Below, in pieces: positions 1-52,112 of a stretch of DNA of 52,112 nt. The stretch covers positions 1 to 52,112 of the forward strand of contig CACJYD010000011.1 in NCBI GenBank assembly GCA_902597545.1, read 5' to 3'. Numbering within the stretch: the stretch's first letter is position 1; each line of letters opens with the position of its first letter. Both the position numbers and the translations under genes were made by a program. This DNA is from an uncultured Bacteroidota bacterium (GTDB taxonomy: Bacteria; Bacteroidota; Bacteroidia; Flavobacteriales; Flavobacteriaceae). The notes beneath the pieces are model-generated. The model ran no database searches, had not been told where the DNA came from, and saw only the letters and a list, made by a program, of their open reading frames with translations.

Positions 1-987
1 AAATGAGGATAATTTTATATCACTTGCATCAAAAATAGATTGACCTCTATATTTACTAATTAATTTTTTATCATTAAATGACTCATTCAAACTAGCTTCT
101 TCAAAATTTAATATTAATAAACTTTCATTATTTACAGTTATAAGCCCTAACTCATTAACACTTTTAAAAAAACTATTGAGTTTCTTCTCATTTGCGCTCA
201 ATTTTGTTTGCTCATTATTAAAATTATTTTCTACTGTTTCGGATTGAAAAGAAAGCCTAGTGAATTCAGAAAAATTATTTGGAACTAGTTTAAGGATATT
301 TGATTTAGATTTTTTTATATCCAACAATATATTTACTGGTTTATTATCCTCTTTTTGAAATACTCCTAGTATATTAATGTTGTCATTCTTTGTATCTAGT
401 TCATATTGAATCCATTTGGAATATTTTGAAATATTTTCCTTTTTTGAATTGAAATTTAATTCTCCATATTTTTCAGATATGTTTATTGAAACATTTTTGG
501 TTTTTGAGCTATGTGTTTTTTTAAAATTTAGATACTCAATATTTTTTGAGAAAGTTGCATCTCTAATGATGTTCTCTATCAAAAGTTTTTCTTTAGAGAA
601 GTATAAGTAATTATCAATTTTTGATAAATAAAAATCATTTTTAAACAAATAAATGTTTTGACCATTGTAAGATATGGTATCACGAACAAGACTATCTTTA
701 ATTTTGTAATCAAAATCTTGTTGAATAACTACACTATTTAAATTATTCTTTCCTGTTTTGTGAAAACTATAAATTAGTTCTCCCTGAGGTTCAAGTAAAT
801 CAATGTTTTCAAATTTTAGATTAAGTGATTTTTCAAGAAGATTAAGCTGGTTATAATTTATTTCTTTAAAGTTATTTATGTTTAATACAACTAACGGATT
901 ATCAGGTATTTTTTCAATAATGCTAATTGTATTTTCTGTCTTGTTACAGGAAAAAATTATAAAAAATAAAAGCAAATACTTTTTCAA
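1..987 (-). CDS. Putative lipoprotein of unknown function (3' end cut off by window)
   Basis: I do not recognise this family. The reading frame is open without a stop from a TTG at 987 to the window edge (329 codons seen, more beyond). The N-terminus is two lysines, a hydrophobic stretch and a lipobox-like I-F-S-C, so a lipoprotein signal peptide with lipidated Cys near residue 15 is likely. After it comes a Bacteroidota-like acidic, Asn/Lys-rich sequence, beginning with an N-terminal segment reading DNPLVVLNINNF. No ATG fits the signal peptide, so TTG is chosen. It starts 23 nt after the rnhB stop on the same strand, so the two are probably co-transcribed. Membrane anchorage is an inference from the lipobox; the function is unknown. 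Confidence 0.7.
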   Translation of the reverse strand, partial: MKKYLLLFFIIFSCNKTENTISIIEKIPDNPLVVLNINNFKEINYNQLNLLEKSLNLKFENIDLLEPQGELIYSFHKTGKNNLNSVVIQQDFDYKIKDSLVRDTISYNGQNIYLFKNDFYLSKIDNYLYFSKEKLLIENIIRDATFSKNIEYLNFKKTHSSKTKNVSINISEKYGELNFNSKKENISKYSKWIQYELDTKNDNINILGVFQKEDNKPVNILLDIKKSKSNILKLVPNNFSEFTRLSFQSETVENNFNNEQTKLSANEKKLNSFFKSVNELGLITVNNESLLILNFEEASLNESFNDKKLISKYRGQSIFDASDIKLSSF

Positions 988-1010
988 AACTTTATTACAA
1001 AATTAAAAAA

Positions 1011-1607
1011 TCAAATTTTAATTTTAAGTTGTTTGTTTAGTAGATTAAAACTTTTTCTATGATATATTGAAATTCCAAACTTTTTAATTGCATTCTTGTG
1101 TTTAATTGTTCCATATCCTTTGTTATTAATCCAATCATAATATGGATACTCTTTATTATATTTTACCATCAATTTATCTCTGTGAACTTTTGCTAATATT
1201 GATGCTGCAGCAATACTTTGGTATATGCTATCTCCTCTTATAACACATTCATATTTAAATTTACTTTTTGTTTTAAATTGATTACCATCAATTATTATGT
1301 AATCAGCTTTTCTAATAATTTTTGAAATAGCTTTATTCATAGCTAAAAATGTTGATTCAAGCACATTTATTGAGTCTATTATATCATTAGATATATCAAT
1401 AATTGAATAGTCAATTGCAATTGAGGTGATTTCATTATACAATTTCATTCTATTATGCGCATTAAGTTTTTTTGAATCCTGAATAAGCTTATTCTTATAA
1501 TTTTTTGGAAGAATAACTGCAGCTGCAGTTACAGGACCGGCTAGGCATCCTCTACCTGCTTCATCAACACCACAAACAAAAAGGTCATTATTAAATGCTT
1601 TTAACAT
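1011..1607 (-). CDS. rnhB: Ribonuclease HII
   Basis: Endonuclease that cuts the RNA strand of RNA-DNA hybrids and starts removal of ribonucleotides misincorporated into DNA; cytoplasmic. The 198-residue length is usual. The N-terminal signature GVDEAGRG carries the first two acidic metal ligands (D15, E16); IIIDGN supplies D107 and RGDSIYQSIAAASILAK supplies D126, completing the catalytic acidic set. The downstream V-H-R-D segment is also family-typical. The ATG at 1607 gives a start right before the signature. It is followed on the same strand by the lipoprotein gene, and is divergent from the porin gene with about 54 nt between starts. Confidence 0.97.
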   Translation of the reverse strand: MLKAFNNDLFVCGVDEAGRGCLAGPVTAAAVILPKNYKNKLIQDSKKLNAHNRMKLYNEITSIAIDYSIIDISNDIIDSINVLESTFLAMNKAISKIIRKADYIIIDGNQFKTKSKFKYECVIRGDSIYQSIAAASILAKVHRDKLMVKYNKEYPYYDWINNKGYGTIKHKNAIKKFGISIYHRKSFNLLNKQLKIKI

Positions 1608-1661
1608 ATGCCTTCAATTTAATGTAATAATTGTTTTAAATCAATAACTTTATTGCAAAGA

Positions 1662-3569
1662 ATGAGATATTTAATTTTATTGTTTTGTGTAATTTTCAGC
1701 ACTGTTAGTCTGTCTCAAGAAAATAATCAAGATAATTCTTCAAATGCATTAGGTTTTTTCAATAAAGTAAAGGATAGTATGTCAATTGAAAATTTTCAAT
1801 TTGATATCAATAAATTAAAATTTTTTGGAATTGAAAATGATACCATTCTATTAGACACATCACTGAACATCAATAAATATTATCAATTCAATTATCGCAA
1901 GAAAGATAATTTTGAATTTTTGAAATTCAATAATATTGGACAAGTTTACAATAAACTTTCCTACAGTCCAAACAATAATTTTTTGCCAAAAATAGGTTTT
2001 AGTGCTAATAAAATGCTTTTAATAGGTCAAGAGGATTATAAATTCTATGATGTTGCATATCCATTAACTGAGCTTTTCTTTAAAACTGTCTATTCTCAAG
2101 GACAATTAACAGATGCATTATTTACAACAAATATCAATAAATACACAAACTTTTTATTGGCATTTAAAGCTCTAAGAAGCTTGGGTAAATATCAAAATAG
2201 TTTATCAGGATCTAAACACTTTAGATTCGGTTTTTCTTTCATCAAAAATAACCTTGACTCAAAAATATTTTTTTCAAGTCAAAAACTAGAAAAACATGAA
2301 AATGGTGGATTAAATGATACCTCATTAATTGATTTTGAATCCGGTGATCCAGAATTTAAAGAGAGATCTAAGTTAAATGTCAATTTTGAAGATGCTGTAA
2401 ATACTTACCAAACTAGAAATTTTTATTTTAAAAATAATTATACTCTATTGAATAAAAATAAAAATTATATATCTATCATATATAATCTTGATTATGAAAC
2501 AACCAATAATAAATATGAGCAAGAGCAAGCAAGTTACCTGTATGGATCGTTGATATCAGGACTAAGTGAAGTCAATGATCATTATAAATTTAGATCACTT
2601 AAAAATGTCATTGAGTTAAAAACAAAATCAAGTTTTTTTGATGAATTAACTCTGGGATATATAAATTATAATTACAATTTTTTTGAAATAAATCAGTCAG
2701 ATGAAAAAATAGCAAGTGAAAACTCAAGTCTTTTTTCAGGCTCTGTCTTTAAAAAAATAGGAAACATTAATATTAATTTTGATATAACCCAAAAAATTAA
2801 AGGTGATAGAACAGGAAATGAAATAAATTTCATTTTAAAATCCAATGATAAAACAAAATTTAATTATTTAATTAATTTAAACTTAAGACAGTCGCATCCT
2901 GGCCTCATTTATGACATTTACAATAGTGATTATTCAAATATAAATTTTGAAAGAAAAAATAAATTAATAGAAAATAAATCTCTTAATATTAAACTTAACA
3001 AAAAGACTATTGGAAGCGTATCATTTAGCCTTTTAAATGTTACTAATCAATTTTATCTAACAGTTAACTCCGATATAGAGAATAAACTAACTCCTATTGC
3101 AAATCAATACAATAACCAAATAAATATCATCAAATTTAGATACAGTAATGAGATTAAATTTGGTAAGTTCTCATTAGACAATACAATTTTATTACAAAAT
3201 GTTGATCAAGAGGAATCTATAATAAATTTACCAAAAATTTTGACTAGGAATACGTTATACATTTCTGAAAAAATTTTCAATAATGTAATGGACATACAAA
3301 CAGGAATAAGTTTAAAAATATTTTCAAAATTTTATGCTAATGAATACAATCCTCTACTTTCAACCTTTCATATTCAATCCTTAAAAAAAATTGGAGGATA
3401 TCCGCTTTTAGATTTTTTTATCAATGCTAAGATCAGACAAACTAGAATTTTTTTGAAAGCTGAGCATTTTAATTCCTCTATTTCATCTGGAAATTTTATG
3501 TCAAGTCCAACATCCCCCTACAGAGATAGCAGTATTAGATTTGGATTAAGATGGAATTTATTTAACTAA
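1662..3569 (+). CDS. Bacteroidota-type putative porin (outer-membrane beta-barrel)
   Basis: Resembles the flavobacterial putative porin family (the DUF4289 / PF14121 type). A signal peptide of about 19 residues (MRYLILLFCVIFSTVSLSQ) is followed by a linker and a long beta-rich region. The segment around residues 130-185, with YPLTELF, YSQGQLTDALFT and ALRSLGKYQ, matches the conserved core I remember for the family. The protein ends in alternating hydrophobic and aromatic residues (RFGLRWNLFN), as expected for a last outer-membrane strand. I chose the ATG at 1662; a TTG at 1653 would add three residues before the signal peptide. The substrate is unknown. Its stop overlaps the stop region of gltD by 12 bp, tail to tail. 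Confidence 0.8.
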   Translation: MRYLILLFCVIFSTVSLSQENNQDNSSNALGFFNKVKDSMSIENFQFDINKLKFFGIENDTILLDTSLNINKYYQFNYRKKDNFEFLKFNNIGQVYNKLSYSPNNNFLPKIGFSANKMLLIGQEDYKFYDVAYPLTELFFKTVYSQGQLTDALFTTNINKYTNFLLAFKALRSLGKYQNSLSGSKHFRFGFSFIKNNLDSKIFFSSQKLEKHENGGLNDTSLIDFESGDPEFKERSKLNVNFEDAVNTYQTRNFYFKNNYTLLNKNKNYISIIYNLDYETTNNKYEQEQASYLYGSLISGLSEVNDHYKFRSLKNVIELKTKSSFFDELTLGYINYNYNFFEINQSDEKIASENSSLFSGSVFKKIGNININFDITQKIKGDRTGNEINFILKSNDKTKFNYLINLNLRQSHPGLIYDIYNSDYSNINFERKNKLIENKSLNIKLNKKTIGSVSFSLLNVTNQFYLTVNSDIENKLTPIANQYNNQINIIKFRYSNEIKFGKFSLDNTILLQNVDQEESIINLPKILTRNTLYISEKIFNNVMDIQTGISLKIFSKFYANEYNPLLSTFHIQSLKKIGGYPLLDFFINAKIRQTRIFLKAEHFNSSISSGNFMSSPTSPYRDSSIRFGLRWNLFN

Positions 3570-5021
3570 TGGAAGATCTCCTTTAGTTTTCGAGGGTAAT
3601 TTTGAGTGCCCCATTAATAGTTCATCAATTCTATATGCAGCTTCCCTTCCCTCAGAAATTGCCCAAACAATCAAGGATTGCCCTCTTCTTAAATCACCTG
3701 CAGCAAAAACCTTTTTATCAGAGGTCATGTAATTATTAGTTATAGGTTTATTTGAAGAATCTAACTTCAAATTTAGATCTTCAAAAATATTTTTTTCAGG
3801 TCCTGTAAAACCTAATGCCAGCAATACAAGTTCACATGGCCATATTTTTTCAGAATTAGCAATTTCAACTAGCTTTGGTTTTAAATCTTCTGTTTTTTCC
3901 CATTTAACTTCAACTGTCTTAAGACCAGTCAATTCACCATTGTTGTTAGTTATAAATTCTTTTGTTAAAATAGACCATTTTCTATCACTTCCTTCCTCAT
4001 GTGAAGAACTGCTCTTCAATGTAAATGGCCAATATGGCCATGGATTTTCAGATGACCTTTCTTTCGGCGGTTTTGGCATAATTTCAAAATTTACTACGGA
4101 CTTAGCACCTTGTCTATTAGATGTGCCAATACAATCAGATCCTGTATCCCCACCGCCAATTACAATCACATTTTTACCCTTTGCACTGAGCTCAGTATTA
4201 ACTGGAATATTTTTTTCAATGGCTTCATTTTGATGCTTTAAAAAATGCATAGCTTGAATGATATTCTCTGACTCTGATCCAGGGATGGGAAGAGATCTTT
4301 TAATAGTAGCTCCTCCACATAATAAAACGATATCGTTTTTTTTATATAAATCAATAATTGATATGTCTTTTCCTATTTCAGTTGACGTAATAAATTCAAT
4401 ACCTTCCAAAATCATCAGATTAATCCTTCTATCTATGACATTTTTTTCTAATTTGAAATCTGGAATTCCATACCTAAGTAAACCGCCAACTTTATCATCA
4501 CGCTCATATACAACTACAGAGTGTCCCGCAGAGTTTAATTGTTGCGCAGCAGCAAGACCTGCTGGACCTGAGCCTATAACAGCTATTTTTTTTCCAGTCC
4601 TGGATTTGGGGATATTAGGCTGTATCCAACCTTCACTAAAACCTCTTTCTACAATATACTTTTCTATCATTTCAATAGAAACTGGAGGACTTATAAGACC
4701 AAGTACACATGCAGCTTCGCATGGAGCTGGGCATAATCTACCTGTAAACTCAGGAAAATTGTTTGTAGAATGAAGAATCTTTAATGCTTCTTTCCAACTT
4801 TTTCTATGTACAGCATCATTAAAATCTGGAATCATATTTCCTAATGGACATCCACTGTGACAAAAAGGGACACCACAATCCATACATCTTGAACCTTGTT
4901 TTTCTAACTCTTTATCATCAGGTTTAATTGTAAATTCTTTGAAGTTTTTTAATCTCTTGTAAACGGGTATGTTCTCCTCGTTTTTTCTTTCAATTTCAAT
5001 AAACCCTTTAAATTTCCCCAA
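3558..5021 (-). CDS. gltD: Glutamate synthase small (beta) subunit, NADPH-dependent
   Basis: Electron-input subunit of GOGAT: takes electrons from NAD(P)H through FAD and passes them over Fe-S clusters to the large subunit. At 487 residues it is full length. The N-terminal cluster ligands are visible as C46-x2-C49-x4-C54-x3-C58 and C97-x3-C101-x3-C105. An FAD-binding GSGPAG follows at residues 150-155, and a second dinucleotide fold begins at VIGGGDTGSD. A late AAGD motif belongs to the FAD domain. It starts 3 nt after the gltB stop, so the two are one operon. Its 3' end overlaps the convergent porin gene. Confidence 0.97.
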   Translation of the reverse strand: MGKFKGFIEIERKNEENIPVYKRLKNFKEFTIKPDDKELEKQGSRCMDCGVPFCHSGCPLGNMIPDFNDAVHRKSWKEALKILHSTNNFPEFTGRLCPAPCEAACVLGLISPPVSIEMIEKYIVERGFSEGWIQPNIPKSRTGKKIAVIGSGPAGLAAAQQLNSAGHSVVVYERDDKVGGLLRYGIPDFKLEKNVIDRRINLMILEGIEFITSTEIGKDISIIDLYKKNDIVLLCGGATIKRSLPIPGSESENIIQAMHFLKHQNEAIEKNIPVNTELSAKGKNVIVIGGGDTGSDCIGTSNRQGAKSVVNFEIMPKPPKERSSENPWPYWPFTLKSSSSHEEGSDRKWSILTKEFITNNNGELTGLKTVEVKWEKTEDLKPKLVEIANSEKIWPCELVLLALGFTGPEKNIFEDLNLKLDSSNKPITNNYMTSDKKVFAAGDLRRGQSLIVWAISEGREAAYRIDELLMGHSKLPSKTKGDLPLVK

Positions 5022-5024
5022 AAT

Positions 5025-8000
5025 CTAACTTATTATTTGATTAATCTTTTCTTGAGCTAATTTTTCTAATGCAAGCTTATACTCAGTAGGCATAACTTTA
5101 ACAAACAGTTTGCTTTCATTTTTCCAGTTGTTGATTATTTTTTTTGCTATTTCACTGGATGTAAACGTAAAATGATTTTGTATTAATTCGTTAATAATAT
5201 CCAAATCTTGAGTATCTGGTTTTTCTAGTTCAATGCTTTCCATATTAAAATTTCTCGAATCATATAATTCAGAATCTTTATAAATATATGCAATTCCACC
5301 ACTCATTCCAGCAGCGAAATTTCTACCAATTTTACCAAGAATCAAAGCTATACCACCAGTCATATATTCGCAACCATGATCACCAATTCCCTCCACAACA
5401 GCTGTTGCACCAGAATTCCTTACACAAAACCTCTCCCCAGCTATTCCATTAATATATGCCTCACCAGATGTAGCACCATATAATGCTACATTTCCAGTTA
5501 TTACATTTTTATTTGATTCAAATGTTGCATTTTTTGGCTTTCTCACTACTATTGTAGCTCCAGAAAGTCCTTTTCCAAAATAATCATTAGTATTGCCATC
5601 AATTACCATTTTCAAACCCTTAACAGAAAATGCTCCAAAACTTTGACCAGCAGACCCCTCAAAATTAAGACTTAATGTATTTTTTGGTAGAGCCTTAGCC
5701 CCATATTTTTTTGAAATTTCATTACTTATTATTGCTCCAACGGTTCTATCTGTATTGTTAATTTTTAAATCTAATGACATTTTTATTTTCTTTGAAATTG
5801 CCATGTTTGCATCTTTTAAAATTTTAAAATCAATTACATGTTTTAAATTATGATTTTGTTTTTTAGTATTTCTTAGTGGAGTGTTTTCATCAACATTGGG
5901 TTTATATAAAATTTTTGAAAGATCAATTCCCTTAATTTTATAATAATTTAAAGCATCTTTTGTATCTAACTTTTCACTTTTTCCAACCATCTCATCGACG
6001 GTTCTGAAGCCAAGATTAGCCATAATTTCTCTTAGCTCTTGTGCAACAAAGTACATGTAATTGATAACATGTTCTGGTTTTCCTTTAAAGTTTTTTCTTA
6101 ATTCTGGATCTTGGGTCGCTATACCAACGGGACATGTATTCAAATGACAGGCTCTCATCATAATACATCCCGAGGCTACTAGGGGTGCAGTTGAAAAACC
6201 AAACTCTTCTGCCCCAAGCAAGCATGCTACAGCAACATCTCTCCCCGTTTTGAGTTGTCCATCACATTCAATTACTACTCGACTTCTTAAATCATTTAAG
6301 ACCAATGTTTGTTGAGCTTCAGCTATGCCTAATTCCCAGGGGAGACCTGCATGTTTCAATGATGTGAGTGGTGAGGCACCAGTTCCACCGTCAAATCCAG
6401 AAATTAAAATTACATCAGCTTTGGCTTTGGCAACTCCAGCAGCTATGGTTCCAACACCAACTTCCGAAACAAGTTTTACGTTAATTCTTGCATTTCTATT
6501 TGCATTTTTTAAATCATATATTAATTGCGCAAGATCTTCAATCGAGTAGATATCATGATGCGGAGGTGGTGATATTAAACCCACATATGGTGTTGAGTTT
6601 CTGACTTTAGCAATCATGGGATCAACTTTAGGGCCTGGTAATTGACCACCTTCACCTGGCTTAGCTCCTTGAGCCATTTTAATCTGAATTTCATTGGCGT
6701 TACTTAAGTAATGTGAGCTAACTCCAAATCTTCCTGATGCAACTTGTTTGATCGAGCTATTTTTTGAGTCACCATTGCTACTAACTTTAAATCTTGCAGG
6801 ATCTTCACCACCTTCACCTGAATTACTTTTTCCACCAATTCTGTTCATTGCAATAGCTAAATTCTCATGAGCTTCTTTGCTCAAGGATCCATAAGACATT
6901 GCTCCTGTTTTGAATCTCTTAACAATTTCTGTCCAAGGTTCAACTTCTTCAATTGGAATTGGGTCAAATTCTGAGAACTTGAATAATCCTCTGATTGTCA
7001 TAAATTGTTGATTTTGTTTATTTATGTTTTCAGAATATATCTTGTATGTTTCATAACTTTCTTGTCTAACTGATTGCTGGAGTTTTGATATAGTCAATGG
7101 ATTTAGCATATGTGCTTCACCATTTCTTCTCCATTTGTATTCTCCTCCAATTTCAATATCTGAAATATCATTTTCAAATTGGAAAGCTTTATTTATTCTT
7201 GATGAAATTTCTTTTTCAATGACATATAAACCTATACCTTCAATTCTAGATGGTGTGTTATTGAAGTATTTATCAACAAACTTTTTCCTGAGACCCAACG
7301 CCTCAAAAATTTGTGCACCACGATATGAGTGAAGAGTGGAAATACCAATCTTATTCATCACTTTTAAAATACCTTTAGCAATAGCATTGTTGTAATTTGA
7401 AATAGCTTGATTTAAATTTTGATCTTGAATTAGTCCTAAATTATGATGATAAGTGATAATTTCATTAACTAAGTAAGGATTAATTGCACTAGCTCCGTAA
7501 CCAAACAGCATAGAAAAATGGTGTGGTTCTCTCGGTTCAGCTGATTCAATAACAATCCCAAATTTTGACCTTTTTTTTCTTTTTATCATGTGATGATGAA
7601 TACAAGAACAAGCTAATAATATTGGAATTGGAGCAAGTTTTTTATTTACATTTCTGTCACTAATAATAATAATATTATGATTGTTATCAACTTTCTTCTC
7701 AACTTCATCAACTAATTTTTCTAATGCTTCTTCCAGGCCATTGTGTCCTTTGGATAATTTATACAATGCGTTAACAGATGCTGCTTTAAAATCTTTGTGT
7801 TTGATATATTTAATTTTATCTAAATCTTCGTTAGAAATTATTGGGTTTTGGATTTTTAGTTTTTTAGCATGCTTAGCACCTATATCAAAAATATTGAAGT
7901 CACTTCCAATGGATAAGCTTGTATCAGTAACAATTTCTTCTCTAATTCCATCCAAAGGAGGGTTAGTAACTTGTGCAAATAATTGTTTGAAATAATTATA

Positions 8001-9527
8001 CAATAACTGCGGTCTCTTTGATAATACAGCAAGAGGAGTGTCAGAACCCATTGATCCTATCGATTCCTTTCCCTTTTTGCACATAGGAATAATAATTGTA
8101 TTGAAATCTTCTTTCGTGTAGCCAAAAATTTTGAGCCTAGTTTCAAAATCTATTTTTTCTTTTGGTGTTCTATTTCCAGTATATGGAATCTTACTAAGTG
8201 GAAGTATATTTTCATCTAACCATTTTCGGTAAGGATGTTTATTAACAATAATTTTTTTAATCTCATCATCTTCAACTATCCTGCCTTCTTTCATATCAAC
8301 TAAAAACATTTTTCCAGGCTCTAATCTTCCATGCTTTTTGATGTTTTCAGGTTTTATTTCAATTACGCCTGTTTCAGATGACATGACAACATATCCATCT
8401 TTAGTAACTGTATATCTTGATGGCCTTAAACCATTACGATCAAGTAATGCTCCAATGTATTTTCCATCTGTAAATGGAATTGACGCGGGTCCATCCCAAG
8501 GTTCCATTAAACATCCATTGAATTCATAAAAGGCTTTCTTGGAGTCGTCCATTGATTTATGTTTTTCCCAGGCTTCAGGCACTAAAATCATCATTATTTC
8601 TGGAAGAGATCTACCTGTCATTAATAATAATTCAAGTACCATATCCATCGATGCTGAGTCCGATTTTCCAGGTATGATTATAGGAAAAATTTTATTTAAA
8701 AACTCTTCATCTATAAGCTTTGAATTTATTAATTCCTGTCGTGAAATCATTCTACTAACATTCCCTTTGAGAGTATTAATTTCACCATTGTGACACATGT
8801 ATCTAAAAGGCTGAGCTAAATCCCATGTAGGAAATGTATTAGTTGAAAATCTCTGGTGTACCAGTGCTAAACTTGTGACCAGCTTCGGATTTGATAGATC
8901 AATATAAAATCTTTCAATATCTTCTGGGATTAGAAGTCCTTTGTAAATAATTGTTCGCGTGTGAAGGCTTGAAAAGTAAAAGAAATTTTTTTGTGAAAAA
9001 GGCGAGCTGTAAATCGTGTTTTCGGAAATTTTACGGGCTAAGTATAGCTTTAGATTAAATTCTTCTTCACTTTGATCTGGTGAGCTTTTACCAATGAAAA
9101 CTTGTTTAATTCTTGGTTGCGATTGTGCAGCTATAGAGCCAACGACTTTTGCATTTACAGGAACATCTCTCCAGCCGATAATATTTAAATTTTGTTTAGA
9201 AATTTCAGCTTCAAAAGTCCTTATGCAATGATTAGATTGATTTATTTTTTGAGGCAAGAAAACCATCCCTACAGCATATTCATCAGGGTCAGGTAGATCA
9301 AAATCACATTCATTGGAGAAAAACTCATGTGGAATTTCAATTAAAATACCTGCTCCATCTCCTGTTCTCCCATCTGAACTAACAGCACCTCTGTGCTCTA
9401 AGCATGTTAAAATATTAAGTGCTCTGTGAATTATATCATTCGTTTTTATTCCTTTCAGGCTACAAATAAAACCAGCACCACAGTTTTCATGTTCAAAGAG
9501 AGGACTATATAAACCTTGTTCTTTCAT
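5025..9527 (-). CDS. gltB: Glutamate synthase large (alpha) subunit
   Basis: Converts glutamine plus 2-oxoglutarate to two glutamates, the core ammonium assimilation step with glutamine synthetase. The 1500 residues cover the whole family length. An N-terminal class II glutaminase begins at C16 after a 15-residue propeptide (HENCGAGF). The FMN-binding synthase domain contains GEGGED, KPGEGGQLPGPKVD and SGFDGGTGASPLTSL. A 3Fe-4S cluster motif, CIMMRACHLNTCPVG, lies near residue 1120. The C-terminal GXGXG beta-helix domain (for example GNVALYGATSGEAYINGIAGERF, in shorter repeats) completes it. gltD follows after 3 nt. A 19-bp palindrome lies 7 nt before the start codon and could regulate it. 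Confidence 0.98.
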   Translation of the reverse strand: MKEQGLYSPLFEHENCGAGFICSLKGIKTNDIIHRALNILTCLEHRGAVSSDGRTGDGAGILIEIPHEFFSNECDFDLPDPDEYAVGMVFLPQKINQSNHCIRTFEAEISKQNLNIIGWRDVPVNAKVVGSIAAQSQPRIKQVFIGKSSPDQSEEEFNLKLYLARKISENTIYSSPFSQKNFFYFSSLHTRTIIYKGLLIPEDIERFYIDLSNPKLVTSLALVHQRFSTNTFPTWDLAQPFRYMCHNGEINTLKGNVSRMISRQELINSKLIDEEFLNKIFPIIIPGKSDSASMDMVLELLLMTGRSLPEIMMILVPEAWEKHKSMDDSKKAFYEFNGCLMEPWDGPASIPFTDGKYIGALLDRNGLRPSRYTVTKDGYVVMSSETGVIEIKPENIKKHGRLEPGKMFLVDMKEGRIVEDDEIKKIIVNKHPYRKWLDENILPLSKIPYTGNRTPKEKIDFETRLKIFGYTKEDFNTIIIPMCKKGKESIGSMGSDTPLAVLSKRPQLLYNYFKQLFAQVTNPPLDGIREEIVTDTSLSIGSDFNIFDIGAKHAKKLKIQNPIISNEDLDKIKYIKHKDFKAASVNALYKLSKGHNGLEEALEKLVDEVEKKVDNNHNIIIISDRNVNKKLAPIPILLACSCIHHHMIKRKKRSKFGIVIESAEPREPHHFSMLFGYGASAINPYLVNEIITYHHNLGLIQDQNLNQAISNYNNAIAKGILKVMNKIGISTLHSYRGAQIFEALGLRKKFVDKYFNNTPSRIEGIGLYVIEKEISSRINKAFQFENDISDIEIGGEYKWRRNGEAHMLNPLTISKLQQSVRQESYETYKIYSENINKQNQQFMTIRGLFKFSEFDPIPIEEVEPWTEIVKRFKTGAMSYGSLSKEAHENLAIAMNRIGGKSNSGEGGEDPARFKVSSNGDSKNSSIKQVASGRFGVSSHYLSNANEIQIKMAQGAKPGEGGQLPGPKVDPMIAKVRNSTPYVGLISPPPHHDIYSIEDLAQLIYDLKNANRNARINVKLVSEVGVGTIAAGVAKAKADVILISGFDGGTGASPLTSLKHAGLPWELGIAEAQQTLVLNDLRSRVVIECDGQLKTGRDVAVACLLGAEEFGFSTAPLVASGCIMMRACHLNTCPVGIATQDPELRKNFKGKPEHVINYMYFVAQELREIMANLGFRTVDEMVGKSEKLDTKDALNYYKIKGIDLSKILYKPNVDENTPLRNTKKQNHNLKHVIDFKILKDANMAISKKIKMSLDLKINNTDRTVGAIISNEISKKYGAKALPKNTLSLNFEGSAGQSFGAFSVKGLKMVIDGNTNDYFGKGLSGATIVVRKPKNATFESNKNVITGNVALYGATSGEAYINGIAGERFCVRNSGATAVVEGIGDHGCEYMTGGIALILGKIGRNFAAGMSGGIAYIYKDSELYDSRNFNMESIELEKPDTQDLDIINELIQNHFTFTSSEIAKKIINNWKNESKLFVKVMPTEYKLALEKLAQEKINQIIS

Positions 9528-9534
9528 CTAAATG

Positions 9535-9553
9535 TTTGGTGGAATCCACCAAA
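9535..9553. promoter_or_regulatory. 19-bp palindrome in the gltB leader
   Basis: The sequence is TTTGGTGG-AAT-CCACCAAA, a perfect inverted repeat with 8-bp arms and a 3-nt centre, ending 7 nt from the gltB ATG (9527). It is the most GC-rich stretch of the 171-bp gltB-nhaD divergent region. It could be an operator for a dimeric regulator of ammonium assimilation or an RNA hairpin next to the start codon. No T-tract follows, so it does not look like a terminator. The regulator is unknown. Confidence 0.5.
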
Positions 9554-9698
9554 TTACACAAACAAATACCAAAATTCATACCGATTACTCTTTATTTTAA
9601 TTTTAAAACTTATTAATAGTAAGTTTTCATTATTTCCTTAGGTTTTTTAATTTTTTTACATAATTTGGCGCGATAATTGAGAATTTGAAAATTAAAAA

Positions 9699-11039
9699 AT
9701 GTTAGAAACAATAATTATAATCGTTTTTGTTCTTGGCTACTTAGGTATTGCATTTGAACACTCTTTAAAAGTTGATAAATTGATACCAGCCTTAATTATG
9801 ATGGCTGTGATGTGGGGTATTATCTCATATTTTGACATGACTGTTTTTGAGATTGATACAAAAAATAAAGAGTTGATGCCATACAAATTAAAGTCAGTAA
9901 TGAATTATTTTTTAGGTCATACAGCTGAAATTTTAATTTTCTTGATCGGAGCCATGACCATCGTTGAGACAATTGACTTTTTTAATGGTTTCAAGACTAT
10001 TAAGAAGTTGATTAAAACCAAAAGTAAAGTTAAAATTCTTTGGATTATATGTTTTCTAGCTTTCATCCTATCTGCCATAATAGATAATTTGACCGCGACT
10101 ATTGTTCTTGTGACAATTCTTCAAAAACTTGTTAAAGACAGAACACTTAAACTTTGGTATGCAGGTATGATTATCGTTGCTGCCAATGCTGGTGGTGCAT
10201 GGTCACCTATTGGAGATATAACCACAACAATGCTATGGATTGGAGAAAAAGTTTCAATTGTAGCATTAATCAAATTCTTAATTATTCCATCATTGGTTTG
10301 TATGATCATTCCAACCTACGTGGCATCTAGGTATAAAGTTTTTCAAGGTGAAATCGATCCGCCCAAAAATACAGAGAAAGAAAATCCTTACGGGTCACTT
10401 ATTTTGAAAATAGGTTTAATCTCGATTGTTTTTGTTCCAGCATTCAAAATTTTTACAGGATTACCACCTTATGTAGGCATGATGCTTTCTCTGGCAGTCG
10501 TAGCTACAATTGCAGAATTTTTAAACAATTCTTTATCATCCATGAAGTTTGATTCAGGTCATTCTCATCACAGTCCAATTCATTACGCATTAACAAAAAT
10601 TGAAATGCCAAGTATTTTATTTTTCCTTGGTATTTTAATGGCTGTAGGTGCACTTGAAGCCCTAGGAATTGTTTTTGGAGTTGGACAGTGGATGGTATCA
10701 ACCTTTGAAAATGTTGATTGGGTAATATTTGGAGGATTAGATATTGTTGTCTTTGTATTAGGTTTTCTCTCTGCTGCTATTGATAATGTTCCACTTGTTG
10801 CTGCTTCCATGGGAATGTTTGGAGAAGCTGTTGATGATCCATTATGGCATGGAATTGCTTATGCTGCTGGTACCGGTGGAAGTATGATAATTATTGGATC
10901 AGCTGCAGGTGTTGTCGCCATGGGCATGGAAAAAATTGATTTCATGTGGTATCTCAAAAAAATAGCTTTTTTAGCATTTATTGGATACATTGCTGGATTC
11001 ATGACATTTATTCTTCTCAGAGATTTTGTTCTTATTTAA
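9699..11039 (+). CDS. nhaD: NhaD-type Na+/H+ antiporter
   Basis: Inner-membrane Na+/H+ antiporter of the ArsB/NhaD superfamily. It extrudes Na+ in exchange for protons, for sodium and pH homeostasis. The 446 residues are almost wholly hydrophobic with roughly a dozen membrane segments. Family-typical motifs are SAIIDNLTATIVLV near residue 127, the glycine-rich AANAGGAWSPIGDITTTMLW near residue 160, and a second SAAIDNVPLVAASMGM in the C-terminal half. These two inverted-repeat-like I-D-N motifs hold the intramembrane acidic residues. The folC start codon overlaps its stop (TAATG), so the two are probably translationally coupled. Na+ handling fits a marine host. Confidence 0.92.
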   Translation: MLETIIIIVFVLGYLGIAFEHSLKVDKLIPALIMMAVMWGIISYFDMTVFEIDTKNKELMPYKLKSVMNYFLGHTAEILIFLIGAMTIVETIDFFNGFKTIKKLIKTKSKVKILWIICFLAFILSAIIDNLTATIVLVTILQKLVKDRTLKLWYAGMIIVAANAGGAWSPIGDITTTMLWIGEKVSIVALIKFLIIPSLVCMIIPTYVASRYKVFQGEIDPPKNTEKENPYGSLILKIGLISIVFVPAFKIFTGLPPYVGMMLSLAVVATIAEFLNNSLSSMKFDSGHSHHSPIHYALTKIEMPSILFFLGILMAVGALEALGIVFGVGQWMVSTFENVDWVIFGGLDIVVFVLGFLSAAIDNVPLVAASMGMFGEAVDDPLWHGIAYAAGTGGSMIIIGSAAGVVAMGMEKIDFMWYLKKIAFLAFIGYIAGFMTFILLRDFVLI

Positions 11040-12253
11040 TGAATTACACTGAAGCTATTGATTGGCTTGAGAACATTCCAATATCATTCGACTCAAATTA
11101 TGAAGGTTATGAACTTAAGCTTGTTAACATAGCTAAATTTTTAGATCAGTTAGGAAATCCTCAAAATGATCTCAGTTTAATTCATGTTGGAGGTACCAAT
11201 GGTAAAGGATCAACATGTCATATTATATCATCAATTTTACAAGAACACGGATTTAATGTAGGGCTTTTTTCATCCCCTCACATGTATGACTTTAGGGAGA
11301 GAATAAAAATTAACTCTAATTATATTGATAAAGACTTTATTCTTGAATTTATTAAGCATAATAAGAATTATATAATAAAAAATAATATATCATTTTTTGA
11401 AACAAGTTTTGCAATTGCACTTTGTTACTTTAGAAAAATAAAACCTGAATATGTTATTATTGAAGTTGGTCTTGGCGGAAGATTAGATGCAACAAATATT
11501 ATTAATCCAATTATTTCTGTAATTACTAATATTGGATTTGACCATAAAAAATTTCTTGGAAATACTTTAATTCAAATAGCTAATGAAAAGGCTGGAATAA
11601 TTAAGTCAAGTGCTCATACAGTTATTGGAGAATATGATGAAAATTTAAATAAAGTTTTTGAAAGCCATGCACTTGAAAAAAATTCAAAAATACATTACGC
11701 TGATCAAAGCATAAATTTTTACAAAAGTGATTTACAAGGCTTCTATCAATATCGTAATATTAATACTGCTATAAAGACAATTGAAAAAATGAATTCATTT
11801 GTGGTTGATAAAACTAATTTGGAAAATGGAATCAATAATGTTGTTAAAAACACTAATTTGATAGGAAGATGGCAAATTATAGGTTCATCACCAACAATTA
11901 TTTTTGATGTTGCCCACAACTTCAATTCCATTAAATTGATTTTTGAGCAATTAAGTAAAATAAAAACACATATCAGAGTTGTATTTGGAACTTTAGATAA
12001 GGTCGATCAATTAAATTGTCTCGATTTATTTCCAAAAAATTATCATTATTATTTTTGTTCACCTAATGTTAATAGAGCGATGAGTGTTTATGTTTTAAAA
12101 GATTATGCAGAAAAATTAGGCTTAAAATATCAGACTTTCAAAACAGTTGAAAATGCATATAAAAAAGCAATTTCAGATTCAAATAAAGTAGATATAATTA
12201 TGGTTACTGGCTCTAATTACCTTTTTTCACAAATTAATGATTTAAACAATTAA
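11039..12253 (+). CDS. folC: Bifunctional folylpolyglutamate / dihydrofolate synthase
   Basis: ATP-dependent ligase that adds glutamate to dihydropteroate and then to folates, giving the retained polyglutamate cofactors; cytoplasmic. I chose the ATG at 11039, which overlaps the nhaD stop as TAATG. The frame is open 31 codons further upstream inside nhaD, but that stretch is not family-like. The resulting 404 residues match the usual flavobacterial length. The Mur-ligase-type P-loop is GTNGKGS at residues 52-58. Further conserved parts are EVGLGGRLDATNI, the FDVAHN of the C-terminal domain, and VTGS near the end. It is followed by tRNA-Val after 26 nt. Confidence 0.96.
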   Translation: MNYTEAIDWLENIPISFDSNYEGYELKLVNIAKFLDQLGNPQNDLSLIHVGGTNGKGSTCHIISSILQEHGFNVGLFSSPHMYDFRERIKINSNYIDKDFILEFIKHNKNYIIKNNISFFETSFAIALCYFRKIKPEYVIIEVGLGGRLDATNIINPIISVITNIGFDHKKFLGNTLIQIANEKAGIIKSSAHTVIGEYDENLNKVFESHALEKNSKIHYADQSINFYKSDLQGFYQYRNINTAIKTIEKMNSFVVDKTNLENGINNVVKNTNLIGRWQIIGSSPTIIFDVAHNFNSIKLIFEQLSKIKTHIRVVFGTLDKVDQLNCLDLFPKNYHYYFCSPNVNRAMSVYVLKDYAEKLGLKYQTFKTVENAYKKAISDSNKVDIIMVTGSNYLFSQINDLNN

Positions 12254-12259
12254 GATTCA

Positions 12260-12267
12260 TATATTTG
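12260..12267 (+). promoter_or_regulatory. Bacteroidota minus-7 box of tRNA-Val
   Basis: TATATTTG matches the Bacteroidota consensus TAnnTTTG exactly and ends 12 nt before the tRNA. No TTG minus-33 element is seen at the usual 17-23 nt spacing. It lies just past the folC stop, giving tRNA-Val its own promoter. Confidence 0.6.
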
Positions 12268-12279
12268 CAGACCCGCAAA

Positions 12280-12354
12280 GGGCGCTTAGCTCAGTTGGTT
12301 CAGAGCACTTGGTTTACACCCAAGGGGTCGGGGGTTCGAATCCCTCAGCGCCCA
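12280..12354 (+). tRNA. tRNA-Val (anticodon TAC)
   Basis: A 75-nt cloverleaf. The acceptor stem GGGCGCT pairs with AGCGCCC, and the discriminator is A. The anticodon stem CTTGG/CCAAG encloses loop TTTACAC, giving anticodon TAC, which reads GUA valine codons. The T arm contains GGTTCGAATCC. CCA is not encoded. Confidence 0.97.
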
Positions 12355-12363
12355 CAAACTAAT

Positions 12364-12418
12364 AACCTCGGTGAAGCAAAAAGCTGCTTTTTTCAGTAAA
12401 TAGTAATCGAGGTTTTTT
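12364..12418. terminator. Bidirectional terminator-like stem-loop after tRNA-Val
   Basis: Arms AACCTCG (12364-12370) and CGAGGTT (12408-12414) enclose about 37 nt, which itself holds the inverted repeat AAAAAGC/GCTTTTT. A T-run at 12413-12418 follows on the plus strand. The convergent minus-strand gene ends at 12417, so the element probably serves both directions, more strongly on plus. It is the only convergent junction in the window with room for a terminator. Confidence 0.65.
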
Positions 12419-13604
12419 AGTTGGAGTACTTGAATTGAGTTTCCAAAGAAACATTGTAAATTGATTCTAGTTCATCTCTATTTTTTATAAAGTAACTAGT
12501 TTCGGGAGGCAAGCTAAAATTTTTCCAGAAAAAGTCGTTATAGGGAATTTTATAAAGAGACATATCTTTTCTCTCTAATGTTTCATCGAACTTGTCAAAA
12601 TCCTTTTTATTTTCTTTAAGTCCCACAACAAAAAGTTCATGACGGAATTCTACTGGTACAAATTCACGTACTTCTTTACCATTACTTAGCAAGATATTTT
12701 TGACATTTTGAGGAAGTCTTCTGGCTCCAATCCACTCCCTTTGATGATATGATAAATATAATTTTCCAATGGAATTTTTTTTATAAATCCATATACCACT
12801 TTGAGATCTACCAACAGGTGGTTTCCAAGATCTTTCAGCTCTATATATTTTATTAGTCTCAAATCCTATGAACAACTTTATTGTCTCATCATCACTTATT
12901 CCCTCATAAATAATGATATCCTCATTGTCATAACTACTAACATCTATTTTTTTCCATTTCATTGATCTTATTGAAGCCCCATTTCTTAGAGGATTCATCC
13001 AAACAGTATTTTCAATTGGATGTGTTTTTGCATTATTTTTAACATATCTATAATCTGCAGAATTTCTAGACTCTTTAAGTGAAAAGCGGCGTAGCATTGA
13101 TGGTGGACCCTTTTCTAAGACAGTTAAATAATGTTCAATAAAATATCTACATATGTTTTCTTCTACATCCCATCGTCTATATAATATGTCTAATTGATGA
13201 GTATTATTTATGAAGTTTTCCTTCATTAGTTTAAATGCTAGTTTAACATTGTTGATAGGTGTAGATACAACAACACCCTCTAATGCAGAAACTTTTTCTT
13301 TTAGAACTATTCTTTTATCACCATATATAAAATCTTTAATTTTAATTTGAAATGTTTCAAATCCAATAGATGAAATTTCAAGAATATCATCAAGTTCATT
13401 GTTTGAAACAAAAAATGAAAATGTTCCATCCTCAGTTGATGTAACACCTATATTTTTTTTAATGATTCCTACAGCAGCATATGGAACCTCCATTTCATAT
13501 TCGTCAACTACAGACCCCTCAATAACAATTCGACCTTGGGAAAATGAATTAATATAAATAAAACTAAATAATATAAAAAAAGGAACTATATAGTTTATTT
13601 TCAT
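12417..13604 (-). CDS. Exported protein with carboxypeptidase-regulatory-like domain
   Basis: A signal peptide of about 22 residues ends in SFSQ. It is followed, about residues 25-100, by a CarboxypepD_reg-like beta-sandwich with the typical pattern of a repeated unit (VIEGSVVDEYEMEVPYAAV, then GVTSTEDGTFSF, then LEISSIGFETFQIKI and a final VVLKE-like strand). This domain precedes TonB-dependent receptors and many periplasmic or surface proteins in Bacteroidota. The remaining 290 or so residues are a soluble-looking region I cannot assign; there is no receptor beta-barrel. It stands alone and ends at a bidirectional terminator. A near-consensus minus-7 box (TATATTTA, 13610-13617) sits 5 nt before its ATG. 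Confidence 0.75.
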   Translation of the reverse strand: MKINYIVPFFILFSFIYINSFSQGRIVIEGSVVDEYEMEVPYAAVGIIKKNIGVTSTEDGTFSFFVSNNELDDILEISSIGFETFQIKIKDFIYGDKRIVLKEKVSALEGVVVSTPINNVKLAFKLMKENFINNTHQLDILYRRWDVEENICRYFIEHYLTVLEKGPPSMLRRFSLKESRNSADYRYVKNNAKTHPIENTVWMNPLRNGASIRSMKWKKIDVSSYDNEDIIIYEGISDDETIKLFIGFETNKIYRAERSWKPPVGRSQSGIWIYKKNSIGKLYLSYHQREWIGARRLPQNVKNILLSNGKEVREFVPVEFRHELFVVGLKENKKDFDKFDETLERKDMSLYKIPYNDFFWKNFSLPPETSYFIKNRDELESIYNVSLETQFKYSN

Positions 13605-13660
13605 CTTTTTAAATATAAGAATTTAGAGCTTTTTTAATTTAGTACTTTTATAACATTAAT

Positions 13661-14110
13661 TTGAAAAAATTTAAACTTATTTCTATCTATGCGCTGAGTC
13701 TGTTCTATATAAATGTAGGTATTGCTCATTTTGTTAACCCTGATTTTTTTACTGTTATAATGCCTCCCTATATTCCTTATTCAACTTTTTTTGTTTTCTT
13801 ATCAGGATTTTTTGAAGTTTTATTTGGCTCAATGATTATATTTAAAAAGACAAGATACTATGGAGCTACAGGACTTTGTTTATTATTAATTTTTGTTTTT
13901 CCTGCAAACATTTATCTCTTTCAGTCGTATGAAGCTCAGGAAATTCTAAATATTACAAAACAGGGATCATTTGTAAGACTTTTTTTTCAGATACCTTTAT
14001 TCATTTTAGCATATTGGCATTCTATGGAAAAATCCTCACACTATTTTGATTTTTTTTCGATGGTGATCTTTTTCCCAACTATCATTTACTTTTTAACATT
14101 ATCTAATTAA
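13661..14110 (+). CDS. DoxX-like small membrane protein
   Basis: A 149-residue protein with about four membrane segments. The pattern of an N-terminal helix with GIAHFVNPDFF, then a helix with FLSGFFEVLFGSMII, and a later short P-A-N-I-Y-L segment resembles the DoxX/DoxD-like membrane family common in Bacteroidota. The start is a TTG at 13661; there is no ATG near the first membrane helix. Its exact role is unknown; relatives are linked loosely to redox or quinone functions. It ends 11 nt before an exported hydrolase gene on the same strand, with which it may form an operon. Confidence 0.65.
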   Translation: MKKFKLISIYALSLFYINVGIAHFVNPDFFTVIMPPYIPYSTFFVFLSGFFEVLFGSMIIFKKTRYYGATGLCLLLIFVFPANIYLFQSYEAQEILNITKQGSFVRLFFQIPLFILAYWHSMEKSSHYFDFFSMVIFFPTIIYFLTLSN

Positions 14111-14121
14111 CTTTAAATATT

Positions 14122-15060
14122 ATGAGAATACTTTTTTCTATCGCTACTACATTCAGCTTTTTCTTTATTTTTTCGCAAAAAAATATAGTTAATATTGATT
14201 CAATAATTAAGGCTGATAGTTACACTGTTTTTAAAAACATCAGTTATGGTCCAGATAAAAAAAACAATCTTGATTTATGGATAGCTGATACAGAATCAAA
14301 AACACCGTTTGTTATTTACATTCATGGTGGAGGATTTGGTGCAGGTAGTAAGAATGCTGCCTACACAAAAAATAATTTTAAAAGAGTAAAAAAGTTGCTC
14401 GATAATAATATATCATTTGCTACGATTGATTATAGATTTAAAAACAATGATGATTTTCTTTTGTCATCATTAAACGATGCCAAGAGAGCACTACAATATT
14501 TGAAATTTAATAACGAAAAATTTAATTTGATAAAAAATAAAGTTGCTTTGATGGGAGCTTCGGCAGGAGCAACTTCATCACTATGGATTGGGTTACAAGA
14601 TGATTTGTCAGATAAAAAAAGTAAGGATCCAGTTCTTAGAGAATCTACTAAAGTTTCATGCATAGTGGGAATGGCAGCAGCTCATTCCTTGAATTTAAAT
14701 AGATGGAAAGAAATGGCTAATGTTGATGAAGATTATTTAAAATCAATTTTTGAGAAGTATTTGGGAAAAATGGATACTGAAAAATGGATGAAGAGATCTT
14801 TTGATAAGGATTATATTTCTGAAGTAGACTTTTTTGAAAAAATGGACTCAAATGATCCTCCAATTTTTATTATAAACTTCGGCGGAAATAGAAAACCAAA
14901 AAATATTGCGGATTTTCACCATAATCCTTTGCACGCTAAAGTCTTAAAGCAAAGAGCGGACTCTTTAAAAATTAAAAATGTTATTTATGCTCCAGGAATC
15001 GGAATTGTTGATAAATCAAACCAAGGTTTGGTTGATTTTATAGTTGAAAATTTGAATTAA
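14122..15060 (+). CDS. Exported alpha/beta hydrolase (carboxylesterase type)
   Basis: A predicted serine esterase or lipase. A signal peptide of about 19 residues (ending FIFSQK) directs it out of the cytoplasm. The hormone-sensitive-lipase-like oxyanion motif HGGG is at residues 68-71. The nucleophile elbow is G-A-S-A-G at residues 145-149, with S147 as the catalytic serine. I could not assign the acid and His of the triad with confidence; candidates lie in the C-terminal part. At 312 residues it has a usual length. It follows the DoxX-like gene closely and ends 2 nt from the convergent DUF1295 gene. The substrate is unknown. Confidence 0.8.
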   Translation: MRILFSIATTFSFFFIFSQKNIVNIDSIIKADSYTVFKNISYGPDKKNNLDLWIADTESKTPFVIYIHGGGFGAGSKNAAYTKNNFKRVKKLLDNNISFATIDYRFKNNDDFLLSSLNDAKRALQYLKFNNEKFNLIKNKVALMGASAGATSSLWIGLQDDLSDKKSKDPVLRESTKVSCIVGMAAAHSLNLNRWKEMANVDEDYLKSIFEKYLGKMDTEKWMKRSFDKDYISEVDFFEKMDSNDPPIFIINFGGNRKPKNIADFHHNPLHAKVLKQRADSLKIKNVIYAPGIGIVDKSNQGLVDFIVENLN

Positions 15061-15062
15061 AA

Positions 15063-16004
15063 TTATTTTTTCCAGTTAGAATTCCAAATTCCAAAAAACA
15101 TTGGAACATTTTTTTGGTAATCTGCATATTCTGGGTATTTTTCTTTGCTGATTTCCTCACTAAACTGCGCACTGTTATAAAAAAGAATAACTAGCAATGC
15201 ACACCCAATTATGGACCAATTCAAAAACTTTCCAGTTGCGGAAATACTAAATAAATAAAATGAAATCCAAATTAATTGTTCACAAGCAAAGTTAGGATGA
15301 CGGGATATTGACCACAGCCCTGAGCTTACAAATCCTCTTTTATAATCACCTTTGAGTTCTTTACCATTTTTTATTTTTCTATACTTTTTAGTCTGAAAAT
15401 TATATTGTTGTTGATCAGATATTGTTTCAATTACAATAAATAATAGCATAAAAAATGCAATAATGTAATCATAAAAATTTAGGTCGTTTCCGCCTTGCCA
15501 CGATGCTAAAATTGGTAAAGTAAATAAAAAAATTAAACCCATTTGGTAAAGGCATATAAAGAATAAATTAAATAATGCCCAATTTAATTTTGGTCTTAAA
15601 AAAGGTACTTTTCTTTTAAGTTCTTTCCACCTGTAATCTTCTTCACCTTTCCAAAAATATATACTATATCCACCTCTTCTTGCAAAATTATAAGTTAATC
15701 GTAATCCCCATATAGATACCATTATTGACATCAAAATCATTCTAGTATCAAAACCGGATGATAATGTAAAATACCAGACATAAAAAATTGGAATGGTACT
15801 CCATAATTTATCAACCTGACTGTAGTTTTTAAAAATCTCACTTAATATGAAGGATATTAAAGAGGCGCCTAAATAAACCTTAAATAAAAAAAGCAGTGTT
15901 TCAGATTGATCTTCAGTAAAATTAAGATCAAAATAATCACCAAAAAATACCAAATAGACAAAAAGGATAAGTGAGCCAACTGTTAATATAATTTTCTTTG
16001 TCAT
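15063..16004 (-). CDS. DUF1295 family integral membrane protein
   Basis: A 313-residue, highly hydrophobic protein with about seven to eight membrane segments. It resembles the DUF1295 family, related to steroid 5-alpha-reductase and isoprenylcysteine methyltransferase-like membrane enzymes. The diagnostic C-terminal region is SSGLWSISRHPNFACEQ, followed by a membrane helix and EKYPEYADYQKNVPMFFG, which matches the reductase-type NADPH-binding end. The reaction and substrate are not known for this protein. It is transcribed alone, convergent with the hydrolase and divergent from the DUF1800 gene. Confidence 0.82.
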   Translation of the reverse strand: MTKKIILTVGSLILFVYLVFFGDYFDLNFTEDQSETLLFLFKVYLGASLISFILSEIFKNYSQVDKLWSTIPIFYVWYFTLSSGFDTRMILMSIMVSIWGLRLTYNFARRGGYSIYFWKGEEDYRWKELKRKVPFLRPKLNWALFNLFFICLYQMGLIFLFTLPILASWQGGNDLNFYDYIIAFFMLLFIVIETISDQQQYNFQTKKYRKIKNGKELKGDYKRGFVSSGLWSISRHPNFACEQLIWISFYLFSISATGKFLNWSIIGCALLVILFYNSAQFSEEISKEKYPEYADYQKNVPMFFGIWNSNWKK

Positions 16005-16052
16005 AATCTTGGCCGAAATTAAACAAAATTTGCAATATGGAACGATATTTAC

Positions 16053-16060
16053 GATATTTG
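16053..16060 (+). promoter_or_regulatory. Near-consensus minus-7 box before the DUF1800 gene
   Basis: GATATTTG matches TAnnTTTG except at the first two bases taken together (GA for TA, one mismatch). It ends 4 nt before the GTG start at 16065. The same 4-nt spacing is seen at pyrE and the trp leader, which would give leaderless transcripts. Confidence 0.35.
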
Positions 16061-16064
16061 ATTT

Positions 16065-17519
16065 GTGGCTGTGAACTGTAATAATGGAACTTTAAATGTC
16101 TATGTGCCAGACCAGAATAATCCATGGAATATTTCGAAGGTTTTATTTGTATTTAGGAGACTTGGTTTTAGCTTAAAATTTAAAGAGGTTAAGAATTATT
16201 TGAATTCTAATCCCAATGATTTGATTGATGAACTCTTTGATCAAGCACTAAATATGCCTGTTTCGCCAGATCCTGGGTGGGCCAATTTTAATAATGCAGA
16301 CTTTTCAAGTTCAGGAAAAAATAGGGGTGCTTTTTTCCGCGATCACCAAAAAATAGTTTTTGAAGACTTCTTAAACAATGGTTTAAGAGAAAGATTAACT
16401 CTATTCTGGAGCAATCACTTTGTAACTGAGTATTACATGTACAATCATCCGGCATATACATTTAGATATTATAACAATCTTCAAAAAAATGCGTTGGGTA
16501 ACTTTAAAGAATTTGTAAGAAATATTGGATTGGATGATGCCATGCTTATGTACTTAAATGGGTATGAAAATAAAAATAATGCTCCCAATGAAAATTATGC
16601 AAGGGAATTGTATGAATTATTTACTCTAGGTGAAGGAAATGGTTACACCCAAGATGATATAACTGAAACCGCAAGAGCATTAACTGGATATAATTCAAGA
16701 ACAAATGGAGGTCCAATTTCATTTAACCCGAACAGATTTGATGATGGTGAAAAAACAATTTTTGGTAAAACCGGTAATTGGAATTATGATGATGTAATTG
16801 AAATTTTGTTTGAAGAGAAAACTGATTTGATTGCAAATTTTATTTGCACTAAAATTTATAAACATTTTGTTAGCCCAGTTGTTAATGAGAATATAATTTC
16901 TGAGTTATCATCTGATTTCATTCAAAATAACTTCGAATTATTACCAATATTTAAAAAATTATTTAAAAGTGAGCATTTTTTCAATGTGGATGCTAGTAAT
17001 GTAATAATTAAGAGTCCAATTGATTTAATGGTTTTCATTGAAAAAGAATTTGATTTTATAAAGCCAAATAATTTTACCAATAATTTGACAAATTATTTAA
17101 GAGCTAGAACAATGGATATGGGCCAGCAAATTTTAAATCCAATTGATGTAGCAGGCTGGCAAGAAAATCATGATTGGATTTCAACTGGAACATTACCCAT
17201 GAGATGGGAGTTTGGAGATTATCTCTTAAATAGATATTATGCAGGAAACAAGGATCAATTTCGAGCTCTTTTAAAGGATATGATTGGTGAAAATATTGAC
17301 AATGCTGAAAATATTGTAAAAACAGTGAAAGAATATATGTTTTGTAATTATGAAATTCAAGAAGATGAGTTGAATGATGCCGTTTCTATATTTAAAGGAG
17401 ATATCCCTGATAACTATTTCGATGGGGGAGGATGGTCAATTAATGACAGTACTGTTCCAAAGCAATTTTATGACTTGCTTAGATTTTTTGTAACACTTCC
17501 AGAATATCAATTAAAATGA
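16065..17519 (+). CDS. DUF1800 domain protein
   Basis: A member of the DUF1800 family, which in many bacteria sits directly before a DUF1501 gene and whose function is unknown. It has 484 residues. The conserved core NENYARELYELFTLGEG (about residues 168-185) followed by GYTQDDITETARALTGY is diagnostic. No signal peptide is seen with the GTG start at 16065, although the partner protein looks exported. Its last bases overlap the DUF1501 ATG (ATGA), so the two are translationally coupled. An earlier start with a signal peptide is not available in frame, since a stop lies shortly upstream. Confidence 0.88.
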   Translation: MAVNCNNGTLNVYVPDQNNPWNISKVLFVFRRLGFSLKFKEVKNYLNSNPNDLIDELFDQALNMPVSPDPGWANFNNADFSSSGKNRGAFFRDHQKIVFEDFLNNGLRERLTLFWSNHFVTEYYMYNHPAYTFRYYNNLQKNALGNFKEFVRNIGLDDAMLMYLNGYENKNNAPNENYARELYELFTLGEGNGYTQDDITETARALTGYNSRTNGGPISFNPNRFDDGEKTIFGKTGNWNYDDVIEILFEEKTDLIANFICTKIYKHFVSPVVNENIISELSSDFIQNNFELLPIFKKLFKSEHFFNVDASNVIIKSPIDLMVFIEKEFDFIKPNNFTNNLTNYLRARTMDMGQQILNPIDVAGWQENHDWISTGTLPMRWEFGDYLLNRYYAGNKDQFRALLKDMIGENIDNAENIVKTVKEYMFCNYEIQEDELNDAVSIFKGDIPDNYFDGGGWSINDSTVPKQFYDLLRFFVTLPEYQLK

Positions 17520-19123
17520 GCAAGAAATATATAAATTCTGAAAAACATCGCAAAGAACACTCTAAATGGGACAGGAGAGGTTTTATGAAAGTTCTTGGAT
17601 TAGCTGGTGCAGGATCTATTTCATTAGGAAATACTAACCTTTCAGTTTTAAATTCAAATTTCATCACAAATGCACTTTCAGATTCAATCTCTGACAGAGT
17701 ACTCGTATTAGTTCGATTAAAAGGTGGTAATGATGGGTTGAATACAATTGTTCCACTATCACAATATGATACTTATGTGTCTAAAAGACCGACCCTACAT
17801 ATTCCAAACAATAAAATAATTAAACTGGATGATAATCATGGGATGCCTGATTATATGTCAAACTTGATGCCTTTTTGGAATGAAGGACAAATGAAAATTG
17901 TCAATGGTGTGGGATATGAAAGTCAAAATTTATCTCATTTTACATCATCTGATTATTGGGCTACTGGCTCAACTAAAAAAAGTGATATGGTTTCTACTGG
18001 ATGGTTAGGAAGATATTATGATGAGAAGCACTTTGATTATAATATGAATCCACCTGAGAAGCCAATTGCTGTACAGATTGGAAGTAATGCAAATCTAATT
18101 TTCAGTGGTGCTCAACGATCTTATGCTTTTGCCGTTGCAAATGAATCAAGACTTGAAAGAGTGGCTGAGAGGGGTGAGTTTTTTGGATTGGAAAATCTTC
18201 CAGATTGTACTCATGGTGATCAACTAGAGTACCTAAGGAGGGTAACTAATACAACTTATGACTATGCTAAAGTGATAAATGAAGCCTTTAAAAATTCTAC
18301 AGATTCGGATACATATGATAATGAGATTGGATTAGAGAAGCAATTAAGATTAGTTGCAAGATTAATTAAAGGAGGGTTAGGTTCTAAAATATATATGGTT
18401 TCAATTGGTGGTTTTGATACCCATGGAAATCAATCGTTAACTCATGAAGTCCTATTAACATATGTTGCAGATGCAATTAAGAAATTTTATGATGATTTAA
18501 ATTATGAGGGATTAGACTCAAAAGTTCTTTCAATGACATTTTCGGAATTTGGAAGAAGAGTTAAAGAAAATGGGTCTCAGGGAACAGATCATGGTTCAGC
18601 TGCGCCAACCTTATTATTTGGACCTCCTCTAAGAGGAAGTGGAATAATAGGTGAATGGCCAAGCTTAGATAATCTCAATCGAAGAGGCAATATGTATAAC
18701 AGTATTGATTTTAGATCTATATATCAAACAATTCTTAAAGATTGGTTGTGTGGTGATTCAGATTATATAGATAAGGCGATGCTTGGAAATGAGTATGACG
18801 CATTAGGTCTAGGTTTTGGTTGCAATGATTTAGATATTGTAGATTATAATGATTTGTTTAATTACCATCATCCTATTTATACTAATTCAATTAATGAGGT
18901 TAATTTGAATCTTAGAATAAAGCAAAGCCATAATGTGAAAATTAGAGTTTACGATATCTTGGGAAGACATATCAGTACTATTTTTGATGGTCAATTAATG
19001 AGCGGTGAACACACATTCCCGCTAAGCCATAATAGAGGAGGTAAAATTTCTTCAGGTCAATATTTTTATAGAATAGGAATTTCTGGTGGACAAACTTTAA
19101 GTAAATCCTTTGTAGTTAGATAG
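17516..19123 (+). CDS. DUF1501 protein with T9SS type A sorting tail
   Basis: Coupled partner of the DUF1800 gene (ATGA overlap). The N-terminus has a twin-arginine-like motif (D-R20-R21-G-F-M-K) before a hydrophobic segment rich in Gly and Ala, suggesting Tat export; the family is related to sulfatase-like or phosphatase-like folds. Core motifs are RLKGGNDGLNTIVP, GGFDTHGNQ, FSEFGRRVKENGSQGTDHGSA. The final 75 or so residues form a C-terminal sorting domain of type IX secretion (beta-rich, with VRVYDILGR-like and SSGQYFYRI segments and a terminal KSFVVR), so the mature protein is probably surface-attached or released. The biochemical activity is unknown. Its stop overlaps the convergent gene by 8 bp. 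Confidence 0.88.
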   Translation: MSKKYINSEKHRKEHSKWDRRGFMKVLGLAGAGSISLGNTNLSVLNSNFITNALSDSISDRVLVLVRLKGGNDGLNTIVPLSQYDTYVSKRPTLHIPNNKIIKLDDNHGMPDYMSNLMPFWNEGQMKIVNGVGYESQNLSHFTSSDYWATGSTKKSDMVSTGWLGRYYDEKHFDYNMNPPEKPIAVQIGSNANLIFSGAQRSYAFAVANESRLERVAERGEFFGLENLPDCTHGDQLEYLRRVTNTTYDYAKVINEAFKNSTDSDTYDNEIGLEKQLRLVARLIKGGLGSKIYMVSIGGFDTHGNQSLTHEVLLTYVADAIKKFYDDLNYEGLDSKVLSMTFSEFGRRVKENGSQGTDHGSAAPTLLFGPPLRGSGIIGEWPSLDNLNRRGNMYNSIDFRSIYQTILKDWLCGDSDYIDKAMLGNEYDALGLGFGCNDLDIVDYNDLFNYHHPIYTNSINEVNLNLRIKQSHNVKIRVYDILGRHISTIFDGQLMSGEHTFPLSHNRGGKISSGQYFYRIGISGGQTLSKSFVVR

Positions 19124-19895
19124 AGTTAAAAATACTTTCCATTTTTTTCTCTTCTTCTTCTGCTAAATCTTTATCAACTAAAATTCTTCCACTATGTTCA
19201 TCAGTAATTAATTTTTTTCTTGATGCAATATCCAATTGAACTTGTGGAGGTATAACAAAAAATGAACCAGCAGATGCACCTCTCTCAACTGGTACAACGG
19301 CTAAACCATTTTTAACACTAGATCTTATTTTTTTATATGAATTTAGGAGTGATTCATCAATTTTTGACTCGTACTCACTTGATTTTTTAATTAAGCCGTT
19401 TTCCTCTTTTTCTGTTTCTTTCATTATGGCATCTAGCTCACCTTTCTTATGTTTTAAATGTGTATTTCTATCATCTTTTAATTCATTTGTTTCAGAAAGC
19501 TTTTCGTTTTTTTGTTCAATTTGAGCTTTTAGTTCGTTTATTTGCTTTTCAGAGTATTCAATTTCAAGCTCCTGATACTCTATTTCCTTACTTAATGATT
19601 CAAATGCTCTGTTGTTTCTGACATTTTTTTGTTGATCATTATATTTTTTAATCATTGCTTTGGATTCTTCTATCTTATTCAATTTTTCTTTGATTAAATT
19701 TTCTAAATCACCAATTTCACCGTTAACTTTTTCGACTCTTACTTCAAGACCTGAAACTTCATCTTCAAGGTCCTGAACCTCAAGAGGTAATTCTCCTCTG
19801 ACACTTCTTAATTTATCAATTCTTGAATCAATTAATTGAAGATCATATAGTGCTCTTAATCTTTCTTCAACAGAGTAATCAACTTTTTTTGCCAT
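19116..19895 (-). CDS. Coiled-coil C4-zinc-ribbon family protein lacking all zinc cysteines
   Basis: Belongs to the coiled-coil plus C4-type zinc ribbon family (CT398-like, PF02591). Residues 10-185 are a long Glu/Lys-rich antiparallel coiled coil. The C-terminal domain keeps the family text (PPQVQLDIASRKK, SGRILVD), but the four zinc ligands are replaced: S208, S211, D232 and S235 stand where I recall C-x2-C and C-x2-C in flavobacterial relatives. The whole protein contains no cysteine. The function of the family is uncertain. It follows nif3 with a 1-nt gap in one operon, a pairing known in Bacteroidota, and overlaps the convergent DUF1501 gene by 8 bp. Confidence 0.88.
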   Translation of the reverse strand: MAKKVDYSVEERLRALYDLQLIDSRIDKLRSVRGELPLEVQDLEDEVSGLEVRVEKVNGEIGDLENLIKEKLNKIEESKAMIKKYNDQQKNVRNNRAFESLSKEIEYQELEIEYSEKQINELKAQIEQKNEKLSETNELKDDRNTHLKHKKGELDAIMKETEKEENGLIKKSSEYESKIDESLLNSYKKIRSSVKNGLAVVPVERGASAGSFFVIPPQVQLDIASRKKLITDEHSGRILVDKDLAEEEEKKMESIFNSI

Positions 19896-19896
19896 T

Positions 19897-20679
19897 TCAA
19901 TAATAATTTACAGGGTTTGTCCTAGTTTCTGCTATAACGCATGCAAACTTAGGAATTTTTTTATTAAGATAATTTAAAATAAGGTCCTTTGTATATTTTT
20001 CGCTTTCGTAGTGTCCAATATCAACTAATAATATTTTATTGTTTGATTTAAAAAAATCATGATATTTTAAATCAGCTGTAACATAACAATCTATTTCATT
20101 TATTAATGCTTCCTCAATGGCAAAACTGCCAGATCCGCCAAGTACACAGATTTTCTTTAATTTTTTTCCTGTAAAATTACTATGCCTGATATTAGATAAA
20201 TCCATATGTGTTTTTAAATAACCTAAAAACTCACTTTCTGAAAGTTCTTCTTTCAATTCACCAATTATGCCCATACCAATATTATCAACTCCATTTTGTT
20301 TAATAAATATATTAGGATTTATCAACTTTAGTTTCCTAGAAATCTGATAACTCACTCCTCTTGGATTATTATCAAGATTTGTATGTAAACAATATACATT
20401 CAAATTATTTTTCAGAGCCTTTTCGATGCATATATCGACGTACTCTTCTGAATTTAATTTATTTGAACCTTTATACATTAGAGGATGAAAAGTTATTATG
20501 AGATTGTAACCCATATTAATAGCCTCATCAATAACTTTTTCAGTTACATCAATTGTAATTAATGCACCATTAACTTCTGATTTTGGATTACCAATTATAA
20601 GTCCTACATTATCAAAATCTTCAGAATTTTCTAGCGGAGACCATTCTTCAAGAATATTTTGAATCTCGATTAATTTCAT
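19897..20679 (-). CDS. Nif3-like dinuclear metal centre protein
   Basis: A member of the Nif3/YbgI family, whose role is debated (GTP cyclohydrolase-like fold, DNA or RNA related). At 260 residues it is the short form, without the inserted PII-like domain that makes many flavobacterial homologues about 365 residues. Metal-ligand regions are seen: TFHPLMYKG near residue 65, HTNLDN (H99, D103) and DIGHYESEKY (H223, E227). The usual H-H pair of the first motif reads F64-H65, so one ligand is missing. A minus-7 box (20693-20700) lies 13 nt upstream. The zinc-ribbon family gene follows at once. Confidence 0.93.
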   Translation of the reverse strand: MKLIEIQNILEEWSPLENSEDFDNVGLIIGNPKSEVNGALITIDVTEKVIDEAINMGYNLIITFHPLMYKGSNKLNSEEYVDICIEKALKNNLNVYCLHTNLDNNPRGVSYQISRKLKLINPNIFIKQNGVDNIGMGIIGELKEELSESEFLGYLKTHMDLSNIRHSNFTGKKLKKICVLGGSGSFAIEEALINEIDCYVTADLKYHDFFKSNNKILLVDIGHYESEKYTKDLILNYLNKKIPKFACVIAETRTNPVNYY

Positions 20680-20692
20680 TGAAATTTTTTAT

Positions 20693-20700
20693 CAAATATA
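20693..20700 (-). promoter_or_regulatory. Bacteroidota promoter of nif3
   Basis: TATATTTG on the minus strand is an exact match to TAnnTTTG. A TTG (20717-20719) lies 16 nt upstream, close to the usual minus-33 spacing. The box ends 13 nt before the nif3 ATG. Confidence 0.6.
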
Positions 20701-20719
20701 AAATTTATATTTTCGTCAA

Positions 20720-21733
20720 ATGCCTCTATTGAGAAGATTGTTAATTCCTTTTTCAATACTATATTACTTATTTCAACTAATAAGAAATAAATTATTTGAT
20801 TTAAATATTCTAAAAACAACAAAGTTTAATTTTCCAATAATTGCGATTGGAAATTTGTCAGTTGGAGGGACAGGCAAAACACCCTTAGCAAACTATTTAA
20901 TTACCATACTAAAAAGTAAATACAAACTAACTTTTTTAAGTAGAGGATATATGAGAAAGACCTCTGGTTATATACTGGCAAATGAATATAGTTCGGTAAA
21001 TGAAATTGGCGATGAGCCTTTTCTTATAAAGCAAACCCATAATGATATATCAGTTGCAGTCTGTGAAAATAGAGTCCATGGGATTCAATCCTCTCTTCAA
21101 ATTAAAAATGAATCTAATCTTTTTATCCTTGATGATGCATTTCAACATAGAAGCCTGAAAGCTTCAATCAATATTGTACTTTCAAAATTTAATCAACCTT
21201 TTTTTAAAGACTTTATAATACCAACTGGAAACTTAAGAGAACCAGCATCTGGTATCAAAAGGGCAAATATTATAATAATTTCAAAATGCCCATATAATTT
21301 AAATGAATCAACAAAAAATGATTTTGTTCGAAAAATGAAACCAAATTCTGATCAAAAAGTTTTTTTTACCTCCATCAATTACAAAAATCATGTTCTTGGT
21401 AAATATCAATTGAATCATAACAAATTATCAAAACAAGAAGTCGTTCTTGTTACAGGAATTGCAGACAGTACTACTTTGGAAAATTTTTTAAATAAAAAAA
21501 ATATTATTTTCAATCATTTAAAATTTAACAATCACCACATATACTCAAAGCAAGATATTAATTTGATTAAGTCAAAATCAAAAAATAAAAATATAATAAC
21601 TACCAAAAAGGATTATTTTAAAATTTTAGAGATAGAAAATCTAGAAAATTTATTCTACCAAGACATAAATATTGAGTTTTTATTTAACGATGAAAAGAAC
21701 TTTATAAAAGAGTTAAATAAATTTATTAAGTAA
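20720..21733 (+). CDS. lpxK: Tetraacyldisaccharide 4'-kinase (lipid A biosynthesis)
   Basis: Phosphorylates the 4' position of tetraacyldisaccharide 1-phosphate to form lipid IVA, at the inner membrane. The 337-residue length is usual. An N-terminal hydrophobic anchor is followed by GNLSVGGTGKTP, with the Walker A-like P-loop at about residues 49-54 and a following FLSRGYMRKTSGY region typical of LpxK. DDAFQHR, at about residues 139-145, is also conserved. It starts divergently from nif3 (41 nt between starts) and ends with an 8-bp overlap with convergent lipA (shared TTAAGTAA). Confidence 0.95.
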   Translation: MPLLRRLLIPFSILYYLFQLIRNKLFDLNILKTTKFNFPIIAIGNLSVGGTGKTPLANYLITILKSKYKLTFLSRGYMRKTSGYILANEYSSVNEIGDEPFLIKQTHNDISVAVCENRVHGIQSSLQIKNESNLFILDDAFQHRSLKASINIVLSKFNQPFFKDFIIPTGNLREPASGIKRANIIIISKCPYNLNESTKNDFVRKMKPNSDQKVFFTSINYKNHVLGKYQLNHNKLSKQEVVLVTGIADSTTLENFLNKKNIIFNHLKFNNHHIYSKQDINLIKSKSKNKNIITTKKDYFKILEIENLENLFYQDINIEFLFNDEKNFIKELNKFIK

Positions 21734-22673
21734 TATGTTTTTGGGCTTTATATGAGGATCTTACTAAAGGACCACTTTCAACATGTACAAATCCCAAATC
21801 TTCAGCAATTTTTTTATAAAATTCAAATTTTGAAGGATCAACAAAATTTTTAACTGGAAGGTGTCTTTTAGATGGTTGTAAATACTGTCCAATAGTCACT
21901 ACATCTACATTTACATTTCTTAAGTCCTTGATGGTTTGAATCACCTCAGCATCTGTTTCTCCAAAACCTAACATAATACCAGATTTAGTTCTATTTACTC
22001 CTTGTGATTTTAGATAATTTAAAACCCCTAAGCTTCTTTCATATCTAGCTTGTATTCTAACTTCTCTGGTTAGTCTCTTTACCGTTTCAATATTGTGAGA
22101 AATCACTTCAGGCATTACATCTATTATTCTATCTAGATGCTTATGAATACCTTGGAAATCAGGAATTAATGTCTCCAACGTAATACCTGGATTAATTCTC
22201 CTTATACTTTTAACAGTTTCAGCCCAGATAATTGATCCCATATCAGTTAAATCATCTCTGTCAACAGATGTGATAACGGCATGCTTTATGCCCATTACTG
22301 AAATAGATTTAGCAACCTTTTCAGGCTCCTCCCAATCAACCTCAAGAGGCCTTCCTGTTTTAACTCCACAAAATCCACAAGATCGAGTACAAATATTTCC
22401 CAAAATCATGAATGTGGCAGTTCCCTCTCCCCAGCATTCGCCCATATTTGGACAACTTCCTGAAGAACAAATTGTGTTTAATTTATATTTATCAACTAAG
22501 CCTCGAAGATTAGAATATTTCTTACCAGTAGGAAGTTTAACTCTAATCCATTTGGGTTTTTTTACAAATGCTTTTTTATTATCAGTGCTGATAACTTTTT
22601 TAGATACACCAATGTCAAGATTAGTCCAACTTTTTGTTTCGTTATCCTTTAATGAAATTGTTTTAGTTTCCAA
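21726..22673 (-). CDS. lipA: Lipoyl synthase
   Basis: Radical SAM enzyme that inserts two sulfurs into octanoyl-lipoyl domains of 2-oxoacid dehydrogenases and the glycine cleavage system. It has 315 residues. The auxiliary cluster ligands are C69, C74 and C80; the radical SAM cluster is C95-x3-C99-x2-C102 (CTRSCGFC). The C-terminal SGPLVRSSY contains the serine that ligates the auxiliary cluster. The start is a TTG at 22673: a stop lies right upstream in frame and no ATG occurs before the first cluster. An exact minus-7 box (22691-22698) lies 17 nt upstream of it. Confidence 0.97.
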   Translation of the reverse strand: METKTISLKDNETKSWTNLDIGVSKKVISTDNKKAFVKKPKWIRVKLPTGKKYSNLRGLVDKYKLNTICSSGSCPNMGECWGEGTATFMILGNICTRSCGFCGVKTGRPLEVDWEEPEKVAKSISVMGIKHAVITSVDRDDLTDMGSIIWAETVKSIRRINPGITLETLIPDFQGIHKHLDRIIDVMPEVISHNIETVKRLTREVRIQARYERSLGVLNYLKSQGVNRTKSGIMLGFGETDAEVIQTIKDLRNVNVDVVTIGQYLQPSKRHLPVKNFVDPSKFEFYKKIAEDLGFVHVESGPLVRSSYKAQKHIT

Positions 22674-22690
22674 TCAGATTTAATTACATG

Positions 22691-22698
22691 CAAATATA
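22691..22698 (-). promoter_or_regulatory. Bacteroidota minus-7 box of lipA
   Basis: TATATTTG on the minus strand, exact match to TAnnTTTG, 17 nt before the TTG start. No minus-33 TTG at the normal distance (nearest is at 14 nt). It supports the TTG start choice for lipA. Confidence 0.55.
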
Positions 22699-22706
22699 TA
22701 TCAATT

Positions 22707-23918
22707 TTAAATCAATGTTAGGTACCAAATTGAAAAAAATGAAAGAAAAATTATACCTAAAATTGAATAAATTTTCATTCCAATTTTTAGCTTGTGATTC
22801 TTGGGCATGAATTTACTGTTGACCAATGAAAAATTAAGTATAGCATATATTGGGGCAGTAATAAAGGAAAGTATTGTAGCAATCTTAACTAAAGTACCCA
22901 TTTCGGACATTAAAAAAACAAAAATTAGAAAAGTTCCAACAGAAAGTAGCACAAGCCAAAAAGTATATCCTGCTAATTTTTTTAAACCTAGTAATTTTAA
23001 GGATTGATCCATTGCCCTTGGTGAGGCGTCTAAACAGGTCAGAGTTGTACTGAACATTGTTGTGAATGCAGCTAATGATATGAAAATAAACATTCCCTCG
23101 CCGAGATTTGAAGTATACAAATTAATTAATTGACCAGCAAACTCACCTCCTTGATTTGAAAATTTTTCTCCGGATTCAAACATTACATAAGCACCTAAAC
23201 CTACAAAACAAACTCCAAGTATTACAGTTGTCATATATCCTAATTTAAAGTCAAATAATGCAGTTTTATATTCGATTTTTTTATTAATTGACATTTTTTC
23301 TTTAGTCCATATAGATTGCCAAATTGAAATATCAAGAGGAGCTGGCATCCAGCCCATAAAAGCTGCTAGAAATATAATTCCTTCAAAATTATTTGGGATA
23401 ATTTGGGCTATTCCGATTGATGAGTTTGAATTAAAACTTGCATAAAAAACAGCTGTAATAGTTGAAATTGCAAGAACCAAAATAATAGCTTTTATTAAGT
23501 TATCAAGAACTCGATATTTTCCAATTATCAAAATCAAAAAACAGCTAATTATAATTATACCTGACCAAATAGTAATATTTGATGAAATCCCAAACAATTC
23601 AATAGCTAAACCAGCAGTGACAATAGTTACTGCAGCTTGTATAGTAAAAATTGTAACAATAGATAATAGTAGGTATATAAATAAAACATAGTTACCTATC
23701 TTTTTATAGCCGTCTAACAATGTTTCACCGGTGGCATGTGTGTATTTTGTTCCAAACAAAAAAAATGGATATTTAAATAAATTACATAAGAGTAATGCCC
23801 AAATTAAACCAAATCCAAACTCAGCACCAGCTTTAGTGGATTGAACAAGATGCGATACACCAATTGCAGCTCCTGCAAAAAGTAATCCTGGTCCTAATTT
23901 TTTTAGATATTTAATCAT
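22707..23918 (-). CDS. Nramp-family-like membrane transporter lacking DPGN motif
   Basis: A 403-residue membrane protein of about 11 segments with the Nramp fold. In canonical Nramp proteins the first helix has DPGN and helix 6 has the MPH metal-binding motif. Here helix 1 reads GAAIGVSHLVQSTKAGAEFG (residues 16-35) and helix 6 reads MGWMPAPLD (residues 188-196), so the aspartate and asparagine ligands of helix 1 are absent. Bacteroidota proteins of this type are annotated as Nramp transporters, but Mn2+/Fe2+ specificity should not be assumed. Its ATG overlaps the end of the sigma factor gene by 8 bp, so they are one operon. Confidence 0.8.
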   Translation of the reverse strand: MIKYLKKLGPGLLFAGAAIGVSHLVQSTKAGAEFGFGLIWALLLCNLFKYPFFLFGTKYTHATGETLLDGYKKIGNYVLFIYLLLSIVTIFTIQAAVTIVTAGLAIELFGISSNITIWSGIIIISCFLILIIGKYRVLDNLIKAIILVLAISTITAVFYASFNSNSSIGIAQIIPNNFEGIIFLAAFMGWMPAPLDISIWQSIWTKEKMSINKKIEYKTALFDFKLGYMTTVILGVCFVGLGAYVMFESGEKFSNQGGEFAGQLINLYTSNLGEGMFIFISLAAFTTMFSTTLTCLDASPRAMDQSLKLLGLKKLAGYTFWLVLLSVGTFLIFVFLMSEMGTLVKIATILSFITAPIYAILNFSLVNSKFMPKNHKLKIGMKIYSILGIIFLSFFSIWYLTLI

Positions 23919-24420
23919 TTTTTTTTAGCTTCTCACTCAGAAGTTTTTTGGCTCTGAATATTTTTATTTTAGTTGTATTAATTGGTTGATTTAATTTTTT
24001 TGAAATTTCTTGTATTGATAAATCCTCAATATACCTATACTTTATCATGTCTCTGTAAATAGGTTTTAATTCATCAATCTTAGAATTAAGATTATCATAA
24101 CTTTCCTTATTGATCATACTTTCCTCAGGGCTTAATTCAGAAACAATATTTTCAATTTTTTTAGAATTTACTTCTTTATACAGCAACTTCTTTTTTTTTA
24201 AGTAATCGGAATAAGTATTTTTTGCAATGGAAATTAACCATGTCTTAAAATTATATTTTGGATTATAGGTTTTAATTTTTTCAAACGCTTTTGAAAATGA
24301 CTGGATTGTAATTTCCTCAGAAATATATTTGTTGGAAGTTTTTTTTAATAGGTAACTATAAACATAATCCCAATTGGAATTTAAAAGCTTGTCAAATGAC
24401 GGAAATTCTTCTTTCGACAT
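23911..24420 (-). CDS. Sigma-70 family RNA polymerase sigma factor (ECF type)
   Basis: A 169-residue alternative sigma factor. Region 2 runs from about residue 12 to 78 with the core-binding and minus-10 recognition segment (ISEEITIQSFSKAFEKI, then FKTWLISIAKNTYSDYLKKKK). Region 4 is the helix-turn-helix DLSIQEISKKLNQPINTTKIKIFRAKKLL at about residues 130-158. No anti-sigma factor gene is adjacent; the next gene is the Nramp-like transporter, which overlaps it by 8 bp. It follows the small membrane protein gene by 16 nt, in a run that begins with DUF1573. Its regulon cannot be told from the sequence. Confidence 0.92.
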   Translation of the reverse strand: MSKEEFPSFDKLLNSNWDYVYSYLLKKTSNKYISEEITIQSFSKAFEKIKTYNPKYNFKTWLISIAKNTYSDYLKKKKLLYKEVNSKKIENIVSELSPEESMINKESYDNLNSKIDELKPIYRDMIKYRYIEDLSIQEISKKLNQPINTTKIKIFRAKKLLSEKLKKND

Positions 24421-24436
24421 TATTGATCCAGAAAAA

Positions 24437-24643
24437 TTAATTAAGATTCATTGTAGATTTTTTACATTCATTCTCATCAGGTAATTTTCCACAAATTCCA
24501 CATGGTTTACCATCATTATTCAAAAAAGGACTATTACTAGCACATGTTCCTGAGAATTTTCCATCTTTTTTCATGATAATTTTTATAGAAATTCCAGCAA
24601 ATGCTAAACCCAAAAAAATGATTGTTATTATGTAAAGCTCCAT
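24437..24643 (-). CDS. Small single-pass membrane protein with Cys-rich tail
   Basis: A 68-residue protein with one N-terminal transmembrane helix (residues 2-23) followed by Lys-rich sequence and a short tail carrying four cysteines: C-x13-C-x2-C-x8-C in GTCASNSPFLNNDGKPCGIC and on. Such small "membrane or secreted" proteins beside murB occur in flavobacteria, but I know no function. The cysteine spacing could bind a metal or form disulfides; this is inference. It starts 2 nt after the murB stop and is followed 16 nt later by the sigma factor gene. Confidence 0.75.
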   Translation of the reverse strand: MELYIITIIFLGLAFAGISIKIIMKKDGKFSGTCASNSPFLNNDGKPCGICGKLPDENECKKSTMNLN

Positions 24644-24645
24644 TT

Positions 24646-25650
24646 CTATAAAATATTTACTTCTTCTTGAAGCAAGATATCAAATTTTTCTTTAACAGTT
24701 TTTTTAATTTTTTGAGAAAAATTGTAAATATCTTTTCCCTTGGCATTTCCGGTATTAATAATAACCAGTGCTTGATCTTTATATACTGTAACATTTTTCT
24801 CTTTAATATTTTTAAAACCACAATTTTCAATTAACCATGCAGCTGAAATTTTATAATCTGAATTTTTATTTTTAAAACTTACTATTTCCGGAAACAATGA
24901 TTTAATTTGTTTAAACTGTTTTTTACTTATGATGGGATTCTTAAAGAAACTTCCAGCATTACCAAATTCTCTGTAATTTGGAAGCTTACTTTTTCGAATT
25001 AAATGAACAGATTCTGCAATATTTTTAATTGAGGGTTTACTAATTCCATTTTCAATTAGATAATTATTCAACGATGCATATTCAATATTAATATTGTGAT
25101 TTTTTTTGGTTAGTCTTAATGTGATATTAGTTATGATAAATTTATTTTTTAATTCTTCTTTAAATATTGAGCTCCTGTAAGAAAATTTACATTCGTCTTT
25201 GCTAAAAATTTTTATTGATCCATTATTAACAAAAACTCCTTTGCAATTTTCAATTACATCTTTAATTTCTTTTCCATATGCACCAATATTTTGTATAGGA
25301 GCACTTCCAACATTTCCTGGGATTGAAACTAAATTTTCAATTCCACCAAAATTATTTTCAATACACCACCAAACTAATTCATCCCAGCTCTCACCCGCAC
25401 CAACAGAAACTAAAACTTCATTATCATCCTCATTAATAATCTCTATACCTTTAATTTCTATTTTTAAAATTGGACATTCGATATCAGAAGTAAATAGAAT
25501 ATTAGTTCCTCCACCTAATATTAATAATTCATTTTTTTTGTTTTTTTCTATAAAATTTATTATTTCCCTCTCCGAGGAGACATGAATTAAATTCTTAGCT
25601 TTAGCGTCTACGCTAAACGAATTATAATTTTTTAAGGAAACTTTTTTCAA
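24646..25650 (-). CDS. murB: UDP-N-acetylmuramate dehydrogenase
   Basis: FAD enzyme that reduces UDP-GlcNAc-enolpyruvate to UDP-MurNAc with NADPH, an essential cytoplasmic step of peptidoglycan synthesis. It has 334 residues, as in the class I MurB. The FAD-binding N-terminal domain contains LGGGTNILF near residue 46; GSAPIQNIGAYGKEI is the pyrophosphate-binding motif near residue 110; YRSSIF is also conserved; and NAGSFFKNP, near residue 225, holds the catalytic serine. It sits in a minus-strand run after DUF1573 (22 nt gap) and before the small membrane protein (2 nt). Confidence 0.96.
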   Translation of the reverse strand: MKKVSLKNYNSFSVDAKAKNLIHVSSEREIINFIEKNKKNELLILGGGTNILFTSDIECPILKIEIKGIEIINEDDNEVLVSVGAGESWDELVWWCIENNFGGIENLVSIPGNVGSAPIQNIGAYGKEIKDVIENCKGVFVNNGSIKIFSKDECKFSYRSSIFKEELKNKFIITNITLRLTKKNHNINIEYASLNNYLIENGISKPSIKNIAESVHLIRKSKLPNYREFGNAGSFFKNPIISKKQFKQIKSLFPEIVSFKNKNSDYKISAAWLIENCGFKNIKEKNVTVYKDQALVIINTGNAKGKDIYNFSQKIKKTVKEKFDILLQEEVNIL

Positions 25651-25672
25651 AGAGTAATGAAAGTTTAAAAAA

Positions 25673-26089
25673 TTAATCTTTTCCCTTTTCTTCTTCTTCT
25701 TCTTCTTCTTCTTCTTCTGGAAGAACTTCTCCTTTTATTCTAAGAATCGTAGAAGGATTTTTAGAGTTAGAAACTACAGAAATTGCTTTCATAAATAACC
25801 CTTCTCTTTTTGTATCGTATTCAACTTCAATTTCCCCCTCACCACCAGGCTCAATTGGCTTTTCAGGTTTTTTTGGGATAGTGCAACCACATGAAGATGA
25901 AATTCTTGTGAATACAAGTGGAGCAGTTCCAATATTTTTAAATTTAAAAATTCTCTTGCCATCTGATTCGAATTCAACTTCACCATAGTCGATAGTTGTT
26001 ACATCAAATTTAACTTCAGCTTGTTTATCTTGTGAAAAAGCTAATAGCGGAAGAAAGAATAGAGAAGAAATTAGAATAAATTTTTTCAT
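25673..26089 (-). CDS. DUF1573 exported protein with poly-Glu tail
   Basis: A 138-residue protein with a signal peptide of about 19 residues (FLPLLAFSQ) and one DUF1573 domain, a Bacteroidota immunoglobulin-like fold. Conserved parts are FDVTTIDYGEV, FKFKNIGTAPLVFTRISSSCGCT and GEGEIEVEYDT, with the characteristic SSCGCT cysteine pair. The function is unknown; the family is found at the start of many cell-envelope gene runs. Its C-terminus is ten consecutive glutamates plus KGKD, encoded by a (TTC)10 tract on the plus strand (25688-25717). It heads the murB run. Confidence 0.85.
   Translation of the reverse strand: MKKFILISSLFFLPLLAFSQDKQAEVKFDVTTIDYGEVEFESDGKRIFKFKNIGTAPLVFTRISSSCGCTIPKKPEKPIEPGGEGEIEVEYDTKREGLFMKAISVVSNSKNPSTILRIKGEVLPEEEEEEEEEEKGKD
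25688..25717. repeat. (TTC)10 / (GAA)10 trinucleotide repeat
   Basis: Ten perfect TTC units on the plus strand within the end of the DUF1573 gene, read as ten GAA glutamate codons on the minus strand. Unit changes would alter only the length of the acidic tail and would not shift the frame. Confidence 0.9.
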
Positions 26090-26169
26090 TTGGTCCTTTT
26101 TTTATAAAAATAATCCTTTAAATCCTTTTACAAAAATTATTTTCTCTTTTAAATCTATTAGTAGTTAGT

Positions 26170-26177
26170 TACTTTTG
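26170..26177 (+). promoter_or_regulatory. Bacteroidota minus-7 box of valS
   Basis: TACTTTTG is an exact match to TAnnTTTG, 14 nt before the valS ATG (26192). No TTG minus-33 element at the usual spacing. Confidence 0.55.
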
Positions 26178-26191
26178 CTTAAATTATTGTG

Positions 26192-28798
26192 ATGGAAATT
26201 GATAAAGTTTACAATCCTAATGAGATTGAAAATAAGTGGTTAAAAAAATGGGATAAAGAAAATTTATTCAAATCAGTTCCTGACGAAAGAGAAGCATATA
26301 CAATTGTAATACCTCCCCCAAATGTTACTGGAATTCTCCATATGGGTCATATGCTTAACAATACTATACAAGATATTCTCATTAGAAGGGCAAGGTTAAA
26401 AGGACTTAATGCATGTTGGGTCCCAGGAACTGATCATGCCTCAATTGCAACCGAGGCAAAAGTTGTAAAAATGTTAAAGGAAAAGGGAATCAAGAAAAGT
26501 GATATCAGTAGGGATGAATTTTTGACTTATGCATGGGATTGGACCGAAAAGCACGGGGGTTTAATATTGAACCAATTAAAAAGGATAGGTTGCTCTTGCG
26601 ATTGGGACAGAACTAAATTCACACTTGATAGTGATTTATCTGAGTCAGTAATTGATACATTTATTAAATTATTTGATGAAGGTTATTTATACAGAGATAA
26701 AAAAATTGTTAATTGGGATCCAGAAGCACTTACTACACTCTCTAACGAGGAAGTTATTTACAAGGAGGAAGAGACTAAACTATTCTATCTAAAGTATCAA
26801 ATTGTCGATTCTAAGGATTATTTAATAGTTGCTACTACAAGACCTGAAACTATTTTTGGTGATACTGCTGTTGCTGTGAATCCAGATGATAACAGATACA
26901 AAAATTTGAAAAATAAAAAGTTAATTGTTCCATTAGTAGGTAGGGAAGTTCCAATTGTTTTTGATAGCTCAGTTGAGATCGATTTTGGTACTGGATGTTT
27001 AAAAGTTACTCCAGCTCACAGTGAGAAGGACTTTATCATAGGTAAAAATAATGAATTGGAAATCATCGATATATTTAATGATGATGCAACTATTAATCAT
27101 CATGGAAAAAAATATCAAGGTTTAGACAGATTCGAGGCTAAAAAACAAATTGTAAATGATTTAACTGAGCAAGGTTTGATTTCAAAAACTGAATCATATA
27201 CTCATAATATTGCTTTATCAGAAAGAACTAACTCAGTTGTTGAACCAAAACTATCACTTCAATGGTTTATTAAAATGAAAAAAATTGCAGAACCAGCAAT
27301 TGATGCTGTTGTTTCTGGAGATATAAAATTTTATCCAAAAAAATATATGAATACCTACAAAAATTGGATGGAAAATATAAGAGATTGGAACATCTCGAGA
27401 CAATTGTATTGGGGGCATAGAATACCAGTTTATTATTTAAAAAATGACAATTCTAAATTTGTTGTATCGAAAAATGTCAAAGATGCTTTAGTTAAATTCA
27501 AATCTAAATTCAATTTTGAGTTAACAGTTGATGATGTTGAACAAGATAATGATGTATTAGACACATGGTTTTCATCATGGCTATGGCCAATAAGTGTTTT
27601 TGACGGTATAAGAAATCCAAGTAATGATGATATTAATTATTATTATCCTACCTCTGATATTGTTACTGGACCAGATATCTTATTTTTTTGGATAGCTAGG
27701 ATGATTATGAGTGGTTACTATTTTCGAGATAATAAGCCATTTAACAATGTATATTTTACTGGTCTAGTTAGAGATAAAAAGGGTCAAAAAATGTCTAAAC
27801 AATTAGGTAATTCACCTGATCCTATAGAATTAATTAAAAATTATGGTGCAGATGGAGTTAGAATAGGTTTATTATTTTCTGCTCCAGCTGGAAATGATCT
27901 TTTATTTGATGAAAAACTGTGTGTCCAAGGAAAGAACTTTTCAAACAAGATATGGAATGCTTTTAGACTAGTGAAAGGTTTTGATATTTCCACTCAAAAG
28001 CCTCCGCAATCAAATGAATTAGCTGCAGTAAAATGGTTTAATGAAAATTTAAATATGAAAATAATTGAAATAAATAATTCATATGACAATTTTAAAATTT
28101 CTGAAGCTTTAATGATAACATACAAGTTAGTCTGGGACGATTTTTGTTCAATTTTTTTAGAGATAATCAAGCCGAGTTATGGTGATGCCATTTCTTTAAA
28201 AACTCTAAATGATACTAAAGTTTTTTTCAAAAAAATCTTGTCACTTCTTGAACCCTTTATGCCTTTTATCAGTAATGAACTCAGTGAAAAATTGGATATT
28301 TCAAATATTAAATTGGAATGGCCTAACTCTGATGTTCATGATCAAAAAATTATTGAAAATTTTAATCATATCAATGAATTGATTACAAAAGTTAGAAATT
28401 TTAAAAAGGCTAATAATATTCCATTTAAGGAATCCATAAAATTATATTTTGATAATAAAATTTTAGATAATGAATTGATAAGTGTTATTAAAAAATTAAC
28501 TAATTCAGAGCTTATTATTTCAAAAAATAAGGAGGAAGATGATTTGAACTCTGTACTTATTGGAAAATATATTTATTACATAGAATCTGAGAAAAAATTA
28601 AATCATGATGATATTTCAGAAATTAAAGATTCACTTGAATATAATATTGGTTTTAAAAAAATATTAGAAAAAAAATTATCCAATAAAAGGTTTATTGAAA
28701 ATGCACCACAAGCTGTGATTGACAATGAGATGAAAAAGCTCGATGACGTAAAATCTAAAATTAAAATCTTAGAAAAAAAAATATCTCAACTTAAGTAA
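26192..28798 (+). CDS. valS: Valyl-tRNA synthetase
   Basis: Class I synthetase that charges tRNA-Val; full length at 868 residues. The HIGH-type motif is H50-M-G-H53 within PPPNVTGILHMGHML. The KMSKS-type motif is KMSKQLGNSPDP near residue 532. An editing domain lies between (with TTRPETIFGDTAVAVNP), and the C-terminus has a coiled coil of about 60 residues rich in Lys and Glu. I start it at ATG 26192; a GTG sits one codon upstream. The stop overlaps psd by 8 bp. A tRNA-Val gene lies elsewhere in the window, but the two are not linked in an operon. Confidence 0.98.
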   Translation: MEIDKVYNPNEIENKWLKKWDKENLFKSVPDEREAYTIVIPPPNVTGILHMGHMLNNTIQDILIRRARLKGLNACWVPGTDHASIATEAKVVKMLKEKGIKKSDISRDEFLTYAWDWTEKHGGLILNQLKRIGCSCDWDRTKFTLDSDLSESVIDTFIKLFDEGYLYRDKKIVNWDPEALTTLSNEEVIYKEEETKLFYLKYQIVDSKDYLIVATTRPETIFGDTAVAVNPDDNRYKNLKNKKLIVPLVGREVPIVFDSSVEIDFGTGCLKVTPAHSEKDFIIGKNNELEIIDIFNDDATINHHGKKYQGLDRFEAKKQIVNDLTEQGLISKTESYTHNIALSERTNSVVEPKLSLQWFIKMKKIAEPAIDAVVSGDIKFYPKKYMNTYKNWMENIRDWNISRQLYWGHRIPVYYLKNDNSKFVVSKNVKDALVKFKSKFNFELTVDDVEQDNDVLDTWFSSWLWPISVFDGIRNPSNDDINYYYPTSDIVTGPDILFFWIARMIMSGYYFRDNKPFNNVYFTGLVRDKKGQKMSKQLGNSPDPIELIKNYGADGVRIGLLFSAPAGNDLLFDEKLCVQGKNFSNKIWNAFRLVKGFDISTQKPPQSNELAAVKWFNENLNMKIIEINNSYDNFKISEALMITYKLVWDDFCSIFLEIIKPSYGDAISLKTLNDTKVFFKKILSLLEPFMPFISNELSEKLDISNIKLEWPNSDVHDQKIIENFNHINELITKVRNFKKANNIPFKESIKLYFDNKILDNELISVIKKLTNSELIISKNKEEDDLNSVLIGKYIYYIESEKKLNHDDISEIKDSLEYNIGFKKILEKKLSNKRFIENAPQAVIDNEMKKLDDVKSKIKILEKKISQLK

Positions 28799-29441
28799 TA
28801 GCTATCATATCTTCTCCCCCTTTTAAATGTTGATTTAATTTAACTTTTATTTTAGAATCTAGTGGAAGATATACATCAACCCTGGAGCCAAACTTTATAA
28901 ATCCAGCATCATTGCCTTGAATTGCAATATCACCAACTTTGGCATAATTTACTATTCTTCTAGCTAAGGCACCTGCAATTTGTCTATAAAGAACTTCACC
29001 AAAAACTTTATTTTCAACAACTATAGTTGTTCTCTCATTTTTTTCTGAAGATTTTGGATGCCAAGCTACAAGGTAATCACCTGGGTGATATTTACTAAAA
29101 TTAATTTTCCCACCAATTGGATATCTTGTCACATGAACATTAAATGGAGACATAAAAATTGAAATAATAATTCTTTCATCTTTAAAATACTCTTTTTCAA
29201 ATACCTTTTCTATATTAACAACTTTACCGTCAACAGGTGAAATTACATGATTATCATTTAAAATGGTTTTTCTTGAGGGATTTCTAAAAAATTGTAATAT
29301 TAAAATTAGGATTAAAATTGAAATAGTTTGAAGTAGTGTTTTAATCAGACCATCATTAAAGATATATTCTAATAATAAAATATCTGAAATAACTACAAAT
29401 AAAAATATCAGTATAATATTGTGACCCTCTTTATGAAACAT
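28791..29441 (-). CDS. psd: Phosphatidylserine decarboxylase proenzyme
   Basis: Makes phosphatidylethanolamine from phosphatidylserine at the inner membrane. Length is 216 residues (short PSD-A type). Two N-terminal membrane segments are followed by SPVDGKV (D71), SPFNVHV (H103) and the self-cleavage motif F-G185-S186-R, where the serine becomes the pyruvoyl group after cleavage. The C-terminal alpha chain ends 30 residues later. It overlaps the cdsA end by 11 nt, so it is in the rsfS-ftsH-LUD-cdsA-psd run, and its stop overlaps that of valS (TTAAGTAA). Confidence 0.95.
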   Translation of the reverse strand: MFHKEGHNIILIFLFVVISDILLLEYIFNDGLIKTLLQTISILILILILQFFRNPSRKTILNDNHVISPVDGKVVNIEKVFEKEYFKDERIIISIFMSPFNVHVTRYPIGGKINFSKYHPGDYLVAWHPKSSEKNERTTIVVENKVFGEVLYRQIAGALARRIVNYAKVGDIAIQGNDAGFIKFGSRVDVYLPLDSKIKVKLNQHLKGGEDMIAIT

Positions 29442-30324
29442 ATATGTATATAGTTAGCATTAAATATATAAAAGGAAAAGAGAATATTATACTATCTAGT
29501 CTGTCATATAACCCACCATGTCCTTTAAGTAAATTTCCAAAATCTTTGATATCTAACTCTCTTTTAATTTTTGATTGAACAAGATCTCCAAAAATTGCAA
29601 AAGAAGCAGTTATTAGACATAAGATTATTGAAAATAAAATATCTGAATTGAAATATGATGAAATAATAAAACTATATGCAATTGAAAAAATGATTGAACC
29701 TGCTGCGCCCTCTATGGTTTTATTTGGTGATAATGATTCATATAGTTTATTTTTACCAAAATTATTCCCAACAAAATAACCAACACTATCCACACCCCAA
29801 ATAAGAATAAGGTAATAAATAAAGAATAACTTAAATTGCGAATAATCATAAATTAGACTTGAATAAATAATTAAAAGAAATGACCCTACCACACCAATTA
29901 AAGGCCATGTTTTCATAAATCTTTTATCACTAAATAATTCCTTTCCTTTAAAAACAAATCCTATCATCATGAACGAATTAATTAAAACAATAAAGAAAAT
30001 TACATACTGAAAATATGTATTTAATCCTGATGAATTAAATGTTACAATTATTCCCAAAATGAATAGAGAAATTAAAAATAATAGAGGAGTAAATTCGGTG
30101 TAAAAAAATAAATTTTTTTTATTTATTTCAGTTAGTTTATTTTTAACTTTTATTGAATTCAAATGAACATTATCATTTCTCAAGACCTTACCATATTCAA
30201 AGATTATAATCAAGCAAAATAAAAACATTAATAAAACAAACAAAAATTGACTATATAAAATACTTCCAATTAAAAGCAAAACATAAATGAATCCAGGTAT
30301 TAGTCTAGTTAAAAAATCATTCAT
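29431..30324 (-). CDS. cdsA: Phosphatidate cytidylyltransferase
   Basis: Integral membrane enzyme that makes CDP-diacylglycerol, the precursor of all phospholipids here, from phosphatidate and CTP. It has 297 residues with several membrane helices. The family signature near the C-terminus is complete: S-K-I-K-R-E-L-D-I-K-D, then GNLLKGHGGLYDRLD. It begins right at the stop of the LUD gene (1-base overlap) and overlaps psd, its downstream partner in phosphatidylethanolamine synthesis. Confidence 0.95.
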   Translation of the reverse strand: MNDFLTRLIPGFIYVLLLIGSILYSQFLFVLLMFLFCLIIIFEYGKVLRNDNVHLNSIKVKNKLTEINKKNLFFYTEFTPLLFLISLFILGIIVTFNSSGLNTYFQYVIFFIVLINSFMMIGFVFKGKELFSDKRFMKTWPLIGVVGSFLLIIYSSLIYDYSQFKLFFIYYLILIWGVDSVGYFVGNNFGKNKLYESLSPNKTIEGAAGSIIFSIAYSFIISSYFNSDILFSIILCLITASFAIFGDLVQSKIKRELDIKDFGNLLKGHGGLYDRLDSIIFSFPFIYLMLTIYIYVS

Positions 30325-30944
30325 TATAAATCCTCCAATAAAATAAGATATAAGTTTTTAGCACTTGAGCCATAGGTTAAGAAGTTTAAGTCTTCACCTT
30401 CTCCTTTATTAAAATTTTTGATAGATGTAATATTTGAAGGTAAATTATTTGAATATTTGATTCTAATTCCCTCTAAACCCTTACTTAAAGTTTCAGAAAG
30501 TTGACTTGTTCTGGCCATAACAATAATATTATTTGGTAAATCATTAGACTTGTAAGATTGAATTTGTTTTGCACTAACAAGTATGCTACCATCTTTGGCG
30601 ACAAGAAATTCACAATCTGTTATGAATAGGTTAGAGTTGATGTTTGACTTATTAAACTTTATATTATTACTTGGAATAAAATTTTTTGTAAAATCTTCAT
30701 TGAAGCATAAAATGCTTTTTTCAGCCCAATTATTTTCTTCAAGGATTTTTAAAAAAAACTCTTCACACTCATCTATGTTCGTGGCATATAAAAATTTACC
30801 TCCGTTAGAGCTGAAATTTAGTGTGAATTTATCTTCAACTAATTCGTCTTTTTTCGGTAGATATTTGTATTCATCTTGGGAGGCATCTTCACTATCATTC
30901 TCTTTTTTATTGGATTTAAAAAATGATCGAAAAATTTTCTTCAA
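30324..30944 (-). CDS. LUD-domain protein
   Basis: A 206-residue protein resembling the LUD domain (LutC/YkgG-like). It has an N-terminal charged, low-complexity tail of about 30 residues, then a domain with ITDCEFLVAKDGSILVSAKQ and the C-terminal LYLILLEDL. LutC-type proteins are known from lactate oxidation, but here no lutA or lutB lies nearby; in flavobacteria it is found between ftsH and cdsA. The function in this setting is unknown. The start is TTG (30944); no ATG is in frame nearby. It follows ftsH by 50 nt. Confidence 0.8.
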   Translation of the reverse strand: MKKIFRSFFKSNKKENDSEDASQDEYKYLPKKDELVEDKFTLNFSSNGGKFLYATNIDECEEFFLKILEENNWAEKSILCFNEDFTKNFIPSNNIKFNKSNINSNLFITDCEFLVAKDGSILVSAKQIQSYKSNDLPNNIIVMARTSQLSETLSKGLEGIRIKYSNNLPSNITSIKNFNKGEGEDLNFLTYGSSAKNLYLILLEDL

Positions 30945-30994
30945 TTGAATTCTTTACTATAAAGATAGTAATTAAAGAAAGTTTAATAAAATAC

Positions 30995-32922
<1,928 letters not shown>

Positions 32923-32926
<4 letters not shown>

Positions 32927-33282
32927 AAATTCTTATCTAATCTAATTATTTTTGCTTCCCCCCACAACTCTTCCAGATCATATATTTCTCTGAATTCTCT
33001 TTTAAAAATGTGAACAACTATGTCGATGTAGTCCAACAAAACCCAGTTTTTATTTTCGAGACCTTCAATGCTCAGAGGTTTTTCTTTCAAATTTTTACTT
33101 ACAACCCTCTTCACTGAACTTGAAATTGCATTTACCTGAGTATTTGACTGACAGTCACATATTACAAAATATTTACATATAGTATTTTCAATCTCTGTAA
33201 AGTCAATTATACTAATATTTTCACCTTTAACATTTTCAATTCCTTTAATAATATTAGTTAGAGTTTTATCCTTACTTTGCAT
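32923..33282 (-). CDS. rsfS: Ribosome silencing factor (RsfS/DUF143)
   Basis: Binds uL14 of the 50S subunit and blocks subunit joining when nutrients are short. It has 119 residues with the family core NISIIDFTEIENTICKYFVIC, then AISSSVKRV, and the conserved LLDYIDIVVHIF with WGEAKII near the end. I chose ATG 33282; a TTG one codon upstream is possible. Heads the rsfS-ftsH-LUD-cdsA-psd run. It starts 16 bp from the divergent birA start, so any promoter lies inside birA coding sequence. Confidence 0.95.
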
Positions 33283-33298
33283 CAAAATTATTGTTCAG

Positions 33299-34024
33299 GT
33301 GAAATTAATCAAACTTAATGCCATTGATTCAACAAATGAATATATTAAAAAGATTAAATTATTTTCATCTGATAGTCTTATTTGTGTATACACTTTTAAT
33401 CAAACAATGGGAAAGGGACGTAGAGCAAATATTTGGAGCTCAGAACCATTTATGAATCTTTGTGTTTCTTTCTGTTATAGACCTTCAAATGAAATTTCTG
33501 ATGATTTTTCCTTTAAGCTTAATATGTTGGTAAGTAATAAAATTTTGGAATTTCTCAATCAAAATAAGATACCAAATCTTCATGTTAAGTGGCCCAACGA
33601 CATTTTGTCAGATAAAAAAAAGATTGCGGGAATTTTAATTGAATCCTCGATGAAAAAAAATAAAGTCAGTGATTATATTGTTGGAATTGGTTTAAATGTA
33701 AATCAATTTGATTTTGGTGATTTAAAACAAGCGTCGTCATTGAAAAAAATAACCAAAATTAATTATGATTTACATAAAATCTCAAAGGATTTTATAAATC
33801 ATTTTTCAAATATTGATGAGGATGCTAATAATTACTCAACTGATCAAATAAAAATGAATTATCTAAATAATCTATATGGTACAAAATCATTTTTAAATTA
33901 CGCTTACAAAGGAGAAAAAATAAAAGGAAAAATAATTGATATCAAATCAACTTCCTCTATTGAGTTATTAATTGGAAAAAATTTAAAAATTTTAGATAGT
34001 CATGATCTAAAATTAATCTATTAG
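33299..34024 (+). CDS. birA: Biotin--[acetyl-CoA-carboxylase] ligase
   Basis: Attaches biotin to the biotin carboxyl carrier domain through biotinyl-5'-AMP. It has 241 residues and no N-terminal DNA-binding domain, so it is the ligase-only type. The start is GTG at 33299. The motif DSTNEYIK marks the substrate pocket, GKGRRANIW is the ATP-binding glycine-rich loop (usually GRGRxG), and KWPNDI contains the biotin-binding lysine. The C-terminal domain of about 50 residues carries the SH3-like barrel. It ends with a 4-bp overlap with the convergent SRPBCC gene. Confidence 0.93.
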   Translation: MKLIKLNAIDSTNEYIKKIKLFSSDSLICVYTFNQTMGKGRRANIWSSEPFMNLCVSFCYRPSNEISDDFSFKLNMLVSNKILEFLNQNKIPNLHVKWPNDILSDKKKIAGILIESSMKKNKVSDYIVGIGLNVNQFDFGDLKQASSLKKITKINYDLHKISKDFINHFSNIDEDANNYSTDQIKMNYLNNLYGTKSFLNYAYKGEKIKGKIIDIKSTSSIELLIGKNLKILDSHDLKLIY

Positions 34025-34419
34025 AAAGAAATATTCTCAATTTTATTTTTCAACGAATCAATAAATGCATTTAAAGGTTTTTTAATCATCATTTCTATCA
34101 TGGATGAAAAATTTCCTACAAATTGAACTTTAATTTTTGAAGAATTGCTTTCAATAGCATCAATTTTGATTAGAATGTAAAAATTTAAATTACTATCATT
34201 AGAGGAAAGCTTGACTTCATTATTTTTTGGAAGCTCGCTTAATAACAAATTAATGCCTGGCATATTACCTATTTTAATTTTGAATTCATTCTCTGATAAT
34301 TTATCAAAACTTCTAATTTCATCCTTTAGAATTTGCTCATAATTATCTATGTCAATAATATGAGAATATAATTTTTCAGATGAATATGGAATTACGTTTG
34401 ATTCTTTGATTATTTCCAT
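34021..34419 (-). CDS. SRPBCC-like domain protein
   Basis: A 132-residue protein resembling the SRPBCC/START-like fold (polyketide cyclase family): an N-terminal strand with IKESNVIPYSSEKLYSHIIDIDNYEQIL, then beta strands, and a long C-terminal helix with PLNAFIDSLKNKIEN. The ligand is unknown. It starts 2 nt after pyrE on the same strand and is probably cotranscribed with it. Its stop overlaps that of birA (TTAG serves both). Confidence 0.75.
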   Translation of the reverse strand: MEIIKESNVIPYSSEKLYSHIIDIDNYEQILKDEIRSFDKLSENEFKIKIGNMPGINLLLSELPKNNEVKLSSNDSNLNFYILIKIDAIESNSSKIKVQFVGNFSSMIEMMIKKPLNAFIDSLKNKIENISF

Positions 34420-34421
34420 TT

Positions 34422-35063
34422 CTATTTATTCCATTTTTGAGGATTATTTCGCCATTTAATTAGCTGAGTTAACTCAACATCACTAACATAATTATTTTTT
34501 ACTGCATAATCAATTAGATAATTGTAAGAGCATAATGAAGAATATGAAATATTTTTTGATTCAAAATTTAATTTTGAAATTTCAAAGTTGTAATTAAATA
34601 TACTTATTAGACCTTTAATTTTTAAGTTTTCGGAGATTAGAGATTGACAAGCTTCTAGACTACTATTTCCAGTACTAATTAAATCTTCAATTACAACTAC
34701 TTTTTGACTTTTTTCATAAAAACCTTCAATACTATTTTTCCTACCATGTTTTTTTCTGTCAGCCCTTACATAAACAAAAGGCTTATTAAGTTTGTTAGCT
34801 ACAAGCATACCTATTCCAATTGCACCAGTAGCAACACCTGCAATGACATCATAATCCTCATATCTTTTTTTAATTTGCTGAGATAAAAAAGAACAGATTT
34901 TTTCTCTTACAGCAGGAAAAGACAATATAATTCTGTTATCACAATAAATTGGTGATTTCCACCCAGATGCCCAGGTAAATGGATTTTTTGGATTCAATTT
35001 AATTGCATTAATTTGTAGAAGAAGTTTACAGGTTTCTTTAGCGATATATTCGTCATTAACCAT
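34422..35063 (-). CDS. pyrE: Orotate phosphoribosyltransferase
   Basis: Converts orotate and PRPP to OMP in de novo pyrimidine synthesis. I start at ATG 35063 (213 residues). The frame is open nine codons upstream, but this start sits 4 nt after an exact promoter box and matches the family better. Conserved parts include WASGWKSPIYCDNR, YDVIAGVATGAIGIG and the PRPP loop VVIEDLISTGNS. The NUDIX gene starts only 7 bp away in the other direction. It is followed by the SRPBCC gene after 2 nt. Confidence 0.95.
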   Translation of the reverse strand: MVNDEYIAKETCKLLLQINAIKLNPKNPFTWASGWKSPIYCDNRIILSFPAVREKICSFLSQQIKKRYEDYDVIAGVATGAIGIGMLVANKLNKPFVYVRADRKKHGRKNSIEGFYEKSQKVVVIEDLISTGNSSLEACQSLISENLKIKGLISIFNYNFEISKLNFESKNISYSSLCSYNYLIDYAVKNNYVSDVELTQLIKWRNNPQKWNK

Positions 35064-35067
35064 CGTA

Positions 35068-35075
35068 CAAATGTA
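35068..35075 (-). promoter_or_regulatory. Bacteroidota promoter of pyrE, start 4 nt away
   Basis: TACATTTG on the minus strand matches TAnnTTTG exactly. A TTG (35099-35101) is 23 nt upstream, within the accepted minus-33 range. Only 4 nt separate the box from the pyrE ATG, so transcription would begin at or near the start codon. The box overlaps the ATG of the divergent NUDIX gene. Confidence 0.55.
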
Positions 35076-35667
35076 TAAAGTTTTTGCCAATAGATTACCA
35101 ATAATACTAACCAGCGATAAGAATTATTTGGACAACCCAAATACATACTTGTTATCAAGTATATCAATTGAAGAAATAATAAAAAAATTGAAGATTAAAA
35201 AAGAAATTTTTATTTACTCTCCAAACAAAGAAGATATCCTCAATGAATTTAAAACCAAAATAGATACTATAAAAGCTGCAGGAGGCATTGTTAGAAATAA
35301 AGACAATGAGCTATTATTTATTTTTAGAAAAGGTAAATGGGATTTACCTAAGGGCAAGGTTGATAAAAATGAAAAAAATAAAGATGCGGCAATTCGTGAG
35401 GTAACTGAGGAGACGGGGATTAAAAAATTAAAAATTGATAAATTCTTTGAAAAAACATTTCATATTATAAAAGGTAAGAAAAAATATTTTTTAAAAGAGA
35501 CTCATTGGTATAAAATGAAATCAAGCTACGATGGAAAATTAAAGCCTCAAAAAAGTGAAGGTATTAGAAGTGCTCAGTGGAAAACTATTGATCAGGCAAA
35601 AGATATAAGGAAAAAAACCTTTAAAAATATTTCAATTATTCTCAAAAAATATCTTAAAGAAGTTTAG
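35071..35667 (+). CDS. NUDIX hydrolase
   Basis: A 198-residue protein. The first 65 residues are an N-terminal extension; the NUDIX fold follows with the box G-K-V-D-K-N-E-K-N-K-D-A-A-I-R-E-V-T-E-E-T-G (GX5EX7REUXEEXGU pattern) near residues 95-117. The substrate (nucleoside diphosphate derivative or other pyrophosphate) cannot be told. The start is ATG 35071, overlapping the pyrE promoter box. It ends with a 14-bp tail-to-tail overlap with coaD. Confidence 0.9.
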   Translation: MYKVFANRLPIILTSDKNYLDNPNTYLLSSISIEEIIKKLKIKKEIFIYSPNKEDILNEFKTKIDTIKAAGGIVRNKDNELLFIFRKGKWDLPKGKVDKNEKNKDAAIREVTEETGIKKLKIDKFFEKTFHIIKGKKKYFLKETHWYKMKSSYDGKLKPQKSEGIRSAQWKTIDQAKDIRKKTFKNISIILKKYLKEV

Positions 35668-36112
35668 CAATTTTTTTAGGTACAAGCTCGCTGTAATCTC
35701 CATTATTTTTAATAAGATCTCTTACAATAGAGCTACTTATAAAAGATGTTTTTGCAGATGTTAAAAGAAATACTGTTTCAATTTTTGATAAAAGTCTATT
35801 TGTTCTAGCTATTGCTTTTTCAAATTCAAAATCTCCATTATTTCTAACACCTCTAACAATAAAGTCTGCATTTACTTTTTTACAAAAATCGATTGTTAGA
35901 CCATTATAGCTTAATACTTCAATTTTATCCTCCTTATTTAGAACGCTTTTTATTAATTCAATTCTTTTTTCAATGGAAAACATTGATGTTTTTTCATCAT
36001 TCTTTCCTATGCCTATAATTACCTCATCAAAAATTAATTTACTTCTATTTAAAATATCAAGATGACCGAGTGTAAAGGGATCAAAAGTACCTGGAAAAAT
36101 AGCTCTTTTCAT
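35654..36112 (-). CDS. coaD: Phosphopantetheine adenylyltransferase
   Basis: Next-to-last step of coenzyme A synthesis: 4'-phosphopantetheine plus ATP gives dephospho-CoA. It has 152 residues, usual for CoaD. The nucleotidyl transferase T/HxGH motif is in FPGTFDPFTLGH at residues 7-18; ISSSIVRDLI near residue 130 binds ATP. Its ATG overlaps the ddl stop (ATGA) and its own stop overlaps the NUDIX gene, leaving no intergenic space. Confidence 0.97.
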   Translation of the reverse strand: MKRAIFPGTFDPFTLGHLDILNRSKLIFDEVIIGIGKNDEKTSMFSIEKRIELIKSVLNKEDKIEVLSYNGLTIDFCKKVNADFIVRGVRNNGDFEFEKAIARTNRLLSKIETVFLLTSAKTSFISSSIVRDLIKNNGDYSELVPKKIAKLL

Positions 36113-37095
36113 TTTTCAAATTTTGTTAGTGTATCATCAATTATATATGTAAATAGATTTTCCAAAGATATACCATTCATCTTAACTTGCTTTGGAAAGA
36201 TACTTTCCTCTGTCATACCTGGTATTGAATTAATTTCTAGCAGGTATGGTTCATCACCTATGAATATAAAGTCTGATCGTGAAAAACCGGTCATTTTCAA
36301 TTTTTTGTATAGATTTTTTGATGCTTTTTCAACATTCAATTTTTGCTGATTATTTAACCTAGCGGGACTAATAACTTCATGATTACCTTCATATTTAGCT
36401 TCATAATCAAAAAAATCATTTTTTGAAACAATTTCTGAAATACCAAAAACTTTTATTTCATTTTGGAAATACATTACACCCACAGAAACCTCTTTGCCAT
36501 CCAAAAACTCTTCAATTAAAACTTCATTATCATAACCAAATGATTTATCTATGGCATAAATTAATTCTTCTCTATTGTATACCTTTGAAATACCATAGCT
36601 GCTTCCCGAATTATTAGCTTTAACAAATAATGGATAATTTAGATTTTCTTCAATATTTTCAATTTTTAAATTAGAATCACGATTTATCAATTTTGATTTA
36701 GCAACGTTGAATCCATTTTTTTTTGCAAAATCAGTACACTTTTTTTTATCAAATGTTAGTTTTGCTACATCTGCTGTTGGTCCTGTAAATGGGATATTTA
36801 GTTTAGCAAAATAATTTTGGATAATTCCGTCCTCACCGGGGCTGCCATGTATCATTATAAATGCAATATCAAATTTTATTTTTTTATCATCGATTTTAAC
36901 GCTAAAATCATCTTTGTGTATTAGATATTTTACACCATCATTGCTAATTAAATTCCAATTTTCTTTTTCAATAATTATTTTGAAAGGACTAAAATTATTT
37001 GTATCAATATTATTGTATACTGTATTTCCACTCTTTATAGAAATATCATGTTCACTTGAGTATCCACCCATTAAAATCGCAACATTTTTTTTCAT
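36109..37095 (-). CDS. ddl: D-alanine--D-alanine ligase
   Basis: ATP-grasp enzyme that makes the D-Ala-D-Ala dipeptide of peptidoglycan. It has 328 residues. Visible motifs are GGYSSEHDISIKSG near the N-terminus, the ATP-grasp HGSPGEDGIIQ, YGISKVYNR-type glycine-rich loop with NNSGSSYGISKV, EEFLDGKEVSVGV and the Mg-binding LEINSIPGMT. It is followed by coaD with a 4-bp overlap and divergent from the PASTA gene (67 bp between starts). Confidence 0.96.
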   Translation of the reverse strand: MKKNVAILMGGYSSEHDISIKSGNTVYNNIDTNNFSPFKIIIEKENWNLISNDGVKYLIHKDDFSVKIDDKKIKFDIAFIMIHGSPGEDGIIQNYFAKLNIPFTGPTADVAKLTFDKKKCTDFAKKNGFNVAKSKLINRDSNLKIENIEENLNYPLFVKANNSGSSYGISKVYNREELIYAIDKSFGYDNEVLIEEFLDGKEVSVGVMYFQNEIKVFGISEIVSKNDFFDYEAKYEGNHEVISPARLNNQQKLNVEKASKNLYKKLKMTGFSRSDFIFIGDEPYLLEINSIPGMTEESIFPKQVKMNGISLENLFTYIIDDTLTKFEK

Positions 37096-37139
37096 TAAAA
37101 AATATGTTTTCTTAAACTTCTTAAAGATACTTATTTATA

Positions 37140-37147
37140 TATATTTG
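37140..37147 (+). promoter_or_regulatory. Bacteroidota minus-7 box of the PASTA-rluD-yaaA run
   Basis: TATATTTG, exact TAnnTTTG match, 15 nt before the ATG at 37163. No minus-33 TTG at the expected distance. Probably drives the PASTA gene, rluD and yaaA. Confidence 0.5.
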
Positions 37148-37162
37148 TTTTGAAGTTTTAAA

Positions 37163-37705
37163 ATGAAGTTTTTTTACAGTCGGGTTTTTATAAAGCAACT
37201 TTTTTTAGCAACAATTATATTTTCATTGGTTGTATTAACATCAATTGTTTTCTTATTTTTTTATACCAATCAGACAAGTAGGGTAGTTGTCCCAAACCTA
37301 GTAGGTCTTAGTTTAAATGAAATAGATGAAGTTATAAATGAAAGAAATCTCAGATATGAAATTATTGATTCTTCGTTTTTTAATCAGGATTTTGACAAAA
37401 ATACTGTAATTGAGCAAATTCCCATCGCTAACAAAGAGGTCAAAAAGAACAGAAAAATTTATCTTACAACAAATCCGTCCTCATATGGTGATGTAATACT
37501 TCCAAATATTATCCAGCTTACAAAAAGAAATGCAGTTTCAACTCTTTCCGCATTAGAACTTGAGATTGGTGAATTTATTTATGAAGATAATATTGGAAAA
37601 GATATGGTTTTAGGTGTTGAATTTGAAGGTGAATCTATAGAGTCTGGATCCTTGATCCCAAAAAAATCAATATTAAACTTGATTTTAGGTAACGGAAAAA
37701 AATAA
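37163..37705 (+). CDS. Membrane-anchored protein with two PASTA domains
   Basis: A 180-residue protein with one membrane helix (about residues 12-35) and two extracytoplasmic PASTA domains: residues 43-110 (VPNLVGLSLNEIDEVINERN) and 113-178 (LPNIIQLTKRNAVSTLSALE). PASTA domains bind peptidoglycan precursors or muropeptides in kinases and PBPs; here no kinase or transpeptidase domain is attached, so it may serve as a cell-wall sensor or scaffold (inference). It is divergent from ddl, another cell-wall gene, and is followed by rluD after 5 nt. Confidence 0.88.
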   Translation: MKFFYSRVFIKQLFLATIIFSLVVLTSIVFLFFYTNQTSRVVVPNLVGLSLNEIDEVINERNLRYEIIDSSFFNQDFDKNTVIEQIPIANKEVKKNRKIYLTTNPSSYGDVILPNIIQLTKRNAVSTLSALELEIGEFIYEDNIGKDMVLGVEFEGESIESGSLIPKKSILNLILGNGKK

Positions 37706-37710
37706 TAATC

Positions 37711-38721
37711 TTGAATCAAATAGAAAATAATGATGAGCTTTTTGAGCACTTCTCCTTTTTGGCAGACAAAGGTCAAGAACCTGTTAGAGTTGATAAGTTT
37801 TTGATGAATAGAATTGAAAATGCAACAAGAAATAAAATTCAAAAAGCTGCTAAAAGTGGATATATTTTTTCAAATGAAAATCCAGTTAAGCAAAATTATA
37901 AAGTAAAACCAGGCGATATCATCAAAGTAATGTTTCACCATCCACCGTATGAAAACCTAATTATAGGTGAGAAAATTGATATTGATATTATCTATGAAGA
38001 CAATGATATATTGGTAGTTAATAAACCACCGAATCAAGTTGTGCATCCTGGGCATGGAAATTATTCTGGAACATTACTAAATGGTTTAATTTATCACAAT
38101 GAAAATTTACCTGAGAATCGTGATGGGAGGCCTGGATTGGTCCATAGAATTGATAAAGATACAAGCGGCTTGTTAGTTGTTGCTAAATCTGATATTGCTC
38201 TCACAAAATTATCTGAACAATTTTTTCATAAAAAGATTGACAGAAAATATCTAGCAATTGTTTGGGGTACTCCTTTACCTGAACAAGGAACTATTGACAA
38301 ATATTTATCAAGAGATAAAAAAAATAGAATGATAATGTCTGTACCTGTTGATGAAGACATTGGTAAGAGAGCGATTACTCACTATAAAGTCGTTGAAAAG
38401 TTGGGATATGTTTCACTTATTGAATGTGAGCTTGAGACAGGTCGAACGCATCAAATTCGAGCTCATATGAAACATATTGGAAATCCAATTTTTAATGATC
38501 AAAGATATGGAGGTGATAAAATATTGAAAGGAACAATTTTTAACAAGTATAAACAGTTTGTTGAGAACTGTTTTAAGTTATTACCAAGACAAGCATTACA
38601 CGCTAAAACATTAAGTTTTAACCATCCTAGGACTAATGAAAGATTAGCTTTTGAAACTGAATTACCAAATGATTTTAAATCATGTTTTATAAAGTGGAAA
38701 AATTATTCAAAAAATAATTAA
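37711..38721 (+). CDS. rluD: 23S rRNA pseudouridine synthase (RluD/RluA family)
   Basis: Converts specific uridines in 23S rRNA to pseudouridine. It has 336 residues. An N-terminal S4 RNA-binding domain (VRVDKFLMNRIENATRNKIQKAAKSG) is followed by the catalytic domain with the HRIDKDTSGL motif near residue 145 (the catalytic Asp), then RKYLAIVWG, ETGRTHQIRAHMKHIGNPI and LPRQALHA. RluD itself modifies helix 69 sites 1911, 1915 and 1917 in E. coli; the exact sites here are inference. The start is TTG 37711, 5 nt after the PASTA stop; no in-frame ATG precedes the S4 domain. Confidence 0.93.
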   Translation: MNQIENNDELFEHFSFLADKGQEPVRVDKFLMNRIENATRNKIQKAAKSGYIFSNENPVKQNYKVKPGDIIKVMFHHPPYENLIIGEKIDIDIIYEDNDILVVNKPPNQVVHPGHGNYSGTLLNGLIYHNENLPENRDGRPGLVHRIDKDTSGLLVVAKSDIALTKLSEQFFHKKIDRKYLAIVWGTPLPEQGTIDKYLSRDKKNRMIMSVPVDEDIGKRAITHYKVVEKLGYVSLIECELETGRTHQIRAHMKHIGNPIFNDQRYGGDKILKGTIFNKYKQFVENCFKLLPRQALHAKTLSFNHPRTNERLAFETELPNDFKSCFIKWKNYSKNN

Positions 38722-38730
38722 TTTTACGTC

Positions 38731-39492
38731 ATGAAAATTCTTATTTCACCAGCAAAATCATTGGACTTTGATTCAACTATCGATAGTCTAAAATGTACTC
38801 AACCAGTTTTTTTAAATAAAACTTCTGAAATTAACTCTGTATTAAAAGAGAAAAGTCCTAAGGATTTAATGCAGCTACAAGGTATATCACAGAAATTATC
38901 AGATTTAAATTGGAAAAGAAATAATGATTATGTTGATAATCACAACAATAAAAACTCTAGACCAGCAGTTTATGCATTTAATGGCGACGTATACAACGGA
39001 ATTGATGTCAAAACACTTTCTGAAGATAAAGTTTATGATTTACAAAAATCATTAAGAATCCTTTCAGGTTATTACGGAGTTTTAAAGCCTCTTGATTTAA
39101 TTCAACCATATAGGCTTGAAATGGGAACCAAATTAGCAGTTAATGGATCTGAAAACTTATATAAATTCTGGTCTGAAAATATTACAAATTCAATACTTGC
39201 TGAAATGAGTAAAGAAGATTTGTTAATCAATTTAGCTAGTAATGAATATTTTGAAGCTTTTGATAAAAAGAAGTTTGATGGTAGGATTATTTCTCCAGTG
39301 TTTAAAGATTTTAAGAACGGTAAACTTAAAATTATTTCATTTTATGCAAAAAAAGCAAGAGGAATGATGGTCAGATATATTGTTGATAATTCTGTATCTA
39401 GCTACAACGAATTGCTTGGGTTTAATTTAGGTAATTATTCATATAATGAGGCTGAAACATCGGATGAAAATTTCCCAGTTTTCACTAGATAA
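38731..39492 (+). CDS. yaaA: Peroxide stress protein YaaA family (DUF328)
   Basis: A member of the YaaA family, which limits iron-driven oxidative damage after peroxide exposure in E. coli. It has 253 residues. Conserved parts are KILISPAKSLDF at the start, RPAVYAFNGDVYNGID near residue 72, LSGYYGVLKPLDLIQPYRLEMGTKL and NLASNEYF, with KKARGMMVRYI near the end. It follows rluD after 9 nt and abuts the trpA stop directly with no gap. Confidence 0.93.
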   Translation: MKILISPAKSLDFDSTIDSLKCTQPVFLNKTSEINSVLKEKSPKDLMQLQGISQKLSDLNWKRNNDYVDNHNNKNSRPAVYAFNGDVYNGIDVKTLSEDKVYDLQKSLRILSGYYGVLKPLDLIQPYRLEMGTKLAVNGSENLYKFWSENITNSILAEMSKEDLLINLASNEYFEAFDKKKFDGRIISPVFKDFKNGKLKIISFYAKKARGMMVRYIVDNSVSSYNELLGFNLGNYSYNEAETSDENFPVFTR

Positions 39493-40257
39493 CTAATCTT
39501 TAATTAGCTTAATAAAATCTTGCGTTTTAGATACACCATGATTTTCAATATATTTTATATATGCTGAACCAATAATAGCTCCATTACTGTTTTGACATGC
39601 AGCTTGAAATGTTTTTTTATTACTAATGCCAAATCCAATTAATAATGGATTTGAAAGATTCAATTTTTTTATTCTTTTAAAATATTCAATTTGATATTTA
39701 TCAAAACTATCTTTAGCTCCAGTCACACTGTAGCTACTGACCATGTATATAAAACCTTTAGAGAGATCATCAATCAGGTTAATTCTTTCATTTGAGGTTT
39801 GTGGAGTGATTAAAAACATCATGTTCAATTTATATTTTTCAAAAATAATTTTATAATTTTTTTTAAAAATATCAGCTGGTAAATCAGGTATTATTAAACC
39901 ATCAATTCCTACATCCTTACAATTTGAACAAAACTTTTCAATTCCATATTGTAAAATAGGATTGAAATAACCCATTATAACAACCGGGATATCTGATATT
40001 TTTCTTAAATCCTTCAGCTGATCAAATAATAAATTAGTTGTCATTCCATTACTAAGCGCTTTTTCAGAACTTTTTTGAATAGTAGGTCCATCAGCTAAAG
40101 GATCACTAAATGGTAATCCGATTTCGATCATATCAACTTGTGATTTATCTAGCTCTTTAATGATTTTTAATGTATCATTAATACCTGGAAAGCCAGCTGT
40201 AAAATAAATCGATAAAAGATTTTTTTTCTTATTAAAAACTTTGTTTATTCTATTCAT
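39493..40257 (-). CDS. trpA: Tryptophan synthase alpha subunit
   Basis: Cleaves indole-3-glycerol phosphate to indole and glyceraldehyde 3-phosphate; forms a complex with TrpB. It has 254 residues. The catalytic E45 and D56 lie in MIEIGLPFSDPLADGPTIQ. Other conserved parts are GYFNPILQYG, IPDLPADIF and GFGISNKKTF. It is the last gene of the trp operon, but the sulfatase gene stands between it and trpB. Its ATG overlaps the sulfatase stop by 8 nt, so it is still translationally linked. Its stop meets the yaaA stop head-on with no space between. Confidence 0.97.
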   Translation of the reverse strand: MNRINKVFNKKKNLLSIYFTAGFPGINDTLKIIKELDKSQVDMIEIGLPFSDPLADGPTIQKSSEKALSNGMTTNLLFDQLKDLRKISDIPVVIMGYFNPILQYGIEKFCSNCKDVGIDGLIIPDLPADIFKKNYKIIFEKYKLNMMFLITPQTSNERINLIDDLSKGFIYMVSSYSVTGAKDSFDKYQIEYFKRIKKLNLSNPLLIGFGISNKKTFQAACQNSNGAIIGSAYIKYIENHGVSKTQDFIKLIKD

Positions 40258-41812
40258 TTGCAGGCTTTAAATAAACTCTTTTCCCTGTCTCATCATATAA
40301 ATCTCCAGGTGTGTAAGTATAACGTTTATATGGCACTTCCTTTAGCTGTCTACCCAAACCTTCTGGTTTTTTTCTGGCATCTTTAATTCTAAGATTAATC
40401 TCAATTTTTAATGAGTCAACAGTTTTTATGTAGTTAGGATCATTTGCCAAGTTGTTCATCTCATCACTATCAAACTCGTGGTCGTATAATTCATATCCGT
40501 ATTCTCCATTTTCACCCCATTTAACAAATCTGTAATTTTCTGTTTTTATTGAATATCCTTCAACATTATTGAATCTTGTAGCTATCCATCTAGTTAGGGC
40601 ACTGTTTCTTATTTTGTGATTTACGTTATTAAATATTGGCACAAGACTTTTCCCAACAACATGCTTAGGACTTTTAATTTTTGTTAAATCCATTAAAGTT
40701 GGATAAATATCTATTAGCTCTACGGGTGAGTTAGATTTCTTTCCACTTACAATTCCAGGCCCTGAAAAAATTAAAGGAACCCTTGTTGTTTTTTCATATA
40801 AAGTTTGCTTTTGCCAGTGACCCTTTTCACCAAGATGGTATCCATGATCACTAGAAAAAACTACAACAGTGTTTTTATCAAGGCCAGTATCTTTCAATTT
40901 TTTTATAATCCTTCCAACCTGAGCATCAAGAAAACTTACAGTTGCGTAATATGCTCTCTTTATTTCTTGTGCTTCAGATTTACTTAAATCATATTGATTC
41001 CCTTTTCCATCTCCTCTATGTCTTAAGGAAATAGCAGCTGGTTCTGGAATTGTCTTTAAAAAGTCCTCACTCATTTCAGGAATATTGATATTATTTATAT
41101 CATACATTTCAAAGTATTTTTTTGGAGCAACATATGGTGTGTGTGGTTTAAAAAAGCCTACCCCTAAGAAAAAATTTTCCCCTGATTTAGCAAATTTTTC
41201 AAGTTGTTCTATTGCTTCCGTTGCAATAATACCATCTGTTTGCTCCTCATCACTTCCTTCTGCTTCTAGCCAACTCAATGTCCCACCGTACTGTCTTGTT
41301 TTAAGAGTTTTAATTTTATATTCTTCTTCCTTGTCACGGCCGTAAGGATTAATTGTATAATCCCATGTGTAAATATCGTCAGCACTTGATGTTCCAATTG
41401 AACCTGGATTATCATAATGATATATTTTACCAATTCTAACTGATTTATAACCTCTTTGTCTAAATCTTTGACCTAAAGTAATGACATCAGGAATAGTTGT
41501 TCTTATATCAACATTTAATTTTGTGTGTTTCGTCTGATCTGAGTAAAGTCCTGTCATAAAGGAAGCTCTTGATTGACCACATTGAGGCCATTGAATGTGA
41601 GCATTCTCAAAAAGAAATCCATTTTCGGCAAGTTTGTCAATGTTAGGACTAATTACTTGGTCATGATTGTAAGAACCTAAATCACAATTTAAATCATCTG
41701 TCATAATGAATAAAACATTTGTTTTTTCATTTAAATCAGAATAACTGTTACTTGAATTACATGAGCAAAGAATTAAAAACACAATTGAAATGAAAAAATA
41801 AATCTGTTTCAT
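40250..41812 (-). CDS. Lipoprotein sulfatase (iduronate-2-sulfatase-like) within the trp operon
   Basis: A predicted periplasmic or surface lipoprotein sulfatase of the type I sulfatase fold. Signal sequence 1-17 ends in lipobox L-C-S-C18. D39 and D40 (IMTDDLN) bind Ca. The modifiable cysteine is C78 in C-G-Q-S-R-A-S; the consensus is C-x-P-S-R, so Gln replaces Pro. Also seen are GFFKPHTPYVAPKKY (Lys and His ligands), SSDHGYHLGEKGHWQK and RVPLIFSGPG, as in iduronate-2-sulfatase-like members. Full length is 520 residues. It overlaps the trpB stop by 4 nt and trpA by 8 nt. The substrate is unknown; marine flavobacteria use sulfatases on algal polysaccharides. Confidence 0.9.
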   Translation of the reverse strand: MKQIYFFISIVFLILCSCNSSNSYSDLNEKTNVLFIMTDDLNCDLGSYNHDQVISPNIDKLAENGFLFENAHIQWPQCGQSRASFMTGLYSDQTKHTKLNVDIRTTIPDVITLGQRFRQRGYKSVRIGKIYHYDNPGSIGTSSADDIYTWDYTINPYGRDKEEEYKIKTLKTRQYGGTLSWLEAEGSDEEQTDGIIATEAIEQLEKFAKSGENFFLGVGFFKPHTPYVAPKKYFEMYDINNINIPEMSEDFLKTIPEPAAISLRHRGDGKGNQYDLSKSEAQEIKRAYYATVSFLDAQVGRIIKKLKDTGLDKNTVVVFSSDHGYHLGEKGHWQKQTLYEKTTRVPLIFSGPGIVSGKKSNSPVELIDIYPTLMDLTKIKSPKHVVGKSLVPIFNNVNHKIRNSALTRWIATRFNNVEGYSIKTENYRFVKWGENGEYGYELYDHEFDSDEMNNLANDPNYIKTVDSLKIEINLRIKDARKKPEGLGRQLKEVPYKRYTYTPGDLYDETGKRVYLKPANE

Positions 41813-42993
41813 AATTTAAAGTAATTAATATAAGTATCTAAATCTTTGTCTCCTCTACCTGAACAATTAAATATAATAATATCATTTTTACCAAATTTCA
41901 TTTTATCTAGAACTGCAAAAGCATGAGATGTCTCTATGGCGGGAATAATTCCTTCCATTTGAGATAAAATTAATCCCCATTTCATAGCATCACTATCATC
42001 AATTGATATAAATTCACCTCTTTTAGATCTGAAAAGATTTGCATGCATAGGACCAATTCCTGGGTAATCAAGCCCTGCCGATATTGAATATGGCTCAGTG
42101 ATTTGCCCATCTTTTGTTTGCATTAATAAAGTTTTTGATCCATGTATAATCCCCTCAGTCCCAAGAATTGATGTTGCAGCACTTTCACCACTATGAACAC
42201 CCTTTCCTGCAGCTTCTACACATACTATGTTTACATTTTTATTATTTAAAAATGGATAAAAAAGTCCTGCAGCATTACTACCACCACCAACGCATGCAAT
42301 AACATGGGTTGGATTTTCAGTGTTTTCAAATTTTAATAATTGTTTTTTAGTTTCATAGCCAATAACTGATTGAAATCTGGCAACCATATCGGGATATGGA
42401 TGAGGACCCACAACTGACCCTATTATGTAGTGTGTGTCAACAGGATTTGAAATCCAATCTCTTATTGCTTCATTTGTAGCATCTTTTAGTGTTTTACTTC
42501 CTGATGTTGCTGGTCTAACTTTTGCACCTAACATTTTCATCCTAGCAACATTTGGGGCTTGACGTGAGATATCAACTTCTCCCATGTAAATAACACATTC
42601 AACACCCATTAATGCACATACAGTAGCAGTTGCAACACCATGTTGTCCAGCACCTGTTTCAGCAATTATTCTTTTTTTACCAAGTTTTTTTGCTAAAAGT
42701 ATTTGACCAATTGTGTTGTTGATTTTATGTGCTCCCGTGTGGCAAAGATCTTCTCTTTTTAAATAAATTTTCGTTTTAAATTTTTCTGAGAGTCTCTTTG
42801 CATAATATAGTGGAGTTGGCCTTCCAACATAATCATGCAAAAGTTGATTAAACTCCTTTTTAAATTCTTTTGATTCCGATATTTTAATATAGTTTTTTTG
42901 AAGTTCATCTATATTTGGAAATAACATTTCAGGTATAAATGCTCCTCCAAAATCACCGTAGAAACCATCTTTATTTACATTGAAATTTTTCAT
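41809..42993 (-). CDS. trpB: Tryptophan synthase beta subunit
   Basis: PLP enzyme that joins indole and serine into tryptophan. It has 394 residues. The PLP lysine is K90 in HTGAHKINN, and the phosphate-binding loop is GGGSNAAGLF. The EDLCHTGAHK start and AETGAGQHGVATATV are also conserved. It begins immediately after trpF (gap 0) and its stop overlaps the sulfatase ATG (ATGA). Confidence 0.98.
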   Translation of the reverse strand: MKNFNVNKDGFYGDFGGAFIPEMLFPNIDELQKNYIKISESKEFKKEFNQLLHDYVGRPTPLYYAKRLSEKFKTKIYLKREDLCHTGAHKINNTIGQILLAKKLGKKRIIAETGAGQHGVATATVCALMGVECVIYMGEVDISRQAPNVARMKMLGAKVRPATSGSKTLKDATNEAIRDWISNPVDTHYIIGSVVGPHPYPDMVARFQSVIGYETKKQLLKFENTENPTHVIACVGGGSNAAGLFYPFLNNKNVNIVCVEAAGKGVHSGESAATSILGTEGIIHGSKTLLMQTKDGQITEPYSISAGLDYPGIGPMHANLFRSKRGEFISIDDSDAMKWGLILSQMEGIIPAIETSHAFAVLDKMKFGKNDIIIFNCSGRGDKDLDTYINYFKL

Positions 42994-43599
42994 TTATTTA
43001 ATTTTTTTTAAAAACATATTTACTTTTTTAACATCCTTTATGCCAGGTGAGATCTCAAATTTGCTATTAATGTCTATACCAAGCAAAAAATCATTTTCAT
43101 TTTTTATATTATTGATTTCATCTACACTGTTGATGTCTATACCACCACTTAAAAGAAACTTTTTTTTGTTGAAGCCCTTAAGTCTTTTCCAATCAAATTT
43201 TTTACCAGAACCACCAAAATTTTTTGAAAAAGTATCAAAAAGAAATAGATCACAACAATCAGTATATTGATTTGTAATATCAAAATCAAAATTTTCAGAA
43301 ATTCTAAAGGCTTTAATTACTTTGCAATAATTCATCAATTTTTCACTGAATTTTGGTGTTTCGTCCCCGTGAAGTTGAACATAATTTAAATTATAATTTT
43401 TAATTTTTTTCTTAATGTTTTCTAGACTTTCATTGACAAAAACCCCAACCTTCTTTTTTTTAATATGAGAGGTATTTATCTCCAGATCAATGAATCTTGA
43501 TGACTTATTATAGAAAATAAATCCCATTAAATCTATATCAATTTTATTTAATTGATTTATGTTATTCATCTCTTTTAAACCACAAACTTTAACAATCAT
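42994..43599 (-). CDS. trpF: Phosphoribosylanthranilate isomerase
   Basis: Third step of the trp pathway: converts phosphoribosylanthranilate to the enol carboxyphenylamino form. It has 201 residues. VKVCGL (active-site Cys7 region), VGVFVNE, VQLHGDE, FLFDTFSKNFGGSGKKFDW and LSGGIDINSV fit the family TIM barrel; the catalytic Asp lies in the FDT motif. It overlaps the trpC stop by 11 nt and abuts trpB. Confidence 0.94.
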   Translation of the reverse strand: MIVKVCGLKEMNNINQLNKIDIDLMGFIFYNKSSRFIDLEINTSHIKKKKVGVFVNESLENIKKKIKNYNLNYVQLHGDETPKFSEKLMNYCKVIKAFRISENFDFDITNQYTDCCDLFLFDTFSKNFGGSGKKFDWKRLKGFNKKKFLLSGGIDINSVDEINNIKNENDFLLGIDINSKFEISPGIKDVKKVNMFLKKIK

Positions 43600-44380
43600 T
43601 TTTTATTTCATTTAAAAAGTTTGCGAGAGCTCTGCCAGGATCTACACTTTTCATAAAATTTTCACCAATTAAAAAACCATCATATCCAAAATTCTTAAGA
43701 GTTACAATGTCATTAGAATTACTTATTCCACTTTCTGAAATCTTAGCATAATTGCTTGGTATCTTACTACTCAAGCTAACACTAGTTTCAATATCTACAT
43801 TGAATGTCTTCAAATTTCTATTATTTACTCCAATTATATCTACACTTTCTATACAGCAATCATCAAGTTCAGATAAATCATGTATTTCAATTAAAACTTC
43901 TAAACCCAAACTTTTCGCAAGCTCAGATAGCTTAATTATTTGCTTTTTGTCTAAGCATGCAGCAATTAATAAAATACCATCAGCACCAATTGATTTAGAC
44001 TCAATAACTTGAAATTCATCAATTATAAAGTCTTTTCTTAGAATTGGCAATTCTGTAATTTTTCTAGCATTAAGTATATCATTATTAGATCCATTAAAAA
44101 AATTTTTTTCTGTCAAAATTGAAAGTGCAGCTGCTCCTGCCTCTTGATAACCATTTATAATTTTTTCAGTTGGTGTTTGAGAATTGATTTCAGATTTAGA
44201 TGGAGATTTTCTTTTATGCTCAGCAATAATACTTATTTCATTTTCTATCAAACCATTTACGATAGATTTGTTATTTCTTTCAAAAAATTCACTGTTTTCT
44301 AAGTCAGAAATAGAAATACTTCTTTTGAGTTGATTTAATTCGTCTATTTTTTTTGAAATTATTTTTGAAAGGATATCCAT
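43589..44380 (-). CDS. trpC: Indole-3-glycerol phosphate synthase
   Basis: Ring-closing decarboxylase that makes indole-3-glycerol phosphate. I start at ATG 44380 (263 residues), 1 nt after the trpD stop; a TTG at 44392 would add four residues. IAEHKRKSPSKSEI holds the catalytic lysine, LRKDFIIDEFQ, GADGILLIAA, LGVEVLIEIHD-like and GVNNRNLKTF are typical. ESGISNSNDI and DGFLIGENFM lie near the end. It is separate from trpF, not fused as in enterobacteria. Confidence 0.96.
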   Translation of the reverse strand: MDILSKIISKKIDELNQLKRSISISDLENSEFFERNNKSIVNGLIENEISIIAEHKRKSPSKSEINSQTPTEKIINGYQEAGAAALSILTEKNFFNGSNNDILNARKITELPILRKDFIIDEFQVIESKSIGADGILLIAACLDKKQIIKLSELAKSLGLEVLIEIHDLSELDDCCIESVDIIGVNNRNLKTFNVDIETSVSLSSKIPSNYAKISESGISNSNDIVTLKNFGYDGFLIGENFMKSVDPGRALANFLNEIKNDC

Positions 44381-44381
44381 A

Positions 44382-45368
44382 TTAAATTTCAATCAATTTT
44401 TTTAAACAGTTATAAGCTTTACCACTTTCCAAAGATTCCTTTGCAATTGAGTAGCATTCTTCAATATCTTTCCCAGTTAATGTTCGAATTGCTAAAGATG
44501 AGTTAGCCAAAACTACGTTTACCTGACTTTCAGATCCTTTTCCAACTAGAATTTTAACAAAAATATCTGCAGATTCCTTAATTGATTTACCTCCTAAAAT
44601 TTTTTTAGGATCAACTTTATTCAATTTAAAATATGATGCATCAGAGATAATTTCCTCTTTATTTGTAATTAATTTAAATTCATTAGTTAACGAAATTTCA
44701 TCATATCCATCTAATGAATAAATTATTGAAAAATTTTTATCTGTATTTTTAAATATATAACCATATAGTCTAGCGATTTCTAAATTGTATACACCAGTTA
44801 TTTGATTTTGTGGTTTTGAAGGATTTACAAGTGGCCCTAACAAATTAAAAAAAGTTTTGAAACCTAAATCTTTTCTAACTGGGGCGACGTTTTTCATTGA
44901 TGGATGGAAAAGAGGTGCATGTAAATAACAAATATTAGAACCTTCTAAACATTTTTTTAAATGTGATTCATCATTTGAAAATTTAACACCTAAAGACTCC
45001 AAAACATTGCTTGATCCGCAATTTGAGGATACTCCATAGTTGCCATGTTTAGTTACTTTAAAACCTGATCCTGCAACAACAAATGAAGAAATAGTTGATA
45101 TATTAAACGTATCTTTTCCATCTCCCCCTGTGCCACACAAATCAATAGTATTAAAGTCATTAAAATCAATTCCAACACAAAGCTCTAGTAATGCATCTCT
45201 AAAGCCTTCCATTTCTTCAATAGATGGATTCCTCATTTTAAAGGCAGTTATAAAAGATGCAATTTCAGAGTTTGAATACTTATTACTGGTTATATCTATC
45301 AGTACTCTTTTAGCTTGATTGTAATCAAGTTTATTGTATTCGAATAAATATTCAAGAATTTCTTTCAT
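44382..45368 (-). CDS. trpD: Anthranilate phosphoribosyltransferase
   Basis: Adds phosphoribosyl from PRPP to anthranilate. I chose ATG 45368 (328 residues), whose bases overlap the trpG stop as ATGA; a TTG at 45383 would add five. CGTGGDGKDTFNIST is the PRPP-binding loop; KHGNYGVSSNCGSSNVLESLGV and FLFHPSMKNVAPVRKDLG-like segments follow. It precedes trpC by 1 nt. Confidence 0.96.
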   Translation of the reverse strand: MKEILEYLFEYNKLDYNQAKRVLIDITSNKYSNSEIASFITAFKMRNPSIEEMEGFRDALLELCVGIDFNDFNTIDLCGTGGDGKDTFNISTISSFVVAGSGFKVTKHGNYGVSSNCGSSNVLESLGVKFSNDESHLKKCLEGSNICYLHAPLFHPSMKNVAPVRKDLGFKTFFNLLGPLVNPSKPQNQITGVYNLEIARLYGYIFKNTDKNFSIIYSLDGYDEISLTNEFKLITNKEEIISDASYFKLNKVDPKKILGGKSIKESADIFVKILVGKGSESQVNVVLANSSLAIRTLTGKDIEECYSIAKESLESGKAYNCLKKLIEI

Positions 45369-45925
45369 TTTGCTTCTATCCAATTTTTTAAAATTTCTTT
45401 ACCCATCTCAGTTAGAATGGACTCTGGGTGAAATTGAACTCCCCAAACATTGTAGTTTTTTAGTTTAAGAGCCATAACGTTTTTATCTCTGTCAAAAGCC
45501 AATGGTATTAAATCCTTTGAAAGTTCTTTTACTATCCATGAATGGTATCTACCAACTTTAAGTTTCCTTGGGATATTAATAAATAACTGGTCATCTGATG
45601 TAATTTCTATATCAGTTGAAACACCATGAAAAACATCTTTTAAATTATGTAGTTTTCCTCCAAAAACTTCACCTATGGCTTGATGTCCTAAACAAACACC
45701 CAAAATACTTTTTTTATCAAAAAATTCCTTAATTATTTTTTTAGTTAGTCCTGCTTCATCTGGTATTCCTGGGCCTGGAGAAATAAGAATTTTATCAAAA
45801 TCATTGATAAAATCAAGTGTTAAATCATCATTCCTTTTTACTGTAACATCACAATCTAAATCCTCTAAATAATGGACAAGATTGTATGTAAAAGAATCAT
45901 AATTGTCTATAACTATAATTTTCAT
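45365..45925 (-). CDS. trpG: Anthranilate synthase component II (glutamine amidotransferase)
   Basis: Supplies ammonia from glutamine to TrpE. It has 186 residues of the class I amidotransferase type, with the catalytic triad C78 (GVCLGHQAIGE), H166 and E168 (QFHPESIL). The oxyanion segment SPGPGIPDEAG is present. It is not fused to trpD. The ATG overlaps the trpE stop by 4 nt. A shared role with folate (PabA) is possible, but no pabB is in the window. Confidence 0.96.
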   Translation of the reverse strand: MKIIVIDNYDSFTYNLVHYLEDLDCDVTVKRNDDLTLDFINDFDKILISPGPGIPDEAGLTKKIIKEFFDKKSILGVCLGHQAIGEVFGGKLHNLKDVFHGVSTDIEITSDDQLFINIPRKLKVGRYHSWIVKELSKDLIPLAFDRDKNVMALKLKNYNVWGVQFHPESILTEMGKEILKNWIEAK

Positions 45926-47316
45926 AATTCTTCTGCTTTTTCAAGTGCTTTTAGTAAAGCACCAATTTTATTGTAAACTTCATTCAGCTCATTATGTCTA
46001 TTTGACTTTGAAACAATCCCGGCACCTGCTTGAAATAATAAATTTTGATTTTTGCTCAAGAAGGATCTGATCATAATAGCATGATTAAAATTATTATCAA
46101 AATCGATAAAGCCAATTGCTCCACCATAAAATGATCTAGTATGATTTTCATATTCTTCAATCAACTCCATTGCTCTAAACTTAGGTGCTCCTGTGAGCGT
46201 TCCAGCTGGAAAAGTGTTCCCAATTATATCATTTGATGGTGATTTCAACTCACCGGTTACTTTTGATACTAAATGAATAACATGAGAATAAAATTGAATT
46301 TCACGATCTTTTTCAACTTTTACATTTGAACATGACCTGCTCAAATCATTTCTTGCTAAATCGACCAACATCATATGTTCACTATTTTCTTTATCATCCT
46401 CAAATAATTTTATTGCTTTCTCTTTATCCACTGCATCATCACCACTTCTTTTAAATGTTCCTGCGATAGGATGTATTTCAGCTTTTTTATCCTTTATTAC
46501 AAGCTGAGCTTCAGGTGAACTACCAAAAATCTTAAAACTTCCATAATCAAAATAAAATAAATATGGCGAAGGATTAATTGATCGTAATTGCCTGTATACA
46601 CAAAATTCATCTCCAGAAAATTTTTGAGAAAATTTTCTTGACAAGACTATTTGAAATACATCCCCTCGATAACAATGTTTTATTCCATTATCAACCATTT
46701 TTAAAAACTCATCATCTGTTAAATTAGATTCTAATTTTCCATTTAACTTGAAACTAAATTCATTGGTTTTTTTTCCTTTAATTAATTTTTCAATCTCATC
46801 AATTTTATTTTTGTTGCCTGAGTGGCTAATTAAGTTAGCCTCATTATTAAATGTATTTACGACTATTATTTCACTGTATAAACTGTAATAGATATCCGGA
46901 ACATCATCACCGAAAGACTCATTATTAATATTAATTTTTTCAAAAAATCTTACTGAATCATAAGTCATGTAGCCAAACAAACCTTTGCTTATATATTTTT
47001 TGCTTTGATTTGAATCATCTTGAATATTGAACTTATTCATAAACTTTTCAAGCTCTGAAAAAATACGAATGTCTTTTGCTACTTCTTTTTGGAACTTAGA
47101 TCCATCAGGATATTCTGTAAACAAAGTATTTTTTTTGACATAAAACTTTGCTATCGGATTGCAGCATATATATGCATAGCTATTATCCTTTGCACTGTAA
47201 TCACTACTTTCAAGCAATATTGTATTAGAATAGTTATCCCTAAGTTTTAAATATATACTTACAGGTGTAATAGTATCAACAATAATATTCTTTTTTACAG
47301 AATTTAATTTATACAT
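45922..47316 (-). CDS. trpE: Anthranilate synthase component I
   Basis: Makes anthranilate from chorismate with ammonia from TrpG, the first committed step. It has 464 residues. The N-terminal Trp-feedback motif LLESSDYS is near residue 34. The chorismate-binding domain has IAGTFKRSGD, ENSEHMMLVDLARNDL and GTLTGAPKFRAMELI. It is the first structural gene of the trp operon; the start ATG 47316 lies 4 nt after the T-run of the leader terminator. Feedback inhibition by Trp is expected from the motif, in addition to the leader control. Confidence 0.97.
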   Translation of the reverse strand: MYKLNSVKKNIIVDTITPVSIYLKLRDNYSNTILLESSDYSAKDNSYAYICCNPIAKFYVKKNTLFTEYPDGSKFQKEVAKDIRIFSELEKFMNKFNIQDDSNQSKKYISKGLFGYMTYDSVRFFEKININNESFGDDVPDIYYSLYSEIIVVNTFNNEANLISHSGNKNKIDEIEKLIKGKKTNEFSFKLNGKLESNLTDDEFLKMVDNGIKHCYRGDVFQIVLSRKFSQKFSGDEFCVYRQLRSINPSPYLFYFDYGSFKIFGSSPEAQLVIKDKKAEIHPIAGTFKRSGDDAVDKEKAIKLFEDDKENSEHMMLVDLARNDLSRSCSNVKVEKDREIQFYSHVIHLVSKVTGELKSPSNDIIGNTFPAGTLTGAPKFRAMELIEEYENHTRSFYGGAIGFIDFDNNFNHAIMIRSFLSKNQNLLFQAGAGIVSKSNRHNELNEVYNKIGALLKALEKAEEL

Positions 47317-47319
47317 AAC

Positions 47320-47349
47320 AAAAAAAGGCTCGTCACATTGACAAGCCTT
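47320..47349 (-). terminator. trp leader intrinsic terminator (attenuator)
   Basis: On the minus strand AAGGCTTGTC (47349-47340), loop AATGT and GACGAGCCTT (47334-47325) form a 10-bp stem with one G-U pair. Seven Ts follow at 47326-47320 (two in the stem). It is GC-richer than its surroundings and lies 4 nt from the trpE start, so it could also hide the initiation region. Confidence 0.85.
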
Positions 47350-47378
47350 ATTAAAATATTTTTAAACAAAATCAATGT
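47335..47378 (-). promoter_or_regulatory. Candidate antiterminator pairing in the trp leader
   Basis: ACATTGA (47378-47372), right at the leader peptide stop, is exactly complementary to TCAATGT (47341-47335), plus one G-U pair. The second strand is the end of the 5' terminator arm and its loop, so this pairing and the terminator exclude each other. A further possible hairpin, CAGTTC(AAAT)GAATTG at 47396-47381, lies within the leader peptide coding region. Confidence 0.6.
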
Positions 47379-47431
47379 TACAATTCATTTGAACTGAACC
47401 ACCACCAAAGATTTATGTTTTTTAATTTCAC
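47378..47431 (-). CDS. trpL: trp operon leader peptide with three tandem Trp codons
   Basis: A 17-residue open frame starting with GTG and reading MKLKNINLWWWFSSNEL, ending TAA. The three consecutive TGG codons (47407-47399) are unlikely by chance directly upstream of the trp operon. The frame is closed by a TGA upstream, so GTG is the only standard start. The stop codon overlaps the candidate antiterminator strand. If the ribosome stalls at Trp codons, the antiterminator is free; if it reaches the stop, that strand is covered and the terminator forms. The promoter box ends only 4 nt before the GTG, so the message may be leaderless. No protein function beyond this regulation is expected. Confidence 0.7.
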   Translation of the reverse strand: MKLKNINLWWWFSSNEL

Positions 47432-47435
47432 GATT

Positions 47436-47443
47436 CAAATATA
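47436..47443 (-). promoter_or_regulatory. Bacteroidota minus-7 box of the trp operon
   Basis: TATATTTG on the minus strand, exact TAnnTTTG match, 4 nt before the leader peptide GTG. The nearest TTG is only 10 nt upstream, too close for a standard minus-33 element, so the promoter call rests on this box and the context. Confidence 0.55.
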
Positions 47444-47514
47444 ATTTTTTTTTCAATTAAAATCATATATATGCCTTTTTTTTCATATTGTTTTTTAATT
47501 TGCAAATTATTAAA

Positions 47515-47832
47515 ATGAATCTCAATTCTAAGGACTGGAAAAATAAAAAAGAGAGTGATTCAAATTCAATTTGTTTGGATGTTAGAACTAAAGATGAGTT
47601 TGATGAAGGCTACATCAATGGAGCAACTAATGTTGATTTTTTTGATTCGGCCAATTTCGTAAGCCATCTCAGTAGCATTGACAAAAAAAAATCCTGTTAT
47701 GTTTATTGTAGATCAGGTAAGAGAAGTTATGCGGCTTGTGAAATTATGAAAGATTTAGGTTTTAAAAATGTTTATAATTTAGAATCTGGTTACGTGGGTT
47801 GGGTTGAAAATGGTTATGAAACAATTGGATAA
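47515..47832 (+). CDS. Rhodanese-like domain protein
   Basis: A single rhodanese domain of 105 residues. I start at ATG 47515; the frame is open nine codons upstream, but that start is not family-like. The motif LDVRTKDEFDEGYINGATNV marks the N-terminal part. The active-site loop is C65-R-S-G-K-R-S, a typical persulfide-carrying cysteine loop. The C-terminus has YNLESGYVGWVENGY. The sulfur acceptor is unknown. It overlaps the PspC gene by 17 nt. Confidence 0.9.
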   Translation: MNLNSKDWKNKKESDSNSICLDVRTKDEFDEGYINGATNVDFFDSANFVSHLSSIDKKKSCYVYCRSGKRSYAACEIMKDLGFKNVYNLESGYVGWVENGYETIG

Positions 47833-48043
47833 ACTAAGATATTTTTTTGAAAAATATGGATTTAGAGTATGCTCAAGACTTGCTGATTTTCTTGGTATTC
47901 GTTCAAAACATGTAAGATTATTTTTTATTTACAGTAGCTTTTTTAGTTTAGGATTTGGATTTCTTATTTATTTAGTACTAGCTTTTTGGATGAAAATTAA
48001 AGATATAGTATATTCGAAAAGATCTTCTGTTTTTGACCTTTAA
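47816..48043 (+). CDS. Short PspC-domain membrane protein
   Basis: A 75-residue protein of the PspC type. I start at ATG 47816 (MKQLDKLRYFFEK); ATG 47810 or TTG 47804 upstream would add a few residues. The domain CSRLADFLGIRSKHVRLFFIYSSF is followed by a membrane helix (FGFLIYLVLAFWMKI) and ends in RSSVFDL, as in short flavobacterial relatives. The family is linked to phage-shock-type envelope responses, but in this short form its role is unknown. Its start lies within the end of the rhodanese gene. Confidence 0.82.
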   Translation: MKQLDKLRYFFEKYGFRVCSRLADFLGIRSKHVRLFFIYSSFFSLGFGFLIYLVLAFWMKIKDIVYSKRSSVFDL

Positions 48044-48071
48044 AGATCTTAATTAATTTTAATTAAATTTT

Positions 48072-49595
48072 ATGAAAAAAATATTACCATTAGCTTTTTT
48101 TACATTATTCAGTCTACCACTTTCATCACAAGAAAAAGGTTTAGATCAAAGAATAGATGAAGCATTTCAACCTGTCTCTGATTTTTTTAGCAGTGTAATT
48201 TTCTTTTCTATTGGTGAAAATCCCTTTGTTATTTACCTTCTGGTTGGAAGTGCAATTTTTTTCACATTATATTTTGGTTTTCCAAACATAAAATATTTTA
48301 TGACCTCTATTAGAGTTGTAAGTGGTAAATATGACAAAGTTGAAAAAGATGATTCTGCATCAGACGATGGTGAAGTATCACATTTTCAGGCATTAACTAC
48401 TGCTGTTTCAGGAACAGTTGGAAACGGTAACATCGCAGGCGTTGCTTTAGCAATTGCACTTGGAGGTCCAGGAGCAACATTCTGGATGATAGTGTGCGGT
48501 TTGATGGGAATGTCTTTAAAATTTGTTGAGTGTACTTTAGGTGTCCACTACCGTGATGTTGATGATGATGGCGTGGTGTATGGGGGACCTATGTACTATT
48601 TAACCAAAGGACTTAAAGAAAAGGGTTTTGTAACACTTGGAAAGATTGCAGCTGTTTTCTTTGCAATTTTTTGCATTGGTGGATCTTTTGGTGGTGGAAA
48701 TGCTGCTCAAGCAAACCAAGCTGCATTAGTTATTAAAGATTTATTAGGTTTTGAATCTACCTTTTCAGGGGCAATCATTGGCATAGTATTAGCTATCGTT
48801 GTAGGGATTATAATTATTGGAGGTATTAAAAGAATTGCATCTGTAACGGAAAAAATAGTTCCCTTTATGGCTTTACTCTACATTGTTGCTTGTCTTTACA
48901 TTTTATTACTAAACTTTAGTTTTTTAGATGATGCAATTGCATTAATAGTCAAAGAAGCATTTAACCCAACTGCAATTGGAGTAGGCGGAGTTATTGGCGT
49001 TTTAATGGTTGGATTCAAGAGAGCTGCTTTTTCAAACGAGGCTGGAGTTGGTTCAGCATCAATAGCTCACTCTGCAGTGAAAACAAAATATGCGGCTTCT
49101 GAAGGTCTTGTTGCATTACTTGAACCATTTATTGACACAGTAGTTATTTGTACATTAACTGCATTGGTAATAATAACTTTTAACTCAAGCGGTGTCTTTG
49201 CGTACGGTGGAGAAGGGGGTGTAATGATTGATGGTGTAATGTATGAGGGTGCTGGAATAACATCTAAAGCATTTGCAGAATTTATCCCATATTCTGATGT
49301 GTTTTTAACTGTTGCTGTTGTTTTATTTGCAGTATCCACAATGATTTCCTGGTCTTACTATGGCCTACAATCATGGAAGTTTTTGTTTGGTAGAGGAGAA
49401 AAATCAGACTTAACTTATAAGTTATTATTTTTATCTTTTGTTATAATTGGTTCTGCTGCTAGTATGAACTCAATTTGGGCCTTTTCAGATGCCATGATTT
49501 TTGCTATGGTATTTCCAAACATGGTTGGATTGTATATATTATTCCCAGTGGTTAAAGAACAATTAACAAAATATTTAAATGCTATTAAGAATTAA
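48072..49595 (+). CDS. Alanine or glycine:cation symporter (AGCS family)
   Basis: Na+-coupled amino-acid importer of the inner membrane; 507 residues. The N-terminus has a signal-like segment (MKKILPLAFFTLFSLPLSSQ), seen in Bacteroidota members, then about ten membrane helices. Family motifs are SGTVGNGNIAGVALAIALGGPGATFWM, GGPMYYLTKGL, GGGNAAQANQAA and FKRAAFSNEAGVGSASIAHSA. The last part has SWSYYGLQSWKFLFG. Whether it takes alanine or glycine cannot be told. It is followed 5 nt later by the acyl-CoA dehydrogenase gene. Confidence 0.93.
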   Translation: MKKILPLAFFTLFSLPLSSQEKGLDQRIDEAFQPVSDFFSSVIFFSIGENPFVIYLLVGSAIFFTLYFGFPNIKYFMTSIRVVSGKYDKVEKDDSASDDGEVSHFQALTTAVSGTVGNGNIAGVALAIALGGPGATFWMIVCGLMGMSLKFVECTLGVHYRDVDDDGVVYGGPMYYLTKGLKEKGFVTLGKIAAVFFAIFCIGGSFGGGNAAQANQAALVIKDLLGFESTFSGAIIGIVLAIVVGIIIIGGIKRIASVTEKIVPFMALLYIVACLYILLLNFSFLDDAIALIVKEAFNPTAIGVGGVIGVLMVGFKRAAFSNEAGVGSASIAHSAVKTKYAASEGLVALLEPFIDTVVICTLTALVIITFNSSGVFAYGGEGGVMIDGVMYEGAGITSKAFAEFIPYSDVFLTVAVVLFAVSTMISWSYYGLQSWKFLFGRGEKSDLTYKLLFLSFVIIGSAASMNSIWAFSDAMIFAMVFPNMVGLYILFPVVKEQLTKYLNAIKN

Positions 49596-49600
49596 ATTTT

Positions 49601-50767
49601 ATGAAATTAAAGACTGAAATAGAGAATATTTATCAGAGCATTGACTCTCTAAAATTCATACGCGAAAGTGCTAGAGATTTTGCTCTTCAATATATCAAAC
49701 CATATGTTTTGGATTGGGATGAGAATCAGCATTTTCCAAAAGAGGTTTTAATAAAGGCTGGAGAGTTTGGATTTATGGGTATGATTGTTCCTGAAGAATA
49801 TGGCGGGTCTGGATTAGGTTATCATGAATATGTTGCTGTTATTGAAGAAATTTCAAAAGTTGATCCTTCTATTGGATTATCTTTAGCAGCTCACAATTCC
49901 CTTTGTACGAACCATTTATTAAAATTTGGAAATGAAAATCAAATAAAAAAATGGCTTCCAGATCTTGCTAAAGGCAAAAAGGTTGGAGCTTGGGGATTGA
50001 CAGAACCAAACACTGGCTCCGATGCAAGTAAGATGGCATCGACCGCTGTTAAAAAAGGGAATAAATGGGTCTTAAATGGTACAAAAAACTTTATCACTCA
50101 TGGCAAATCGGGGGATTTAGCAATAGTAATTTTTAGAACTGGACCTGTTGGAGAAAAAAACAATGCGACAGCATTCATGATTGAAACTGGAACTCCGGGA
50201 TTATCTGCGGGTAAAAAGGAGAATAAGCTTGGAATGCGAGCGTCGGAAACTGCTGAAATGATTTTTGATGATTGTATTGTTGATGATTCAAACAGAATTG
50301 GGGAGGTTGGTGATGGCTTTAAACAATCTATGAAAATCTTAGATGGAGGTAGAATTTCTATTGCTGCATTGTCATTGGGCATTGGAAAAGGTGCTTATGA
50401 AGCTGCTTTAAAATATTCAAATGAAAGGGTTCAGTTTGGTAAGCCAATTAGTTCATTCCAAGCAATATCCTTCAAACTTGCAGAAATTGCAACTGATATT
50501 GAAGCTTCAGAATTGCTGATACACAAAGCTTGTCATTTTATAAACAACTCAAAACCAGTAACTGAGATCAGTGCAATGTGTAAATTACATGCTTCTGAAA
50601 TGTGTGTAAAAGTATCAAGTGATGCAGTCCAAATCTTTGGGGGTTATGGATATATTAAGGATTTTCCTGTAGAAAAATTTTACAGAGATTCTAAGCTTTG
50701 TACGATTGGAGAAGGAACAAGTGAAATTCAAAAACTTGTCATATCAAGAAAAATTTTATCAAAATAA
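49601..50767 (+). CDS. Acyl-CoA dehydrogenase
   Basis: FAD enzyme that oxidises acyl-CoA to trans-2-enoyl-CoA, passing electrons to ETF. It has 388 residues. [13 protein letters not shown], in the middle domain, and the C-terminal helical domain are typical. The catalytic base is the Glu in IGEGTSEIQ (E371). [21 protein letters not shown] is conserved too. The substrate chain length cannot be told; short- or branched-chain acyl-CoA is possible. It may be cotranscribed with the symporter gene (5 nt gap). Confidence 0.95.
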
Positions 50768-50789
50768 ATTCTTTTTTGCATTTAAATAT

Positions 50790-50797
50790 TATATTTG
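50790..50797 (+). promoter_or_regulatory. Bacteroidota minus-7 box of rpsU
   Basis: TATATTTG, exact TAnnTTTG match, 19 nt before the rpsU ATG. The nearest TTG is only 11 nt upstream. The leader CTCCGCTTAAATAATTTAT has no purine-rich Shine-Dalgarno motif. Confidence 0.55.
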
Positions 50798-50816
50798 CTC
50801 CGCTTAAATAATTTAT

Positions 50817-51014
50817 ATGTTAATAATTCCAGTAAAAGAAGGAGAAAGTATAGACAAAGCAATCAAAAGATTTAAAAGAAAGTTTGATAAGACAGGAAAG
50901 CTTAAATCCGTAAGAGAAAGACAAGCTTTCGTTAAGCCGTCTGTTAAGCATAGAAATAAAATTATTAAAGCATCTTACATTCAAAAACTAAGAGACAAAG
51001 AAGCTAGCCTTTAA
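50817..51014 (+). CDS. rpsU: Small ribosomal subunit protein bS21
   Basis: A basic 65-residue protein of the 30S platform. It starts MLIIPVKEGESIDKAIKRFK, as in Bacteroidota bS21, and has the conserved RERQAFVKPSVKHR. In this phylum bS21 helps hide the anti-Shine-Dalgarno end of 16S rRNA, which fits the near-absence of Shine-Dalgarno sites in this window. It is followed by the xerC-like gene after 43 nt. Confidence 0.97.
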   Translation: MLIIPVKEGESIDKAIKRFKRKFDKTGKLKSVRERQAFVKPSVKHRNKIIKASYIQKLRDKEASL

Positions 51015-51032
51015 TCTTATTTTTTTATCTAT

Positions 51033-51040
51033 TATTTTTG
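51033..51040 (+). promoter_or_regulatory. Bacteroidota minus-7 box of the xerC-like gene
   Basis: TATTTTTG, exact TAnnTTTG match, 17 nt before the ATG at 51058. No TTG minus-33 element at the right distance. Confidence 0.45.
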
Positions 51041-51057
51041 TTGCAAACATTTAAACT

Positions 51058-51921
51058 ATGTTATTTAACAAGTTTGAGGATTACCTACAACACGAGAAAA
51101 AATTTTCGATAAATACAATCAGTGCTTACTTGAGAGACTTAAAAAGCTTTCAGTTTTTTTTAAATAAGAATGGAGATAAGATATCTAAAGAAATAAATTA
51201 TTCATTTATTAGACAATGGATTGTACATCTATCAGAGAACAAATTCTCAAAGGTTTCGATTAATAGAAAAATTGCATCATTAAAATCTTATTTTAATTTT
51301 TTAGTAAATATTGGAGAACTTAATTCTTCACCTTTAAAGGCTCATAAAAATCTTAAAAGTTCATCAAATATTGTAATTCCTTTCAGTGAAACAGAAATTG
51401 AAAAAGTTTTTGAAAGTTTTCAGTTTATTGATGGGAATGATCGTGACAAATTGATTGTTGAGCTATTTTATTCTACTGGAATGCGAAGAGAGGAACTTTT
51501 AAGTATTAAAATAATTAATATTGATTTTGACAGCCATTGGATTAAAATTTTAGGTAAAAGAGACAAAGAGAGAATAATTCCCATGTTGCCAAAACTGTCA
51601 AAGAGCATTTTAAATTATATTTCAAAATACAGCCCCACTGAGTACTTGTTTGAATCAAAAAAATCTAAACAATTAAGCTCATCAACGATATACAGAGTAA
51701 TAAATAAATATTTCAGAGCTGTTTCGTCAAAAGTAAAAGTTAGCCCACATGTATTAAGACATACTTTTGCTACCCATATGTTAAACAATGGTGCTGATAT
51801 TAATACAATCAAGGAAATTCTTGGACATAGTTCACTTTCTTCGACTCAGATATATACCAAAATTAAACTTCCTAAAATTGTCAAAGATTATAATAAAAGT
51901 CACCCAAGAGAATTAAGCTAA
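51058..51921 (+). CDS. xerC: Tyrosine recombinase, XerC-like
   Basis: Site-specific tyrosine recombinase, probably one of the pair that resolves chromosome dimers at dif during division. It has 287 residues. The N-terminal SAM-like core-binding domain covers about 1-95. The catalytic set is complete: R143 (STGMRREEL), K167, H231 and R234 (HVLRHTFATH), H257 (LGHSSLSSTQ) and Y266. The location after rpsU, and before tRNA-Thr, is that of the flavobacterial chromosomal xerC-like gene, so it is not taken as a mobile-element integrase. Whether it is XerC or XerD cannot be told here. Confidence 0.93.
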   Translation: MLFNKFEDYLQHEKKFSINTISAYLRDLKSFQFFLNKNGDKISKEINYSFIRQWIVHLSENKFSKVSINRKIASLKSYFNFLVNIGELNSSPLKAHKNLKSSSNIVIPFSETEIEKVFESFQFIDGNDRDKLIVELFYSTGMRREELLSIKIINIDFDSHWIKILGKRDKERIIPMLPKLSKSILNYISKYSPTEYLFESKKSKQLSSSTIYRVINKYFRAVSSKVKVSPHVLRHTFATHMLNNGADINTIKEILGHSSLSSTQIYTKIKLPKIVKDYNKSHPRELS

Positions 51922-51939
51922 AATAAAAACTTAATATTA

Positions 51940-51970
51940 TTGATTTAAAAAAAATAATTAAATACATTTG
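51940..51970 (+). promoter_or_regulatory. Bacteroidota promoter of the tRNA-Thr/Tyr cluster
   Basis: TTG (51940-51942), 20 nt spacer, then TACATTTG (51963-51970), an exact TAnnTTTG match, 14 nt before tRNA-Thr. This is the best minus-33/minus-7 pair in the window. Confidence 0.75.
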
Positions 51971-51984
51971 CGAACGCTGAAATC

Positions 51985-52058
51985 GCCGATGTAGCTCAGC
52001 TGGCTAGAGCAGCTGATTTGTAATCAGCAGGTCGTGGGTTCGAGTCCCTCCATCGGCT
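51985..52058 (+). tRNA. tRNA-Thr (anticodon TGT)
   Basis: A 74-nt cloverleaf. The acceptor stem GCCGATG pairs with CATCGGC, with discriminator T. The anticodon stem GCTGA/TCAGC encloses loop TTTGTAA, giving anticodon TGT (reads ACA). The T arm has GGTTCGAGTCC. CCA is not encoded. tRNA-Tyr follows after 8 nt. Confidence 0.97.
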
Positions 52059-52066
52059 CAGATTTT

Positions 52067-52112
52067 GGGGAGATACTCAAGCGGTCAACGAGGACAGACT
52101 GTAAATCTGTTG
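52067..52112 (+). tRNA. tRNA-Tyr (anticodon GTA), cut off by window end
   Basis: The 5' part of a tRNA: acceptor strand GGGGAGA, D arm TACTCAAGCGGTCAACGA, and anticodon stem ACAGA/TCTGT around CTGTAAA, anticodon GTA. The variable arm, T arm and 3' end lie beyond the window. Confidence 0.93.

Follow-up and report, generated by a model that had tools for sequence, protein, structure and literature searches.

How does the uncultured flavobacterium studied here control its trp operon? The stretch of DNA that we analysed, called the window here (52,112 nucleotides), carries a short frame with tryptophan codons and a hairpin directly upstream of trpE, and a reading of the sequence alone had taken this region for a ribosome-mediated trp attenuator. 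The Trp codons, terminators and covarying pairing of its relatives support that reading, and we consider the element very probably a ribosome-mediated transcription attenuator of the trp operon. Two features of this class are present: a short frame in which Trp codons cluster, and an intrinsic terminator opposed by an antiterminator that excludes it and shows covariation. The parts are listed below in window coordinates.

47436..47443, minus strand: -7 promoter element TATATTTG, consensus TAHHTTTG (strict consensus before 126/138 leaders)
47431, minus strand: putative transcription start, the G of the GTG codon, placed by the 4 nt spacing after the -7 element
47378..47431, minus strand: leader frame GTG...TAA, 17 codons, VKLKNINLWWWFSSNEL (start-codon position kept in 14/14 genus loci)
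47431-47429, minus strand: leader start codon GTG, followed by seven more codons and then the Trp codons
47399..47407, minus strand: three consecutive Trp codons (TGG), followed by six further codons and then TAA
47380-47378, minus strand: leader stop codon TAA, read directly
47386..47392, minus strand: segment 1, UCAAAUG, which may pair with segment 2 as its protector, one base being bulged (by eye)
47371..47378, minus strand: segment 2, ACAUUGA(U), ACAUUGAU, sharing one base with the stop codon, the last of TAA (centroid fold, covariation, energies)
47335..47342, minus strand: segment 3, (G)UCAAUGU, GUCAAUGU (centroid fold, covariation, energies, complement count)
47325..47349, minus strand: intrinsic terminator hairpin, 11 pairs including one U-G (terminator scan, folding)
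47320..47326, minus strand: terminator T-run, seven T, ending 3 bases before the trpE ATG at 47316
45922..47316, minus strand: trpE, first operon gene (best NCBIfam match trpE_most, E 3.6e-120)
39493..45925, minus strand: trpG, trpD, trpC, trpF, trpB, a sulfatase-like gene and trpA (NCBIfam matches)

The GTG-started frame of 17 codons with three TGG was located on the minus strand where the sequence-only reading had put it, and the alternative pairing that it had described was borne out base by base, segments 2 and 3 forming seven Watson-Crick pairs and one G-U. The description was correct overall to within one base or pair: the terminator is present with 11 pairs, one of them U-G, instead of a stem of 10, and the T-run is present at a distance of 3 bases from trpE instead of 4. 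Segment 3 is made up of the top of the terminator 5′ arm, the loop and the first base of the 3′ arm. A spacer of 28 A/T-rich bases, with segment 2 at its start, separates the stop codon from the terminator. As all elements can be read from the sequence, the attenuator appears to be complete.

The gene order of the operon is trpE-G-D-C-F-B, a sulfatase-like gene and trpA. The NCBIfam cut-offs were reached by trpG (subfamily trpG_papA), trpD, trpC, trpB and trpA; the match of trpE to trpE_most was under the model cut-off (402.1 of 517.7 bits), as were those of trpF and the sulfatase. The sulfatase-like gene (40250-41812, minus strand), whose best NCBIfam match is an arylsulfatase, lies between trpB and trpA; it reads with the trp operon and may therefore be under Trp control.

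Several features of the leader were compared with chance expectations. The terminator is the sole one in the 801 bases scanned, where shuffles expect 0.1. The leader RNA folds with a z of -3.07 and was equalled in stability by 1/200 shuffles; minus the terminator 3′ arm, the fold of the leader was no better than that of shuffles (z 0.15), so the fold signal is mostly the terminator. The motif TGGTGGTGG was found three times in the window against 0.07 expected; the codons alone are therefore weak proof, and it is their position and conservation that count. Similarly, the -7 8-mer was not above chance in the window (70 found, 74.5 expected), and its weight thus rests on its position and conservation. 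The pairing motif CATTGA...TCAATG was rejected as a marker by itself, since the scan of the window's own genome gave 12 forward sites versus 8 in the backward control.

Loci of relatives were located through TrpE matches, and the regions upstream of TrpE were then read. A TrpE match was found in 16/23 genomes of the genus (one fragment, L017, was left out) and in 109 of the 120 genomes sampled from the family, where 107/109 places were read and G088 and G101 were left out because of incomplete genes. The 121 genus and family loci, window included, are L001, L003-L016, L018-L046 and L079-L155. TGGTGG lay at most 330 bases from the TrpE match in 117 of these. As for the exceptions, the contig of L016 ends 53 bases upstream, with the terminator still present; L021 has kept its leader, displaced so that TGGTGG lies 368 bases upstream; the stretch read for L129 apparently starts within the terminator 3′ arm; and no Trp-codon pair was found upstream of trpE in L155. 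Extra DNA lies between the trp leader and trpE in both L021 and L129. We take that of L129 to resemble a GIY-YIG-type nuclease frame, and that of L021 is possibly a remnant of one.

Further out, TGGTGG was found in 26/39 loci (18/19 and 8/20; pattern alone, frame unchecked), among which nearer kin are over-represented because these new loci come from the best-scoring 19 of 101 and 20 of 35 matching genomes. Those lacking it include loci with split Trp codons, with trpB directly upstream or at contig ends. Another set consisted of 27 new loci, the best-scoring among 71 matching genomes, with the same bias. The structural set comprises 138 of 148 loci (138 rows for 137 places, as L066 = L138). 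Left out were L016 at a contig end, L021 and L129 with their upstream-displaced leaders, L078 and L155, in which we found no Trp pair, and five loci whose terminator the script missed (L069, L077, L092, L142 and L149); the terminators of L092 and L142 were detected by an earlier finder, those of L069 and L149 can be made out as hairpins by eye, and L077 has trpB upstream. The earlier finder had kept 95/121 loci, and 22 of its 26 drops were missed terminators, most of them visible by eye.

Three consecutive Trp codons are present in 114 of the 138 kept loci and two in 24, the corresponding numbers in the 14 genus loci being 3 and 11. The comparison of relatives' leaders that had been proposed as a check thus came out positive, with Trp codons and terminator conserved and the alternative pairing kept through compensatory change. 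The lower stem of the terminator, GGCUUGUC/GACAAGCC, is near-identical across the family (e.g., L035, L091 and L127) and contributes little to the covarying pairing. In L078, a locus from a 600-kb genome of the order, trpE is preceded by a T-run and a hairpin that includes GGCUUGUC, with TGGTGG missing; this hairpin is perhaps an attenuator relic.

Segments 2 and 3 covary in sequence among the relatives. In the majority pair of the family, UCGUGA in the stop-codon region matches UCACGA in the terminator loop and the start of the 3′ arm. Variant pairs are ACAUUGA with UCAAUGU in the window, UGUCGC with GCGACA in L011 and L013-L015, GCGAUGA with UCAUCGC in L145, and GGAUUCAG with CUGAAUCC in L153; the leader of L086 has a 9-base match to AUUGCGACA. 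Beyond their complementarity, the variants share little. Over 44 distinct loops, mean pairing was -10.24 kcal/mol with a leader's own loop versus -7.7 kcal/mol with swapped loops, and the observed own-loop sum was reached in 0/20,000 permutations, a number that is not a probability of independent events since the loop sequences are related by descent. A perfect complement of at least 6 nt to the target (loop plus four bases each side) was found in 119/138 leaders, against 5/138 in a control with the loop stretch read backwards. The complement was only 4-5 nt in 16/138 leaders, and 3/138 had none of at least 4 bases; L073, L102, L114 and L147 are among the leaders whose own loop pairs worse than the average majority loop. 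A ranking of each leader's loop against all others gave no information, the leader's own coming first in only 9/138, because most relatives share one motif; the permutation over distinct loops took its place.

Judged from these sequences, the covarying core is the terminator loop with its adjoining bases. In the close kin of the window it leans to the 5′ arm, in most of the family to the 3′ arm. The antiterminator had been drawn as taking the terminator loop and part of the 5′ arm; its 7-bp core stands, but the whole pairing is longer, interrupted and extends over both flanks of the loop. An antiterminator touching the loop only was dropped once the whole hairpin was offered for pairing: over 132 family rows, the pairs were then divided between 5′ arm, loop and 3′ arm as 42%, 31% and 27%, the arm counts being inflated because the hairpin arms are self-complementary. 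When the RNA was folded below a stalled ribosome, the printed leaders added an inner helix with the 5′ arm and often a spacer hairpin. The fold of the window has ACAUUGAU:GUCAAUGU outside and three weak pairs inside, and that of L005 showed no inner helix. The protector pairing of segments 1 and 2 covaries over the set: across 135/138 rows, own segments paired at -6.54 versus -4.99 kcal/mol when swapped (101 distinct segments, 0/20,000 permutations). The best such duplex found in the window, however, has 5 pairs and only -2.8 kcal/mol.

The energetics of the switch were computed for each leader (n=138) from the difference between its best antiterminator-containing and its best terminator-containing fold. 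Three ribosome states were modelled (A site at the last Trp codon, A site at the stop codon, no ribosome), assuming that the RNA is free from 13 bases past the start of the A-site codon. While the 3′ arm is still incomplete, the antiterminator was favoured in 137/138 leaders with a stalled ribosome and in 12/138 with the ribosome at stop; the corresponding full-length counts were 14/138 and 0/138. For the window, antiterminator minus terminator was -6.6 kcal/mol stalled and +0.8 kcal/mol at stop in the early stage, and +3.8 and +13.9 kcal/mol at full length. The same computation on the E. coli trp leader gave -3.9 kcal/mol at the second Trp codon and +5.4 kcal/mol at stop early, and +4.4 and +13.5 kcal/mol at full length. 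The full-length terminator is thus favoured even with a stalled ribosome, as also in the E. coli control, so the modelled switch must be kinetic. With no ribosome, the early-stage values were -1.6 for the window and +5.0 for E. coli; the window terminator is not favoured in this state, and its protector therefore looks weak, which agrees with the -2.8 kcal/mol of its duplex. Shuffles of the window stretch from the stalled ribosome to the terminator matched the antiterminator advantage in 15/1000 cases early and 3/1000 at full length; for the other 137 rows, the early-stage value was reached by 71/2740 shuffles.

Within about 100 bases before the leader, the -7 element is strict in the 126 leaders listed above, has a weaker form in 5 and is absent in 7. 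Its spacing to the start in F. johnsoniae is given as 4 or 5 nt (PMC6847099). We took as the start the base after four spacer bases and then the first fitting in-frame start codon, ATG preferred. The resulting distance between start and start codon was 0 or 1 nt in 43/131 rows (42/130 places), a count raised by the first-fitting rule, which favours short distances, and a second peak was seen at 12-16. All 14 genus loci whose upstream region is intact have a distance of 0 (GTG in 7, ATG in 7), with the weaker form of the -7 element in four of them (L007-L010). The trp leader of the window would then be leaderless, starting at the first base of GTG. Against this, a leaderless GUG start is usually poor. 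Leaderless mRNAs are reported for F. psychrophilum (5.5% of 890 mRNAs, PMC9723704), about 3.7% of the 5′ UTRs of B. thetaiotaomicron are given as shorter than 10 nt (PMC7366714), and Bacteroidota mRNAs are described as having no Shine-Dalgarno sequences (PMC6847099). The trpL RNA of S. meliloti, which begins at the leader ATG as the window RNA is predicted to begin at its own start codon, is a precedent for a leaderless Trp leader, although it is alphaproteobacterial and starts with ATG whereas the window leader starts with GTG (PMC7298713).

In the mechanism that we infer, RNA polymerase would start at or beside the GTG, and a ribosome would load at the 5′ end and translate the leader peptide. 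When charged tRNA-Trp is plentiful, the ribosome would reach the stop codon and cover segment 2, so that the terminator could form and transcription would stop just before trpE. When Trp is scarce, the ribosome would stall on the Trp codons and leave segment 2 exposed. Ahead of the synthesis of the 3′ arm, segment 2 would then pair with the emerging loop of the terminator and the bases flanking it, a kinetic trap that would let the polymerase continue into trpE.

The leader peptide could instead act on translation, with the hairpin hiding the trpE start, or through Rho on untranslated leader RNA. With 3 bases between the T-run and the trpE ATG, the hairpin of the window species does lie near the start codon, as such a reading would have it. 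However, in some relatives the terminator lies tens of bases before trpE (e.g., L022, L027 and L028), and in L021 about 260 bases before it, with hairpin and T-run kept, and an energy switch in the early stage suits transcription; we regard this alternative as improbable. Less probable still is that the terminator is fixed and the leader decaying, both being relics inherited by a small genome that no longer uses them for regulation. The GTG start, the weak protector, the loss of the Rfam signature in the genus and the limit of two consecutive Trp codons in 11/14 genus loci would fit such decay, but segments 2 and 3 have changed together within the genus with pairing kept (compare the window pair with that of L011 and L013-L015), and all 14 genus loci with an intact upstream region retain a leader frame containing two or more Trp codons. 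Finally, another Trp-sensing leader of the T-box or TRAP type, which would also sit before trpE with a terminator and an alternative pairing, was set aside as barely credible, since the Trp-codon frame is conserved and no T-box match was found at gathering score or with E up to 5 (TRAP sites were sought by eye only).

Trp attenuation of the kind preferred here had been called far better described in Proteobacteria than in Bacteroidota by the sequence-only reading, yet Rfam family RF01692 already describes the same element in relatives. The window leader matched no Rfam family at gathering score; with lax settings, RF01692 (Bacteroid-trp) gave 26.3 bits against a gathering cut-off of 49 (E 0.53, 271-base search) and RF00513 (Trp_leader) 25.5 bits against 41, the E. 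coli control scoring 93.1 bits with RF00513. The RF01692 model matched 0/23 genomes of the window's genus and, with stricter filters, 42/60 sampled family genomes (36 above cut-off). Among 20 chosen relatives, 10 reached the cut-off, 2 scored 44-46 bits and 8 were without match. The descriptive features of RF01692 are found in the window: a Bacteroidota trpE leader, Trp codons and the AAGGCUUGUC end. Both elements lie before trpE with a Trp-codon leader and a terminator that starts with GGCUUGUC; unlike the window element, the RF01692 model stops inside the terminator 5′ arm and lacks the whole terminator and the loop-capturing antiterminator. By place and design the window element is, on this sequence comparison, homologous to RF01692, though below the family score. 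These results suggest that Bacteroid-trp, as now modelled in Rfam, overlooks one entire genus or more.

Weinberg et al. (2010) presented RF01692 as a probable RNA that is cis-regulatory and not a switch (PMC2864571), and Rfam names the element of the relatives a tryptophan peptide leader. Rochat et al. (2019) draw a parallel between it and the E. coli trp leader and report it before the trp operon of F. psychrophilum (PMC6414381), whose transcriptome is described as giving strong clues to leader-peptide attenuation before amino-acid operons (PMC9723704). In a search of the main texts of open-access articles, we found no account of the antiterminator pairing of Bacteroid-trp. The kind of attenuator is therefore already known, and the window element is a member of this functional class with the RF01692 score unreached; what is added here is a covarying antiterminator core predicted to take the terminator loop and adjoining bases, a putative transcription start on the first base of the GTG, and a Phe leader of 5′-arm design in the same genome. 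A computed Bacteroidota RNA motif is turned in this way into an explicit, testable four-segment attenuator.

The window element resembles the E. coli trp leader (RF00513) in its logic, in its Trp codons just before the alternative stems and in its modelled energies. In E. coli, segment 3 is the terminator 5′ arm and the bases before it. The E. coli duplex control, with only the hairpin offered, divided its pairs between 5′ arm, loop and 3′ arm as 5, 2 and 3. The attenuator is ordinary in principle, the pairing geometry and the leaderless start being its parts of interest. The trp attenuator of the Flavobacteriaceae may follow a distinct plan, in which the leader peptide is often leaderless and the covarying antiterminator core captures the emerging top of the terminator (loop and flanks), a proposal that we hold tentatively, just short of calling it probable. 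If true, this plan would allow evolution to change the switch pair again and again without touching the lower stem, and the genus of the window would carry rewritten versions missed by the current RNA model.

The window's own genome also has a leader and terminator upstream of a pheA-like gene, for prephenate dehydratase (L227; G000:C3, upstream of 16238). Its leader frame, read by eye, is Phe/Tyr-rich, and CAGGAUUUUU pairs with the terminator 5′ arm only, a 5′-arm design that differs from the loop and flanks taken by the core of the trp antiterminator. The leaders of pheA and hisG in flavobacteria, organisms similar to that of the window, are described as probable leader-peptide attenuators (PMC9723704). 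We compared 10 his and phe leaders, from 14 hisG and 27 pheA loci. The 5′ arm had the largest pairing share in 9/10, and 4/10 (L198, L204, L214 and L227) had no 3′-arm pairs, whereas the trp leaders of the family spread over arms and loop in the shares given above. At least three consecutive CAY codons precede hisG in 8/14 loci (L196-L209; pattern, not frame-checked), and HisG had no match in the window's own genome, which is 85% complete. These observations suggest that Trp, Phe and His attenuation is common in Bacteroidota.

TGGTGG leaders are also present in five more distant members of the phylum (L170-L174). By eye, CAGUGGG can pair with the terminator 5′ arm CCCACUG in L170, L173 and L174, the classical arrangement, while the possible partners in L171 are CUCAGUG and, in the loop and 3′ arm, CACUGAG, as in the Flavobacteriaceae.
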